DNA from: a virus
Direction: 5' to 3' (one strand)
IMG/VR virus record: IMGVR_UViG_3300033997_000569
Span: 1 to 46,519 of that record
DNA: 46,519 nucleotides
This document shows positions 1 through 46,519 of the stretch, in pieces. The position numbers were made by a program, and so were the translations under genes. Each line of letters opens with the position of its first letter. Position 1 is the first letter of the stretch. Below the pieces are notes generated by a model. It ran no database searches, was not told the origin of the DNA, and was given only the letters and a program-made list of their open reading frames with translations.

Positions 1-969
1 TTAAACAGTCTTTTTAGCCGGCCCTTTTACAAGCTTAGGGCGCTTGTCGCGTAGATAGCTCCGCGTTGTTCTGGGGTCAGAATGCCCGAGAAGGGCAGTC
101 GGATCTATACCCTGGGATTCGGCCTCGGTGCCTGCCATCGCGCGCAGATCGTGGAGCGTCACGTCGCCTACATTTGCATTCGACGCGGCCTCCTTGAAGG
201 TGCGCCAGACGTTCGAATGACGGCGGAGCTGTCCGCCGCGACCTCCCAGCACATACTGCGATCTGACGGCATCGGGTCTGATGGCGTTGGCTCGATCAGT
301 CGCCGCGCGCAGTTCAGGAGTCCACTGAACTACCAGCCGCTTTCCGGTTTTCTGCTGCCGGAAATAGATCCCCTCGTCTCGCATGTCGCCGTGTTCGATC
401 TTGAGAACGTCACCGATTCGCTGACCGGTCAGGAAGCACAGGTCCATCACGCACTGGAGCCATGGCGGGGAATGCTTGTAGATGGCGGCGTACTCCTTCG
501 GCGTGATCAGACGGTCGCGCGGCCTTTGAACGAAGCGCTTCACGCTGACGCATGGGTTTGCCTCAACTCGCCCGCGATCCAGCGCCCACTGGAAGACCTG
601 CCGCAGGACCGTCAACATGCGATTTGCCAGCGCCTGCCGGTCGGCGTACCCGTCCAACATTTCAACAACATCGCCGTGTCGAACTTGCGAGGGGTAGAAG
701 TCGGCAAAGACTTCCTTGAGCTGGGCCGCGCAGTACTCGTATTGCTTACGAGTTGAGTCGGCAACCTGCTTTGTCAAGATCGGCATCGCCTCTTCAATCA
801 GCGCTGGCATGCCGTCACGGGGGGCGGAAACAATTCGAGCGTAGGCCGTCAAAGCGCTATGCAAATCGGTTCCGATCTTGCGCCACTTTCCGCCTTTAAC
901 GTACCAGTACGCGCCGTGCTTCTCGTACACGCACGCGGGGAGGTGCCGGTCCTTCGTTCTGGGTCGCAT
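1..969 (-). CDS. int: Tyrosine recombinase (phage integrase)
   Basis: Site-specific recombinase that integrates and excises the prophage (322 residues). The catalytic set is visible: Arg184 in TGQRIGDVL, Lys207 in the beta-hairpin QKTGK, His273 and Arg276 in HDLR, His296 in LLGHSD, and the nucleophile Tyr305 in TRSYL. The N-terminal part has an arm-binding-like segment and a SAM-like core-binding domain (about 55-140). The gene reads out of the window, with its stop at base 1, so the attachment site is probably just outside. Its start lies inside the 3' end of the upstream DUF4224-like gene, overlapping by 74 bases, which suggests translational coupling. No separate excisionase was recognised; one of the small upstream genes may fill that role (inference). 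Confidence 0.96.
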   Translation of the reverse strand: MRPRTKDRHLPACVYEKHGAYWYVKGGKWRKIGTDLHSALTAYARIVSAPRDGMPALIEEAMPILTKQVADSTRKQYEYCAAQLKEVFADFYPSQVRHGDVVEMLDGYADRQALANRMLTVLRQVFQWALDRGRVEANPCVSVKRFVQRPRDRLITPKEYAAIYKHSPPWLQCVMDLCFLTGQRIGDVLKIEHGDMRDEGIYFRQQKTGKRLVVQWTPELRAATDRANAIRPDAVRSQYVLGGRGGQLRRHSNVWRTFKEAASNANVGDVTLHDLRAMAGTEAESQGIDPTALLGHSDPRTTRSYLRDKRPKLVKGPAKKTV

Positions 970-1135
970 GTCCTAATGCTGCCTCCATTGCGGCCCGGAG
1001 AACCACGGGGGTTCCGTTCGGGCGGATCTTGAACGGGATCGCAAGAACGCGCAGGGCTTCAATCTGCCCAGCTTTCCTCGCCCTTCCCGTGAGTTCGAAA
1101 AGTTCGTCTTGTGAAAGGGTTATGTGGTCGGTCAT
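896..1135 (-). CDS. Small DUF4224-like phage protein
   Basis: A 79-residue protein starting MTDHITLSQDELFELTG. The N-terminal 50 residues have the pattern of the DUF4224 family, short phage proteins often found beside integrases and sometimes treated as excisionase or regulatory candidates (family knowledge; role uncertain). The start at 1135 is chosen because its ATG overlaps the stop of the upstream gene as ATGA. A longer reading upstream would run through that gene in another frame. The C-terminus is basic (RVRVREARRVLVR) and overlaps the integrase start. The position immediately before int makes a directionality or accessory role plausible but unproven. Confidence 0.75.
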   Translation of the reverse strand: MTDHITLSQDELFELTGRARKAGQIEALRVLAIPFKIRPNGTPVVLRAAMEAALGHATQNEGPAPPRVRVREARRVLVR

Positions 1136-1242
1136 GATCGCCGGCTCCTGTCGGGGGCGCGATAGCGCGGCATGCAGAAGCCGAGAGCCGCGCCGATGAT
1201 GATTGCGAGCGGGACTAGGCCCACGTAATAGAGGGCGATCAT
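1132..1242 (-). CDS. Very small membrane protein (36 aa)
   Basis: A 36-codon gene, MIALYYVGLVPLAIIIGAAL and onward, with one strong hydrophobic helix (about residues 2-25) and a basic tail (RYRAPDRSRRS). Both ends are ATGA overlaps with neighbouring genes (1239-1242 and 1132-1135), the same packing used through this operon, which is the main evidence that it is real. It probably sits in the inner membrane with the basic tail in the cytoplasm. The function is unknown. It could also be a non-coding spacer, but the perfect coupling at both ends argues against that. Confidence 0.6.
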   Translation of the reverse strand: MIALYYVGLVPLAIIIGAALGFCMPRYRAPDRSRRS

Positions 1243-2690
1243 GCGTCGGTCTCCGGGTCGTTGTTGGGCAGCTCGGGCGGTTGCGGATGCGCAGCACAAG
1301 GCCATCGCAGCGAGCCGTCGCCAGAGGGGCAAGAGCAGGGGGCGCCGCTATCGTTCGCCGCCGCGTCTGCCAACATGCCATTGATAGCCACTTTGAACGT
1401 GTCGCGGCACTTTTCGGCTAGGCCCGCAGGGATCATGCGGGCTTGGTTGCCATCCGGGCAGCAGTCGCGGTATTTGCTTTCTACCGGCCCGATGCTGCCG
1501 CAGCCAGGGCAATACCTCACCAGCGGCTCGGCGCTGGCCTGGGGCGCGGCATGGAGCGCATCCAAATGACGCAAGGCGGCGGTGATCTTGTGGGTGTATC
1601 CGCGGGCATGTGAACCGATGGGGCCGACACGGCGTTCTATCGCAGACAGGCTTTCCATGAAGCGATGCGCGCCCTGCAACGTGGCCTTCACTTCGTCGTA
1701 GTGCTCCTGCGCCTCCCCGGCTACAGGGGCGCTTGCCTTCGATTCCAGCACGTTGCAGCGGTTGCAGCGGCGTTCCTTCACCTGATCGCCGAAGTAGTAG
1801 AACTTGTGATCGCAGGCTACAGGGGCGCTTCCCCGATAGCTGGGCGCGCGATCCGCGTTCGTCATGGTTACGGTCTTGCCGTCATCGCTGTAGGCGTACT
1901 CCGGTGCGGCATTGGCTACAGGGGCGCTTGCCATGGCGGCGATTGCTGCGTCTAATGCAGCAGCTTTCAATTCACTCGCGGGGCCATTGCCGGGGTTGTA
2001 GTCGGCGCGCATGCGTTGAAGCGTCGCAATGTGTTCCGCCGTCCGCTCATCGGCTACAGGGGCGCTTACCAGTAGACCGGACAGGCGAAGGTCCATACAT
2101 GCTTTCCCAAGGCGATCCGCCAGCGCCTTGCATTGTTTCCCGTGCGCAACGAGGCCGGCAGCCGTCATGACATCGGTCAGGAATTGGCTGATAGCGGTTC
2201 TGTCTTGCTCATCGACCGCGTGGGCGCTTGTCAGGGCGGCAACCGGCATGACGATGGTCCGGCAGTGTTCGACAGCTTCACGCGGCACGAGCGCGCCGTC
2301 CGGTTCCAGCTCGCACAGAAAATGCTCCGGGCCTCTGGTGTCGCCTTCGCGCAAAACGCAGCGGTTCAGGTCGGCGACCGTCGCATCGCGCAAAACCATC
2401 TGTTGTCTCGGCGAAACGTCTCGCCACCATCCCATGCGCTCGCTAGGAATCGTCCGCTCCATTTCCCGGCGGCTCTTGAGCTTGACGCGGTGGATATTGG
2501 CGGTGGCTACAGGGGCGCGCAGCCGGGACAGATGTTCTGCAAGGGCGCACGCGAAGTCAGCGGCGAGCGTGGATTCGATGTAGCGCGCGAAGTCGTGGCG
2601 GCGAAGCACCGTTGTGAAATACTCGGCCACGTACGCCCGGCCGCCGGCGCTGGTGCGCAGATCATGCGCGGTGCTGTTTCGGTTCGTCAT
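1239..2690 (-). CDS. Modular Ea22-like early protein with SAPVA linkers
   Basis: A 483-residue unassigned early protein. It is built from short modules separated by a recurring linker, (A/S)APVA, seen five times (for example APVATANIH, VSAPVADERT, ASAPVANAAP, GSAPVACDHK, ASAPVAGEAQ). Modules include a Cys-rich segment (CDHKFYYFGDQVKERRCNRC), a second one (VRYCPGCGSIG) and a third (CSCPSGDG), which look like small zinc-binding pieces. This architecture resembles the mosaic Ea22-type proteins of lambdoid phages (family knowledge). The start has a good ribosome site (AGGAG) upstream at 2696-2703. It is the first gene of the distal part of the leftward operon, downstream of the oppositely oriented gene at 2751. 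Confidence 0.8.
   Translation of the reverse strand: MTNRNSTAHDLRTSAGGRAYVAEYFTTVLRRHDFARYIESTLAADFACALAEHLSRLRAPVATANIHRVKLKSRREMERTIPSERMGWWRDVSPRQQMVLRDATVADLNRCVLREGDTRGPEHFLCELEPDGALVPREAVEHCRTIVMPVAALTSAHAVDEQDRTAISQFLTDVMTAAGLVAHGKQCKALADRLGKACMDLRLSGLLVSAPVADERTAEHIATLQRMRADYNPGNGPASELKAAALDAAIAAMASAPVANAAPEYAYSDDGKTVTMTNADRAPSYRGSAPVACDHKFYYFGDQVKERRCNRCNVLESKASAPVAGEAQEHYDEVKATLQGAHRFMESLSAIERRVGPIGSHARGYTHKITAALRHLDALHAAPQASAEPLVRYCPGCGSIGPVESKYRDCCPDGNQARMIPAGLAEKCRDTFKVAINGMLADAAANDSGAPCSCPSGDGSLRWPCAAHPQPPELPNNDPETDA
1719..2518 (-). repeat. Five in-frame copies of a module-linker repeat
   Basis: On the + strand the string GGCTACAGGGGCGC occurs at 1719-1732, 1815-1828, 1914-1927, 2052-2065 and 2505-2518, each time encoding the APVA linker in the same frame. 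A degraded copy lies near 2219-2229 (SAHAVDE in the protein). The conservation is at the nucleotide level, with the same codons used, while the sequences between copies are unrelated. That is unusual for mere protein linkers and suggests that the repeat serves as a recombination joint. Confidence 0.85.
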
Positions 2691-2750
2691 TTTTAGGCTC
2701 CTGTGAGGTACGATCGCTCCGCTAGGGAAGCGAACTCATTGGGCGGAGAT

Positions 2751-3392
2751 ATGGGTGAATTCAAGTTCTCGGATTGGCGGTTGACCGGATTCTGGATCGG
2801 TGCGGCGTTGGGCGCTCTCATTCTTGGATTTGTCCTGGGGTGGGGGTGGCGCGATCGACCGGGAGCGCTAGGCTCCGTTAGCCTTCTGAATGTGCTTACC
2901 GCGCTGGGGACCGTGGGAGCCGCCATCGCTGCCGTTGGAATTGCTGCGTGGCAATACCGAATGCAGGAGAAAGAACGCTACCTGGACGCCGTGCTTGTCA
3001 TTGGCGAAGCTTATCCACGCATGGCGAGATTCCTTGCCGCCTTGAGGGTCAGTGAGAGGTTTTTCGAAGAGCTAAAGCGCATCGATCAATCACCAGATTC
3101 AATAAGAGTTCGGGTCAAGATCCTCCAGGAGCAGTTTGAATCTGCGAAATTCCCAACACCCAAGCAGTTGTTGCCGTTGAGGGGCAGTTTCGCCAGTGAT
3201 TTAGCTATTGCCGTGTCTCACTTGCAATCCGCGCTTGCTATGGCGGCCTCTGATGGGTTTCAAACTCGCGCGGATCGTTCTTCCACCGCCGGCTTTATGC
3301 GGGGTGCCATCGGTGTTGCGATGCCACGAATTCAAGCGATGGCTGAGCAAGGATTCGCACTGTTGAGCGGCCAGCCTGGGGCGCGGCCCTAA
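2751..3392 (+). CDS. Two-helix membrane protein, cargo copy A (213 aa)
   Basis: A rightward gene inside a leftward operon. It encodes 213 residues: a short N-terminus, a membrane helix (about 12-28), a second helix (about 44-66, rich in Gly/Ala), then about 145 soluble helical residues beginning with the charged stretch QYRMQEKERYLD. The ATG at 2751 is chosen because GGAG lies just before it; an in-frame ATG at 2703 would add 16 residues. By eye it is less GC-rich than its neighbours, which suggests acquisition. It has the same length and topology as the gene at 6559. The function is unknown; prophage-expressed membrane proteins of this kind can be exclusion or anti-phage factors, but nothing here proves that. 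Confidence 0.8.
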   Translation: MGEFKFSDWRLTGFWIGAALGALILGFVLGWGWRDRPGALGSVSLLNVLTALGTVGAAIAAVGIAAWQYRMQEKERYLDAVLVIGEAYPRMARFLAALRVSERFFEELKRIDQSPDSIRVRVKILQEQFESAKFPTPKQLLPLRGSFASDLAIAVSHLQSALAMAASDGFQTRADRSSTAGFMRGAIGVAMPRIQAMAEQGFALLSGQPGARP

Positions 3393-3643
3393 CTGCGAGG
3401 CTTGCCCTTGCAGCTAGGTGTGGCAAGCGCGTGGGCAACGTGGCGGGCGTAGGTGCTGACCGCACGCCAATAAGCGGCCATCGGAGCCTTGCGCCGGCGC
3501 CAGGCCGTTTTCGCTTCGGTGTTGGCCTGGTCGCGGAGATCGCGCATCACGGCTTCGATGCGTTCGCGGTCAGCCTTCGGCAATTGCTGGAGCGCTTGAC
3601 CGGCCGGCAGGCGCAAGAGAGGGGTGATGTATCCCACGATCAC
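3389..3643 (-). CDS. Small unassigned early protein
   Basis: An 84-residue basic, helical protein (core LPKADRERIEAVMRDLRDQ, then a Trp/Arg-rich middle). It starts with GTG at 3643, overlapping the upstream stop as GTGA. A second GTG at 3637 has better spacing from a strong GGGGAGG and may be the true start. It converges on, and overlaps by four bases, the end of the rightward gene at 2751. I do not recognise a family. Its place in a tightly packed early operon makes it likely to be translated. Confidence 0.7.
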   Translation of the reverse strand: MIVGYITPLLRLPAGQALQQLPKADRERIEAVMRDLRDQANTEAKTAWRRRKAPMAAYWRAVSTYARHVAHALATPSCKGKPRS

Positions 3644-3978
3644 CTCCCCGCTCCCTGTGTTGCCTGCTTGCGCACGCGGTCCAGCAGCGCTTCGTGGTCT
3701 TCCTTGGACCGGATGACTGGATCATGCAGCGCGAACGCCTGGCGTGCCACGTCAGCGCGCCGCAGGACTGCCGGTATGTCGCTGGCGATGGTCTTGAACA
3801 ATGAGCGCATGCCGGCCTCGTGGGGCTGCAAGTAGTGCTTGCCCAGGTGCTTGTAAAACACCTCAAGGAACGGATCGATGCCGTAGCCGATCAAGGCATC
3901 CAGGGCGCGCATTTCAACCTCGGACAGTTCGATGGTGGCGCGCGTCTCGACATGGGGCTGCTGTCTGAAGCGGCTCAT
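3640..3978 (-). CDS. Small unassigned early protein
   Basis: A 112-residue protein, MSRFRQQPHVETRATIELSE and onward. It has a helical middle (VEMRALDALIGYGIDPFLEV) and a charged C-terminus. The ATG at 3978 is preceded by AGGGAG and overlaps the stop of the upstream membrane gene as ATGA; an upstream in-frame ATG at 4026 would lie well inside that gene. No domain was recognised. It is probably a cytoplasmic accessory protein of the leftward early operon. Confidence 0.75.
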   Translation of the reverse strand: MSRFRQQPHVETRATIELSEVEMRALDALIGYGIDPFLEVFYKHLGKHYLQPHEAGMRSLFKTIASDIPAVLRRADVARQAFALHDPVIRSKEDHEALLDRVRKQATQGAGR

Positions 3979-4517
3979 GCTGCGCTCCCTTCGCCCTGCT
4001 GGGCTGCACGGCGCACCCAGATGCAAACCGGCCCCCAGTCTTCGGTGTCATGGATGGACAGCACAAACCAGCCTTCGCCCTCGGGGCGGGGCGGTTCCCA
4101 TGCGCTGATGTTGGAATCGCCGGCATCGCCCCAGTACGCCACCACGGCCGGGTGGTCCTCGGCTTCGCTTTCCAGGTAGGCGATAGAGGTTTCCAGCCGC
4201 TGGGCATCGACCCATGCGTGGGCCTCGGCGTGCTGACTTTCTTCGAACGCAGGGTGTGCCGGATGCGTCCAGTAGCCTTCGCTGTCACGTTGGACGGGGG
4301 CGGGTTGGATCGCGTGGCCCGCCGTGATCGCGGTCGTTCGCGCGTTGAGCATGTGTTGTCTCCAGGCGTTCCAGGTCATACCGCAGACGCAGACGAGAGC
4401 GGCGGCGGCGAGAACTGCGAATATGGCTTGTTGCTGGGCGGCGGCGAGGATTGCGGCAGTTGCCCAGGTGATGATTGACGCGGGCAGCGTCCAATGTGCG
4501 ATGAGGAATCGGCGCAT
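3975..4517 (-). CDS. Membrane-anchored early protein
   Basis: A 180-residue protein with two hydrophobic helices in the first 50 residues (IIAHWTLPASIITWATAAIL region and IFAVLAAAALVCVCG). A linker follows, then a soluble C-terminal part that ends in a compact pattern (NISAWEPPRPEGEGWFVLS, then a Trp/Cys strand). This C-terminal module recurs in many phage early proteins (family knowledge). The ATG at 4517 is favoured over the GTG at 4520 because AGAGGG sits seven bases upstream. Both overlap the preceding stop. The function is unknown. Confidence 0.75.
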   Translation of the reverse strand: MRRFLIAHWTLPASIITWATAAILAAAQQQAIFAVLAAAALVCVCGMTWNAWRQHMLNARTTAITAGHAIQPAPVQRDSEGYWTHPAHPAFEESQHAEAHAWVDAQRLETSIAYLESEAEDHPAVVAYWGDAGDSNISAWEPPRPEGEGWFVLSIHDTEDWGPVCIWVRRAAQQGEGSAA

Positions 4518-5245
4518 CACGCATCCCTCTGCCGCTGGGCGGCGCTCGGCTGCGGTGTGTACGCGGGATTCACGGGGAATAGGCGAAGGATGGCATCACG
4601 CACCTTCGTGGCCTTGTCAGAATCCCAGCCAGCCGGCGTCACGATGATGTAGCCCCCCGTGATCGACGCGCCTTTGATCGTCGGCAGCGGGTCGTTGCCA
4701 TCCACGGCATGCGTCGCAAGGAACGAGGCGGATACCTCGGGGAACAGCCTCGCGTAGGCTCGCCACCGCGCTGCATCCAGCGCATCGCCAGCAGCGGGAG
4801 CGGCGGTCGGCGCATTGGCGATCTCTAACAGGAACGCTCGCAGGGCCTGCCATTCGTGGTTTCTGCATCCGCTGTTGACATAGACGCGGTACTGGCCGCC
4901 CTTCTTCGCCACGAATTCCTGGGCGGCTTCCGCCGTCACATAGGTGGCGAAATGCTCCCACTTCTCGGCAATGCCCGTGCGCGTGTAGTTGTCGGGCACC
5001 TTGCAGGTGTCCTGGTAGGTGGTTTCCAGCTTGCTCGCGTCGTCACCCGTGATCTGTTCGCCATCGTAGAACCAGCCAACTTCGCAGTCATAGTCCAGAT
5101 CCAAGCCGGTTATCAGTTCGCGGCGCATGACCGTGAAAATGGGATCGGCGGTGCAATGCTCGAACTTGTCGGCGGCGATGCGCTGCGCCATCAGGAGAAT
5201 TGCGTCGGGGATGGAGATGGTCAGAGTGGGGCATGCTGTCGTCAT
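4517..5245 (-). CDS. Modular early protein, two domains with Ala/Pro linker
   Basis: A 242-residue unassigned protein. Residues 1-145 form one domain with many aromatic and acidic residues (GLDLDYDCEVGWFYDGEQ, then HFATYVTAEAAQEFVAKKGG). A linker (APTAAPAAGDALDAARWR) leads to a second, short domain. The linker-plus-ARWRAYARL junction is typical of mosaic early phage proteins, as in the 1239-2690 gene, and the piece before it is often found attached to different partners. It is coupled by short overlaps to the genes on both sides. No enzymatic motif was seen. Confidence 0.75.
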   Translation of the reverse strand: MTTACPTLTISIPDAILLMAQRIAADKFEHCTADPIFTVMRRELITGLDLDYDCEVGWFYDGEQITGDDASKLETTYQDTCKVPDNYTRTGIAEKWEHFATYVTAEAAQEFVAKKGGQYRVYVNSGCRNHEWQALRAFLLEIANAPTAAPAAGDALDAARWRAYARLFPEVSASFLATHAVDGNDPLPTIKGASITGGYIIVTPAGWDSDKATKVRDAILRLFPVNPAYTPQPSAAQRQRDA

Positions 5246-5496
5246 TGCTGAAGCCCTTGGGATTGAGTGAGGGACCAGCCGGCTTTTCGGCTGAACATGA
5301 CCTTGCCGGCCCTGCGCAGCGATTTGATCCGGCGATCAATGATGTGGATTGCGGCGATGTTGTGCTCGCGCTGGAGCGCCAGGGCTTCGTCCCCGGCCGC
5401 GCCGCCGTTGATTTCGTGGCCGAAGCGATGGCCGGCGCGGATCCGTTCGAGGATCGCCCGGTCCAGGGTGTAGAAGGGCAGGCCGGTTAGGATCAT
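5242..5496 (-). CDS. Small unassigned early protein
   Basis: An 84-residue protein, MILTGLPFYTLDRAILERIR and onward. It is basic, with a predicted helix (RIRAGHRFGHEI) and a central AALALQ-like helix (GDEALALQREHNIAAIHIIDRR). ATGA overlaps join it to the ParB-like gene upstream and to the next gene downstream. The pattern of short conserved helices and basic residues would suit a nucleic-acid partner, but no family is recognised. Confidence 0.7.
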   Translation of the reverse strand: MILTGLPFYTLDRAILERIRAGHRFGHEINGGAAGDEALALQREHNIAAIHIIDRRIKSLRRAGKVMFSRKAGWSLTQSQGLQQ

Positions 5497-6497
5497 TCCG
5501 CCGGCTCCTGTTCGTCCTGCGGCAGCATGTCGGGCTGTTGGTCGGGGGCGGGTGTTTCGGCCGCACGTTGCTCGCGCTCGGCGCGCTTGGCGCGGACCGT
5601 CTCAACGGCCCCGTGAGCGCTGAAAAGCTCCAGCAGGTCGCCAACCTTGACCGTGATCGTATCGGCGGCTACGCGGCCTTCCTGCACGTCCAGCAGGGTC
5701 GCGCGCTGGTTGGCGTCCAGCCCGCGCATGAACGAGTCCACGCCGCTGATGAGCGGGGACACGACTTTGCGGGGCAGGGCGCGGCCGTGGATCGCGGCGG
5801 GAGTCACCTTTTGCTTGCCGGTTGCTTTGGCCTTGTCCAGCAGCGATTGCAGATACGCGCCGGCGCCTTCGCCATGTTTCGAGACTGCATCAACGGCGGT
5901 GGATGCGGTGACTGCGCCGGCGCGGATCAGGGCGTGTACATCGCTGTTGGCGTGGGCGAGGGCGATCATCTTGCCCACCCACTGCGGGGAGACTTGCTCC
6001 AGGCGGGCTATGCGTTCTGGCTCCCACTTGAAGCCCGCCAGCTTCGCATAGCCGAAGGCGGTTTCCAGCGGGGTCAGGTGCCGGCCCTGTGCACTGCTGA
6101 TGATCCGGGCCGTGCGATCCGCATCGTTGCCCACAAACGCCACCACGTCGATCCATACCACGCCGTCTTCGTCTTGGAGGGGAGCGCCGGCGGCGATGGC
6201 CCGTCCGATTTGTTTGTGCCGGCGGTGGCCGTCCACAATCCAGACGCCACCCTCTGCGCGGGGTCGGGTTTCAAGGGGCGGGATCCGGCCACCCGACATG
6301 ATGTGCTGAAAGAGGCTTTCGTCGTCGGCTTCAGCCTTTTCGCGCTCGGGGCCGTCCAGCAGCTCAACCGGGGTGCGCAGGTTGAACCCCTCTTCGACGT
6401 GCAGGTCTTCATAGCGGGCCTGCATCGCGTGGGCGCGCTTGATTTCTTTCGATAGGATTTTTTGGCGGAACGAAACAGGGGCCGTGGATTCGGTCAT
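5493..6497 (-). CDS. ParB/Srx-fold domain protein with C-terminal DNA-binding region
   Basis: A 334-residue protein. Residues about 35-125 look like a ParB N-terminal (Srx-fold) domain, with the signature VWIVDGHRRHKQIGRAI. A helical middle follows that resembles a ParB helix-turn-helix (ERIARLEQVSPQWVGKMIAL), then a variable, Glu/Gln/Pro-rich tail. Family members bind DNA and may use CTP as a switch. In phages they can act in partition, transcription control or anti-defence (family knowledge; the choice here is open). The start at 6497 is chosen because the longer reading would cross the promoter region of the divergent gene at 6559. The gene begins the block leftward of that rightward cargo gene. 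Confidence 0.85.
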   Translation of the reverse strand: MTESTAPVSFRQKILSKEIKRAHAMQARYEDLHVEEGFNLRTPVELLDGPEREKAEADDESLFQHIMSGGRIPPLETRPRAEGGVWIVDGHRRHKQIGRAIAAGAPLQDEDGVVWIDVVAFVGNDADRTARIISSAQGRHLTPLETAFGYAKLAGFKWEPERIARLEQVSPQWVGKMIALAHANSDVHALIRAGAVTASTAVDAVSKHGEGAGAYLQSLLDKAKATGKQKVTPAAIHGRALPRKVVSPLISGVDSFMRGLDANQRATLLDVQEGRVAADTITVKVGDLLELFSAHGAVETVRAKRAEREQRAAETPAPDQQPDMLPQDEQEPAE

Positions 6498-6558
6498 GGC
6501 TGACACTCCGGGGAGGGTTGGGATACGATCCTTGGCAACCGAATGCCAAGAGGAACAA

Positions 6559-7200
6559 ATGAAAACGAATGCGTGGTTCCAACTGCGGGTCATGGGGGTG
6601 GTTGCCTTGGCCGCACTTGTCGGGGTGTTTATTTGGAAATTCCCTTCCTCCTCGTCGGATTGGGCGGCGTGGGTGCAAGCGTTTGGCGCAATTGCTGCCA
6701 TCCTTGCCGCTTCGGCCATTGCCTCACGGCAGTCCAGTCAAGCTAAACGGGAAGAGGCGGATCGACGGATTGCCCAACTCAAGGGCGTTCGAGGCCTTCT
6801 TGATGAACTCAATGCAACGCTGTCGCTATCCGCCGCGCGGATTCAGGAAAGGGAGGGGAGTGAAGCATTGCTCCTAGCGCGCGAGAGATTGCGCCCTATG
6901 GCGGTGGCCTTGGAGGCCATCCGCAGGATTCCATTTCATGAAGTCCCGATGGTCTATCTGGGCGCGACTGGACTTAACTATCTCAACATGTACAGCGGCG
7001 CGCTTCAGACACTTGAGGCCATGGCAAGCGAGGTTTGGGAGCCTGATAACCAGGAGCTACAAACTCGCATTGCACGAGGTATCTCAAAGCTCGTCCGATT
7101 CTCTGAACGGGCAAATGCCGATCTAGCGTCAATTGGCGAAACCGTAGAAAAGTACGACGGCGTTCGTTCGCCCAACATTACGCTTAGCGATATTGAATGA
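6559..7200 (+). CDS. Two-helix membrane protein, cargo copy B (213 aa)
   Basis: A second rightward gene inside the leftward operon. It encodes exactly 213 residues, like the gene at 2751. It has a membrane helix at about 10-28, a Ser-rich turn, a second helix at about 38-56 (VQAFGAIAAILAASAIAS), then a charged stretch (RQSSQAKREEADRR) and a helical soluble domain. The start ATG has an AAGAGGA ribosome site. The base composition looks less GC-rich than neighbouring genes. It is likely a distant paralogue of copy A, judged by topology and weak residue similarity. The function is unknown. It converges with the small gene at 7209. Confidence 0.8.
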   Translation: MKTNAWFQLRVMGVVALAALVGVFIWKFPSSSSDWAAWVQAFGAIAAILAASAIASRQSSQAKREEADRRIAQLKGVRGLLDELNATLSLSAARIQEREGSEALLLARERLRPMAVALEAIRRIPFHEVPMVYLGATGLNYLNMYSGALQTLEAMASEVWEPDNQELQTRIARGISKLVRFSERANADLASIGETVEKYDGVRSPNITLSDIE

Positions 7201-7208
7201 TGGCGAAT

Positions 7209-7442
7209 CTATTGGGTGACGCTGATCAGCCACGCTAGGAAGTCCCAGCCCCACAGGAAGAAGGCTGCGAAGGCAACGCCGGCCGGCCAAGCTTGCCAAG
7301 GGACTTCGGCGTCGTTGCTCCAATTTCCCTTTCCGGCGTGGTCCTTAGGGGCAATGAGTTTGCCCAACTTGCCCGCCGTGGTCGAAACGGTGGATAGGGG
7401 GCGGGATCGAGCCGGCGGCGCGCTTGTGCTGATGCCGTTCAT
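7209..7442 (-). CDS. Small C-tail-anchored membrane protein
   Basis: A 77-residue protein with a Ser/Thr/Pro/Lys-rich N-terminal half and one C-terminal hydrophobic segment (WPAGVAFAAFFLWGWDFLAW, about 53-72). The start is supported by GGAGA upstream and by an ATGA overlap with the short gene at 7439-7564. This is probably a tail-anchored inner-membrane protein with the soluble part in the cytoplasm. The family is not recognised. Its 3' end lies eight bases from the convergent gene at 6559-7200. Confidence 0.65.
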   Translation of the reverse strand: MNGISTSAPPARSRPLSTVSTTAGKLGKLIAPKDHAGKGNWSNDAEVPWQAWPAGVAFAAFFLWGWDFLAWLISVTQ

Positions 7443-7564
7443 ATAGGTCTCCAGGTATCTGCCGCAGCGTGGCGGCGTGCGATGTAATCGCCCAGGGGAG
7501 CCAGCACCAGCCGCGCGAAGGCGAGCAGGCCCAGGCCCCAGGCGAGGGTTTCTAGAAAGGTCAT
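7439..7564 (-). CDS. Very small membrane protein (41 aa)
   Basis: A short reading frame on the minus strand (41 codons, MTFLETLAWGLGLLAFARLV and onward) with one hydrophobic helix at about 2-25 and a basic, polar tail (DYIARRHAAADTWRPI). Its stop overlaps the start of the next gene as ATGA, the coupling style of this operon. There is no strong ribosome site in front of the ATG, which lowers confidence. If real, it forms a pair of adjacent small membrane proteins with the 77-residue gene. Confidence 0.5.
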   Translation of the reverse strand: MTFLETLAWGLGLLAFARLVLAPLGDYIARRHAAADTWRPI

Positions 7565-7592
7565 GGGAATTTGCGCGGAGCGCGCGGTGGTG

Positions 7593-7690
7593 GGCTTCGG
7601 GGAGCGGGCCGGGGTGCAGCAGTCGGCGCTATCGAACGAAAGTCACTTTTTGCGCCGGTGACGTGGCGGCGCGGCCCGCTCTCCGAAGCC
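7593..7690. repeat. Long inverted repeat (18-bp arms) between small genes
   Basis: Arms at 7593-7610 (GGCTTCGGGGAGCGGGCC) and 7673-7690 (GGCCCGCTCTCCGAAGCC) pair at 17 of 18 positions around a 62-base loop. The loop has its own smaller pairings (GGCGC with GCGCC; GTCAC with GTGAC). The element fills the 156-base gap between the genes at 7439 and 7721 and would be transcribed in the leftward operon. It has no U-run for an intrinsic terminator. It could be an RNA structure, a processing site or a protein-binding hairpin. Confidence 0.7.
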
Positions 7691-7720
7691 GCCCCTGGGC
7701 GGGGCGGTGCCAGTGGCGAT

Positions 7721-7900
7721 CTACTGCACCCTGCGGGCGTTGAACGCGCTCAGGGAAGCGGTCAGCTCGCGCTTGCCGGTCGTGTAGACGACGGTGTAGC
7801 CGCGTCCCTTGCGGCGCAGGTCGGTGACGGTGGCATCGACGGGCGGCTTGCCCTTCGTGGTGTTCAGCTTGTAGGTCTTGCCGGCTTGGGTTTCGGACAT
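7721..7900 (-). CDS. Small basic early protein (59 aa)
   Basis: A 59-residue gene (MSETQAGKTYKLNTTKGKPP and onward), rich in Lys, Arg and Thr with beta-strand character (YTVVYTTGKRELTASL). It is backed by a strong ribosome site, AGAGGAAA, six bases before the ATG. The composition suits a small nucleic-acid-binding protein with a beta-rich fold (inference). No family is recognised. It stands apart from its neighbours by short gaps and so relies on its own ribosome site. Confidence 0.7.
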   Translation of the reverse strand: MSETQAGKTYKLNTTKGKPPVDATVTDLRRKGRGYTVVYTTGKRELTASLSAFNARRVQ

Positions 7901-7963
7901 GCTTTCCTCTGATGTGGTTGCGCCATCCGGGCGCGTCGGTGTTGCGAAAGTGGATTTCAGCGT

Positions 7964-8041
7964 TCAGCGGCTGCTGGTGCGGTCGATGATGTTGACGACG
8001 AGCGCCAGCGCGTCGAACACGGCTTCGAAGAACTTGAGCAT
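7964..8041 (-). CDS. Possible 25-residue hydrophobic peptide
   Basis: A 25-codon frame, MLKFFEAVFDALALVVNIID and onward, forming one amphipathic to hydrophobic helix. GGAG lies at a workable distance upstream. It lies between two genes of the operon and there is no other frame here with coding character. Small peptides like this are easily missed or over-called, so I rate it as tentative. Confidence 0.35.
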   Translation of the reverse strand: MLKFFEAVFDALALVVNIIDRTSSR

Positions 8042-8064
8042 GGGAAGGCTCCAGGGAGGGAGGG

Positions 8065-8102
8065 GGCGGGGATCAGGCGACAGCGCCTGCCGATGCCCCG
8101 CC
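8065..8102. repeat. Nested hairpin in intergenic leader
   Basis: GGCGGGG (8065-8071) pairs with CCCCGCC (8096-8102), and inside it AGGCG pairs with CGCCT. The hairpin lies in the untranslated gap before the gene at 8041. It has no U-tract, so it is not an obvious terminator; it may protect or process the leftward messenger. Confidence 0.5.
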
Positions 8103-8132
8103 GCGTGGCGAGGCATGAGCCGGAGCTGCGAT

Positions 8133-8390
8133 CTAGCGAATTACGCCACGCCAGCCCCAATTTCTATTGAGGGGCGAGGTCGAAGAGTTCGCAGCGCGGA
8201 GAATTGCGTCCTCGACTGTGCCGCCTGCCAACAACTCCCATCGGACGCAGCTCCAGCCGGTCTCGTCCCAGCGTGCAAATGCGCGCCCATCGGTATCAGC
8301 AAGATCGACTTCATAAACGCCGGCATGCACGGGGCTTACATGCTCGGGGTGCCAAGGCCCCAGCTTTGTCTTTTCCATATTCGTTTCCAT
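8133..8390 (-). CDS. Small Trp-rich early protein
   Basis: An 85-residue protein. It starts with METNMEKTKLGPWHPEHVSP, followed by GVYEVDL and a Trp-rich region (DETGWSCVRWELL). This pattern, W..P....P...G.YE, is seen in many short phage proteins of unknown role (family knowledge). Either METN (8390) or MEKT (8378) may be the start; neither has a strong ribosome site. It follows the zinc-ribbon-like gene by four bases. Confidence 0.65.
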   Translation of the reverse strand: METNMEKTKLGPWHPEHVSPVHAGVYEVDLADTDGRAFARWDETGWSCVRWELLAGGTVEDAILRAANSSTSPLNRNWGWRGVIR

Positions 8391-8394
8391 TGGG

Positions 8395-8616
8395 CTACAG
8401 GGAGACTTGTTCGGCGCGGGCGTTCGCGCCGCTGGTGATCTTCATGTGCAGGCCCTCGCAGTGCGGGCAAGTCGCCAGCGTGTCCCATACTTCGCCGTAG
8501 GGCGCGGCCCGCGTCATGATTGGCTGATCGCAATCCGGGCAGCGGTACTCGGTGATCGGCTCGCCACGCTGGCGCAGGCGCGCGAAGTAGTCTTCGTAAT
8601 CTTGCTTCAAGGCCAT
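8395..8616 (-). CDS. Small zinc-ribbon-like protein
   Basis: A 73-residue protein, MALKQDYEDYFARLRQRG and onward. Two Cys pairs, CPDC and CPHC, about 27 residues apart, suggest a treble-clef or zinc-ribbon fold. The start at 8616 is chosen because GGAGAAG lies upstream; the longer frame to 8664 would overlap the previous gene. Zinc ribbons of this size in phage early operons may bind nucleic acid or RNA polymerase; no specific partner can be named. Confidence 0.75.
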   Translation of the reverse strand: MALKQDYEDYFARLRQRGEPITEYRCPDCDQPIMTRAAPYGEVWDTLATCPHCEGLHMKITSGANARAEQVSL

Positions 8617-8642
8617 GGTCTTCTCCGTTGGTACGATGGCGG

Positions 8643-9104
8643 TCAGTCTTCCGCCGCCTGCCACTCGATATCGCTGATGGGATCCGTTCCGGACATGACC
8701 GCGTGCAGCTCTCGCAGTCTTGCAAGGACGGTGCTTGTGTTGTCGTTCTCGTGCTGTACGAATGCCACCGAATCCAGCAGAGAAATTGCCGCATCAAGTG
8801 TCTCCAGTGCGTCTGCCGCATCAGGCGCGCGGCGGTAGGCGTGGGGCGCGCTGTTCATGATGGTGCGCAATTCGCGCATCGCATCCGGCGCTCCGAGCCT
8901 ATAGCCCTGTTCTTCCAGGATGAACGCGGCAGGCGGTGCGACGATGACGCGTGCGGCCAGCTCTTCGCCGCTGGTCGCGTAGCGCAAATCTTGTTCGAGC
9001 ATTTCGAGGGCGCGTTCGTCTGTCAGATTGAAGCCGTCCGCGACCCAAACCGGAGCCACGTCAAAGCGGACAATCCAGGAATACGGCTTGATGGGATTGG
9101 GCAT
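8643..9104 (-). CDS. Unassigned early protein (153 aa)
   Basis: The protein begins MPNPIKPYSWIVRFDVAPVW. The first 50 residues form a module that recurs in phage early proteins (a Trp-rich strand pair, then NLTDERALEMLEQDLR); the rest is helical and acidic. The ATG at 9104 is preferred to that at 9110 because GAGGAA sits six bases before it. It is the second gene of the leftward operon. No enzymatic motif is visible. Confidence 0.75.
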   Translation of the reverse strand: MPNPIKPYSWIVRFDVAPVWVADGFNLTDERALEMLEQDLRYATSGEELAARVIVAPPAAFILEEQGYRLGAPDAMRELRTIMNSAPHAYRRAPDAADALETLDAAISLLDSVAFVQHENDNTSTVLARLRELHAVMSGTDPISDIEWQAAED

Positions 9105-9179
9105 GATCATTTCCTCACTGCTGGGATAGATGGGAGGGGGGGGCGGGGAGATTGCCCCGGCGAGCCGGGGCGGGTGGGG

Positions 9180-9434
9180 TTAGGTGAAGCTCACGGCGGA
9201 GTAGATGCGGGCGGGCGCGCCCTGGAATCCGGCAGAGGTCTGTTCTTGGACCTTGCTGCGCATGCCAATCCGGGCGCCGCACATGGCCAGGTCAGCAGCA
9301 GCCCTGCTGTGATTGCGGCCCGTTATCAAAATGCAGATGTCCTCATTGCCCCAGGCGATGGACCGCACGAGCTGAAAATCGATGTCGGCCCCGTGTACCT
9401 TGCGTGCCGAGTCGTTGAGCTGCTTCATGTTCAT
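9180..9434 (-). CDS. First gene of the leftward early operon
   Basis: An 84-residue protein, MNMKQLNDSARKVHGADIDF and onward, with an alternating hydrophobic pattern (EDICILITGRNHSRAAADLA) suggesting an alpha/beta fold. The start at 9434 is supported by TGGAGAAC. In lambda this position is held by N, but the sequence is not Arg-rich at its N-terminus and does not look like N. A stable GC-rich hairpin (9154-9171) follows its stop. The family is not recognised. Confidence 0.7.
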   Translation of the reverse strand: MNMKQLNDSARKVHGADIDFQLVRSIAWGNEDICILITGRNHSRAAADLAMCGARIGMRSKVQEQTSAGFQGAPARIYSAVSFT

Positions 9435-9712
9435 GCTGTTCTCCAGAGGTAAGGGGGAGGGCTTCGGTAAGCGCTGACTCGCAGCGCTGGCCGAAACCCG
9501 CTTTTCAGCGGTTCGGGTAATACGGCCGGGATTCCAACCGGCGTGACCGTTGCTTGTCTTGGCCGTCTACGCCTCACCCTGTTGACCGTGGACCGCGCTA
9601 TGGCGGGCTGGATACGGCAGGGACACCGCGCAGAGCTACGGCCATGCCCGTAGGTGCGATTGAGCCGGGGAACGCCCCACAGGCGAGGCGAGCTACATCG
9701 GCGATTGGTTGT
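9435..9712 (-). other. Untranslated leader of the leftward operon
   Basis: About 280 bases between the boxA and the first gene hold no convincing gene. They contain a strong bulged hairpin at 9491-9516 (CCGAA with TTCGG, CCGCT with AGCGG) with no U-run, so it is not an intrinsic terminator. Long leaders behind phage early promoters often carry antitermination or attenuation signals; that reading here is inference. Confidence 0.5.
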
Positions 9713-9721
9713 TAAAGAGCG
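9713..9721 (-). promoter_or_regulatory. boxA antitermination element
   Basis: On the minus strand the sequence CGCTCTTTA is an exact match to the boxA consensus bound by NusB-NusE. It lies at the very 5' end of the predicted leftward transcript. A clear boxB hairpin was not found, so antitermination may rely on host Nus factors rather than an N-like protein (inference). Confidence 0.6.
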
Positions 9722-9728
9722 TGCAGGC

Positions 9729-9757
9729 ATGATTGCACAAGAAAAACTAGCATGCAA
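9729..9757 (-). promoter_or_regulatory. Leftward early promoter (PL equivalent)
   Basis: On the minus strand, TTGCAT (9752-9757 on +) and AATCAT (9729-9734) are separated by exactly 17 bases. The -35 element falls between and within the two operators at 9736-9769, so repressor binding would block it. The cro promoter has the same -35 and spacing. Confidence 0.65.
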
Positions 9758-9769
9758 GAAAAACTAGCA
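9736..9769. promoter_or_regulatory. Left operator pair for the CI/Cro proteins
   Basis: Two abutting 17-bp sites: CACAAGAAAAACTAGCA (9736-9752) and TGCAAGAAAAACTAGCA (9753-9769). Each is an imperfect palindrome with six-base arms around a five-base centre. They match the three sites at 11269-11324, which flank the repressor gene start. This is the standard two-operator plan of lambdoid immunity. Confidence 0.85.
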
Positions 9770-9823
9770 ATTGATTTTGTAACTGAGAAAGCCTGTCCGA
9801 GATTCGGCTAGGGCTAGGCGAAG

Positions 9824-9845
9824 AAAAGCCCGCTCAGGGCGGGCT
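9824..9845 (-). terminator. Intrinsic terminator of the repressor operon
   Basis: AGCCCGC (9827-9833) pairs with GCGGGCT (9839-9845) around a five-base loop; read leftward it runs into TTTTCTT. It lies 26 bases beyond the stop of the LprI-like gene and so ends the cI transcript before the leftward operator. Confidence 0.85.
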
Positions 9846-9871
9846 GTTATCGAAGATGATTTAGGGGCGCG

Positions 9872-10624
9872 TCAGGGCATTGCGCCGAGATTTGATTCGT
9901 AGGGAATTCTTGTCGGGCCGGCTGCGCCGCGTCCTTCCGTCTCTTGGCGAGAGACATTACCGCAGTCCAGTATTGGGGTGGTTCTAGTTGTGTCGAGGCC
10001 AGCCCCCACGCAATGCATCAGGACAACATCCATGCGTTTCAAGCTGGCGAGCATGTCCGTTTCCGATGAGCTAACTTCTGCTTTGACGAAGGATCCCGGA
10101 AGATTTGTGTACAAGCCCAAATAGGGCTGGCGTTGGTCATCAATGCCGATGGATGCAACGCGGGCCTTCACTTCGAAGGGTTGCCCCTTGAATCGTCGGT
10201 CAGCAGCAATCGAGTTTTCTAGATAGGCTTTTGCGATTTCAGTTGGCGTAATGTGCGGCCGCGGAGCGCTCTTGGCGGGCGAGCTTGGTGCAGCCTTAGA
10301 TGCAGTACGTTGATCTTGTGCCGGCGGTTGTAGAGCGGCAATTCGATCGTTGAACCAGATCGTGAGACATGTCTTGTCCTGGCAGTTCTGTTCGCGCCAG
10401 CTCCAGGCATTTCGTTGTTCTTGTCGAAGTGCATCCTTTCTGGCGCTATTGCGTAAAGCGTCGTTGAATGCGCGAGCCATCTTTGAATCCAAGTCCGAAA
10501 GCTCCGGGTCGCTACAAATGAGCTTTTCCGCTGACGATGTTGCACGGGCGCAGTCAAAGCTGGCGGAATGTGCAACTCCGTAAACGAGAGCTGGAAAAAC
10601 AGCGACGAGCGTTCGTAGATTCAC
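9872..10624 (-). CDS. Secreted LprI/DUF1311-like protein with C-terminal OB-like domain
   Basis: A 250-residue exported protein. It has a signal peptide (about 1-21, ending HSAS). An LprI-type domain of about 75 residues follows, with four Cys (25, 37, 81, 86) and the typical helical pattern ending in NDRIAALQ. After a Ser/Pro/Ala linker comes a domain resembling the tRNA_anti-like OB fold (about 126-200). Mycobacterial LprI is reported to inhibit lysozyme (family knowledge). The start overlaps the end of cI as ATGA, so the gene is expressed in the lysogen; a terminator closes the unit. It is less GC-rich than the phage core. It is likely a lysogenic-conversion gene acting in the periplasm, perhaps on lysozyme or envelope enzymes (inference). 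Confidence 0.8.
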   Translation of the reverse strand: MNLRTLVAVFPALVYGVAHSASFDCARATSSAEKLICSDPELSDLDSKMARAFNDALRNSARKDALRQEQRNAWSWREQNCQDKTCLTIWFNDRIAALQPPAQDQRTASKAAPSSPAKSAPRPHITPTEIAKAYLENSIAADRRFKGQPFEVKARVASIGIDDQRQPYLGLYTNLPGSFVKAEVSSSETDMLASLKRMDVVLMHCVGAGLDTTRTTPILDCGNVSRQETEGRGAAGPTRIPYESNLGAMP

Positions 10625-11253
10625 AGCTTCGATCCAACCCAGAATGCACGGCCGATGATCTCGATATCCGGATCGTCCAGACTCAAATGCATGTCCTCAT
10701 AGCCACCCGCCAAGTTCTCTGGCCTGGCTATGCATCCGCCATTGTTTCGGTACAGCCGTTTCACCAGCAGCTCTCCGTGATATCGAAAGGCATAGACCTT
10801 GCCATTAATTATCGACGTCGCCGCTCGGTTGACCAAGATTACGGAGCCGTCTGGTATCAAGGGTTCCATGCTATCGCCCTTAACTGATACCGAGACTGTT
10901 TGTTCCGGCGATGCCCCAGCAGCTCGAAGGAAGTCGGATCGAAAGGCCAAACGTCCTTTTTCATCGTCTGACAGCACGAGTTCCCCGTGCCCAGCCGAAA
11001 CTCGGACATCCAGACGACGGACTGGAACGAACTCATCAAGGTCAGGATCGTTCGCGGGACCGACAGCTAAGAACTCAGGCGTTGTGTTCAGCGCTTTTGC
11101 AACTGCGTCAAGACGCGCTCGCCGTGGAGCTGTCTTGCCGTTCTCCCACTGCTGAACAGTCTGCCAAGAGACGGGAATGCGTTCAGCGAGCTGTTCCATT
11201 GACAGCCCTAGTTTCTCGCGCAACTTCTTGATGCGTTGGTGAATCGTTGCCAT
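10621..11253 (-). CDS. cI: CI-type repressor (HTH + LexA-like S24 peptidase)
   Basis: The master repressor of lysogeny (210 residues from the ATG at 11253). An N-terminal HTH_3 domain (about 3-62, GLSMEQLAERIPVSWQTVQQ) binds the operators. The C-terminal S24 peptidase domain has Ser128 (GDSMEP) and Lys165 (LLVKRL), and the likely self-cleavage bond is Ala87-Gly88 (RVSAGHGE). This makes it RecA-cleavable and the phage SOS-inducible. Upstream in-frame ATGs at 11289 and 11346 would place codons inside the operators, so 11253 is preferred although its ribosome site is weak. It is transcribed leftward together with the LprI-like gene. Confidence 0.93.
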   Translation of the reverse strand: MATIHQRIKKLREKLGLSMEQLAERIPVSWQTVQQWENGKTAPRRARLDAVAKALNTTPEFLAVGPANDPDLDEFVPVRRLDVRVSAGHGELVLSDDEKGRLAFRSDFLRAAGASPEQTVSVSVKGDSMEPLIPDGSVILVNRAATSIINGKVYAFRYHGELLVKRLYRNNGGCIARPENLAGGYEDMHLSLDDPDIEIIGRAFWVGSKL

Positions 11254-11268
11254 GCGCGCGAGGTTAAC

Positions 11269-11324
11269 CACAAGAAAGGCTTGTGTCATTGCAGGATTTT
11301 CTTGCATTGCTAGATTTTCTTGTA
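11269..11324. promoter_or_regulatory. Right operator cluster (three sites)
   Basis: Three 17-bp sites: CACAAGAAAGGCTTGTG (11269-11285, a perfect palindrome in its arms), TGCAGGATTTTCTTGCA (11290-11306) and TGCTAGATTTTCTTGTA (11308-11324). They share the arm (T/C)(G/A)CAAG with the left operators. The cluster lies between divergent cI and cro, as OR1-OR3 do in lambda. Confidence 0.87.
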
Positions 11325-11331
11325 TTAGGAT
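11303..11331 (+). promoter_or_regulatory. Rightward early promoter (PR equivalent)
   Basis: TTGCAT (11303-11308), a 17-base spacer, then TAGGAT (11326-11331). Transcription would begin at or next to the cro ATG (11339), giving a nearly leaderless message. An alternative pair, TTGCAG (11289-11294) and TAGATT (11311-11316), would leave room for an AGGA ribosome site. Both overlap the operators. Confidence 0.55.
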
Positions 11332-11338
11332 TGCGTCT

Positions 11339-11584
11339 ATGGACAAGACATCTCATATCGCGCGTGCCATCGCCCATGCTGGCGGTCCGGTGGCCACGGC
11401 CAAGAAGACCGGCGCCAAGAACTACCAGACCGTTCAGCAATGGGAAAGGGCCGGGAACGTCCCTTCCAAGTACGCCCTCGCGCTGGAGACGGCGTCAGGC
11501 GTTTCGCGGCGACTCCTGTGCCGGGAATGGTTGGCTGTATGGCCGGAGCTGGCTGACCCCGCGAAGGAGTCGAGCCATGCGTGA
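11339..11584 (+). CDS. cro: Cro-like HTH repressor
   Basis: An 81-residue protein, MDKTSHIARAIAHAGGPVAT and onward. Its helix-turn-helix (GGPVATAKKTGAKNYQTVQQ, then WERAGNVP) is of the YdaS/Cro type found opposite CI in many Proteobacterial phages (family knowledge). It is divergent from cI across the three operators and is the first gene of the rightward operon. The start at 11339 avoids running back into the operators. It is expected to commit the phage to lytic growth by repressing cI transcription. Confidence 0.88.
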   Translation: MDKTSHIARAIAHAGGPVATAKKTGAKNYQTVQQWERAGNVPSKYALALETASGVSRRLLCREWLAVWPELADPAKESSHA

Positions 11585-11637
11585 TCCCGATCCGCGCGAC
11601 GACCGTATCCCGATAGGGCCGCTCGATGTGTAGCGCA

Positions 11638-11808
11638 TCAATGCACTGTCGCGCCGACGCAGTCGTCGGTGGCCCAGGCCGAGCGATCCCTTTCGGCGCA
11701 CAGCTCGCGGAACAGGTCCATGACGGCCGACTCGCTGGGGTCGACGAAGGTGCGCCGGGCGATGTCTTGGGCGTTCAGCAGCAGCTTTTCGGTTTCTGTG
11801 GTCCTCAC
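11638..11808 (-). CDS. Small leftward protein antisense to the early operon
   Basis: A 56-residue protein starting with GTG at 11808, behind a strong AAAGGA ribosome site six bases away (MRTTETEKLLLNAQDIARRT and onward; acidic, helical). An in-frame ATG at 11841 is possible but has no good ribosome site. It lies between cro and the 12036 regulator and points against them, where a lambda-like PRE transcript would run. It may therefore be made during establishment of lysogeny (inference). No known family. Confidence 0.55.
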   Translation of the reverse strand: MRTTETEKLLLNAQDIARRTFVDPSESAVMDLFRELCAERDRSAWATDDCVGATVH

Positions 11809-11858
11809 GGCAATTCCTTTGCGTGTTGTCGATGGAGCCATCGTCTCGCCCGTCCACG

Positions 11859-12018
11859 CTGTAAGTCATGGTGTAACGCGTTGATTTTTTCCTATGGCGA
11901 TTTCGGCGGCATTCGCGCCGCATTCGGCCGCTTCCTGCGATTTCCTCCCTGTTTCGAGTCGTTCCTGTTCGAAAAGGGCCTTGGCTATCACAAGCCCATT
12001 CTGTAATTCAAGCTGTAA
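11859..12018. promoter_or_regulatory. Paired direct hexamer repeats, activator-site candidates
   Basis: Two pairs of hexamers with six-base spacing flank a 124-base intergenic stretch: CTGTAA-N6-GTGTAA at 11859-11876 and CTGTAA-N6-CTGTAA at 12001-12018. The geometry (direct repeats one helical turn apart) is that of CII sites (TTGC-N6-TTGC), although the bases differ. They may bind the regulator encoded at 12036. The DNA between the pairs (11877-12000) shows no gene. Confidence 0.5.
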
Positions 12019-12035
12019 CTCGATGAATTTTCACT

Positions 12036-12428
12036 ATGGCCTCTAACAGTTCGGATACCTCACCTGCGTTGGTCGCGCCTGATGCGCGAAACCTGCACGA
12101 CGCTGCCCTCGGGCGCTTCGTGCCCGAGGCGCTGGTCCGGGCATGTCGCACCTATCGCGATGCCGTTCTGCTCGCCTGGGACCATCGCAGCCGGAAGAGT
12201 CTGACGCAGCGCGCGCTGGCAGAGGAATGCGGCTTGTACGCGCCGCACGTGAGCAGCTACCTACACCCCGAACCGCTCGACAACAAGAAGCGGCCCCGGC
12301 TTGACCTGCCGGCGGACTGCATCGACGCATTCGAGGAGGCCGTGGGCAACCACGCCATCCGCCAATACCTCAACCATCTGGGCCGGCTGACCATCATGGA
12401 AGAAGTCATCGCCCAGAGGGCCGCATGA
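12036..12428 (+). CDS. HTH regulator in the cII position
   Basis: A 130-residue protein with a central helix-turn-helix (SLTQRALAEECGLYAPHVSS, about 54-75) flanked by helices, and a C-terminal helical part (AFEEAVGNHAIRQYLNHLG). The lambda order cI-cro-cII-O-P and its location suggest a lysogeny-decision or early regulator; the protein itself is longer than lambda CII and I see no clear relation to it. Paired direct hexamers just upstream are natural candidates for its binding site. It is followed by an ATGA-coupled gene. Confidence 0.7.
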   Translation: MASNSSDTSPALVAPDARNLHDAALGRFVPEALVRACRTYRDAVLLAWDHRSRKSLTQRALAEECGLYAPHVSSYLHPEPLDNKKRPRLDLPADCIDAFEEAVGNHAIRQYLNHLGRLTIMEEVIAQRAA

Positions 12429-12604
12429 CCTATGACGAAGCCCTGGCCATCACAAAGCGCGCGTTCGTCGAAGCCCTGCGACAGCACGGCTGGGACCGTG
12501 CCAAGGCCTACGAGGAAATGATGCTGCGCGAAGACCTGAATCCCCAACTGCGTGAGGCCTTCCTTGTGATCGGCCGCCACACCGCATTTTCGACGAGGCA
12601 CTGA
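12425..12604 (+). CDS. Small early protein (59 aa)
   Basis: A 59-residue gene, MTYDEALAITKRAFVEALRQ and onward, helical, with a Trp in HGWDRAKAYEEMM. It overlaps the stop of the 12036 gene as ATGA and ends four bases before the ATG of the next gene, fitting the operon's spacing. Small helical proteins in this position often assist replication or regulation; no family is recognised. Confidence 0.7.
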   Translation: MTYDEALAITKRAFVEALRQHGWDRAKAYEEMMLREDLNPQLREAFLVIGRHTAFSTRH

Positions 12605-12607
12605 GCG

Positions 12608-12916
12608 ATGCAGACGCCAACGAGTTCACAAAGCCCCGTCCGAGCGCGGATCGCGCCGGGGGCGGGTAAGGGGGCGGCGCTGGCGCGGTTGGCCGCGCAG
12701 TTGTGCGAGCAGGAGACTTTCCAAAATTGGGTTGTCTCCCGCATCGGCGCCGCTCCCCAGGGCGTGAGCGATCAGCAGCACGCGGCGCAATTCGTGCGCG
12801 ACGTGTGCGGGATCGAGAGCCGCGCCGAGCTGGACCACGACGCGAACGCGGCCACGCTGTTTCATGCAGCTGTTCGCCGGCCGTTTGTCGAATCGCGGGG
12901 GATCTATGCCGCATAA
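12608..12916 (+). CDS. Unassigned early protein (102 aa)
   Basis: A basic N-terminus (SSQSPVRARIAPGAGKGA) leads to a helical body with the motif CEQETFQNWVVSRIG, then DQQHAAQFVRDVCGI and AELDHD. The spacing of Cys and His residues is not clearly a metal site. Similar short proteins occur just before the YbcO-like nuclease in other betaproteobacterial phages (family impression, not checked). It lies in the replication operon with short gaps on both sides. Confidence 0.7.
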   Translation: MQTPTSSQSPVRARIAPGAGKGAALARLAAQLCEQETFQNWVVSRIGAAPQGVSDQQHAAQFVRDVCGIESRAELDHDANAATLFHAAVRRPFVESRGIYAA

Positions 12917-13235
12917 CCCGCTAAATATCTGGAAGGGATATGAAGTGCCTGCGGCCGCGCTGCAACATCTTAGGGAATCGATCCTGGATATCCGGGGGAA
13001 TCTCCCGATGTTGGAGTTGGCGCGCGCTGTCGAGCCGCATCTCATCCCCGTAGCACCCTGGCGCGATACGAGCCGGTTTGACGCCGCGTGCGCCGTTGTT
13101 GATTCCTGCGTGTTCGAGGCGTTCCGAGCCGGCCACGTCTACAAGGTGACTGATCCCTTCGGGCGCCCCGCTGGCTGGAAGCGGCCCCGCCGGCAATACA
13201 CCAAGGTGGACGGGAAATGGGTGGAGACATGCTGA
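12906..13235 (+). CDS. Unassigned early protein (109 aa)
   Basis: The protein starts MPHNPLNIWKGYEVPAAALQ. The ATG at 12906 follows a GGGGGAT ribosome site and overlaps the previous gene by eleven bases; an upstream ATG would lie deep in that gene. Its C-terminus is basic and aromatic (GWKRPRRQYTKVDGKW). There is no recognised domain. It may bind DNA or RNA, given the tail. Confidence 0.7.
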   Translation: MPHNPLNIWKGYEVPAAALQHLRESILDIRGNLPMLELARAVEPHLIPVAPWRDTSRFDAACAVVDSCVFEAFRAGHVYKVTDPFGRPAGWKRPRRQYTKVDGKWVETC

Positions 13236-13723
13236 CGCGCAAGACACCGCTCAAGCAGCGCAAGCCCATGGCGCGCGGCAAGCCGTTGAAGGCCAAGGCG
13301 CCGATGATGCGGGCCACCAGGCCCATGCCGCCGCCCCGTGCCGCGATGAAGGCCCGCAAGGCGGGAAAGAAGCCGCCCAAGACCGTTTACCGCAACGCGG
13401 CGCTCCTGGCGCTTGCCAAGGATGAGGAATGCCTCACGCGCGTTCCCAGCTACTGCTGGGGCGGGAGGGACAGCACGGTATCGGCCCATTCGAACCGGAT
13501 CCGCGACGGCAAAGGGAAGGGGATCAAGGCCCACGATTGGGCCATCGCTTTTGCGTGCGGCGGGTGCCACTACTTCCTCGATCAATCCACGGCCCCGCTC
13601 GAAATGAAGCTGTTCTATTTCGTGCCCGCCATGCGTCTGACGCGGCTGCGGATCATCGACATGGGCAAATGGCCCGAGGAAGCCGAACGCGGGTTTCAAT
13701 TGCTCTACGGAGAGGCGGCATGA
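13229..13723 (+). CDS. YbcO/DUF1364-like nuclease
   Basis: A 164-residue protein. A very basic N-terminal tail (about 1-50, rich in Lys, Arg, Met and Pro) precedes a DUF1364 domain of the type seen in E. coli YbcO. It has ECLTRVPSYCWGG, then the helix SAHSNRIRDGKGKGIKAHD, and the metal-site end ACGGCHYFLDQ. YbcO-like proteins have an HNH-type beta-beta-alpha metal fold and nuclease activity (family knowledge). In lambdoid phages such proteins serve recombination or Holliday-junction processing. The start at 13229 has GGAGA before it. It is coupled to the initiator gene by an ATGA overlap. Confidence 0.82.
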   Translation: MLTRKTPLKQRKPMARGKPLKAKAPMMRATRPMPPPRAAMKARKAGKKPPKTVYRNAALLALAKDEECLTRVPSYCWGGRDSTVSAHSNRIRDGKGKGIKAHDWAIAFACGGCHYFLDQSTAPLEMKLFYFVPAMRLTRLRIIDMGKWPEEAERGFQLLYGEAA

Positions 13724-14925
13724 GTGCCGTGATCCTGCCTATGCCTAATGCGTTCCCCGCCGCCTCCCCGCAAGTCGAGGACGGATTCACTCGTATCTCG
13801 AACGAGCTGCTGGGGGCGCTGGCGGTTGTGGGCCTGGGGGCGGCCGGCTGGGATGTGATCGCGGTGATCACGCGCAAGACCTACGGCTACAACAAGAAGG
13901 CCGACGAGCTGGCATTGTCGCAAGTGGCGGCGATGCTGGGCCGCGACGAAGCCTGGAAGGGCAACATCAGCAAGACCGTCAGCACGTTGCTGGCGCGCGG
14001 CATCCTGACGGCGGCTGGGGGCGTGCATGCGCGTTCCATCTCGATCAACAAGGATTACACGCAATGGGAGGGCATGACGCCGGAGAAGGTGGCCACCGTT
14101 CGCCAGTTGTGGCGTGGCGCGGATGCAGATGGTGGGGTTATGGAATCTATAACCCAGTGCGGGGATGGTGGTTATGAACCGCATAACTCAAGGGTTATGG
14201 AATTTATAACTCCGGGGTTATTGGATTCACAACCACAAAAGACAACTCCAAAAGAAAATACCAAAAGACAAAAAGATAAACCCCATTGCGCTCCGCAAGC
14301 GGATCGCGGGGAGCTGGGCAACGGCGGCGCACGAGCAGACCAGGAAGGTCGGGCCGAGACTGCGCCGCAGGGTAAGCGAGCAGGCCGCAAAGGCCGGGCC
14401 ATGACCGTACTGACTGCCGAACAGCTGGAGCGCTTCGAGCGCTTCTACCAGGCGTATCCCCGCAAGCGCAGCCGCCAGGCAGCCGAGAAGGCATTCGGCA
14501 AGATCAACCCTGACGACGCCCTGGTGGAAACGTTCCTGGATGCCATCGAGAAGGCCAAGACCACGGAGCAGTGGAGCAATCCGCAGATGATCCCGCATCC
14601 GTCGTCGTGGCTGAACGATGGCGCCTGGACTGACGAAATTGTGACCGCCTACAGCGAGCGGGAGCGGGAAGTGATCGACTCGTTCAACGAGACGCTGGGC
14701 GAAGCGATGGGGCTGGTTGACCCGACGATCTACAGCGAGCGGCGGGCCGGCGCTATCCGCAAGTTCCTGACGCTCTCCGCGAAACCGAGTTTCTGGACGC
14801 GGTTCTTCCCGTGGATCCTCGATAACTGCAATCTGCCGGCTCACGCCGGCTTCGAATGGCTGATGAAGCCCGAAACCGTGTCCAGCCTGCGCGGCGGGCA
14901 GTTCACGAAGGAGCAAGGACGATGA
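13720..14925 (+). CDS. Replication initiator, lambda O type
   Basis: A 401-residue initiator that should bind the internal origin and load the helicase encoded next. The N-terminal winged-helix domain has the Rep_O signature DGFTRISNELLGALAVVGL (about 21-39) and continues to about 120. A low-complexity, Lys/Gln-rich linker (about 150-230) is encoded by the origin itself. The C-terminal domain (about 235-401) starts LTAEQLERFERFYQAYPRKR, a module also seen in other phage initiators, and should contact DnaB. The ATG at 13720 overlaps the nuclease stop; a longer in-frame reading upstream overlaps the YbcO-like gene and is rejected. Confidence 0.88.
   Translation: MSAVILPMPNAFPAASPQVEDGFTRISNELLGALAVVGLGAAGWDVIAVITRKTYGYNKKADELALSQVAAMLGRDEAWKGNISKTVSTLLARGILTAAGGVHARSISINKDYTQWEGMTPEKVATVRQLWRGADADGGVMESITQCGDGGYEPHNSRVMEFITPGLLDSQPQKTTPKENTKRQKDKPHCAPQADRGELGNGGARADQEGRAETAPQGKRAGRKGRAMTVLTAEQLERFERFYQAYPRKRSRQAAEKAFGKINPDDALVETFLDAIEKAKTTEQWSNPQMIPHPSSWLNDGAWTDEIVTAYSEREREVIDSFNETLGEAMGLVDPTIYSERRAGAIRKFLTLSAKPSFWTRFFPWILDNCNLPAHAGFEWLMKPETVSSLRGGQFTKEQGR
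14136..14285 (+). other. Replication origin: four iterons and an AT-rich segment
   Basis: Four 19-bp palindromic iterons, consensus GGTTATgga-N4-(T/C)ATAAC(C/T), lie at 14136-14154, 14170-14188, 14193-14211 and 14216-14234. Start-to-start spacing is 34, 23 and 23 bases. The last is the most diverged. They are followed by an A-rich, Lys-encoding stretch (about 14233-14280), a likely unwinding element. The arrangement copies the lambda origin within gene O. Confidence 0.85.
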
Positions 14926-16316
14926 CCGGCAACGCGGCGAACGTGCCACCGCACAACCTGACGGCCGAGCATGCCATTCTTGGCGGTCTGCTGCTGGACA
15001 ACGAGGCGCTGGACCGCCTGGGCGACCTGGAGCCGGCGCAGTTCTATCACCACGGCCACCGGCTGATCTTCGAGGGGGCGCGAAGCCTGATCCTGCGCTC
15101 ACGCCCGGCGGACGTGATCACAGTTCACGACTACCTGCTGACGATGGGCAAGGCCGAGGCCATCGGCGGCATGGCCTACCTGAACAGCCTGGTTGAATCG
15201 ACACCAAGCTTGGCGAACATCGGCCGGTATGCGGAAATCGTCCGTGAAACAGCCTTGCTGCGCCAGCTGACCGGCGCGGCTGACCGCGTGCAGCAACTGG
15301 TGGCCGAGCGTCAGCAGCCCGCCGTCGAGCTGTTGGACGCTGCGCAGGCCGAATTTAGCAAGCTGGCGCTGGGTGCAGTTCAGGACGAGCCGGTCTCGAT
15401 TTCGTCCGCCATGGTTGATTTCTTGGATGACCTGGACGGCCGGGTCCATGGCACGGTTGCGCACCCCGGCATCGCCACGGGTATCGAGGCCCTAGACGAA
15501 AAGCTCAACGGCGGGCCATGTCGAGGCGACCTGGTTGTGATTGCCGGGCGCCCTGGGATGGGCAAGTCGGCGCTCGCGCAGTCTATCGGCTGCAACAACG
15601 CCGAGACGGGCTACTCGGTCATGTTCTGGTCCGGCGAAATGCCCACCAAGCAGGTGACGGGCCGATCCGTTGCCAATTGGGGGCGCGTGTCGTCCACGAA
15701 GCTGACCGCAGTGAAGCCGGTTCTCAGCGCCGACGAATGGACCCGGCTGACCCGCGCTGCTCAGATCGCTGGCGAAGCGCGCTTCTTTGTGGAGGACGCC
15801 CCGGCGTTGACGATTCAGGCGCTGTCCGCGAAGGCCCGCACCGTTCATCGCAAGCATGGCCTGGACGTGCTGGTCGTGGACTACATACAGCTGATGGAGG
15901 GCAGCGAGCAAACCCGGACGCTCCAGATTGAAGCAATCACGAAAGGGCTGAAGCGGCTGGCAAAGCAACTCAAGATCGTCGTCTATGCCCTGTCGCAGTT
16001 CTCCAGAGAAATCGAGAAGCGCGTCAACAAGCGGCCGATGTTGTCGGACCTGCGCGACGGCGGATCTATCGAACAGGACGCGGATATTGCGATTGGCGTT
16101 TATCGAGAAGAGCAGGACGACCCCGATACGACGCTTAAGGGATACGCCGAGCTGTACATCATGAAGCAGCGCAACGGCACGCTGGGGATGATTCCAGCGA
16201 CGTACAAGGGCGAATACCTGCGCTTCGAAGACTACACCGGCCCCGCCGTTACGAAGTCCAGCACGAAGGGGAAGCGGGGGCGGCGGACCTTCGAAGATGA
16301 AGAGGAACCATTCTGA
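14922..16316 (+). CDS. dnaB: DnaB-family replicative helicase
   Basis: A 464-residue hexameric 5'-3' helicase. The N-terminal DnaB domain (about 8-110: PPHNLTAEHAILGGLLLDN) is followed by a linker helix and the RecA-like core: Walker A GRPGMGKS at 209-216, Walker B VLVVDYIQL, and the late motifs LSQFSREIEKR and SDLRDGGSIEQDAD. Length and motifs are normal for the family. Carrying its own DnaB, in place of a P-type loader, means that the phage depends less on capturing the host helicase. It overlaps the initiator stop (ATGA). Confidence 0.95.
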   Translation: MTGNAANVPPHNLTAEHAILGGLLLDNEALDRLGDLEPAQFYHHGHRLIFEGARSLILRSRPADVITVHDYLLTMGKAEAIGGMAYLNSLVESTPSLANIGRYAEIVRETALLRQLTGAADRVQQLVAERQQPAVELLDAAQAEFSKLALGAVQDEPVSISSAMVDFLDDLDGRVHGTVAHPGIATGIEALDEKLNGGPCRGDLVVIAGRPGMGKSALAQSIGCNNAETGYSVMFWSGEMPTKQVTGRSVANWGRVSSTKLTAVKPVLSADEWTRLTRAAQIAGEARFFVEDAPALTIQALSAKARTVHRKHGLDVLVVDYIQLMEGSEQTRTLQIEAITKGLKRLAKQLKIVVYALSQFSREIEKRVNKRPMLSDLRDGGSIEQDADIAIGVYREEQDDPDTTLKGYAELYIMKQRNGTLGMIPATYKGEYLRFEDYTGPAVTKSSTKGKRGRRTFEDEEEPF

Positions 16317-16507
16317 TGACGCGAGCCAGAGACACGAGCAGCGAGCAATGGCGCAGGGAATGCGAGGCGAGGCACGTTCTCGCATTGCCGTTCGACAAGC
16401 GCGTGCCATACCTGAATTTTGTGGGGCGAAAGCGCGGAAGCGAGGCCCAGCAGTATCTGGAAACTGAAGTGCGACGCCAGTTCGCAACACGGAGGAAAGC
16501 AGCATGA
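16316..16507 (+). CDS. Small basic early protein (63 aa)
   Basis: The protein begins MTRARDTSSEQWRRECEARH. It has a WRRECEARHVL motif, then FDKRVPYLNFVGRKRG and a basic end. Proteins of this type are common between dnaB and the nuclease gene in phages and are listed as conserved without a known role (family impression). The ATG overlaps the helicase stop (TGATG) and its own stop overlaps the nuclease start. Confidence 0.75.
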   Translation: MTRARDTSSEQWRRECEARHVLALPFDKRVPYLNFVGRKRGSEAQQYLETEVRRQFATRRKAA

Positions 16508-16947
16508 AGCGCTGGACCAACACGGCAACCCCCAAGGCGCGCGCGGTTCCGACAAGCAAGGCGATTTCGCCCGACGAAGACACGATGCAAGCCCAGGTCA
16601 TCGCGTGGGCAAATCTACAGGCGAAGAAGTATCCCGAGCTGGCGCGCCTGTTCCATGTTCCCAATGGGGGTGGCCGGCATCTTCTGGAAGCCGTGAAGCT
16701 GAAACGGCAAGGCGTGCGGGCCGGCGTCCCTGACCTGTTCTTGCCTGCGCCCCGATTTGGGCGGAATGGCCTCTGGATCGAAATGAAAACAGCAAACGGA
16801 AAACTCAGCGCGCCTCAGAAGGATTGGGGCGAGTTCCTACGCGCCGCCGGCTATCGCGTGGAGGTGTGCCGTAGCTTCGACCAGGCGCGAGAGGTCTTGC
16901 TCGATTACCTTGATCCCCAGGTTCCGTATTCACCGGAGATTCTGTAA
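16504..16947 (+). CDS. VRR-NUC domain nuclease
   Basis: A 147-residue nuclease of the PD-(D/E)XK superfamily, VRR-NUC type. Signature elements are VPNGGGRHLLEAVKLKRQG, GVPDLFLP (the catalytic Asp) and GLWIEMKTANGKLS (the E-x-K pair), followed by QKDWGEFLRAAGYRV. Phage members act as structure-specific nucleases, such as Holliday-junction resolvases, during recombination and before packaging (family knowledge). It is coupled to the next gene by a one-base overlap. Confidence 0.92.
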   Translation: MKRWTNTATPKARAVPTSKAISPDEDTMQAQVIAWANLQAKKYPELARLFHVPNGGGRHLLEAVKLKRQGVRAGVPDLFLPAPRFGRNGLWIEMKTANGKLSAPQKDWGEFLRAAGYRVEVCRSFDQAREVLLDYLDPQVPYSPEIL

Positions 16948-17339
16948 TGGATGGAGGCTTGCCGCGCTGGGTGGAAGACGAGCTGTGGAACTGGTCGCGC
17001 TGGTGCTGGCTGGGCGAGTGGCCGCAGCCCGATCCAAATGTCAAATGTGCATCAGCGGAAAGGGCGTACAGAGCTCCCGTTGATGAAGAGGACGATGATG
17101 AACCAAGGGTCATCCCGGTCAACTATGACAACGCGAGGAAGGTTCAGGTGCTCTACGAAAAGCTGGTTCTGGTCGAGCAGCGCATTGTTCAGGCCGAATA
17201 TCCCCGCCGTCACGAATACGCAGGTTTGACGGCGAGTGAGCGCATCACGCGCGCCTGCGGCAAGTTAGATGTCAGCCCGATCTACTACAAGATCGCGCTC
17301 GGCAATATGAAGGAACAGGTACGGAGGGCGTTTCGTTGA
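16947..17339 (+). CDS. Putative late regulator, antiterminator-position protein
   Basis: A 130-residue protein with a Trp-rich N-terminus (LPRWVEDELWNWSRWCWLGE), an acidic loop (DEEDDDEP), and a helical C-terminal half (TASERITRACGKLDVSPIYY) that resembles an HTH or sigma-like helix pair. Its place, next to last before the early terminator, is where Q, ArpU or RinA-type late activators sit (knowledge of phage gene order). No definite family match could be made, so the role is inferred from context. Confidence 0.65.
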   Translation: MDGGLPRWVEDELWNWSRWCWLGEWPQPDPNVKCASAERAYRAPVDEEDDDEPRVIPVNYDNARKVQVLYEKLVLVEQRIVQAEYPRRHEYAGLTASERITRACGKLDVSPIYYKIALGNMKEQVRRAFR

Positions 17340-17635
17340 AGTACGCGAGAGAGGTGATTGAATTGATGTCGGCCTATCCTGAAAGGCGCTTCCGCATGCA
17401 GGACCTAGTTCGATACGTTGCGCCCCGCGCTGAAGGAAGCGACAGGCAGCGAGTCAGGAACGGAATTTTGCGCGTTATGGCAGATTTGGTTCGGGCCGGG
17501 TCAGCCAAGCGGGAGGGAGGGGAAGAACGCGGCACATATGGGCTGTATTGGTGGCCGGCAAAAGTGCCACATGAAGTGGTTGGAAAGTGCCACGTAGAGT
17601 GCCATAATTTGCCCGGGATCCTGCGTCCTAAGTAA
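17336..17635 (+). CDS. Winged-helix-like protein
   Basis: A 99-residue protein starting with TTG at 17336, overlapping the previous stop (TTGA) behind a GGAGGG ribosome site. Residues about 5-65 have the spacing of a winged helix (REVIELMSAYPERRFRMQDL, then a helix, then a wing RGTYGLYWWP). Such proteins bind DNA. It is the last gene before the early terminator and may regulate the switch to late genes (inference). Confidence 0.7.
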   Translation: MKYAREVIELMSAYPERRFRMQDLVRYVAPRAEGSDRQRVRNGILRVMADLVRAGSAKREGGEERGTYGLYWWPAKVPHEVVGKCHVECHNLPGILRPK

Positions 17636-17640
17636 ACGTG

Positions 17641-17675
17641 AAAAAACCCGCTGGCTTGTACCAAGCGGGTTTTTT
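17641..17675. terminator. Bidirectional intrinsic terminator
   Basis: AAAAAACCCGCTGG and CCAAGCGGGTTTTTT flank a six-base loop (one bulged A). The A-run on one side and T-run on the other make it work both ways. It closes the rightward early operon and also faces the leftward gene at 17718. Confidence 0.93.
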
Positions 17676-17717
17676 GTTTCTGGCACTGTTGAAAGCTCGG
17701 GCGATCTACGCTTTCAA

Positions 17718-17981
17718 TTAGTGGGTTGCGGGAGAAGACTCCTCCCCCGACAAGTTCTCCAGAGCCTGTGATTGATCGCTCAGTAGAAACCGTAGCGGCA
17801 TTTCGAATGACTCCCTATCCACTTGCGACGAAGGGTGGGAAATCATGAATTGCAGCGCCTGCTCCAGGCGTTCTCGGTTGAAGCTCGGCGAATCCTGGAT
17901 TGCAATTTTCAGGCACGCAAGGGCAGAGCATACTCCGGCGGCGAAACTATCGAGATTGGGTACGAACTTATCCGACATCAT
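17718..17981 (-). CDS. Isolated leftward gene before the packaging region
   Basis: An 87-residue protein with helical segments (FAAGVCSALACLKIAIQDSP; RERLEQALQFMISHP). Its ATG follows AAAGGAAAG; either of two adjacent ATGs (17981, 17978) may serve. It has its own transcription unit, opposite to both flanking operons, ending in the shared terminator at 17641. That is the usual sign of a cargo gene expressed in the lysogen. No family is recognised. The 280 bases rightward of it (17982-18261) hold no gene I can support, but could carry the late promoter. Confidence 0.65.
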   Translation of the reverse strand: MMSDKFVPNLDSFAAGVCSALACLKIAIQDSPSFNRERLEQALQFMISHPSSQVDRESFEMPLRFLLSDQSQALENLSGEESSPATH

Positions 17982-18261
17982 CTTTCCTTTCTTATGGTGA
18001 TGGGAAGTGCAACCTTAGCCGAACGGCGCGAGGGTTGTCCAAGAACTACCAGGTGGAGTGCGACATCTCTTTCTTTGGTTGCGCAAGCGGGCGCACATCG
18101 ACCATTCTGACCGCCAGGTCGCCGGTCAACTGATTGCGCCATTGCCCGGACAAGCTGGCAAGTGTTCGCAACAACACCAGCTGCGCGCTACGTGACGCTC
18201 CCGCTACACCGAGCGGTGGAACGGCGGCGGGAGCGCGTCATTGAGAATTTCGGAGTGGATG

Positions 18262-18951
18262 ATGCTCGAAATCAAGATCACGTCCAACCTGAAAGACGTC
18301 CTGCGACGCATGGACGCATTCACATCGAAGCAGCTGCCGTTTGCGATGGCGCAGGCCATTAACGCAACTGCCGCACGTGTCCAGGCCGCAGAACAGGCCA
18401 ACATCAAGGCGACCTTCGACAACCCGACGCCGTTCACGCAGAAGTCTGTCGGGGTGAGCAAGGCCCGCAAGTCGTCACCGGTGGCAGTGGTCTACATCAA
18501 GAAGATCGCGGCCGCCTACCTGCTGCCCTACGAGACAGGCGGCGTCCACAAGCTGAACAGCCGGGCGTTGCTGAATCCCAAGGGGGTGAAGCTGAATAGC
18601 TACGGCAACCTGCCGCGCGCCGCAATGGGGCGCCTGAAGGCAAGGCCGGATGTCTATGTAGGCTCGATACGCACGCGCAACGGCCAGGCCGTAAATGGGG
18701 TGTGGCAGCGTGTTGCGCCCAAGCGGGCGCGCGGCGTGAAGGCAGGTGGGCGGCGCCAGGCGGTGACGACGGGGCAGCTGGCGAACCAGCAGAACCGCGG
18801 TGGCCGTCTGAAGCTGCTGATCCGGTTCGGCGACGCGTTGCCCGTCAAGAAGCAGCTGAACTTCGGTACGACCGCGCGCGAAGTTGTCGAGCGGCATTTC
18901 CCTGGGGACTTCGACGCCGCCCTGGCGCAGGCCCTGAAAACTGCAAAGTGA
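18262..18951 (+). CDS. Phage morphogenesis protein, possible minor tail (lambda Z-like) type
   Basis: A 229-residue basic protein. It opens with an amphipathic helix and a QLPFAMAQAINATAARVQAA helix, like the start of lambda minor tail protein Z, and continues into a beta-rich, basic middle. The C-terminus is also basic. Position is odd: upstream of terminase, where tail genes are not expected. The ATG at 18262 has GGAG six bases before it. I call it a structural or assembly protein with modest confidence. It could be a head-tail or DNA-ejection component. Confidence 0.55.
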   Translation: MLEIKITSNLKDVLRRMDAFTSKQLPFAMAQAINATAARVQAAEQANIKATFDNPTPFTQKSVGVSKARKSSPVAVVYIKKIAAAYLLPYETGGVHKLNSRALLNPKGVKLNSYGNLPRAAMGRLKARPDVYVGSIRTRNGQAVNGVWQRVAPKRARGVKAGGRRQAVTTGQLANQQNRGGRLKLLIRFGDALPVKKQLNFGTTAREVVERHFPGDFDAALAQALKTAK

Positions 18952-18959
18952 GAAAACAC

Positions 18960-19166
18960 ATGGAAGGCATGACCTCGATCACGACCGCCCAGTTGCGCGC
19001 TGCTGTGAACGCTTGGGAGCTGGACGTCCGCGCCGACCGCGACGCATTCGAGCAGGACAGCGAGGCCCGGGCACTCCCGCTTGCGAAACAGGTGGACGGC
19101 GTCGTGGCGACGATCCTCGGATACGCCGCGGGCTTCAAAGCCGACGGGTCCCCTCTGGAGGGGTAA
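18960..19166 (+). CDS. Small protein before the cos-like region
   Basis: A 68-residue acidic helical protein, MEGMTSITTAQLRAAVNAWE and onward. It follows the 18262 gene by eight bases and ends 54 bases before the first GTTCGCAC repeat. The start could also be the ATG at 18969. There is no recognised domain; its size and position would suit an accessory of DNA packaging, but this is speculation. Confidence 0.6.
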   Translation: MEGMTSITTAQLRAAVNAWELDVRADRDAFEQDSEARALPLAKQVDGVVATILGYAAGFKADGSPLEG

Positions 19167-19220
19167 GCATCGCGGGCATTGCGCGCCGCGTTTTGTGCCC
19201 AGCGCTGAGGTGCTAAAGGT

Positions 19221-19456
19221 GTTCGCACCCTGTTCGCACCAGCACCAGAAAGCGGCTGAGAGCGCGCATTTGTGCGGCTCTCGGGCATTTCCTTCGGTGC
19301 GAACACCTGTTTGCACTTGTGTTCGCATTCTGTTCGCACTGGCCCGTTCGCGCTGTCAGCGGAAACGCAATGCCTGCGCGGGTTTGCAGCGGTTCGCGCT
19401 GCTGCAATCGCGTCTGAAATTGGGGTGCGAACAGGAAACTTGGAGGTGTTCGCACC
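19221..19456. repeat. GTTCGCAC repeat field, cosB-like terminase binding region
   Basis: Exact or near copies of GTTCGCAC(C/T) occur at 19221, 19232, 19296 (inverted), 19309 (GTTTGCACT), 19321, 19332, 19346 (GTTCGCGCT), 19392, 19424 (inverted) and 19448. Two neighbouring pairs are exactly 11 bases apart. The field fills the gene-free stretch directly before the Nu1-like terminase gene, which is where lambda cosB holds the R sites. The last copy overlaps the gap between ribosome site and start codon of that gene. The cut site itself (cosN) may lie in 19167-19220. Confidence 0.8.
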
Positions 19457-20062
19457 ATGGCAAAAGCGCAAAAGGGCCTTTCGATTCGAGAGTTCGCCCG
19501 CCGAGAAGGATGTTCCGACACGCTGGTGCGGCGGGCGATCACGCAGGGACGGCTGAAGGCGAAGAAGGATGGAACGCTTGACCCGTCCTTGATCGGTTCG
19601 CCGTGGCGCCAAGCTAATGCGACGGCCTCCAAGCCCGACGCGAAACCCGCGCGACCGGCGTCATCTCGTCTGCCGGCGGGCTCGCAAGGTTCCGCTGGGT
19701 CGCCGCCTGGTGACGACGACTCGCTGGAGGCAGAAGCCAGCCGGCTGTTGAACGAGGATGAAGGGGTCGACTATGCCGAGGCCCTGCGACGAAAGGAGAA
19801 CTGGCTGGCGCTATTGCGGCAGCTGGAATACGAACAGAAATCCGGGGCGCTGGTGGAGCTTGCCGTGGCCCAGGCCGTACTTTTCGAAGCCTCTCGGGGG
19901 CAGCGCGACGCGTGGTTGAACTGGCCCGCGAAGATTGGTCCGCTGCTGGCCGCCGAACTTGGGCTGGAAGAGGCCGACCGGGTCACCGAGGCTTTGACTG
20001 CGCATGTCCACAAACAAATCTCAGAACTCGGCGAACCCGCCGCCGATTTCAGCGCTGGATAA
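19457..20062 (+). CDS. Terminase small subunit (Nu1 type)
   Basis: A 201-residue DNA-recognition subunit of the packaging motor. The N-terminal winged-helix-like domain starts LSIREFARREGCSDTLVRRA and ends near residue 45 (ITQGRLKAKKDGTLD). A Pro/Ala-rich linker (about 55-90) follows, then a helical C-terminal part (about 95-185) that should contact the large subunit. Lambda Nu1 has the same plan with a somewhat shorter chain. GGAGG lies ten bases before the ATG. Copies of a candidate binding site lie directly upstream. Confidence 0.9.
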   Translation: MAKAQKGLSIREFARREGCSDTLVRRAITQGRLKAKKDGTLDPSLIGSPWRQANATASKPDAKPARPASSRLPAGSQGSAGSPPGDDDSLEAEASRLLNEDEGVDYAEALRRKENWLALLRQLEYEQKSGALVELAVAQAVLFEASRGQRDAWLNWPAKIGPLLAAELGLEEADRVTEALTAHVHKQISELGEPAADFSAG

Positions 20063-22172
20063 GCGCGCCCTATTGCGGCGGGCTGCACGCCAGGGCTGGA
20101 CGCCGCCACCGCGAATCAGCGTGCCGGACTGGGCAGACCGCTTCAGAAAGCTGGCGAAGGAAGCCGGCAGCACCTCAGGGAAGTGGTCGACCAGCACGGT
20201 GGAGGTTGCGCGCGGCCCTATGCTCGCGCCCACTGAACCCGGTGTGCATGTCATCACGGCGATGGTCAGCACTCAGATGCTGAAGACTGCACTGCTGGAG
20301 AACATCTTCGGGTACTTCGCGCATCTGGATCCTTGTCCGATGCTGCTGTTGCAGCCCAAGGAAGACGCCGCGGAGCAGTTCAGCAAAGAGCGCATCAATC
20401 CCATGGTGCGGGTGACGCCTGTGCTGCGCGAGCTGGTTGGCTCCAGCAAGACGCGCACGGCGGACGAGACGCTGCTATTTAAGTCGTTCCCTGGTGGTTT
20501 CTTGGCGCTGGCGGGCGCCGGCAGCCCAGACAACCTCGCGCGCCGGCCGGTGCGAGTGATTCTCGCCGACGAGGTGGACAAGTATCCGGTTACCCGCGAG
20601 GGTGACCCGATCTCGCTGGCGGAAGAACGCACCGCGAGTTTTGGCGCCAACTGGTTGTCGGTGCGTGCATGCTCGCCTACCGTGCAGGATGAAAGCCGCA
20701 TCGAGAAAAGCTATCTGGCGTCGGACCAGCGGCGCGCCTCGGTGTGCTGCCCAAGCTGCGGGCATCGCCAGTTCTTGGACTTTTTCCGTCATGTCGACTG
20801 GAAGAAGCGCAAGGACGATAAGGGCGTCGTGCAGGAGCATTTCCCTAAGACCGCGCGGATTTTCTGTGAAGCCTGCGGCTTGGGTTGGTCGGAGGGAGAT
20901 CGACTGCGGGCACTTCAAACCGTGCGGTGGCACCAGACACGGCCATTCAGTTGCTGCGGTAGCCGTCATGTCCCACTCGAAATGTACGACCGCGCCTGGC
21001 GCGATGCTGAAGCCGCAGATCCTGGCAGCGGCGGCATCGCCGGAGTGGAATCGGTGTGGGACTGGTGGGCTAGCGATCGCCACGCGGTGTACCGGGCGAA
21101 GTGTCCGGACTGCGGAAGTTGGGGCGTTGATAATCAGCATGCCGGCTTCCAGGCCAGCAAGCTGTATTCCCCGTGGACCAAGGATAAGCCGGCTGACATT
21201 GCGGCGAAGTGGCTAGCAGCCAAGGACGACGAGGATCTGAAGCAGACATGGTGGAACACGCAGATGGGTCTGCCATACCGTGCGCACAGCGGCAAGGACC
21301 TGAATCTGGAAACACTGGCTGCTCGCGGCGAACTTTGGACCGCGCAGGTGCCTTTCGGCGTTGGGATTGTGACCGCCGGACTGGACGTCCAGCCCGACCG
21401 TGTCGAGTGCGAGACGGTTGGCTGGGGCCGGGATGAGGAAAGCTGGTCTATCGACTATGAGGTATTCGAGGGCGACCCGGAAACGCCTGAACTGTGGGCG
21501 CGCGTCGACGCCTACCTGTTGAAGACGTGGTATCGCCACGATGGTCGGCCATACAACGTTTCGGCTGCATGTATCGACTCCGGTGGCCACAACACGCAGC
21601 GCGTGTATGAGTTCGCCAAGGCCCGATTGGGGAGACGGATTTACGCCATCAAGGGGGAATCCGCCCGGAACGGGCAGCGCTCGCCGGTTTGGCCCACGAA
21701 GGTGCCCAGCCGACGAAACAAGGCCACGTATCGCCCGACCATCATTGGCGTCAACACGGCGAAGGACACGATCCGGAACCGATTGAACAAGGACGCTCCA
21801 GGTCCGGGATTCATGCACTTCCCGGCGGACCGTGACTTGAACTACTACGCGCAGCTTACATCCGAGCGGATCGTGGTCAAGGAAGCGAGCGGGCATAAGT
21901 ACCGCGTGTGGGAACTGCCATCGGGACGCGCCAACGAGGCATTGGACTGCCGCGTCTACGCATATGCCGCGCTCTGCGCATTGATCCACTTCGGTCTCAA
22001 GCTGAATCGAACCGTCGAGGATCTGGCGGAGGTTCTACACGGGGCGCCGCCCTTGTCGGACGGCGAGGTGTCGGTCGCGCCGACACCCGCGACTGGCTCG
22101 GGCCATAGCGGTCCGACGGTGCGGGTCAAGTCGGCAGGCTCCGGGCGCTCGCGGGTGAGCAAACTTGCATAA
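20004..22172 (+). CDS. Terminase large subunit (lambda gpA type)
   Basis: A 722-residue packaging ATPase and nuclease of the GpA family. The N-terminal ATPase part contains HVITAMVSTQMLKT (P-loop region), LLLQPKEDAAEQFSKERI and the Walker B-like VILADEVDKYP. A Cys-rich segment follows (CPSCGHRQF; CEACG). The C-terminal nuclease part has AGLDVQPDRVECE and CIDSGGHNTQRV. It should cut cos and drive DNA into proheads. It starts inside the last 59 bases of the small subunit gene, so the two are translationally coupled. Confidence 0.95.
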   Translation: MSTNKSQNSANPPPISALDKRALLRRAARQGWTPPPRISVPDWADRFRKLAKEAGSTSGKWSTSTVEVARGPMLAPTEPGVHVITAMVSTQMLKTALLENIFGYFAHLDPCPMLLLQPKEDAAEQFSKERINPMVRVTPVLRELVGSSKTRTADETLLFKSFPGGFLALAGAGSPDNLARRPVRVILADEVDKYPVTREGDPISLAEERTASFGANWLSVRACSPTVQDESRIEKSYLASDQRRASVCCPSCGHRQFLDFFRHVDWKKRKDDKGVVQEHFPKTARIFCEACGLGWSEGDRLRALQTVRWHQTRPFSCCGSRHVPLEMYDRAWRDAEAADPGSGGIAGVESVWDWWASDRHAVYRAKCPDCGSWGVDNQHAGFQASKLYSPWTKDKPADIAAKWLAAKDDEDLKQTWWNTQMGLPYRAHSGKDLNLETLAARGELWTAQVPFGVGIVTAGLDVQPDRVECETVGWGRDEESWSIDYEVFEGDPETPELWARVDAYLLKTWYRHDGRPYNVSAACIDSGGHNTQRVYEFAKARLGRRIYAIKGESARNGQRSPVWPTKVPSRRNKATYRPTIIGVNTAKDTIRNRLNKDAPGPGFMHFPADRDLNYYAQLTSERIVVKEASGHKYRVWELPSGRANEALDCRVYAYAALCALIHFGLKLNRTVEDLAEVLHGAPPLSDGEVSVAPTPATGSGHSGPTVRVKSAGSGRSRVSKLA

Positions 22173-22183
22173 CGAGGTACGCC

Positions 22184-22432
22184 ATGAGCGTTTATGACGG
22201 AATGAGCAGGGAGGATATGCAGGCGCGGCTGACCGCCCTGAAGGCCGCCTATTTTGAACTCCTGATGGGTAAGCAGGTGGCCGCGGCCAGCTACGCGCAA
22301 TCCGATGGCTCGAAGTCGGTCACGTACAGGGCCACCGACTTGAGCCGTCTCCAGGGTGAAATCGCCCTCCTGCAGCAATTGCTCGGCATCGTCCCTCGGG
22401 GGCGCCGGCAGATTAACTTCGTGATGCGCTGA
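22184..22432 (+). CDS. Head-tail joining protein (gpW type)
   Basis: An 82-residue helical protein of the gpW family (LTALKAAYFELLMGKQVAAA, then DLSRLQGEIALLQQLLGI). gpW closes the head vertex after packaging and prepares it for connector or tail binding. Its size and its place between terminase and portal match lambda exactly. It ends at the portal start (overlap of one base). Confidence 0.92.
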   Translation: MSVYDGMSREDMQARLTALKAAYFELLMGKQVAAASYAQSDGSKSVTYRATDLSRLQGEIALLQQLLGIVPRGRRQINFVMR

Positions 22433-24063
22433 TGGAAAACTCAATTTCTATCCTGGACAGGCACGGTAAGCCGTTGCCCGCGGTTCGCCGCCGTGGGTCC
22501 ATGCTGGCGCCTGGCGGCAACGCGCCTTATGACGCAGCTGACCAGCACGGCGGCCACGTTCGCGATTGGCAACCTTATCTCGCCTCGCCGGACGGTGAGG
22601 TCAACATGTACCGCGACCGCCTGGCGGCGCGGGCACGAGACCTGATCCGCAATGATGGCTGGGCAACGGCTGCGGTGATGCGGACCGTCGACAACGTCAT
22701 CGGGCCGGATTTCCGTCCTATTTCCAAGCCTGACTATCGCTGGCTGCGCACGGTGACGGGCATCAAGGCGTTCGATCACCGCTGGGCCGACGAGTTCGGC
22801 CAGGCGGTGGAAGCGAACTGGCGTTCGTGGGCCAATGATCCGTTTTTCTACTGCGATTCAGAGCGCATGCTCTCGTTCCCGCAAATGATGCAACTCGGCT
22901 TCCGGCACCACCTCATTGACGGTGATGCGCTTTCGATGCTGCATTGGTTGCCTGATCGCATCGCGGTCGGGCGCGCGCGGTATGCGACAGCGGTGCAGAT
23001 TATGGATCCGGACCGCCTCTCCAATCCGCAGCAGAACTTCGATCAACAGGCTTTGCGCGGAGGCGTGGAAGTCGATAGCTATGGCGTGCCAACCTGGTAT
23101 CACATCAGGCGCGCTCATCAGGGGGATTGGTTCAGCGCGGGTGATAGCGTGCGCTGGGATCGCATTGCGCGCGAGACGAACTGGGGTCGACCGATTGTGG
23201 TGCATAGCTTCGATCATGATCGGGCGTCGCAGCACCGAGGGGTCGGCTTTCTCACGCCGGTGATCCAGCGGTTCAAGATGCTGATCAAGTACGACAGCAC
23301 CGAGCTGGATGCGGCCATCATCAACGCATTTTTCGCCGCGTACATTCAAAGCCCGTTCGATACTGACCTCGTCGAGGAAGCCCTGGCGGGGTCGGACAAG
23401 GTCAGCGCGTATCAGCGCGAGCGCTCGGAATTCCACCAGGAGCGTCGCACTCGGCTGGGCGATGCCGGGGTTACGCACCTCTACCCGGGCGAGACGATCG
23501 GCACGGTTGCATCGAGCCGGCCGAGCGGCAACTTTGCTTCGTTTGAAAGCGCCATGTTGCGGCATTTCTCCGCAGGGACGGGGCTGGCCGCGCAGCAGAT
23601 CAGCCAGAACTGGGCGGAAGTCAACTACAGCGCGTATCGGTCCGCGATGCTGGAAGCGTGGAAGACCTTCGCCCGTCGGCGGATTGGCTTCGCGTCCGGC
23701 CAAGCCCACCCGATTTATTGCGCATGGCTGGAGGAATCCATGGACGTGGATGACTACCCCATGCCGAGAAATGCCCCGGAATTCATTGAAGCGCGTGCAG
23801 CGTATGCGCGGGCCAAGTGGATGGGGCCTGGACGAGGGTTGGTCGACATCGTCAAAGAGCGTCAGGGCGCGTTGTTGGGCATCGACGGCGGCATGTCCTC
23901 GCTTGAAGACGAATGCGCGGAGATATCCGGCACCGACTGGCGCGACGTGGCCGACCGCCGAGCTATCGAAATCGAACGCTACGAGCGACTGGGCTTGCCT
24001 GTCCCCGCGGTGCTTCAGGGGTTGGATTCGAAAGACGCCGCCCAACTACCGGAGGAAAAATAA
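22432..24063 (+). CDS. Portal protein (lambda gpB type)
   Basis: A 543-residue portal of the lambda B family, the dodecameric ring through which DNA enters and leaves. Recognisable parts are RARDLIRNDGWATAAVMRTV near the N-terminus, GDALSMLHWLPD, VGFLTPVIQRFKML, and the conserved AGTGLAAQQISQNWAEVNYS with SAYRSAMLEAWKTF. Length is normal. It ends one base before the protease start, so the two are likely coupled. Confidence 0.95.
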   Translation: MENSISILDRHGKPLPAVRRRGSMLAPGGNAPYDAADQHGGHVRDWQPYLASPDGEVNMYRDRLAARARDLIRNDGWATAAVMRTVDNVIGPDFRPISKPDYRWLRTVTGIKAFDHRWADEFGQAVEANWRSWANDPFFYCDSERMLSFPQMMQLGFRHHLIDGDALSMLHWLPDRIAVGRARYATAVQIMDPDRLSNPQQNFDQQALRGGVEVDSYGVPTWYHIRRAHQGDWFSAGDSVRWDRIARETNWGRPIVVHSFDHDRASQHRGVGFLTPVIQRFKMLIKYDSTELDAAIINAFFAAYIQSPFDTDLVEEALAGSDKVSAYQRERSEFHQERRTRLGDAGVTHLYPGETIGTVASSRPSGNFASFESAMLRHFSAGTGLAAQQISQNWAEVNYSAYRSAMLEAWKTFARRRIGFASGQAHPIYCAWLEESMDVDDYPMPRNAPEFIEARAAYARAKWMGPGRGLVDIVKERQGALLGIDGGMSSLEDECAEISGTDWRDVADRRAIEIERYERLGLPVPAVLQGLDSKDAAQLPEEK

Positions 24064-24951
24064 ATGCGTTTTGCGCACTTGGGCCAGCGGCTGTTCAACA
24101 CGCCGCTGGCGATTCGTCAGGACAAGGCCGAGGTCATTATGGCCGCGCTTGCCGAGCGTCTGGGCGTCAGCCAGATCATGCGCTTGGACGGCGCGAACTT
24201 GCGTCCGATGGCCTGGGACGACTATGACGATGACCTGGTCAAACCCGGGGAGACGATCCGGGACGCCGGCTATGACATGGTGGGCGACACCTCAGTTGCC
24301 TGCATCAAGGTGCAGGGCACGCTGGTGCAGAAGCTCGGATCGCTTCGGCCCTATTCGGGCATGACGGGCTATGACGGTATCAGGCAGAGCATTCTCAGCG
24401 CCCATGCGGATCCCTCTGTCGAGGCGATCGTGCTGGATGTGGACTCTCCGGGCGGCGAGGTCGCGGGCTGCTTCGACCTGGTCGACACCATCTACGGTCT
24501 GAGGGGCGATAAGCCCATCTGGGCCATCCTGACCGAGTCTGCCTATTCGGCGGGGTACGCGATCGCGAGTGCCGCCGACCGCATCATCGTGCCTCGCACC
24601 GGCGGGGTCGGCTCGATAGGCGTCATTGTGATGCACGTCGATCTTTCCAAGGCGCTGACTGCGTCGGGGGTGGCGGTGACGTTCATCACCTATGGCAGCC
24701 ATAAGGCGGATTTTCGCCCCGAGCTGCCGCTATCCGAAGAGGCCCTGAGTAGCGTTCAGGCCGAGATCAACACAATGGGCGAGCTGTTCGTGGGAACCGT
24801 CGCCCGCAATCGAAATATCGCGCCGGAATCCGTGCGCGACACACAAGCCGCCTGCTTCATGGGGGCGGCCGGCGTCGGCCTCGGCTTGGCAGACGCAGTC
24901 ATGGCGCCCGACGCCGCATTTCTTGAACTGCTGGACCTGCTGGGCCGGTAA
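24064..24951 (+). CDS. Prohead protease, S49 (SppA/gpC) family
   Basis: A 295-residue protease that matures the prohead. The S49 core is clear: LDVDSPGGEVAGCFDLVDTI (about 124-143), the nucleophile Ser162 in AYSAGYAIASA, GGVGSIGVIVMHVD, and the likely general-base Lys214 (GSHKAD). Lambda C carries the scaffold in the same chain as an internal start product. Here the scaffold-like protein is a separate gene 21 bases downstream. Confidence 0.92.
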   Translation: MRFAHLGQRLFNTPLAIRQDKAEVIMAALAERLGVSQIMRLDGANLRPMAWDDYDDDLVKPGETIRDAGYDMVGDTSVACIKVQGTLVQKLGSLRPYSGMTGYDGIRQSILSAHADPSVEAIVLDVDSPGGEVAGCFDLVDTIYGLRGDKPIWAILTESAYSAGYAIASAADRIIVPRTGGVGSIGVIVMHVDLSKALTASGVAVTFITYGSHKADFRPELPLSEEALSSVQAEINTMGELFVGTVARNRNIAPESVRDTQAACFMGAAGVGLGLADAVMAPDAAFLELLDLLGR

Positions 24952-24972
24952 ACAACCTGTGAGACTACTGCA

Positions 24973-25527
24973 ATGAAGAAACCTTTCTCTTCTTCCCCCT
25001 TTGCCTCGCTGTTGAGCCTGGGTCGCGCCCGTAGCGCCCGCGCCGAACAGGACGACGACAAGGACGACGAGCGCAAGCAGCGCGAAGGCGAGTCCGACGA
25101 CGACTATGTGAAGCGCATGGAAGAACTCGACCGCGAAGACGATGAGCGCGACGACGTGCTGGAAAACGGGGAAGACCCGGACGCCGAATCCGAAGACGAC
25201 GGCGACGACAAGGAAAAAGACCAGTCGAAGAAAGCGGCAAGGGCTGCCGAGCGTGTGCGTTGCGCCCGCATCGTGGCCCACGGCCTGCGGCTGGGCGTCG
25301 CCCGCCAGGCGTGCGTTTTCGCCTTCGACACGGGCATGTCGTCCAAGGCCGCGATCGCGGCCTTGGACGCTGGCCGAGCGGACCAGGCGCCGCCCGCGCG
25401 TCGCACCCTGTCCGAGCGCATGCAAGGGACGACCATTCCCAACCCGGGTTCGGGTGGTGGCGACAGCCAAATGACCCTCGCCCAGAAGATCGTCGCTGCC
25501 GGCAAGAAGCGCCGCGGCGAGGCTTGA
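24973..25527 (+). CDS. Scaffold-like head assembly protein
   Basis: A 184-residue, extremely charged protein. It is acidic in the middle (DDDKDDERKQ through DDDGDDKEKDQ), then basic and helical (AARAAERVRCARIVAHGLRL), and ends in a Gly/Ser linker with a basic helix (LAQKIVAAGKKRRGEA). Charge pattern and position between protease and decoration protein match the Nu3-type scaffolds of lambda-like heads. The basic end is probably the capsid-binding tip and a protease target (inference). Confidence 0.8.
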   Translation: MKKPFSSSPFASLLSLGRARSARAEQDDDKDDERKQREGESDDDYVKRMEELDREDDERDDVLENGEDPDAESEDDGDDKEKDQSKKAARAAERVRCARIVAHGLRLGVARQACVFAFDTGMSSKAAIAALDAGRADQAPPARRTLSERMQGTTIPNPGSGGGDSQMTLAQKIVAAGKKRRGEA

Positions 25528-25560
25528 TCCCCGCAATTCAGATATTCAGGAGCAACACTC

Positions 25561-26241
25561 ATGACGCTTCCCGTCAACCCCGTGGGGAACAGTCCCCAAC
25601 AGCCCGGCATCCGGGCAGATGTCTTCGTCCCCGATCAGCTCATCGCGGGCGGGCTGCAGATCGTCTCGCAGACCATCATCCTCGCAGCCGGTAAGCTGCC
25701 GCGCGGGTCGGTGTTGGGCATGATCACGAGCAGCACCGCGGTCGCTACCGCCGCCGGCACCAATACGGGTAACGGCAGCATCGGGGCCGTCGTCGTCGGT
25801 GCCGGTGCGAAGCTGGGGAATTACCAGCTGACCGCCACCGCCGCGAACACGTTCAAGGTCGTCGACCCGGAAGGCACCACGCTCGCAAATGCGGCGGTGG
25901 GGACGGCTTACACGCAAGGCGGCCTGGGATTCACCATCACCGCAGGCGCCACGGCGTTCGTGGCCGGCGACACGTTCGTTATCGACGTCAATGACGCGGT
26001 CGGTCAGTTCGTCCTCTCGGTGAAGGGGGCGACGGACGGCAGTCAGGTCCCCTCGGCCATTCTGGCTGACTACTCGGATGCCACGGCCGGCCCGATAAAC
26101 GCCGGGGCCTATGTGCAGGTCGAGGTCAACGGCCGCGCGCTGCACTACGACCCGAGCTGGACGCTGCCCGCGCTGACTGCGGCCCTGCGGCAGTACGCCA
26201 TCCACGTCAAGTCGTCGGTTTCGGCCGCCGACCCGACCTAA
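25561..26241 (+). CDS. Head decoration protein (gpD family) with inserted domain
   Basis: A 226-residue capsid-stabilising protein of the gpD family. The family core is present at both ends (ADVFVPDQLIAGG at about 20-32, and the C-terminal PSAILADYSDATAG region). An extra beta-rich domain of about 80 residues (about 60-140: Gly/Ala/Thr repeats, GNGSIGAVVVGAGAKLGNYQ) has been inserted, doubling the length compared with lambda D. Such insertions occur in many decoration proteins and may stand out from the capsid. It is followed by an intrinsic terminator. Confidence 0.9.
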   Translation: MTLPVNPVGNSPQQPGIRADVFVPDQLIAGGLQIVSQTIILAAGKLPRGSVLGMITSSTAVATAAGTNTGNGSIGAVVVGAGAKLGNYQLTATAANTFKVVDPEGTTLANAAVGTAYTQGGLGFTITAGATAFVAGDTFVIDVNDAVGQFVLSVKGATDGSQVPSAILADYSDATAGPINAGAYVQVEVNGRALHYDPSWTLPALTAALRQYAIHVKSSVSAADPT

Positions 26242-26264
26242 ACCCCAGCGAACCGCATGGAAAA

Positions 26265-26287
26265 GCCCCGCCCAGCGGGGCGTTTTT
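26265..26287 (+). terminator. Intrinsic terminator after decoration gene
   Basis: GCCCCGC-CCA-GCGGGGC followed by GTTTTT. It sits 24 bases beyond the stop, in the 77-base gap before the major capsid gene. It may trim or attenuate the late transcript, so capsid expression may depend on antitermination or on an extra promoter. Confidence 0.9.
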
Positions 26288-26318
26288 CGTATACGCAAAG
26301 AATTTTTGGAGATGACGA

Positions 26319-27377
26319 ATGCCCTCTTTGTCCTATACCACGATCGACCTGATCGGGGTCGTTCCGAACCTGAAAACCGCGCAGTCCTTCCTGCTGGACC
26401 GCTTTTTCCCCAACATTGTGATCTCCGATACCGAGGAAGTCGCCATCGACGTTGACATCGGCAAGCGCCGCATGGCGCCGTTTGTGTCGCCCCTGGTCGA
26501 GGGCAAGCTGGTCGAGCAGCGTCGCTTCCAGACCAACAGCTTCAAGCCGGCCTACATCAAGGACAAGCGCGCGCCAGACTTGATCAAGCCGGTACGGCGC
26601 ATGATCGGTGAACGCATCGGCGGTGATCTGACGGGCGCGGAACGCGAAATGGCCAACCTGGAAGCGGAAATGACCGACCAGGTGGATATCGTGATCCGCC
26701 GCATGGAATGGATGGCCGCCAGCGCGCTGCGTTCGGGCCAGGTGACCATCGAAGGCGAAGGCTTCGAAACCGTTATCGTCGATTTCGGGCGTGATGCCTC
26801 CCTGACCGTCGCTCTGACCGCCGGCCGCAAGTGGACCGCCGCCAATATCGCTGCAGGTACGGCATCTCCCACTCGCGATATCGACGCGTGGACCACTCGT
26901 GTCCTCAAAAGCTCGGGCGCTACGGTTTCGGAACTGGTGTTCACCCCCAGTTCGTGGGCTGGCTTCAAACTCGACCCGGAGCTGAAAGGTGCCATCGTGA
27001 TGCCCGCCCTGGCGTCGTTCGGGAACGCGATCAACCCCGCCACCGAGATCAAGCAAGGCGCGGTGTACAAGGGCAAGTGGGGCCAGTTCGACCTGTGGAT
27101 GTACAACGACTGGTTCGTGGACGAGAACGACGTCGAGCGTCCGATGCTGTACGACGGCGATCTGATCATGTCCGGCCCCAACCTGCAGGGCACTCGTGCC
27201 TTCGGCATGATCAAGGATCCTGCTTTCAACTACCAGTCGCTGCCTTTCGCGCCGAAGACCTGGGTCCAGGAAGACCCGGCGCAGCGTTTCCTGATGATGC
27301 AGTCGGCTCCCATCGTCATCCCCAGCCGAGTGAATGCCTGCCTGTCGGCCAACGTCTGCGATCCGGTGGTGGCGTGA
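26319..27377 (+). CDS. Major capsid protein (lambda gpE type)
   Basis: A 352-residue major head protein with the HK97-like fold of the gpE family. Typical features are the start LSYTTIDLIGVVPNLKTAQS, the segment PFVSPLVEGKLVEQRRFQTN, RMEWMAASALRSGQVTIEGE, and the end KSWVQ-like tract KTWVQEDPAQRF. Length is close to lambda E (about 341). A ribosome site (GGAG) lies ahead of the ATG. The stop overlaps the next start. Confidence 0.94.
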   Translation: MPSLSYTTIDLIGVVPNLKTAQSFLLDRFFPNIVISDTEEVAIDVDIGKRRMAPFVSPLVEGKLVEQRRFQTNSFKPAYIKDKRAPDLIKPVRRMIGERIGGDLTGAEREMANLEAEMTDQVDIVIRRMEWMAASALRSGQVTIEGEGFETVIVDFGRDASLTVALTAGRKWTAANIAAGTASPTRDIDAWTTRVLKSSGATVSELVFTPSSWAGFKLDPELKGAIVMPALASFGNAINPATEIKQGAVYKGKWGQFDLWMYNDWFVDENDVERPMLYDGDLIMSGPNLQGTRAFGMIKDPAFNYQSLPFAPKTWVQEDPAQRFLMMQSAPIVIPSRVNACLSANVCDPVVA

Positions 27378-27634
27378 TGAGCGGCGCCAATACCCCGAAA
27401 GACAAGGCGCCGACCACGGCGAAGCTCGTTACCGCCGTCGTGGCGCACGGACGTGTCCTCCTGGAGGAAGACGGCGAGTCGCTGGTGGCCGGTGACGAAG
27501 TGACCCTGCCGGCGGACGAGGTCGGCAGGCTGCGGCAACTCGGCTTCCTGGTGGACCCCGACGCCAAGGTGATTCGTCGGGACAACGGCCCGCGGTTCGG
27601 GTCCGATGCCGGCCCGCAGATCCGCCGAGGCTGA
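27377..27634 (+). CDS. Small head-completion protein (85 aa)
   Basis: The protein starts MSGANTPKDKAPTTAKLVTA and has a beta-rich middle (GRVLLEEDGESLVAGDEVTL) with a helix EVGRLRQLGFL. It overlaps the capsid stop (TGATG). In this spot lambda has FI; many related phages have a short protein with the same LxxLGFL pattern (family impression). Its role is probably in head maturation or DNA packaging. Confidence 0.75.
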   Translation: MSGANTPKDKAPTTAKLVTAVVAHGRVLLEEDGESLVAGDEVTLPADEVGRLRQLGFLVDPDAKVIRRDNGPRFGSDAGPQIRRG

Positions 27635-27635
27635 A

Positions 27636-27956
27636 ATGGTTGATTTCGACCAGGTCAACCAGGCCGTTAACACTGCGTTTGGTGAAGAGCTGGTCTATCA
27701 ACCTGCAGGCGGTGGCAAAGCCAAGGATGTGCTCGGCGTCTTTACCGATGCCTATAAGACGGCATTCCAGGACGGCGAGGGCGGCGTCGGCTGGGTGACG
27801 ACCGCACCAAGTGTGGGCTTTCGCCTCGCCGATCTGCCGCGGCCTCCGGCGAAGGATGACTGCATCACCCGGAAGAAGACGGGCGAATCGTTCCTCGTCT
27901 TCGAACAGCAGCCGGACGGCATGGGCTGGGTGCACCTGAAACTGAAGAAGCTATGA
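27636..27956 (+). CDS. Head-tail connector protein
   Basis: A 106-residue protein, MVDFDQVNQAVNTAFGEELV and onward, with a helix then beta strands (VLGVFTDAYKTA, VGFRLADLP, ITRKKTGESFLVFE). The fold pattern and place after the capsid genes match the FII-type neck protein of lambda heads (family knowledge). The start at 27636 is chosen because it is two bases beyond the preceding stop. Coupled to the next gene by ATGA. Confidence 0.8.
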   Translation: MVDFDQVNQAVNTAFGEELVYQPAGGGKAKDVLGVFTDAYKTAFQDGEGGVGWVTTAPSVGFRLADLPRPPAKDDCITRKKTGESFLVFEQQPDGMGWVHLKLKKL

Positions 27957-28504
27957 CCACGACAAACCAACTACGTGCGTTGGCTGTGCAGGCGTTGACC
28001 GGCACCACCGACGCGGGTTCGCGGGCATATTCCCCGCGCGACCAGGCGACCTGGGATGGGGAGTATCCCGTCCTGTTCGTGCGAACGAACGATGAGGACG
28101 GTGTCTCATTCGGTCGAAGCGGTGCCCCGGCCTTCACAGTGACTTCGGCGCTCGTGGTCGAGGCCCGGGCAGTTCATCGTGGGGAACTGGACAACGCCGG
28201 TGCTGCAGCCCTGCAGGTCAAGCTGGAGACCCTGCGGGACCAGATCAAAGCGGCGGTCATCAACTACCCGCCGCTTATGCAGGAACTCAACCAGTTTTCC
28301 TACTTTCGCACGCGCATTACGCGAGGACCGGAAGACGCCGCAAAACACCTGGGAGGCGTCCTGGTGGAACTGGGCCTGGAGTTCGTGCAAGGGCCGGAGG
28401 ACTTCTTCCCCGTGCCCACAAACCCGCTTGAAGGGGTGGACACGCGTGTTCAGGTGCCGGACGGCACCGCTGTCCCCGGCTTGGATATTGACCTTCCGCA
28501 ATAG
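27953..28504 (+). CDS. Neck or tail-completion protein (183 aa)
   Basis: A 183-residue protein with a helical N-terminus, a beta-rich core (YPVLFVRTNDEDGVSFGR; FTVTSALVVEARAV) and a helix pair (ALQVKLETLRDQIKAAV). This resembles tail-terminator or head-closure proteins that form hexameric rings at the neck (family knowledge; not a firm match). It bridges the lambda-like head module and the Mu-like tail module that begins next. Confidence 0.7.
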   Translation: MTTTNQLRALAVQALTGTTDAGSRAYSPRDQATWDGEYPVLFVRTNDEDGVSFGRSGAPAFTVTSALVVEARAVHRGELDNAGAAALQVKLETLRDQIKAAVINYPPLMQELNQFSYFRTRITRGPEDAAKHLGGVLVELGLEFVQGPEDFFPVPTNPLEGVDTRVQVPDGTAVPGLDIDLPQ

Positions 28505-28513
28505 GAGCTTCGC

Positions 28514-28723
28514 ATGTACATCAAACCTCGCCCGGGATTGACGGTGTTCGACCCGGTACGCAAACAATTTATGCCCGAAGAGGGCATGCCCGTGAACGCA
28601 AACGACCTGTACTGGGCCGCGCGCTTGCGCGACGGCGACGTGGTCGAAGCGGACTCCCCTGGCGTCCAAAAGTCGGCCACCAACGAGGTGCCGCCGGCAC
28701 TGCCCAACAAGGGGGGAAAGTAA
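28514..28723 (+). CDS. DUF2635-like protein (69 aa)
   Basis: Starts MYIKPRPGLTVFDPVRKQFM and continues GMPVNANDLYWAARLRDGDV. This is the recognisable pattern of DUF2635, a short protein found just ahead of the sheath gene in Mu-like phages (Mu gp38 position). The role is unknown. It begins the contractile tail module and has a TAGGAG ribosome site. Confidence 0.88.
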   Translation: MYIKPRPGLTVFDPVRKQFMPEEGMPVNANDLYWAARLRDGDVVEADSPGVQKSATNEVPPALPNKGGK

Positions 28724-30253
28724 ATGATCCAGTTTCCCAACATCCCGCAGAATCTGCGGGTGCCGCTGTTCTACGCCGATATCGACCCGAGTCGCGCAAA
28801 CACCGGTCAGATCAACCAACGGGCGCTGATCATCGGTCAGATCACGGCCGCTGGCACCGCGGTTCCCGGCAAGCCGGCGATTTCCCAGGGCGCCAACGAA
28901 GCTAAGGTGCTGGGCGGCCAGGGTTCGATGCTGGCGCTCATGACGGCCGTCTATCGCGCGCGTGACAGCTTCGGTGAGGTCTGGTATCTCCCGGTGGCGG
29001 ACGATGCGTCCGCCACCGAAGCCAAGGGCGCAATCAGCTTCACTGCGGCGGCGACGGCCACCGGTGTGCTGTCCCTCTACATCGCCGCGTTCTCCGGTTC
29101 GCCGGTGGTGTCGCTGGTTTGCACGCCCAGCATGACGACCGCGCAATTGGCGACGGCTCTGGCGGCACAGATCAATGCCGCGGCCGACCTCCCGGTGACG
29201 GCTGCGGTGGATGCAGGGACCACGACGAAGGTGAACCTGACGGCCAAGAACAAGGGCCTAGCGGGCAATGACATCGACGTGCGCCTGAACTACTACGGCG
29301 CGTTGAGCGGTGAAGCGCTGCCGGCCGGGCTGGGTGTCACGATCACCCCGATGGCAGGCGGGCAAGTCAACCCGACGCTGACCACTGCGCTGGCGAATCT
29401 GGGGGACATGACCTTCGACTTCATCGCCATGCCGTACATCGACGCCGCGTCGCTGAATGCCGTCAAGGCATTCCTGTCCACGACTACTGGGCGCTGGAGC
29501 TGGTCCAAGGGCCTGTATGGGCACGCCTACGGCGGCTTCCGCGGCACACTGGGTGAATGCCATACCTTTGGCGCCACCCGCAACGACGAGCATGTATCCA
29601 TCATGGGGTTCAACAATTCGCCGACGCCCTCGTGGATCCTGGCCGCTGATTTGACGGCGGCAGCGGCGATATCGTGCCGCGCAGATCCGGCCCAGCCGAT
29701 GCAGACCGTGCAGCTGGCGAGTTTCCTGCCGCCGCCGCTGGAGTCGCGGTTCCAGCTGACCGACCGCAACACGCTGCTTTACACGGGCATCAGCACCTTC
29801 ACGGTGGCGGATGACGGCACGGTGGCGATCGAAAACCTCATCACGACCTACCAGCTGAACGCGTTCGGCCAGCCGGACAACAGCTATCTGGAAGTCGAGA
29901 CGATGAACACGTTGACGGCGGTCCTGCGGCGCCTGAAGCTGGTGGTGACTTCCAAGTACGCCCGCAAGAAGCTGGCGGCCAACGGCACGCGGCCGGCGCC
30001 CGGATCCAACATCGTGACGCCCAGTACCATCCGGGCCGACCTGACCGCGGACTACCAGTCCATGCAGGACGACAGCGGCTGGGTGCAGGGGGCCGACGTA
30101 TTCGCCAAGGGCCTGATCGTGGAGCAGAACCGCACCAACCCCAACCGGGTGGACGTGCTGTATCCGGCAATCCTGATCAACCAGTTGCGCATCTTCGCCC
30201 TGCTCATGCAGTTCAGCAACATCGTGCCGGCCAGCGAGGCCGCCGGCGCGTAA
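28724..30253 (+). CDS. Tail sheath protein
   Basis: A 509-residue contractile sheath subunit of the Mu L type. It opens IQFPNIPQNLRVPLFYADID and continues with QINQRALIIGQITAAGTAVP. The conserved C-terminal sheath core includes the strand-helix elements around TYQLNAFGQPDNSYLEVETM and VLYPAILINQLRIFALLMQF. The polymer surrounds the tail tube and contracts upon infection. A terminator and 62 bases separate it from the tube gene. Confidence 0.95.
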   Translation: MIQFPNIPQNLRVPLFYADIDPSRANTGQINQRALIIGQITAAGTAVPGKPAISQGANEAKVLGGQGSMLALMTAVYRARDSFGEVWYLPVADDASATEAKGAISFTAAATATGVLSLYIAAFSGSPVVSLVCTPSMTTAQLATALAAQINAAADLPVTAAVDAGTTTKVNLTAKNKGLAGNDIDVRLNYYGALSGEALPAGLGVTITPMAGGQVNPTLTTALANLGDMTFDFIAMPYIDAASLNAVKAFLSTTTGRWSWSKGLYGHAYGGFRGTLGECHTFGATRNDEHVSIMGFNNSPTPSWILAADLTAAAAISCRADPAQPMQTVQLASFLPPPLESRFQLTDRNTLLYTGISTFTVADDGTVAIENLITTYQLNAFGQPDNSYLEVETMNTLTAVLRRLKLVVTSKYARKKLAANGTRPAPGSNIVTPSTIRADLTADYQSMQDDSGWVQGADVFAKGLIVEQNRTNPNRVDVLYPAILINQLRIFALLMQFSNIVPASEAAGA

Positions 30254-30275
30254 ACCCAGCGTGGCTGTGGCATAG

Positions 30276-30297
30276 CGCCGCCTTCGGGCGGCGTTTT
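30276..30297 (+). terminator. Intrinsic terminator between sheath and tube genes
   Basis: CGCCGCC-TTCG-GGCGGCG followed by TTTT. The UUCG tetraloop makes a very stable hairpin. It could set the ratio of sheath to downstream gene expression. Confidence 0.88.
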
Positions 30298-30315
30298 CAT
30301 TTATAGGAGCCGATT

Positions 30316-30684
30316 ATGGCGAATCTGTTGGCAGGCACCGCGCAAATCACGGTGGACGGCAATTCCTACATGTTGGAAGGGGCGGCGAAGTACAACCCCT
30401 CCACCGTTACTCGCACCAGCCTGGTGGGCCAGGACGGCTATCACGGCGTCAAGGAAATGCCGGTCGCTGGCTCGATTTCCTTCACCGCCCGCGACGCGGG
30501 GAATCTGACCGTGTACGACTTCAATCGCATGCGCAATGCGACGGTGGTGCTGCAGCTCGCCAACGGCAAGACCGTGGTCGGCCGCAGCATGGCCTGCGTC
30601 GATGCGCAGGAGGTCGACACCACTGAAGCCACCTTCGACGTCAAGTTCGAAGGTCCCCTCGTTTCCGAACAGACCGTGAGCTGA
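30316..30684 (+). CDS. Tail tube protein
   Basis: A 122-residue protein of the Mu-type tube family: GTAQITVDGNSYMLEGAAKY at the start, then the strands EMPVAGSISFTARDAGNLTV and ATVVLQLANGKTVVGRSMAC. It polymerises as hexameric rings inside the sheath and forms the DNA channel. Length and order after sheath are normal. AGGAG precedes its ATG. Confidence 0.92.
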   Translation: MANLLAGTAQITVDGNSYMLEGAAKYNPSTVTRTSLVGQDGYHGVKEMPVAGSISFTARDAGNLTVYDFNRMRNATVVLQLANGKTVVGRSMACVDAQEVDTTEATFDVKFEGPLVSEQTVS

Positions 30685-30685
30685 C

Positions 30686-31015
30686 ATGCCGAAAAATGAG
30701 ATCCCCGACGAACTGACCATCACCCTGCGCAAGCCCGTCACGTTGGGCCAGGGCTCCGACGCCGAAACGTTCACCGAGCTGCCGCTCCGCGAACCGATCG
30801 TGGAAGAAGTCCTGGCCTTCAACAAGGAAAGCGGCAAGGACGCTGGCGATGCGCTGCGCAAGCTCATCGCCAAGGTGTCCGGCACGCCCATTGCGGTGAT
30901 CAACCGCATCGGGGCGCGCGACTTCACCACCGCCGCCAACTACCTGACGTCGTTCATGGCCGGCGACGATGACAAGGCCGACGCCGAGAACGAGGAATCC
31001 CGCGAGGGAAAGTAG
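30686..31015 (+). CDS. Tail assembly chaperone, short form
   Basis: A 109-residue protein of the Mu gp41 / phage tail assembly chaperone E type (ELTITLRKPVTLGQGSDAET, then a helical half). It binds the tape measure during tail assembly. The frame ends at a UAG immediately behind a GGGAAAG slippery heptamer (31006-31012), so this is the unshifted product of a frameshifting pair. Confidence 0.9.
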   Translation: MPKNEIPDELTITLRKPVTLGQGSDAETFTELPLREPIVEEVLAFNKESGKDAGDALRKLIAKVSGTPIAVINRIGARDFTTAANYLTSFMAGDDDKADAENEESREGK

Positions 31016-31164
31016 TCCGGCCAGTGCCTGATTGGGGGCTGATGGCGGCGGCGACGGCGAAGTCTTACGCCTGGCCGCCGCGAGACGTTCTCGGGCTACG
31101 GCTGAGTGAGCTGCGGTGGTGGCACGACATGGCAGAGCGCTTGGAGGCACAACATGGCCAATGA
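30686..31164 (+). CDS. Tail assembly chaperone, -1 frameshift extended form
   Basis: Ribosomes that slip back one base on G-GGA-AAG at 31006-31012 continue in an open frame through 31164. This adds 50 residues (VVRPVPDWGLMAAATAKSYA and onward) to give about 159. The extension has the WPP motif (YAWPPRDVLGLRLSELRWW) found in the P2 E' and gpGT-like extensions (family knowledge). GGGAAAG is the same heptamer used by lambda G/T. The extended form overlaps the tape measure start by eleven bases. Confidence 0.85.
31006..31012 (+). promoter_or_regulatory. Programmed -1 frameshift site
   Basis: GGGAAAG in the phase G GGA AAG followed directly by the stop UAG in the zero frame. The -1 frame stays open for 50 codons and encodes a conserved motif. 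No strong downstream pseudoknot was identified by eye. Confidence 0.87.
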
Positions 31165-33142
31165 ACTGGCATTCCGAATTTCGGCGATAGACAACGCGTC
31201 GAAGGTAGGCAACAAGGTCGGCGACTCATTCTCGCGTATTGGGGATAGAGCTGCGCGGATGTCCGGGCGCCTGACCAGCATCGGCAAGACCGGCGCGACT
31301 GCGCTGGGAAAGATCACGTCCGGCTTGAATTCGATTTCGCAGGGCGCCCGGACTGCTGCTGATCGCATTTCGTCGATCATTCCTGGCATGTCGGCACTTG
31401 TCGGCCTGGCGGGGGCGGCCGGCGTTGGCGCGCTGGCGCAGCGGTGGGGCGACCTCGGATCGAGCCTGCAGCGGACGTCTCGCCAGCTGGGAATGTCGAC
31501 GCGCGGGCTACAAGCATGGCACTACGCCGCCAAGCGGGCTGGGGTGACGGCGGAGCAGTTCGACCAGAGCATGCTGTCGTCGCAGAACACCATCCGAGAG
31601 GCGGCGTTCGGGGCCAACCCGCAGGCCATGATGCTCATGCAGCGTCTGGGCGTGAGAATCTCCCGCGGGAAAGACGGCCAAATTGATTACGAGCGGACCC
31701 AGCACGACATTCTGACCGCGCTGGGGAAGATCAAGAATCCGGCTGGGCAGCGAACGGCTGCAGATGCCCTTGGGATGGGCGCGCTGCTGCCCATGATCCA
31801 GCGCGGCACGTTCGACGCCGACCGCACCGAGGCGGGCAAGCGAGGGTACGTCTTTGGTGATGAAGCGATTGAACGAGCGGCGGCGTTTCAGGACAAGATC
31901 AACGGGTTGAAGACCAGCACGGGCGCTTTGGCAAACACCATCGGCGACAAGCTCATCCCGGTCTTGACTCCAATGATCGAAAAGCTGACGTCGTGGCTTG
32001 ACGAGAATCGTGTGAACATCGCGGACCGTCTTGCCGAGGCGGTCGGAAAACTCACTTCCTGGATCACCAGCATCGATTGGGGGGCATGGTACGACCGCGT
32101 GAATAAGATCGCCGACACTTTCGGCGGCTGGGGCAATGTCCTTGCCGGGATCGTCGCAATCAAGTTCGCGGCGACCATGGCAGAGTGGGGTGTCTCCTTG
32201 GCGGCGCTAGTGGCGAGCCTGACTGCCGCGAAGGCCGCAGCGACAGCGCTGCAGGCGACTGCTGGTGGTGCCGCTGCGGCTGGAGCGGCTGGGGCGGGGG
32301 CCGCGGCGGCTGGCGCGCCGTGGTACGCACGCATGCTGAATCCGTATGTTGTTGGTGCCGGGGCGCTGCTCTACAGCAAGAATCTGAATGGCGGCGAGGC
32401 TGACATGCTGGAGCGGTCACGGCTTGCGGACGGCAAACGCTACCTCACTCCGGCGGAGTATTCGCCCGGCGGGACGAGTGATCCGAAGATCCTCGAAATC
32501 GCTCAGAAGTTCATGGGCATGGGATGGAGCAAAGAGCAGGCGGCGGGCATTGCAGCCAACATTCTGCAAGAGTCCGGTGGCAACCCTTTCAGCGTTGGAG
32601 ATGGCGGGAAAGCCTACGGCATTGGTCAGTGGCATCCTGACCGCCAGGCGGATTTCAAACGTGTTTTTGGGCGCGATATCCAGAATTCCACCCTCGATGA
32701 TCAGTTGAAGTTCTTCGACTGGGAGTTGCGCAATGGGCCTGGGCAGCAACGAGTTGCCGGCGACATGCTCGCGCGGTCTACATCGGCGCGGCAAGCGGCG
32801 GCCATCGTGTCGCAATACCACGAACGTCCGCAGGATGTGGAAGGGGAGAAGTACAAGCGCGGGGTCATGGCAGATCGAATCTTCGGAGCTATGAACGGCG
32901 GTGCGGCTAGTTCTGCGCAAACAGGCGATGCCGCGACGGCAACTGCGGCAGGGGCGCCAGGGATGGGTAGCGGTCCTGGGTTTGACGGCCTCAAAGACGC
33001 GCTGGACGCATCTCTGCAGAAGTTGACTCTTCAAGTCAACGTGTCGGCGCCGCCCGGGACACGGGTTGATGCGACGAGCGGCGACGGCGCAGGCATGTCA
33101 ACGCGCGTGAACTATTCGATGGGTCTGGGGGCAATGCCATGA
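31154..33142 (+). CDS. Tape measure protein with tail lysozyme domain
   Basis: A 662-residue tape measure. Residues 1-270 are helical with Gly/Ser/Ala repeats. Two hydrophobic stretches (about 320-345 and a long Ala/Gly-rich one about 350-400) may cross the host membrane during DNA entry. Residues about 441-575 form a phage tail lysozyme domain (AAGIAANILQESGGNPFSVG with the catalytic Glu, then AYGIGQWHPDRQADF). It opens the host wall. It is relatively short for a myovirus tail, which predicts a short tail. The ATG at 31154 has GGAGG before it. Confidence 0.9.
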   Translation: MANELAFRISAIDNASKVGNKVGDSFSRIGDRAARMSGRLTSIGKTGATALGKITSGLNSISQGARTAADRISSIIPGMSALVGLAGAAGVGALAQRWGDLGSSLQRTSRQLGMSTRGLQAWHYAAKRAGVTAEQFDQSMLSSQNTIREAAFGANPQAMMLMQRLGVRISRGKDGQIDYERTQHDILTALGKIKNPAGQRTAADALGMGALLPMIQRGTFDADRTEAGKRGYVFGDEAIERAAAFQDKINGLKTSTGALANTIGDKLIPVLTPMIEKLTSWLDENRVNIADRLAEAVGKLTSWITSIDWGAWYDRVNKIADTFGGWGNVLAGIVAIKFAATMAEWGVSLAALVASLTAAKAAATALQATAGGAAAAGAAGAGAAAAGAPWYARMLNPYVVGAGALLYSKNLNGGEADMLERSRLADGKRYLTPAEYSPGGTSDPKILEIAQKFMGMGWSKEQAAGIAANILQESGGNPFSVGDGGKAYGIGQWHPDRQADFKRVFGRDIQNSTLDDQLKFFDWELRNGPGQQRVAGDMLARSTSARQAAAIVSQYHERPQDVEGEKYKRGVMADRIFGAMNGGAASSAQTGDAATATAAGAPGMGSGPGFDGLKDALDASLQKLTLQVNVSAPPGTRVDATSGDGAGMSTRVNYSMGLGAMP

Positions 33143-34563
33143 AAATTTCGGACGTCGTAAAGGTCGCCGGCAGCATCGGCGGGGTTGCGAACGCAATCGG
33201 CGATCTGCTCGGACCTGGCGCTGGCAGTTGGGAGGCTGCGCTCCAACAAGCCTCATACGGCGGCGTTCCGTTCGGTGTGAATGGGGCGCGTCTGCACGCC
33301 GGACGGCGCCAGGCAGTCCACGTTTATCCCTATCGCGATGAAGTCTGGGCAGAGGATCAGGGAAAGCTGCCCAGGCAGTTCCGGATCCATGGGTTCCTCA
33401 TCGAGGACAGCGCCATATACGGCGGTGGGGGCGTGGTGGGCCAGCGGGAAGCCTTCCTGACGGTCTGCGAGACCGCCGGCCCGAAGACGTTGGTTCATCC
33501 CACGCTGGGGACTGTCGCCAACGTCGTCTGCCTGGATCTGGAGCTGGAAGAGCGAAAGGACCTGGGGCGGGTGTTCGAGTTCACCATGTCGCTCATCGTC
33601 AGCGGCGAGCGGAAGTATCCGCAGGCAGGCGAGTCGACGGGCGACCAGGTGAGCAAGGCGGCGGACGCCGTTCGAAAGGGCAGCCTGCTGGACATGGCGC
33701 GCCGGGTCGCTGCGGCAATCAAGCAAGGCGTTGCGGTGGTTCGCCAAGTCGTGAATACCGCCTTGCGCTATTACCAGATGGCCGTCGGCATCGTGAATAG
33801 TGTGCGTCGAGTCTTTAATGCTGTCTCCAGCTTGCGCGGAAACTTTGGGCGGCTGTTCGGTGGTGGGAATTCAGGCTTTCTGACGTCCAATCGGAAGGCG
33901 TCCCCCGGGGCATCAGCGGGCGACTTGCTGGCCGCCAACGTGGCTGCCAGTGCTGCCGTTGCCGCGGCCGGTGCGAAGTTTCAGAAGGCTGCGGCGAACA
34001 TCTCCGACACCGCGGCGTATGGCGATGCCGCAAATGCGTTCGTGCAGTCGGTAGCTTCTACCGCAGTTGACCCAGCTGATGGCATGTCGATGTTGGGCCG
34101 CTTGGCGACCTTCCAGCCGGCGGGCGAATCAACAAATTCACCTATTGGGCAGGCGATCAAAACTGCGAACGATGCGTGTTCTGCCCACCTTCGACGCGTC
34201 GCTATTGCCGCTCTGGCGCAGGCTGCCGCCGACTACCAGCCGGCCTCGCAAGAGGATGCGGCGAAGGTGCAGACGGAGGTCGTCGGACTCCTGGATTCCG
34301 AGATCCTTATCGCGGGCGATGGTGGAGACGACGCGAGTTATGACGCGTTGCGTCAGTTGCGGAAAGCTGTCGTCGCCGACTTTCAATCGAGGGGCGGCAA
34401 CCTGGCCGAGATGGGGACGTTTTCCTTCAACAGTTCCCAGCCTTCCCTGGTGCTCGCAAATCGAATCTATCGTGATCCGGCGCGCGAAGGGGAACTGGTG
34501 CGCCAGGTCAACCCTGTTCACCCGGCGTTCTTGCCGCCCACCTTTGAGGCTTTGTCGAAATGA
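33139..34563 (+). CDS. DNA circularisation / Mu gp43-like baseplate protein
   Basis: A 474-residue protein with an N-terminal DNA_circ_N domain (WEAALQQASYGGVPFGVNGA, then GRRQAVHVYPYRDEVWAEDQ). Ala-rich helical segments follow, and a C-terminal LxxLP tail. Mu gp43 belongs to this family; despite the name it is a structural baseplate or tail component (family knowledge). It overlaps both neighbours by ATGA. Confidence 0.9.
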   Translation: MKISDVVKVAGSIGGVANAIGDLLGPGAGSWEAALQQASYGGVPFGVNGARLHAGRRQAVHVYPYRDEVWAEDQGKLPRQFRIHGFLIEDSAIYGGGGVVGQREAFLTVCETAGPKTLVHPTLGTVANVVCLDLELEERKDLGRVFEFTMSLIVSGERKYPQAGESTGDQVSKAADAVRKGSLLDMARRVAAAIKQGVAVVRQVVNTALRYYQMAVGIVNSVRRVFNAVSSLRGNFGRLFGGGNSGFLTSNRKASPGASAGDLLAANVAASAAVAAAGAKFQKAAANISDTAAYGDAANAFVQSVASTAVDPADGMSMLGRLATFQPAGESTNSPIGQAIKTANDACSAHLRRVAIAALAQAAADYQPASQEDAAKVQTEVVGLLDSEILIAGDGGDDASYDALRQLRKAVVADFQSRGGNLAEMGTFSFNSSQPSLVLANRIYRDPAREGELVRQVNPVHPAFLPPTFEALSK

Positions 34564-35678
34564 ATGGTGATGACCTGACGCTGCGCATTTCTACGTCGGT
34601 ACGCGTCGGGAGGGGATACGAACTGTCCAATACCCGAATCCTCGGGGGATGGCAGGAGGTGCGCTTTACGAGGGGTGTTGAGCGGTGCCCATCGGATTTC
34701 CTGGTGAAGATGACCGACCGCTATCCGATCGCGACGCGGCCTGATATGCAGGTGCAGCCCGGCGACTACTGCGAGGTGTTCCTCGGGGATGACCGCGTTT
34801 CAACCGGCTGGATTGACCGCTTTGTGCCGTCGTTCACCGACGGCGCTCACTCGGTCACGCTGGTTGGCCGCAGCAAGTGCCAGGACATCGTAGATTGCGC
34901 TGCGGTATTCGATGGGTTCCAGCTCACAAATGCCAGTGCGCTGTATATCGCTCAGACGCTTTGCGCACCGTTCGGGATCAAGGCGAGCCTGGCTGAAGGT
35001 ACGAACCAAGGCGCACCCATCGAGCAGGTGGTGATCATCGCGGGCGAGAGCACGTATGACATTCTGGAGCGGGTTTGCCGATACCGTGGACTTCTGCTGT
35101 ACGACACGCCGTCGGGCGATCTGTTGCTGTCAGGCATCGGGCTACAGGCCGCGGCTAGTGGCTTCCAGGAGGGTGTGAATATTGGTTCCGCCGTCGCGTC
35201 GTACTCGATGGATCAGAAGTTCAGCGACTACTACGCGATCTATCAGGGGCTGGATCAGTTCAGCGATGTAGGTGGCGCGCCGAACCAGATCGCGCATCTG
35301 GTGGATGAAAGCGTGCCTCGATATCGGCCGCGGGTTGTGCTTTCGGAGAACCTTCTGGGCGGAAGCATGGTGGCTGAAGACAGGGCGAAGTGGGAAATGT
35401 CTCGGCGGCAGGGCCGGTCTTTTTTTGTCCGGTTGAACACCGACGGCTGGCGGGACTCATCGGGCGCGCTGTACACGCCCAACACGATGGCTTCCCTTGC
35501 GGTTCCGTCCTTGAAGCTGGGATCAGAGGCCTCTCCTGTTTCGTGGTTGATCGCCGAGACGACCTACAACCGCGGACGCGCAGGTACAACCTGCGACGTT
35601 CTGTTGATGCCGCCGCAGGCCTTCTATCAGCAGCCCTTCATCTGGGCTCAATTCGCACCGGATCAAGTGGTGGGGTGA
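34560..35678 (+). CDS. Baseplate hub protein (Mu gp44 / P type)
   Basis: A 372-residue hub protein of the Mu gp44 family, related in fold to T4 gp27 and phage P2 gpD. Typical segments are DLTLRISTSVRVGRGYELSN, VGRSKCQDIVDCAAVFDGFQ, and ILERVCRYRGLLLYDTPSGD. It forms the trimeric platform for the spike and joins it to the tube. Overlaps gp43-like by four bases and ends two bases before the spike gene. Confidence 0.92.
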   Translation: MNGDDLTLRISTSVRVGRGYELSNTRILGGWQEVRFTRGVERCPSDFLVKMTDRYPIATRPDMQVQPGDYCEVFLGDDRVSTGWIDRFVPSFTDGAHSVTLVGRSKCQDIVDCAAVFDGFQLTNASALYIAQTLCAPFGIKASLAEGTNQGAPIEQVVIIAGESTYDILERVCRYRGLLLYDTPSGDLLLSGIGLQAAASGFQEGVNIGSAVASYSMDQKFSDYYAIYQGLDQFSDVGGAPNQIAHLVDESVPRYRPRVVLSENLLGGSMVAEDRAKWEMSRRQGRSFFVRLNTDGWRDSSGALYTPNTMASLAVPSLKLGSEASPVSWLIAETTYNRGRAGTTCDVLLMPPQAFYQQPFIWAQFAPDQVVG

Positions 35679-35679
35679 T

Positions 35680-36294
35680 ATGGAACAAGCAATCGAAAGG
35701 CTGTGGCGCCGGCTCCAGATGATGGTCGGGCGCGGTGTTGTCACGGCCGTGGACGACAGCGGGCCGGTGCAGTTGATGCAGGTGAGGGCCAGTGGGTTGG
35801 AAGTGGCGGACAGGCGGGTGCGTCCGCAGGAATTCGGCCTTACGTCGAATCCTCCGGTGGGATCTGACGCTGCTCTGGCAGCGGTCTCGGGCGACCGATC
35901 GTCCACCATGGTGGTCGGCGTCAACCATCAAGGGAGTCGGCCGCGCGGTCTGCTGGCCGGTGAAACGAAGCTGTACAGCGAAGATGGAAAGTATGTCTAC
36001 CTGACCGCTGCGGGTGGGATCGTGGTTGATGCCGGCGGCCAGGACGTTGTCGTGAACAACGCGAAAGATGTGACCTGGAACCTGAGCGGGAAGCTGACCA
36101 TCGTTGCGCCTGGCGGGATCGAGCTGCAGGCGCCTTTGGTCAAGTCGTCGGGCGACATGCAAGACAACTTCGGGACTAACAGTCGGACTATGAAGGGCAT
36201 GCGCGACGTGTACAACGACCACCACCACCCTGTGAAGAACGTCCAGAGTGGCAGTGCGACTGTGACATCGGAAAAGCCTGGGGAGCCTCAATGA
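35680..36294 (+). CDS. Baseplate spike protein (Mu gp45 type)
   Basis: A 204-residue spike of the Mu gp45 family. The N-terminal OB domain (about 20-90) leads into a beta-helix (YVYLTAAGGIVVDAGGQDVV and onward). The tip has the iron-binding HxH-rich end (VYNDHHHPVKNVQSG), a hallmark of phage membrane-piercing needles. Four histidines are close together. It punctures the outer membrane when the tail contracts. Confidence 0.93.
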   Translation: MEQAIERLWRRLQMMVGRGVVTAVDDSGPVQLMQVRASGLEVADRRVRPQEFGLTSNPPVGSDAALAAVSGDRSSTMVVGVNHQGSRPRGLLAGETKLYSEDGKYVYLTAAGGIVVDAGGQDVVVNNAKDVTWNLSGKLTIVAPGGIELQAPLVKSSGDMQDNFGTNSRTMKGMRDVYNDHHHPVKNVQSGSATVTSEKPGEPQ

Positions 36295-36743
36295 GCGATA
36301 TCCGCACAGTTTGGGATGCACGCGTTGCTCACGGCGATTGGCTGCTGTCTGAAGGCGCGTTGGTCACCGGCGCGGACCTTGCGACAGCCATGCTGGTAAG
36401 CGTCTTCACCGACGCGATGGCAGCGCCTGATGACGTCATTCCGGATGGAACGGGGGATCCGCGGGGCTGGTGGGGCGACCAGTTTGACCCCGACTCGCCG
36501 TTGGGTAGCAAGCTCTGGCTCCTGCAGCGGGAGAAGCAGACCCAGACGACGTTGAACCGTGCTTACGACTATCTGGCTGAGGCGTTGAAGTGGTTGATCG
36601 ATGACGGGGTTGTAGCGCGCTTCGATATCAGCGTTGAATGGGTCCGAGAATCCTTTCTCGGCGCCCAGATCATTGCATATTCGCCTGGCGGTGATTCCCT
36701 ACACACAGGGAAATACCTCTGGGCCTGGAACGGAATCAACTGA
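36291..36743 (+). CDS. Baseplate protein (Mu gp46 type)
   Basis: A 150-residue protein of the GP46 family: DIRTVWDARVAHGDWLLSEG at the start, followed by TGDPRGWWGDQFDPDSPLGS and LWLLQREKQTQTTLNRAYDY. It serves as the wedge protein equivalent of T4 gp25. Overlaps the spike gene by ATGA and ends just before baseplate J. Confidence 0.92.
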   Translation: MSDIRTVWDARVAHGDWLLSEGALVTGADLATAMLVSVFTDAMAAPDDVIPDGTGDPRGWWGDQFDPDSPLGSKLWLLQREKQTQTTLNRAYDYLAEALKWLIDDGVVARFDISVEWVRESFLGAQIIAYSPGGDSLHTGKYLWAWNGIN

Positions 36744-36744
36744 T

Positions 36745-37908
36745 ATGCCATTTTCTCGTCCTACTCTGTCAGAGCTGAGGAATCAGGTTCTGGCGGATAT
36801 CAACGCGACCCTGGATGGAGCGAATGCGCTCCTGCGCAAAGCTGTCCTGCGCGTGCTGGGCGTCGCTCAAGCCGGCCTTGCGCACCTGCACTTCGGCTAT
36901 ATCGACTGGATCTCAAAGCAGGCAGTCCCCTGGACCGCGACGGACGAATACCTGGCGGGCTGGGGGGCGATGAAGAATGTATTCCGAAAGGACGCCGTGG
37001 CGGCCGTGATTTCCGCCCAATTCACTGGGACGGCCGGGGTGGTCATCAGCGCCGGGGTCGAAATCAAGCGGGCGGATGGAACGGCCTACACGGTCGATGC
37101 GACTCAAGCGGTTGGCCTGGACGGAAAGGCGGTTGTCGTCCTTCGTGCTACAGCGGCTGGAGCGGCCGGGAATTGTCCGGCCGGCACGCCTGTGACCCTT
37201 TCAGCGACCATCACGGGCCTGCAATCCACTGGCACAGTCGTGGGCGCGATCGCTACCGGCGCCGATGTGGAGTCCCCGGACGCATACAGCGAGCGTGTCA
37301 TTGCCGCCTATCAGGAGACGCCGCACGGTGGCGACGCGGACGACTACGTCCGTTGGGCGCTGGCCGTTCCAGGGGTAAGCCGTGCCTGGTGCTCGCCCAA
37401 CGGCATGGGGGCGGGGACGGTGGTCGTGCGGTTCATGATGGATACGGCACAGGCTCCGCGTGGTGGATTTCCCCAGGGGAACAACGGCGTGTCGCAGCAT
37501 GATCAGGGGCCTGACGGCTTGCCGCGTGCCGCGGTCGCAACGGGCGACCAGTTAGTGTTGGCTGATGCGTTGATTGGCCTGCAGCCCGTTACCGCACTCG
37601 TCTTTGCGTGCGCGCCGGTGGACAACAGTTTGCATTTCAAGATATCCGGCCTGGCGGGCGCTGGCACCGCGACGCGAAACGCAATATCGGCCGCGCTGGC
37701 AGATGTGCTGTTTCGAACTGGCGATGCTCGCGGCGGGACGATCAACCGAAATGACATCGAGGGCGCAATTAACAGCGTATCTGGCGCCTCGGGGTGGCTT
37801 CTGAAAGAGGTGGCCGGCACAGTGAATGGCGTTGTGACGGTATATCCGGGCAACGTCGCGAATGAAATCGGGCAGCTGCCAACACTTGGCGGCGTCACAT
37901 ACCTATAG
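36745..37908 (+). CDS. Baseplate J-like wedge protein (Mu gp47 type)
   Basis: A 387-residue protein of the baseplate_J family, MPFSRPTLSELRNQVLADIN and onward. It has the wedge motifs YIDWISKQAVPWTATDEYLA, the helix-strand module around ADDYVRWALAVPGVSRAW, and GTVVVRFMMD. It forms the wedge core around the hub together with the gp46-like protein. The start at 36745 follows the previous stop by one base; longer readings overlap the gp46-like gene. Confidence 0.93.
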   Translation: MPFSRPTLSELRNQVLADINATLDGANALLRKAVLRVLGVAQAGLAHLHFGYIDWISKQAVPWTATDEYLAGWGAMKNVFRKDAVAAVISAQFTGTAGVVISAGVEIKRADGTAYTVDATQAVGLDGKAVVVLRATAAGAAGNCPAGTPVTLSATITGLQSTGTVVGAIATGADVESPDAYSERVIAAYQETPHGGDADDYVRWALAVPGVSRAWCSPNGMGAGTVVVRFMMDTAQAPRGGFPQGNNGVSQHDQGPDGLPRAAVATGDQLVLADALIGLQPVTALVFACAPVDNSLHFKISGLAGAGTATRNAISAALADVLFRTGDARGGTINRNDIEGAINSVSGASGWLLKEVAGTVNGVVTVYPGNVANEIGQLPTLGGVTYL

Positions 37909-37917
37909 GGGCAAGGG

Positions 37918-38514
37918 ATGGGCTTGAAACTACGCGCTGGAGACTTCCTCCAGGCATTCATGAGCCTCCTGCCACGAGGGCGTGTCTGGTCGCGAGATGT
38001 CACCAGCGTCCAAAGCCGCGCACTGCTCGGGCTGGTGACGATCTACGAAGACAACACCGCTCGCGCAAATCAGCTTCTTGTCGATGCCTTCCCGGGTTCG
38101 ACCTATGAGCTGCTCCCGGAATGGGAATTGACCCTGGGGTTGCCGGACCCATGTGCCGGGCCTGCGCCTACGATTCAAGCCCGCAGAGCGCAGGTAGTCG
38201 CTCGGCTCACGGCCACTGGAGGCCAATCAATTCCGTATTTCACCGGGTTGGCGAACCGTTTGGGCTACGACGTGGTGGTGAGGCAATTCACTCCATCCCG
38301 CTTTGGTAAGCGCTTCGGCACCCCGTTTGGGGGCGTGGATTGGGCGCACGCCTGGCAGGTGAACGCGCCGACCTTTACGGTGAACCGTCTTCGTTTTGGC
38401 GACGCGTTTGGCGGACCGTTTTCCTACTGGAATAACAACGTATTGCAATGTGAACTGCTGGGAGCAAAGCCAGCTCACACTTTGCTCAATTTCTCATATT
38501 CGGAGCAGACTTGA
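37918..38514 (+). CDS. Baseplate/tail protein (Mu gp48, DUF2313 type)
   Basis: A 198-residue protein with DFLQAFMSLLPRGRVWSRDV near the N-terminus, DAFPGSTYELLPEWELTLGL, and QARRAQVVARLTATGGQSIP. These are the DUF2313 marks of Mu gp48 (tail fibre attachment to the wedge, family knowledge). It ends one base before the fibre gene, which would receive its protein. Confidence 0.92.
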   Translation: MGLKLRAGDFLQAFMSLLPRGRVWSRDVTSVQSRALLGLVTIYEDNTARANQLLVDAFPGSTYELLPEWELTLGLPDPCAGPAPTIQARRAQVVARLTATGGQSIPYFTGLANRLGYDVVVRQFTPSRFGKRFGTPFGGVDWAHAWQVNAPTFTVNRLRFGDAFGGPFSYWNNNVLQCELLGAKPAHTLLNFSYSEQT

Positions 38515-39495
38515 ATGGATCTTCTGATTGCACCCTACACCGTGTCCAAGGAGCAGGCTGATAAAGCACCATTGGCCGGCACCCCTGGTTGGGCAACGGA
38601 TGGAAATCCCGCAACAAACACACCGGCGACGCAGTGGCCTGCCTATGCATTCAACGCAGTGCAGGAGGAATTGACGTCAGTCATTCTTAACAGCGGCCTG
38701 ACACTGAGCCGCAATGATAATGGGCAGTTGTTCAAGGCACTGGAAAAGCTCTTTGCCAAGCTAAATTCGCCCAACTTCACTGGCGCTCCCACCGCCCCGA
38801 CGCCAGGGACGGGAGACAATTCTCAAAAGCTTGCCACGACGGAGTTTGTGTCGCGGATCCTCGGGTCGTATCCGATGATGATCTCCATCGTCGCTGTGCC
38901 GACTACGAATATGGGCCCCATCATGATCGCGGAAGCCGGAGAGATGTGGCTTTGGACTTCGACGGCGTACTACACCGGATACCGCTCGCCACTGTGCGGC
39001 CGCCCGCTCATCGGGCACACGCCTGCGCCGCTGATCAATGAGGTTGACGCGACAGGCGGGCTGTTGACGAAAGCCGCGTACCCCGCGCTCTGGGGGTATG
39101 CACGCGAAGCCGGCCTCGTTGTAACGCAAGCAACGTGGACGGCAAACGTCGGCGCGTACTACTTCGTCGACGCCAATAGCACGCAGTTTCGCGTGCCGGA
39201 TCTCCGCGACATGCACATGCGATTCAGTGGCACGAACGCAGACGGCGGCGCGCGCGTGCTGGGCACGAAGCAGATGGACGCTGGCCAGCGGCTGCAGGGC
39301 GTGCTGGGCGCACCTCAGGAGATCGGCATCAACGGTGTGTTTGCAGCGCTTCCGGGCACTGCTTCGCAGTTTGCCGGAAGCCAGACCAACGCACAGGCGT
39401 TTTCCCAAGTCCAGCTCGACACAGCACGTACAGCGCGGGTGTCGAGCGAGACGCGCGGCATCAACGTCGCTTTTCATCCGCGCATCCATATCTAA
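38515..39495 (+). CDS. Tail fibre protein (collar-domain type)
   Basis: A 326-residue fibre. The N-terminal part (about 1-85) binds the baseplate (APYTVSKEQADKAPLAGTPG, AYAFNAVQEELTSVILNSG). The middle has a PTAPTPGTGDNSQKLATTEF motif. A collar-like domain follows (about 170-260, with QFRVPDLRDMHMRFSGTNAD). The C-terminal part has GINVAFHPRIHI at its tip. It should recognise the host surface. I looked for a diversity-generating retroelement (as in Bordetella phage BPP-1) and saw no reverse transcriptase. Confidence 0.88.
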   Translation: MDLLIAPYTVSKEQADKAPLAGTPGWATDGNPATNTPATQWPAYAFNAVQEELTSVILNSGLTLSRNDNGQLFKALEKLFAKLNSPNFTGAPTAPTPGTGDNSQKLATTEFVSRILGSYPMMISIVAVPTTNMGPIMIAEAGEMWLWTSTAYYTGYRSPLCGRPLIGHTPAPLINEVDATGGLLTKAAYPALWGYAREAGLVVTQATWTANVGAYYFVDANSTQFRVPDLRDMHMRFSGTNADGGARVLGTKQMDAGQRLQGVLGAPQEIGINGVFAALPGTASQFAGSQTNAQAFSQVQLDTARTARVSSETRGINVAFHPRIHI

Positions 39496-39504
39496 GGGGC
39501 ACAT

Positions 39505-39837
39505 ATGCACAAGCACATCACCGTTTATCAGACTGACCGGGACGGCCTGTATCTGTATGAGACTGTCGCGCACGAGTTCGAACTCGACGAGGGCGTCTAC
39601 AACGTGCCCTACGGGGCTTTCACCGATGCGCCGCCGTCAGCCCCGGCCGGGCGCATCGCACGTCGCGTAGGCGACGCATGGCAGACGGTAGAGGACCACC
39701 GCGCCACGCCGTTGTGGGTCCGGACGACGAAAGCGCCGTATGTCCTCGGTGTTGTCGAGAGGGCCGGTGACAAGGATGTCAGCTATCCAGGATGGGGGCC
39801 GTTGCCGGCGTGGCTTACGGACGTGCAGCCCGTATAG
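39505..39837 (+). CDS. Tail fibre assembly protein
   Basis: A 110-residue protein with a beta-rich start (HITVYQTDRDGLYLYETVAH), then RIARRVGDAWQTVEDHR, a pattern common in tail fibre chaperones and caps (Tfa-like). It is encoded directly downstream of the fibre, which is the normal place for its chaperone, and is closed by a terminator. It may remain bound to the tip or be released. Confidence 0.75.
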   Translation: MHKHITVYQTDRDGLYLYETVAHEFELDEGVYNVPYGAFTDAPPSAPAGRIARRVGDAWQTVEDHRATPLWVRTTKAPYVLGVVERAGDKDVSYPGWGPLPAWLTDVQPV

Positions 39838-39860
39838 CTCGTTGACGATGCAACTATAGC

Positions 39861-39884
39861 GCCCGCCTTGAGCGGGCTTTTTTT
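39861..39884 (+). terminator. Intrinsic terminator after the tail module
   Basis: GCCCGC-CTTGA-GCGGGC followed by seven T. It separates the fibre genes from the lysis cassette, 23 bases after the stop. Confidence 0.92.
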
Positions 39885-39900
39885 CGTCTAGGGGAAACGA

Positions 39901-40212
39901 TTGAACATTCAAGAATTCGACGCCCTGGCGGCGAAGCTGGCCGGAGTCGTCGGCGCCATGGTCTCCATGCGGTTTCTGCAGGGATCGCGCACCGCGAAGA
40001 TCAGCATGGCGGCGACCGGCGCGGTGCTCGCGTACTACGGCTCGCCATGGCTCGCAGGCTTTCTCGGGATTCCCGAGGGGCTGTCGGGCTTTCTCTGTGG
40101 CTTCCTCGGCATGGCCATCATGTCGCGGCTATGGCAAGCCGTGCAGGAGGCGCCCATTGGTGCGCTGTGGCAAGCGCTGCTCGACCGTGTTCGAGGCAAC
40201 AGGGGGGGGTGA
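39901..40212 (+). CDS. Holin (three-helix membrane protein)
   Basis: A 103-residue membrane protein starting with TTG at 39901 behind AGGGGAAA. Hydrophobic segments lie at about 8-24, 33-56 and 60-76 (ISMAATGAVLAYYGSPWLAG, then LSGFLCGFLGMAIMSRLW). First in the lysis cassette. It would form the hole that times lysis. The rare TTG start may lower its synthesis, as fits a lysis clock (inference). The stretch of eight to nine G at its 3' end (near 40202-40209) is a possible slippage tract. Confidence 0.78.
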   Translation: MNIQEFDALAAKLAGVVGAMVSMRFLQGSRTAKISMAATGAVLAYYGSPWLAGFLGIPEGLSGFLCGFLGMAIMSRLWQAVQEAPIGALWQALLDRVRGNRGG

Positions 40213-40213
40213 C

Positions 40214-40492
40214 ATGGAAAGCACCATCTACATCACGTTGTGGGCCGTCCTCGCGTTCGTGAGCTGGCTCATCGTCGCCGGCGGCGCTGCATTGGCCGTT
40301 TTCTCGAAATCGATCGAGGACAGCGCGCTGGAGCGTATCGGGCTGTCGGCTGTGTGCCTGACTGCCACGGGCGCGGCGTGTCGCATCGTGGCCGCAGGCT
40401 GGGCCAGTGCCGGCGATGCTGCGCTCGCAGTCGCTGCGGCGTTTTATGTCGCTGCGGTGACGATCAAACATATCAGGGAGACCAAGCAATGA
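40214..40492 (+). CDS. Second small membrane protein of the lysis cassette
   Basis: A 92-residue protein with three hydrophobic segments (IYITLWAVLAFVSWLIVAGG; ERIGLSAVCLTATGAACRIV; DAALAVAAAFYVAAVTIK). Starts at 40214 just after the holin stop. It is either the true holin with the upstream one as partner, or an antiholin. Its stop overlaps the endolysin start (ATGA). Confidence 0.75.
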   Translation: MESTIYITLWAVLAFVSWLIVAGGAALAVFSKSIEDSALERIGLSAVCLTATGAACRIVAAGWASAGDAALAVAAAFYVAAVTIKHIRETKQ

Positions 40493-40989
40493 CCTTGTCG
40501 CAAATCATCGAGACCGCCATCGATCCCGCGCTGGCCCTGCTGCCGGCCGCCATGGACACGCCGGCTGCGCGCAGCATGCTGCTGGCGATCGGTCTGCAGG
40601 AATCTCGCTTTGAACACCGCCGGCAGCTGGTGGGCAATCCGCCGCGGCCGCTCGGTCCCGCCAAGAGCTTTTGGCAAGCGGAGAGGGGCGGCGGCATGGT
40701 CCACGGCGTGCGTGAGCATGTTGCGACGCGCGCCCTGGCCGCGCAGTTGTACCGAGCGCGCGGCGTGCCGGCGGACGACACTGCAATCTGGGACGCGATC
40801 GAGCATGACGACGTGCTGGCCGCCGGCCTGGCGCGACTGCTGCTGTGGACCGATCCGAAGGCACTGCCGGCCCTGGGCGATGCGGATGCAGCCCTCGCGT
40901 GCTATCTGCGGGTCTGGCGGCCGGGAAAGCCGCACCACCAAACCTGGCCGGAGCTGTACCGGCAGGCCGTGGCCGAGGTGCAGCGGTGA
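40489..40989 (+). CDS. Endolysin (lysozyme-like)
   Basis: A 166-residue protein with a lysozyme-superfamily pattern: LLAIGLQESRFEHRRQLVGN, where the Glu of QES is the probable catalytic residue, then HGVREHVATRALAAQLYRA and LACYLRVWRPGKPHH. There is no signal peptide, so it depends on the holin. It sits between membrane proteins and spanins as expected for a peptidoglycan hydrolase; the exact bond cut is not settled by the sequence. Confidence 0.82.
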   Translation: MTLSQIIETAIDPALALLPAAMDTPAARSMLLAIGLQESRFEHRRQLVGNPPRPLGPAKSFWQAERGGGMVHGVREHVATRALAAQLYRARGVPADDTAIWDAIEHDDVLAAGLARLLLWTDPKALPALGDADAALACYLRVWRPGKPHHQTWPELYRQAVAEVQR

Positions 40990-41387
40990 ACCCGCTACTG
41001 CGCCTGGCGCTGCCTTGGATCGGCGGCGCCGCGCTGGTGCTCGTGCTGGGCGCTGGTGTCGTGCTGTATGGCGCCAGCCGCTACGACGATGGCATGGCCA
41101 AGGCGAACGCCGATCACGCCCTGGCCGAACTGAACGAGTTCAAGACCCAGACCGGCCGCCTAGCCGGCATCGCCACCACCTTCGAAGCCAGCGCCGCCAC
41201 GCTGCGCGACAGCCAGCCCAAGATCATCGAGAGGTACACCCGTGTCGAAGTCCAGAGCCCTTTGCCTGCTGGTTGCCGTATTGACGCTGGCCGGCTGCAG
41301 CACATCAACGAAGCCGGCCGCCTGGCCAATTCTGCCGGCCAACCTGGCCCAGCCATGCCCGCCGGTGCCCGAGGTGACCAGCGATAG
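40986..41387 (+). CDS. Rz-like i-spanin
   Basis: A 133-residue inner-membrane spanin, starting with GTG at 40986 (GTGA overlap with the endolysin). One N-terminal membrane helix (about 8-30: WIGGAALVLVLGAGVVLYGA) precedes a periplasmic coiled segment (DDGMAKANADHALAELNEFK, then RLAGIATTFEASAATL). It should join Rz1 to fuse inner and outer membranes at lysis. The downstream Rz1 gene is out of frame and mostly inside this one. Confidence 0.88.
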   Translation: MNPLLRLALPWIGGAALVLVLGAGVVLYGASRYDDGMAKANADHALAELNEFKTQTGRLAGIATTFEASAATLRDSQPKIIERYTRVEVQSPLPAGCRIDAGRLQHINEAGRLANSAGQPGPAMPAGARGDQR

Positions 41388-41484
41388 TTGGGACGACTTC
41401 GCGCGCAGCTATATCGCCCTGGCAGTGCAGTATGGGCAGTGCGCGGAGCGGCACCGCGCCACCGTCGAAGCGTGGCCAAAGTGA
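41242..41484 (+). CDS. Rz1-like o-spanin lipoprotein
   Basis: An 80-residue outer-membrane lipoprotein (GTG start at 41242, GAGAGG upstream). The lipobox is LAGC (LCLLVAVLTLAGCSTSTK), with Cys19 as the lipidated residue. The mature part is Pro-rich near the start (WPILPANLAQPCPPVPE). Overlaps Rz by 146 bases in another frame, the usual embedded arrangement. Confidence 0.9.
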   Translation: MSKSRALCLLVAVLTLAGCSTSTKPAAWPILPANLAQPCPPVPEVTSDSWDDFARSYIALAVQYGQCAERHRATVEAWPK

Positions 41485-41507
41485 AAGGGCCGCATCTGGC
41501 GGCCCTT
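41485..41507 (+). terminator. Hairpin at the end of the lysis cassette
   Basis: AAGGGCCGC-ATCTG-GCGGCCCTT, a nine-pair stem one base after the Rz1 stop. There is no clear U-run, so it is a weak terminator at best on the + strand; it may serve both converging transcripts. Confidence 0.55.
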
Positions 41508-41511
41508 GGTG

Positions 41512-41715
41512 CTAGGAGGCAATAGCGAGAAGCCTAGCAAATACCGCCGTCGTGATCGGCGTGACTGGTGTGGCCGCTGGCGTACTGACCTGCGGGGTCA
41601 GGTTGCGATGGTTGGAGCGTGTAGCCTCGAAGAGGCGCGCCGAAGTTTCAGCCGATTTCTCGGCAGCGCGTTGGAGAGCGTCACGTACCTCAGTTGGCGT
41701 TTGGTATGTTCGCAT
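41512..41715 (-). CDS. Small protein at the end of the right-arm transcript
   Basis: A 67-residue protein, MRTYQTPTEVRDALQRAAEK and onward, helical, then a Ser/Thr/Pro-rich linker and a hydrophobic C-terminal end (TTAVFARLLAIAS). AAGG lies eight bases before the ATG at 41715. An ATG at 41721 is also possible. It overlaps the 3' end of the protease-like gene by 26 bases. No family is known. Confidence 0.6.
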   Translation of the reverse strand: MRTYQTPTEVRDALQRAAEKSAETSARLFEATRSNHRNLTPQVSTPAATPVTPITTAVFARLLAIAS

Positions 41716-42646
41716 TTCCATCACCTTGTGTCGACGGGATATAGAAGATCTGGGGCGTTTCGGCGTTGATCTGGGCTCGACCAGCAGCATACAACGCCTG
41801 AGCCAATTGTAGAAGCATGCCTGTTGGCTTTTCCACCTTGGTGAAGATGGTTCGTGCCTCTTTTCGGTCAATTACGAACCCGTGTGATGGGTAGTTGGCT
41901 ACAAGCTTCTCCAGGCCGCCGGCCCTTAGATTCAAACTTTTTTCGTTCAGCCGTTGCCCATAGGCATAAGCTATATCAGTGGCCCGTTGCATCTCAGCTA
42001 AGCGCATCGGATCAATTTGACCGAAAATCGGCGAGAACAATCCGGTTGTCAGCTTCGATGCCATGTCGGAAGCGGCCTTGGTTGACAAGCCTTCGTAGGT
42101 CAGTTGGTCAACATACGTTCGGAACGCATTCATCGCTTGATTTTGTAGGTAATTGACCGCCTGCAATATATCGAGACCTGAATTACGACCTACGAGTTCA
42201 TCGGATTTTTTGATCTGAACATCCAATGGACCCAGCTCGCTCTGATCGCAGAGATAAAGCTGTGTGGCGCCAATGCAGATGAGAGTTCCCGCGCTCTTGC
42301 ATACCCAGGGGACCAGTACATGGAAGTCCTGGAATTCGTGCTGGAGCGCACGCGCAATTCGGAATCCCGCGTGCGGATCGCCACCTGGTGTGGTCAGGAC
42401 AAACAGTGCATGACTAGATTTTTGCTTTTGCTCTTCCAGTTGGAGGCAGATTTGGTCATAGCCCGCACGATTGATTTGGCCTGAATACACGATTACATCG
42501 CGGGCCGGCTGCGGCTGCGGCTGCGGGGGCGCGGAGTCCTCCGGACCGGCGATGTGTAGATGGGGAAGGCCTTGTCCTTGAGGCCCTTCCTCTTGGTTCT
42601 CGCGATCTTGTTCCTCCGCAGCGGAAGGGGCAGCTTCTCCGGTCAT
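41690..42646 (-). CDS. Serine dehydrogenase-proteinase-like (SppA/ClpP-fold) protein
   Basis: A 318-residue protein of the SDH_protease group (ClpP/crotonase-like superfamily). A Pro/Gln-rich N-terminal tail (about 1-50) precedes the fold: VIVYSGQINRAGYDQI, ALFVLTTPGGDPHAGFRIA, then VPWVCKSAGTLICIGA with the candidate nucleophile Ser118, and SELGPLDVQIKK. S49-like enzymes normally add a Lys; its exact identity here is not clear. GGAGGA precedes the ATG. The gene is visibly less GC-rich than the phage core, which suggests recent transfer. It may cut or modify a host or phage protein in the lysogen; the role is unknown. Confidence 0.82.
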   Translation of the reverse strand: MTGEAAPSAAEEQDRENQEEGPQGQGLPHLHIAGPEDSAPPQPQPQPARDVIVYSGQINRAGYDQICLQLEEQKQKSSHALFVLTTPGGDPHAGFRIARALQHEFQDFHVLVPWVCKSAGTLICIGATQLYLCDQSELGPLDVQIKKSDELVGRNSGLDILQAVNYLQNQAMNAFRTYVDQLTYEGLSTKAASDMASKLTTGLFSPIFGQIDPMRLAEMQRATDIAYAYGQRLNEKSLNLRAGGLEKLVANYPSHGFVIDRKEARTIFTKVEKPTGMLLQLAQALYAAGRAQINAETPQIFYIPSTQGDGNANIPNAN

Positions 42647-42707
42647 TGTGTATCCTCCATGGGTGGGGACACTATATACAAAAAGTTATCCGTAAGTAAC
42701 CGCCGGT

Positions 42708-43001
42708 CTACCTCGGCCCCATTCCCTTCCTGAGTTTGTACGGCGCCTCCAGCATCTCGCTGGTCCACTCTTTCCGCTCCAGGACACAGGGCTCGGCCGC
42801 GATCTGCTGCATCAGCTCGTCGTAGATGTCGCCCATGAGACCCGTGGGCCGGCGTAGGTCGCAGGAGACTTGATCGAGCCGCAGCAGCATCGACCGCATG
42901 CGCTTGATCTCCCAGAGCAATGCCAGGATGTCAGGGTTCCATGGCTGGCGTTCGCGGATCTCGCGCAGCTGGTCGGCGGTAAGTGGGGGGCGGAAAGGCA
43001 T
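42708..43001 (-). CDS. LexA-box-controlled small protein
   Basis: A 97-residue protein, MPFRPPLTADQLREIRERQP and onward. It is helical (ILALLWEIKRMRSMLLRLDQ), contains a Cys in VSCDLRRPTG and has a basic C-terminus. Its start codon lies 9 bases from a perfect SOS box (43010-43029), so it should be silent in the lysogen and induced by DNA damage along with prophage induction. No ribosome site is visible, so the message may be almost leaderless. Coliphage 186 Tum is a known LexA-controlled antirepressor, but this protein does not obviously resemble it (inference limited). Confidence 0.7.
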   Translation of the reverse strand: MPFRPPLTADQLREIRERQPWNPDILALLWEIKRMRSMLLRLDQVSCDLRRPTGLMGDIYDELMQQIAAEPCVLERKEWTSEMLEAPYKLRKGMGPR

Positions 43002-43009
43002 GGCAAATA

Positions 43010-43029
43010 TACTGTATGAATAGACAGTA
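43010..43029 (-). promoter_or_regulatory. LexA (SOS) box
   Basis: TACTGTATGAATAGACAGTA is a CTG-N10-CAG palindrome with perfect TACTGT/ACAGTA arms, the classic gammaproteobacterial and betaproteobacterial LexA operator. It sits directly before the 42708-43001 gene. A TATATT hexamer lies between the box and the ATG. Confidence 0.9.
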
Positions 43030-43043
43030 TATTTCAGACAGGT

Positions 43044-43079
43044 CCTAGCGCAATTTGGCCCCGTTTAATTGCGCTTAGG
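43044..43079. repeat. Imperfect inverted repeat
   Basis: CCTAGCGCAATT (43044-43055) pairs with AATTGCGCTTAGG (43067-43079) around eleven bases, with one extra base in the second arm. It lies between the SOS box and the terminator at 43081. It could be a regulator site or an RNA hairpin; there is no U-run. Confidence 0.6.
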
Positions 43080-43080
43080 C

Positions 43081-43111
43081 AAAAACAAAGCCCCACCGGA
43101 GTGGGGCTTTG
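43081..43111 (-). terminator. Intrinsic terminator after the repeat RNA
   Basis: CAAAGCCCCAC-TCCG-GTGGGGCTTTG, an eleven-pair stem, followed on the minus strand by TTTTT. It closes the leftward transcript that carries the anti-CRISPR operon and the repeats. Confidence 0.9.
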
Positions 43112-43230
43112 ACTGCCTGTTCGACAGAGAAGAAGAGCCGCCAAGCGCCTACGGTGACTTTTCTGAGCTGCCTATGCGGCAGCGAACGGTTCTAACCTGT
43201 ATTTACTAAACTGCCTGTTCGGCAGTGGCG
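43105..43230 (-). CRISPR. Three type I-F-like repeats, irregularly spaced (solitary-repeat cluster)
   Basis: Read on the minus strand, three copies of the type I-F repeat stem CTGCC-N5-GGCAG lie in one orientation. R1 (43203-43230): stem with loop GAACA, 3' part altered (TTTAGTAA). R2 (43160-43187): begins GTTCGCTGCCG, has loop GCATA, and ends CTCAGAAA, an almost canonical 28-nt repeat with an 8-nt handle. R3 (43105-43132): CTGTC-GAACA-GGCAG, handle lost and merged into the terminator. Gaps are 15 and 27 bases, unlike the 32-base spacers of real I-F arrays. No cas operon or leader follows. The Cas6f (Csy4) hairpin is kept in all three; only R2 keeps the handle bound by Cas8f-Cas5f. Confidence 0.82.
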
Positions 43231-43265
43231 AAAGTCTAACAGGTTGTCGAGCTGGGGGGGGGCGC

Positions 43266-44537
43266 TCATTTGGCCGTTGCTGAGCACCACCGCACGCCGT
43301 TTGGCGTAACGGTCCGGTGCCACCACGCGTCGTCCGTGAGTGATCCCTGGGTCACAAGAGAAAAAACAGATTCCGACCACGCGTGTTTGTGGGAACGCGC
43401 ATTGGCGCGCACCTGGGGAGTTTCTAGCCAAGCATATCCCGTTGCGTTCAGTGTGTACCCGTTCTTAGATTGATACCAACCATCGCGCTTTGTCCAGGAT
43501 CCATCCCGCCCGTAGGCGTCCAGAGCGGCATCTAGAGCATCAGCGCCGCTGGGGCGACGTTCGATTTCGGCAGAGGCGTCCAGCAGGAAGGACATGCCTT
43601 CGATCTCATCGCCCGGATGATGGATGGTCGTTGTAGGGTCAAAGACGCTGCCACCCGCCAAGCGAGTGATTTGCCGCAAAGCAGGGGCTAGCCGTTGCGG
43701 GTTTACCCCCCGAACAAAGAGCGAGATGAGCGCGTTCGCGCTGATCTCGTCGCGGGCATATCCAGGCGTTGGCGTCACCACGCCATAAACCTGCCCAGCA
43801 CGCACGCGCCCCTCCAGCGCAAGAGGGGCGTTGGGGGTGCCCCCACGCGGGATGGTGTGCAGCGGGCCATTAACCCATTGGCAATGATGCATTGCAAATG
43901 CAAATTGCAAATCATCATCGAGTTCGCGCTCCAATGCATGGATCAGTCCACCAATCGCGGTCATGGCTGGCCAGCCAACGCTCATCATGCCGGCGGAAAT
44001 GTTCATGCGTTCGACGCGGGCGCGCAGCTCAACAACTGGGGCCGCTCCGCGTAGCTCACTTTTCCCTGCGGTTTCGACAATCCCCCGGCGCATGAGCATG
44101 ACCTTTCCGCCCTGCATGAGCAGCCCTTCGCCGTGGTTTGAGATTGCTGCGGCCGTGGGCTGGACGGTGTGCAAGTAGTGCGGCAAGTTCCGCTCCTTCA
44201 GGCGTTGGTACATCTCATGCAGCAGACCGACACTTGCAATCGGGCTGGTGGCCACATACTCATCCTTTCGCCAATCGCCGACCGGGATGAGAACTTGTTT
44301 GAGTCGCGGATCAGCGATGTTCGGAATTGACGGCTCAAATGCTGTGGCTCCTGCCTGATCGCGCTGTTGCCGCTCTGCGGCCATGTCGGCCGCGTTCAGG
44401 GGCAAGGCCCACAGTTCGCGGCGCAAATTCGTCGTAGCGGATGTGATGGCCGAGTTGCTGGCGCTTATGACGCGAGCGCGCAGGGGCGACTGCTTCAAGC
44501 GCGGATTGAACATCTTGGGCGCGTGCGTACCGATCAT
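43266..44537 (-). CDS. Miniature Cas8f-Cas5f (Csy1-Csy2)-like fusion protein
   Basis: A 423-residue protein that I read as a reduced Cas8f-Cas5f fusion. The C-terminal part (about 169-423) matches Csy2 by pattern: GWPAMTAIGGLIHALERE (188-205; Csy2 has PSPGAFTGFVHALQRR), RLAGGS (292-297), GYTLNATGYAWLE with VRANAR and SESVFSL (360-394), and DAWWHR near the end. Residues about 80-136 resemble part of Csy1: QVLIPV, YVATSPIASVGLLHEMY, then QPTAAAISN where Csy1 has TKPQNIS. The PAM-contacting Asn250 and wedge Lys247 of Pseudomonas Csy1 fall on Ala131 and Thr128. The Csy1 helical bundle is missing. Starts inside the HTH gene (ATGA). Probably a dominant-negative decoy (inference). Confidence 0.72.
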   Translation of the reverse strand: MIGTHAPKMFNPRLKQSPLRARVISASNSAITSATTNLRRELWALPLNAADMAAERQQRDQAGATAFEPSIPNIADPRLKQVLIPVGDWRKDEYVATSPIASVGLLHEMYQRLKERNLPHYLHTVQPTAAAISNHGEGLLMQGGKVMLMRRGIVETAGKSELRGAAPVVELRARVERMNISAGMMSVGWPAMTAIGGLIHALERELDDDLQFAFAMHHCQWVNGPLHTIPRGGTPNAPLALEGRVRAGQVYGVVTPTPGYARDEISANALISLFVRGVNPQRLAPALRQITRLAGGSVFDPTTTIHHPGDEIEGMSFLLDASAEIERRPSGADALDAALDAYGRDGSWTKRDGWYQSKNGYTLNATGYAWLETPQVRANARSHKHAWSESVFSLVTQGSLTDDAWWHRTVTPNGVRWCSATAK

Positions 44538-44755
44538 TTTTTATAGTCCTCTGGTCTGTATTCCGAGATACCAGCCGCGATTGCGGCGCATGCAAGGGCC
44601 GTTCTTCGATCAATCATCACCGGCTTCCCGGTTGCAAACGCAGATCCGCGCTCCATCGCTTGCAGCGTTGGCAGACTGACGCCCAGGGCATCAGCTGCGG
44701 CGCGTTGAGAGTAGCCCATGTGCTGGCGCCAAGCCTGCATGTCTTCGGGGCTCAT
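44534..44755 (-). CDS. Small HTH regulator, Aca-like position
   Basis: A 73-residue HTH protein, MSPEDMQAWRQHMGYSQRAA and onward. The helix-turn-helix is MGYSQRAAADALGVSLPTLQ, and a helical tail follows. It is coupled by ATGA overlaps both to the AcrIF11-like gene upstream and to the Cas8f-Cas5f-like gene downstream. Anti-CRISPR-associated (Aca) proteins are HTH repressors of this size encoded right behind acr genes and shut off the acr promoter (family knowledge). A 19-bp palindrome overlaps the -10 of this operon and is the natural operator. Confidence 0.8.
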   Translation of the reverse strand: MSPEDMQAWRQHMGYSQRAAADALGVSLPTLQAMERGSAFATGKPVMIDRRTALACAAIAAGISEYRPEDYKK

Positions 44756-45207
44756 GCGCGCTCCAGATCGCCTTCTCGGTCCTGCATGTCGATCATGTAT
44801 GCGGTGCCTTGCTCATCTCGCACAGCGACGCCACGGAAGCCCAGCAGGGCGGCGGCGCGGGCGGTGAAGTGCTGCACGTCCCACGACGCGTCGGCGGCGT
44901 CTTCGGCATCTATGCCGTCCACGTCGTACACGTTCTTCGACTCTTCGATCAGCGCTTCCGCGTCATCTTCGTCCACAGCCAGGCGGCGGGCCAGCTCAAC
45001 GACAAGGGGGGCCAGCTTTTCAGCGTCAGCATGATAAAAAAGCTGGCCAGCATCGATAACGTCGTTTTCGTCGATTTCCAGGCGGTACACCACCGCTTCG
45101 CCGGACGCCATGGTGTACACGCGGGACGAGAAAAACAGGAACGAACCAAACCGGCCGGCGGTGCCGATGCTGCTGATTTCGGTGGGGCTGGTGTGGAACA
45201 GTTCCAT
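44752..45207 (-). CDS. acrIF11: AcrIF11-like anti-CRISPR ADP-ribosyltransferase
   Basis: A 151-residue protein that matches AcrIF11 by eye along nearly its whole length. It starts MELFHTSPTEISSIGTAGRF, with the NAD-binding FHTS motif typical of ADP-ribosyltransferases. It continues with AVVYRLEIDENDVIDAGQLF, an acidic helix, DGIDAEDAADASWDVQ, and FRGVAVRDEQGTAYM near the end. AcrIF11 inactivates type I-F Cascade by ADP-ribosylating the PAM-reading Asn250 of Cas8f (established knowledge). First gene of a three-gene operon behind a consensus promoter. GGAGAA precedes the ATG by five bases. Confidence 0.87.
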   Translation of the reverse strand: MELFHTSPTEISSIGTAGRFGSFLFFSSRVYTMASGEAVVYRLEIDENDVIDAGQLFYHADAEKLAPLVVELARRLAVDEDDAEALIEESKNVYDVDGIDAEDAADASWDVQHFTARAAALLGFRGVAVRDEQGTAYMIDMQDREGDLERA

Positions 45208-45224
45208 GTCGTTCTCCGATTCAA

Positions 45225-45260
45225 TGACTAAATTATATAGTCAATCGGAAGAAGGTGCAA
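45225..45260 (-). promoter_or_regulatory. Anti-CRISPR promoter overlapped by a palindromic operator
   Basis: On the minus strand, TTGCAC (45255-45260), a 17-base spacer, then the perfect TATAAT (45232-45237). The -10 lies inside a 19-bp palindrome, TGACTAAATTATATAGTCA (45225-45243). The promoter starts inside the end of the upstream HTH gene, so the acr unit can be transcribed on its own right after DNA entry and then be repressed by an HTH protein. Confidence 0.82.
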
Positions 45261-45474
45261 CTCTCTTTTTTGCAACAGCCGACTGCTTGTCGAGGTCGTT
45301 GCAGATCGACATGAGATCAAGCGCCTTGCATGCAAGCTCAAGCATGCGCGGCAGATCGTCAGCTCTCGCAAGATATCCCGCGTATGTTCGCCGACTGACG
45401 CCCAGGGCCACGGCAGCGGTGTCGTATGTGTAGCCGTGGCGCGCTTGCCACTCGCGGAGATCATTTGCTGTCAT
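45241..45474 (-). CDS. Small HTH protein, second copy type
   Basis: A 77-residue HTH protein, MTANDLREWQARHGYTYDTA and onward. The HTH is GYTYDTAAVALGVSRRTYAG; the tail is helical and ends KKRVAPSSD. It has the same size and layout as the 44534 protein (both start with a Leu/Met-x-x-W helix and a GY-S/T-helix), so the pair may be distant relatives. The acr promoter lies within its last codons. Either HTH protein could bind the palindrome. Confidence 0.78.
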   Translation of the reverse strand: MTANDLREWQARHGYTYDTAAVALGVSRRTYAGYLARADDLPRMLELACKALDLMSICNDLDKQSAVAKKRVAPSSD

Positions 45475-45988
45475 TGCATTTTGCTCGTTGCATCCATTCG
45501 TTCGCCCGTTTTCCCCAGCCTACCGGCTTGGGTGCTTTAGCAGCGGCGCGCAGTGCGGCCGCAGTTGTGGGGTGCATGGGCTTGCCGCGCTTTGTCTCAG
45601 CCATCTTTGCGCGGCTTTCCACAGATGCCGCGCGTTCCCGGCCACGCGCTGCGGCTTCGGGCGGGACGCCGGTGCGCTCTTGCTTAAGCTTGCGCGTCCC
45701 TGGCGTTGTTTGGCCGACGCCAAGAGCTTGCCGCCACATCCAGACTTTTGTCGCCCCGACGCCCCAGTGGTGTCGGACGGCCGCGACACTCTCTGTCCGC
45801 ACCGCACGCGCCAGCTCATCAGTCAAGATCAGGGCTGCGCGGCCGGTCTTCTTGCGCCGTGGCCAGGGGATCGGCGCGTCGGTCCAGCCGCCGACCTCAA
45901 TTCGGCCGTCGATCTCGTCGTCGAGCCAGTCGCCAGGGCGGCACCTGGGCGGCTCGTAGGGGCCGCCGATCAGTTCAGGCGCTTGCAT
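45461..45988 (-). CDS. Basic HTH-like DNA-binding protein
   Basis: A 175-residue basic protein. The N-terminal third is Pro/Trp-rich (ELIGGPYEPPRCRPGDWLDD, then GWTDAPIPWPRRKK). A helical segment (ELARAVRTESVAAVRHHWGV, then GATKVWMWRQALGVG) looks like a helix-turn-helix; Arg/Lys-rich repeats follow (RGRERAA, KPMHPTTAAALRAAAKA). The start at 45988 (MQAPELIGG) is chosen because upstream codons belong to another gene. The role is unknown; DNA binding is the best guess. Confidence 0.68.
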   Translation of the reverse strand: MQAPELIGGPYEPPRCRPGDWLDDEIDGRIEVGGWTDAPIPWPRRKKTGRAALILTDELARAVRTESVAAVRHHWGVGATKVWMWRQALGVGQTTPGTRKLKQERTGVPPEAAARGRERAASVESRAKMAETKRGKPMHPTTAAALRAAAKAPKPVGWGKRANEWMQRAKCNDSK

Positions 45989-46211
45989 GCTGGGCAGCCT
46001 CAAGCGCCGCCTGGGCCTTGCGCTGATCAAGTACGGACGCCGCGCCGGCACGCATCATAACGAGTACGCCCGTCTGCTTGTTGCGCGCCAAAGCGCCTAT
46101 TTCGTCCCCTCGCTGCACCGTCCCAAGCATGTCCCAGCCTGGCAGCTCTGCGTGCTGATAGAGACGCCAGGGGCCGCCTGGCGTGATCGTGAGTCTTGCT
46201 CGGTTGCTCAC
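45975..46211 (-). CDS. Small unassigned protein (78 aa)
   Basis: A 78-residue protein starting with GTG at 46211 (GTGA overlap; AGGAGA upstream). It has a beta-rich pattern (RARLTITPGGPWRLYQHAEL, then DEIGALARNKQTGVLVMMRA) and ends in a helix (LDQRKAQAALEAAQ). The fold resembles small phage proteins of unknown function. It lies in the anti-CRISPR neighbourhood and is an acr candidate by association only. Confidence 0.62.
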   Translation of the reverse strand: MSNRARLTITPGGPWRLYQHAELPGWDMLGTVQRGDEIGALARNKQTGVLVMMRAGAASVLDQRKAQAALEAAQHASA

Positions 46212-46519
46212 CAGACACTCTCCTGGCTGTTGACATCGTAGTAATCGCCACCCATCCAGGACACTTCGAGAAAGGTCTCCGCGTCGCCACGATCCAGCCA
46301 GCCGATTTGATCGCATTCGGTCGCCGTGGCGGTCGTGTACTCCGGCTCTACGCCGGCGAGCTTGGCGGCGGCAAGGCTGTGATGGCCGTCCAGCACAACG
46401 CGGACGGTCACGCCTTCGTACTCAAATTCGGGGGAGACCAGCACTTCGAAATCTTGCGCGGCCAGCTTGGCGGCAACGATTTCTTCGTCGATATAGTGTT
46501 GGCTGGAGATCGTCTTCAT
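46208..46519 (-). CDS. ParB/Srx-fold-like small protein
   Basis: A 103-residue protein whose start codon forms the last three bases of the window. It contains VRVVLDGHHSLAAAKLAGVE, a pattern like the DGHHR box of ParB-type Srx-fold domains, and ends with an acidic, Trp-rich tail. The chain is short for a full ParB: there is no HTH domain. Related stand-alone Srx-fold proteins can bind CTP or act on DNA (family knowledge), but the function here is unknown. It is first in the right-arm leftward gene row. Confidence 0.72.
   Translation of the reverse strand: MKTISSQHYIDEEIVAAKLAAQDFEVLVSPEFEYEGVTVRVVLDGHHSLAAAKLAGVEPEYTTATATECDQIGWLDRGDAETFLEVSWMGGDYYDVNSQESVW

What the first reader, a model, noticed from the sequence alone, without database searches (positions are those of the whole stretch)
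43105..43230. Cluster of three type I-F repeats in the 3' part of the acr transcript (RNA anti-CRISPR candidate)
All three repeats keep the Cas6f (Csy4) stem CTGCC-N5-GGCAG (R3 with one G-U pair) in sense orientation; only the middle one keeps a complete repeat with handle CTCAGAAA. Gaps of 15 and 27 bases cannot be functional I-F spacers (32). An intrinsic terminator is fused to the last repeat. This is the layout of phage solitary-repeat RNA anti-CRISPRs (Racr), with the twist that a Cas5f/Cas8f-like decoy able to bind the handle is encoded directly upstream. R1 and R2 also share a block before the stem, GTTAGA followed by TTCG.
Basis: partly seen in the sequence, partly recalled or inferred. 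Interest (0 to 1): 0.93.

Follow-up and report, generated by a model that had tools for sequence, protein, structure and literature searches.

The report
Phage decoy guide RNAs jamming CRISPR
A bacterial virus carries, right after its anti-CRISPR genes, a short RNA built from imitation CRISPR repeats spaced too closely to make working guides, and dozens of other phages carry the same layout, which suggests an overlooked way of blocking type I-F CRISPR immunity with dead-length guide RNAs.

Summary
In detail: three type I-F repeat-like hairpins lie at 43105-43230 on the minus strand. Only R2 is a full repeat (Rfam CRISPR-DR4, 42.1 bits), and an intrinsic terminator is fused to R3. No shuffle reproduces the cluster (0/3,466 and 0/20,000). 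Upstream on the same strand are AcrIF11, an HTH gene and a 423-aa Cas8f/Cas5f-like mini-fusion.

The locus is not a solitary-repeat Racr. Pasteurella phages carrying a 35%-identical mini-fusion have 4-5 hairpins and a fused terminator in the same place, with compensatory stem changes. A pattern scan of IMG/VR found about 39 phage loci with closely spaced I-F hairpin pairs. Their first repeat keeps a near-invariant handle; the last usually lacks one and often abuts a terminator. Pseudo-spacers are mostly 14-21 nt instead of 32. AcrIF24 or AcrIF8 lies directly upstream in 16/39 loci, against 0/73 loci with canonical spacing.

Best explanation: host Cas6f cuts these RNAs into complete but short crRNAs that assemble stunted Cascade unable to license Cas2/3; published type I-F work shows 14-26-nt spacers do exactly this. 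Expression, cleavage and inhibition are untested. The mini Cas8/5 probably adds a dominant-negative subunit. New variant of a known kind.

The parts
43203..43230 (-). R1, degenerate I-F repeat (stem CTGCC-GAACA-GGCAG, partial handle TTTAGTAA)
   Evidence: (CRISPR-DR4 24.3 bits)
43188..43202 (-). 15-nt pseudo-spacer between R1 and R2
   Evidence: inside the 14-31-nt range of 43 of 44 related phage units
43160..43187 (-). R2, complete I-F repeat with handle CTCAGAAA
   Evidence: Rfam CRISPR-DR4 42.1 bits, above gathering score
43133..43159 (-). 27-nt pseudo-spacer between R2 and R3; no match in phage records, no self-match
43105..43132 (-). R3, terminal hairpin without handle (stem CTGTC-GAACA-GGCAG, one U-G pair)
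43086..43111 (-). intrinsic terminator fused to R3 (11-bp stem, T run)
43266..44537 (-). 423-aa mini Cas8f/Cas5f-like fusion; stop codon 35 nt before R1
   Evidence: Cas_Csy2 1.1e-7, Cas_Csy1 4e-5, PADLOC Cas85f 3.1e-12; Tn6677 Cas8/5 2.9e-14
44534..44755 (-). 73-aa HTH protein, Aca-like position; start overlaps AcrIF11 end
   Evidence: HTH_3 3.5e-7; Aca role inferred
44752..45207 (-). AcrIF11 family ADP-ribosyltransferase anti-CRISPR
   Evidence: NF052490 3.4e-49, 167 bits, cut-off 50
45241..45474 (-). 77-aa second HTH protein, likely part of the same operon (inferred)
   Evidence: HTH_31 4.7e-5

Best explanation
This is an RNA anti-CRISPR of a multi-repeat kind. The 3' end of the acrIF11-HTH-miniCas8/5 transcript (or a shorter RNA ending at the same terminator) carries three Cas6f hairpins. 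In a host with a type I-F system, Cas6f would cut after each stem and release short crRNAs: R2 handle (CUCAGAAA) + 27-nt pseudo-spacer + R3 hairpin, and R1 partial handle + 15-nt pseudo-spacer + R2 hairpin. These carry what Cascade needs to assemble (5' handle, 3' hairpin) but a spacer shorter than 32 nt. They would therefore capture Cas6f, Cas7f and, through the handle, Cas5f/Cas8f in stunted complexes that cannot license Cas2/3. The phage itself encodes no Cas6f or Cas7f that could be found, so it depends on the host's. The mini Cas8/5, which appears to lack the helical bundle and part of the N-terminus, probably acts alongside as a dominant-negative Cas8f/Cas5f substitute. Shown here: the sequence features, their recurrence, stem covariation, handle conservation, short-spacing statistics and linkage to acr genes. 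Taken from published biochemistry: short-spacer I-F Cascade assembles but does not trigger Cas2/3. Inferred: transcription, processing and inhibition in this phage.
For: Non-random cluster. Same architecture downstream of 35%-identical mini Cas8/5 in Pasteurella phages with a different stem (CCGCT/AGCGG), ~26-nt pseudo-spacers and a fused terminator; stems 98.8% paired with 3 of 5 pairs changed on both sides. IMG/VR scan: 49 stretches with short-gap I-F stem pairs; handle near-invariant in 44 units although the pattern did not ask for it, pseudo-spacers 14-21 nt in 35 of 44, only 1 below 14; last handle degraded, terminator directly after in 13 of 37. AcrIF24 or AcrIF8 12-463 bp upstream, same strand, in 16 of 39 loci versus 0 of 73 loci with canonical spacing, p=4e-9; deduplicated 12/33 versus 0/67, p=3e-7. 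LESphi3 and IME307 carry it behind acrIF24; in LESphi3 a C-to-T change in the first stem leaves a G-U pair. Published: I-F1 Cascade with 14-, 20-, 26-nt spacers purifies with all subunits but does not trigger Cas2/3; 8- and 2-nt spacers gave no complex (PMC7296934). A non-targeting crRNA also lowers I-F interference (PMC10651486). No Csy3 or Csy4 in the window.
Against: No RNA data and no functional test. R3 lacks a handle and R1 has a partial one, so in the window only the R2-R3 unit is a clean short crRNA. R3 is not formed in the predicted minimum-energy fold. No promoter-like site was found near. Pasteurella handles are degenerate, so their products may not hold Cas5f/Cas8f. The host and its I-F repeat are unknown. 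Relatives of the mini Cas8/5 on plasmids and in L008 have no repeats, so protein and RNA are separable. The scan pattern excluded gaps of 45 or more by design.
Confidence: 0.68

Rival explanations
1. Handle-free Racr or Cas6f sponge: the hairpins only titrate Cas6f (and seed Cas7f filaments on upstream RNA) as RacrIF1 does; handles and spacing do not matter.
For: RacrIF1 binds Cas6f and Cas7f and lacks Cas5f/Cas8f (PMC10651486). R3 and the Pasteurella handles are poor. Several stems per transcript suit titration.
Against: The first-repeat handle is near-invariant in 44 units and pseudo-spacers avoid lengths below 14 nt; a pure sponge needs neither.
Confidence: 0.2
2. Guide-type repressor: the short crRNAs direct non-cutting Cascade to a promoter (for example host cas genes), as CreR-like RNAs do.
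For: Cascade with 20- and 26-nt spacers still binds DNA without cleavage (PMC7296934).
Against: Pseudo-spacers share no sequence between phages beyond an A/T start, do not match their own phage DNA above chance (3 versus 1.4 expected), and the window's has no phage match. Host cas promoters could not be checked.
Confidence: 0.1
3. 3'-UTR control element: host Cas6f cuts or caps the acr mRNA and so tunes Acr expression.
For: The hairpins sit at operon ends and Cas6f is known to stay bound to its product (general knowledge).
Against: Does not explain handle conservation or pseudo-spacer lengths; the acrIF24-array gap of LESphi3 and IME307 holds a possible own promoter TTGACA-N17-TCTGAT.
Confidence: 0.08
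4. Decayed mini-CRISPR array or remnant of a captured I-F system or CAST, without present function.
For: Repeats are degenerate; the protein resembles Tn6677 Cas8/5.
Against: The layout recurs in unrelated phages with covarying stems, near-invariant handles and acr linkage; no Csy3 or Csy4 in the window; the 423-aa frame is intact and has full-length relatives.
Confidence: 0.05

Closest known systems
RacrIF1 and other solitary-repeat RNA anti-CRISPRs (PMC10651486)
   Same: Phage-borne mimic of a host I-F repeat, Cas6f stem kept, often next to acr genes.
   Different: Two or more repeats at short spacing; first handle kept, so the product is a complete short crRNA expected to recruit Cas5f/Cas8f as well. 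RacrIF1 is solitary and handle-free in its product. SRUFinder discards such clusters.
Virus-borne mini-CRISPR arrays (reviewed in PMC8616872, PMC11656645)
   Same: Few repeats, no cas genes for processing, last repeat often truncated.
   Different: Described mini-arrays carry spacers that mostly match related viruses; here pseudo-spacers are mostly 14-21 nt, unrelated to each other, and tied to acr genes (0 of 73 canonical-spacing loci are).
Cas-derived anti-CRISPRs AcrIB3 (Cas5 mimic) and AcrIB4 (Cas8b C-terminal mimic) (described in PMC13131331)
   Same: Orphan Cas5/Cas8 homologue in a mobile element next to acr genes.
   Different: Type I-F Cas8/5 fusion, and paired with decoy repeats in two phage lineages.
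Cas8/5 fusion of the I-F3 CRISPR transposon Tn6677 (PDB 6pig, 6lnb)
   Same: Closest solved relative of the 423-aa protein, same fused order.
   Different: About 220 aa shorter; ~100 residues between query 125 and 149 and ~120 N-terminal residues absent; no Csy3 or Csy4 in the phage.

Membership tests
Racr (solitary repeat unit) | matches a CRISPR repeat in a mobile element | tested here: met
   R2, CRISPR-DR4 42.1 bits, in a virus record
Racr (solitary repeat unit) | solitary: no other repeat-like sequence within 100 bp | tested here: not met
   R1 and R3 lie 15 and 27 nt from R2; R1 is 19/28 identical to it; SRUFinder rule in PMC10651486
Racr (solitary repeat unit) | bound and processed by Cas6f, inhibits CRISPR | not testable with these tools
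   stem retained and covarying in relatives; no assay
CRISPR array (type I-F) | repeats separated by ~32-nt spacers | tested here: not met
   15 and 27 nt
Short-spacing phage I-F arrays (class defined here) | repeat with good handle followed at short spacing by a handle-less hairpin and terminator, downstream of acr genes, same strand | tested here: met
   R2-R3-terminator behind acrIF11 and mini Cas8/5; R3 stem CTGTC lies outside the scan pattern, so the window was not itself a hit
Viral mini-CRISPR array | spacer matches another virus | tested here: inconclusive
   32 nt after R2 has no match in 50,697 phage records
AcrIF11 | NCBIfam NF052490 over cut-off, full length | tested here: met
   residues 1-139 of 151 match profile 1-142
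Cas-derived Acr (AcrIB3-like) | sequence homology to a Cascade subunit | tested here: met
   Csy2, Csy1 and Cas85f profiles; PDB profile search
Cas-derived Acr (AcrIB3-like) | inhibits CRISPR by replacing a subunit | not testable with these tools
   apparent loss of the helical bundle fits but does not show it
I-F3 CRISPR transposon / complete I-F system | Cas7f and Cas6f present | tested here: not met
   no Csy3 or Csy4 in the window record

The most novel reading that the evidence does not exclude
RNA and protein work as one: the phage makes its own Cas8/5-like cap and its own short crRNAs, which with the host's Cas7f and Cas6f form a phage-specified dead Cascade. More widely, phages have repeatedly evolved crRNAs whose spacer length falls between the minimum for Cascade assembly (14 nt) and the length needed to license Cas2/3 (32 nt).
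Probability: 0.3. Interest if true: 0.93.

Novelty: new variant of a known kind. Interest (0 to 1): 0.82.

Why it matters
If true, it shows that phages exploit the R-loop length checkpoint of type I-F CRISPR with dead-length crRNAs, a strategy that existing Racr surveys remove by their own solitary-repeat filter. It links the RNA route to a Cas-derived protein, a pairing bearing on the stated puzzle of why Racrs but so few Cas proteins were recruited as inhibitors (PMC11656645). It is testable at once, because phage LESphi3 and the structurally solved AcrIF24 family carry the same RNA directly downstream. The genes next to such arrays are also candidates for new anti-CRISPRs.

Tried and rejected
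Chance hairpins: rejected by shuffles. Host CRISPR array or remnant I-F system in the window: rejected (spacing; no Csy3 or Csy4). Interviral targeting by the 32 nt after R2: no phage match. Self-targeting pseudo-spacers: no excess. Two scans of bacterial genomes for the protein gave no confirmed relative, and relatives of a virus record are not drawn, so the host repeat could not be compared. AlphaFold model of the mini Cas8/5: mean pLDDT 37.5, not used. Set aside from the short-gap hits: L027, L029, L046, L049, L051 (chance matches or coding repeats), L026 and L030 (weak), L040 and L045 (they also hold canonical spacing), L031 (csy2-csy3-csy4 directly upstream). The 6-nt (Cas7f) quantisation of pseudo-spacer length is suggestive only: 16 of 44 at exact lengths versus 7 expected under a uniform null; lengths 18-19 also abound. 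Katz et al. 2024 is not held; used only through a review.

Full report
What was claimed.

Observation. It is real. On the minus strand R1 (43203-43230), R2 (43160-43187) and R3 (43105-43132) each have a 5-bp stem and a 5-nt loop. R2 is a full CRISPR-DR4 match (42.1 bits, gathering score 35), R1 is sub-threshold (24.3) and R3 is not reported. An 11-bp intrinsic terminator overlaps the end of R3. Dinucleotide shuffles never reproduce the cluster (0 of 3,466 whole-window, 0 of 20,000 regional). The 185-nt RNA folds better than its shuffles (z -3.8), but R3 is partly mispaired in the predicted fold.

Context. The window is an IMG/VR virus record with weak kinship to Bordetella and Achromobacter phages. 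Upstream of R1, on the same strand, are a 423-aa Cas8f/Cas5f-like protein, a 73-aa HTH protein and AcrIF11 (NF052490, 3.4e-49). There is no Csy3 or Csy4. The 423-aa protein has full-length relatives in Pasteurella phages (35% identity), Burkholderia and Moraxella plasmids, one IMG/VR contig (59%), and more distantly about 250 Acinetobacter plasmids. Its closest solved relative is the Cas8/5 fusion of Tn6677 (2.9e-14). Against the 640-aa chain, query 81-125 aligns with 199-240 and query 149-389 with 366-607. The phage protein therefore lacks about 100 residues at the place where, from general knowledge, the helical bundle that recruits Cas2/3 in Cas8f lies, and about 120 at the N-terminus. The structure model was too poor to use.

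Conservation. Directly after the relative in Pasteurella phages Pm86, Pmp12 and IMG/VR contigs there are 4-5 hairpins with stem CCGCT-N5-AGCGG, mostly 39 nt apart stem to stem (canonical 45), the last fused to a terminator. Across 17 repeats the stems are 98.8% paired and three of five pairs show changes on both sides, so base pairing is selected. The protein also occurs without repeats on plasmids and in L008, and L066 keeps the repeats without the protein. The two parts are separable.

A wider class. I scanned IMG/VR for two CTGCC-NNNNA-GGCAG stems 20-44 nt apart, which excludes normal arrays (45). There were 49 stretches; a few are chance, coding or true-array cases. In 44 non-redundant units the handle is near-invariant (T2, A4 and G5 in 44 of 44) although the pattern did not ask for it. 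Pseudo-spacers are 14-21 nt in 35 and below 14 nt in only one; they are U-rich and share no sequence beyond an A/T start. The last repeat usually has lost its handle and in 13 of 37 a terminator follows at once. Genes directly upstream include AcrIF24 (11 records; identity confirmed against PDB for two, 1.6e-130 and 1.3e-70), AcrIF8 (5 records) and Aca2. As a control, 73 stretches with canonical spacing and the same amount of DNA held carry none: 16/39 versus 0/73, p=4e-9; after removing near-duplicates 12/33 versus 0/67, p=3e-7. Phages LESphi3 and IME307 have the RNA behind acrIF24. In LESphi3 the first stem carries a C-to-T change that leaves a G-U pair, while the second stem and terminator are unchanged. 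Short spacing therefore marks an anti-CRISPR element. The window's R2-R3-terminator is the same layout, although its R3 stem (CTGTC) lies outside the scan pattern.

Mechanism. Type I-F Cascade can be purified with all subunits on 14-, 20- and 26-nt spacers, follows L = 6N - 4 for N Cas7f subunits, yields no stable complex at 8 or 2 nt, and even the 26-nt form gives no interference or Cas2/3 cleavage (PMC7296934). The phage pseudo-spacers fill this assembly-competent, interference-dead range, and so do the window's 15 and 27 nt. The decoy short-crRNA model follows: host Cas6f processes, host Cascade subunits are consumed, nothing is cut. A non-targeting crRNA is already known to lower I-F interference (PMC10651486). 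The mini Cas8/5 would fit as a dominant-negative subunit, by analogy with AcrIB3, which replaces Cas5 (PMC13131331). This last part is inference.

What is shown and what is not. Shown: sequence, conservation, covariation, class statistics, acr linkage. Not shown: that the RNA is made, cut, or inhibits anything; the host; what the mini Cas8/5 does. Rivals are a handle-free sponge (RacrIF1-like), a guide-type repressor, a 3'-UTR control element, and a decayed array; the first is the strongest.

Novelty. RNA anti-CRISPRs and Cas-derived Acrs are known. A multi-repeat, short-spacer, handle-bearing form was not found in the papers searched, and the Racr census excludes it by construction. Most papers of subscription journals were not available. 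I rate it a new variant of a known kind.

Noticed in passing
window 9630-9702 (+): Rfam Burkholderiales-2 RNA motif above gathering score (84.1 bits) in the phage; the surrounding DNA at 9525-9783 is ~87% identical to Bordetella avium phages.
   Followed up: no
L015:3971-5206 and about 250 Acinetobacter plasmid records: A ~25%-identical relative of the mini Cas8/5 sits directly downstream of parA-parB on conjugative Acinetobacter plasmids, annotated hypothetical; no I-F-like repeats nearby.
   Followed up: partly
L005:1050-1412, L006:3642-4004, L008:4642-5004: A conserved 120-aa gene of unknown family directly precedes the mini Cas8/5 in Burkholderia plasmids and in viral contig L008: an anti-CRISPR candidate.
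   Followed up: partly
L066:6499-8046: Pasteurella prophage that keeps the same short-spaced repeats but has an S24/HTH repressor and a BRCT-domain protein upstream, with no mini Cas8/5 in the DNA held.
   Followed up: partly
L031 / G018:C1:46217-49136: csy2-like, a further frame and an intact csy4 followed by two repeats with 32-nt stem gap; probably a remnant I-F locus at a prophage edge.
   Followed up: partly
L069 and L070, acrIF24-array intergenic region: TTGACA-N17-TCTGAT between acrIF24 and the first hairpin in IME307, with a very similar stretch in LESphi3: a possible own promoter of the decoy RNA.
   Followed up: partly
window protein 43266-44537, residue N134: N134 (SNHGE) aligns with the N of TTNMG in Tn6677 Cas8/5, by my reading the PAM-contact asparagine corresponding to Cas8f N250 that AcrIF11 modifies; threonine stands there in the Pasteurella relatives.
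   Followed up: no
window 41690-42646 (-): 318-aa ClpP-like SDH-type serine protease gene downstream of the acr operon.
   Followed up: no
L059:5877-6107, L028:4431-4631, L035:295-936, L019:442-1254: Genes of unknown family sit at or within about 20 bp upstream of short-spaced arrays on the same strand, the place held by AcrIF24 or AcrIF8 elsewhere: candidate new anti-CRISPRs (no Pfam match seen for L019, L035 and L059).
   Followed up: partly
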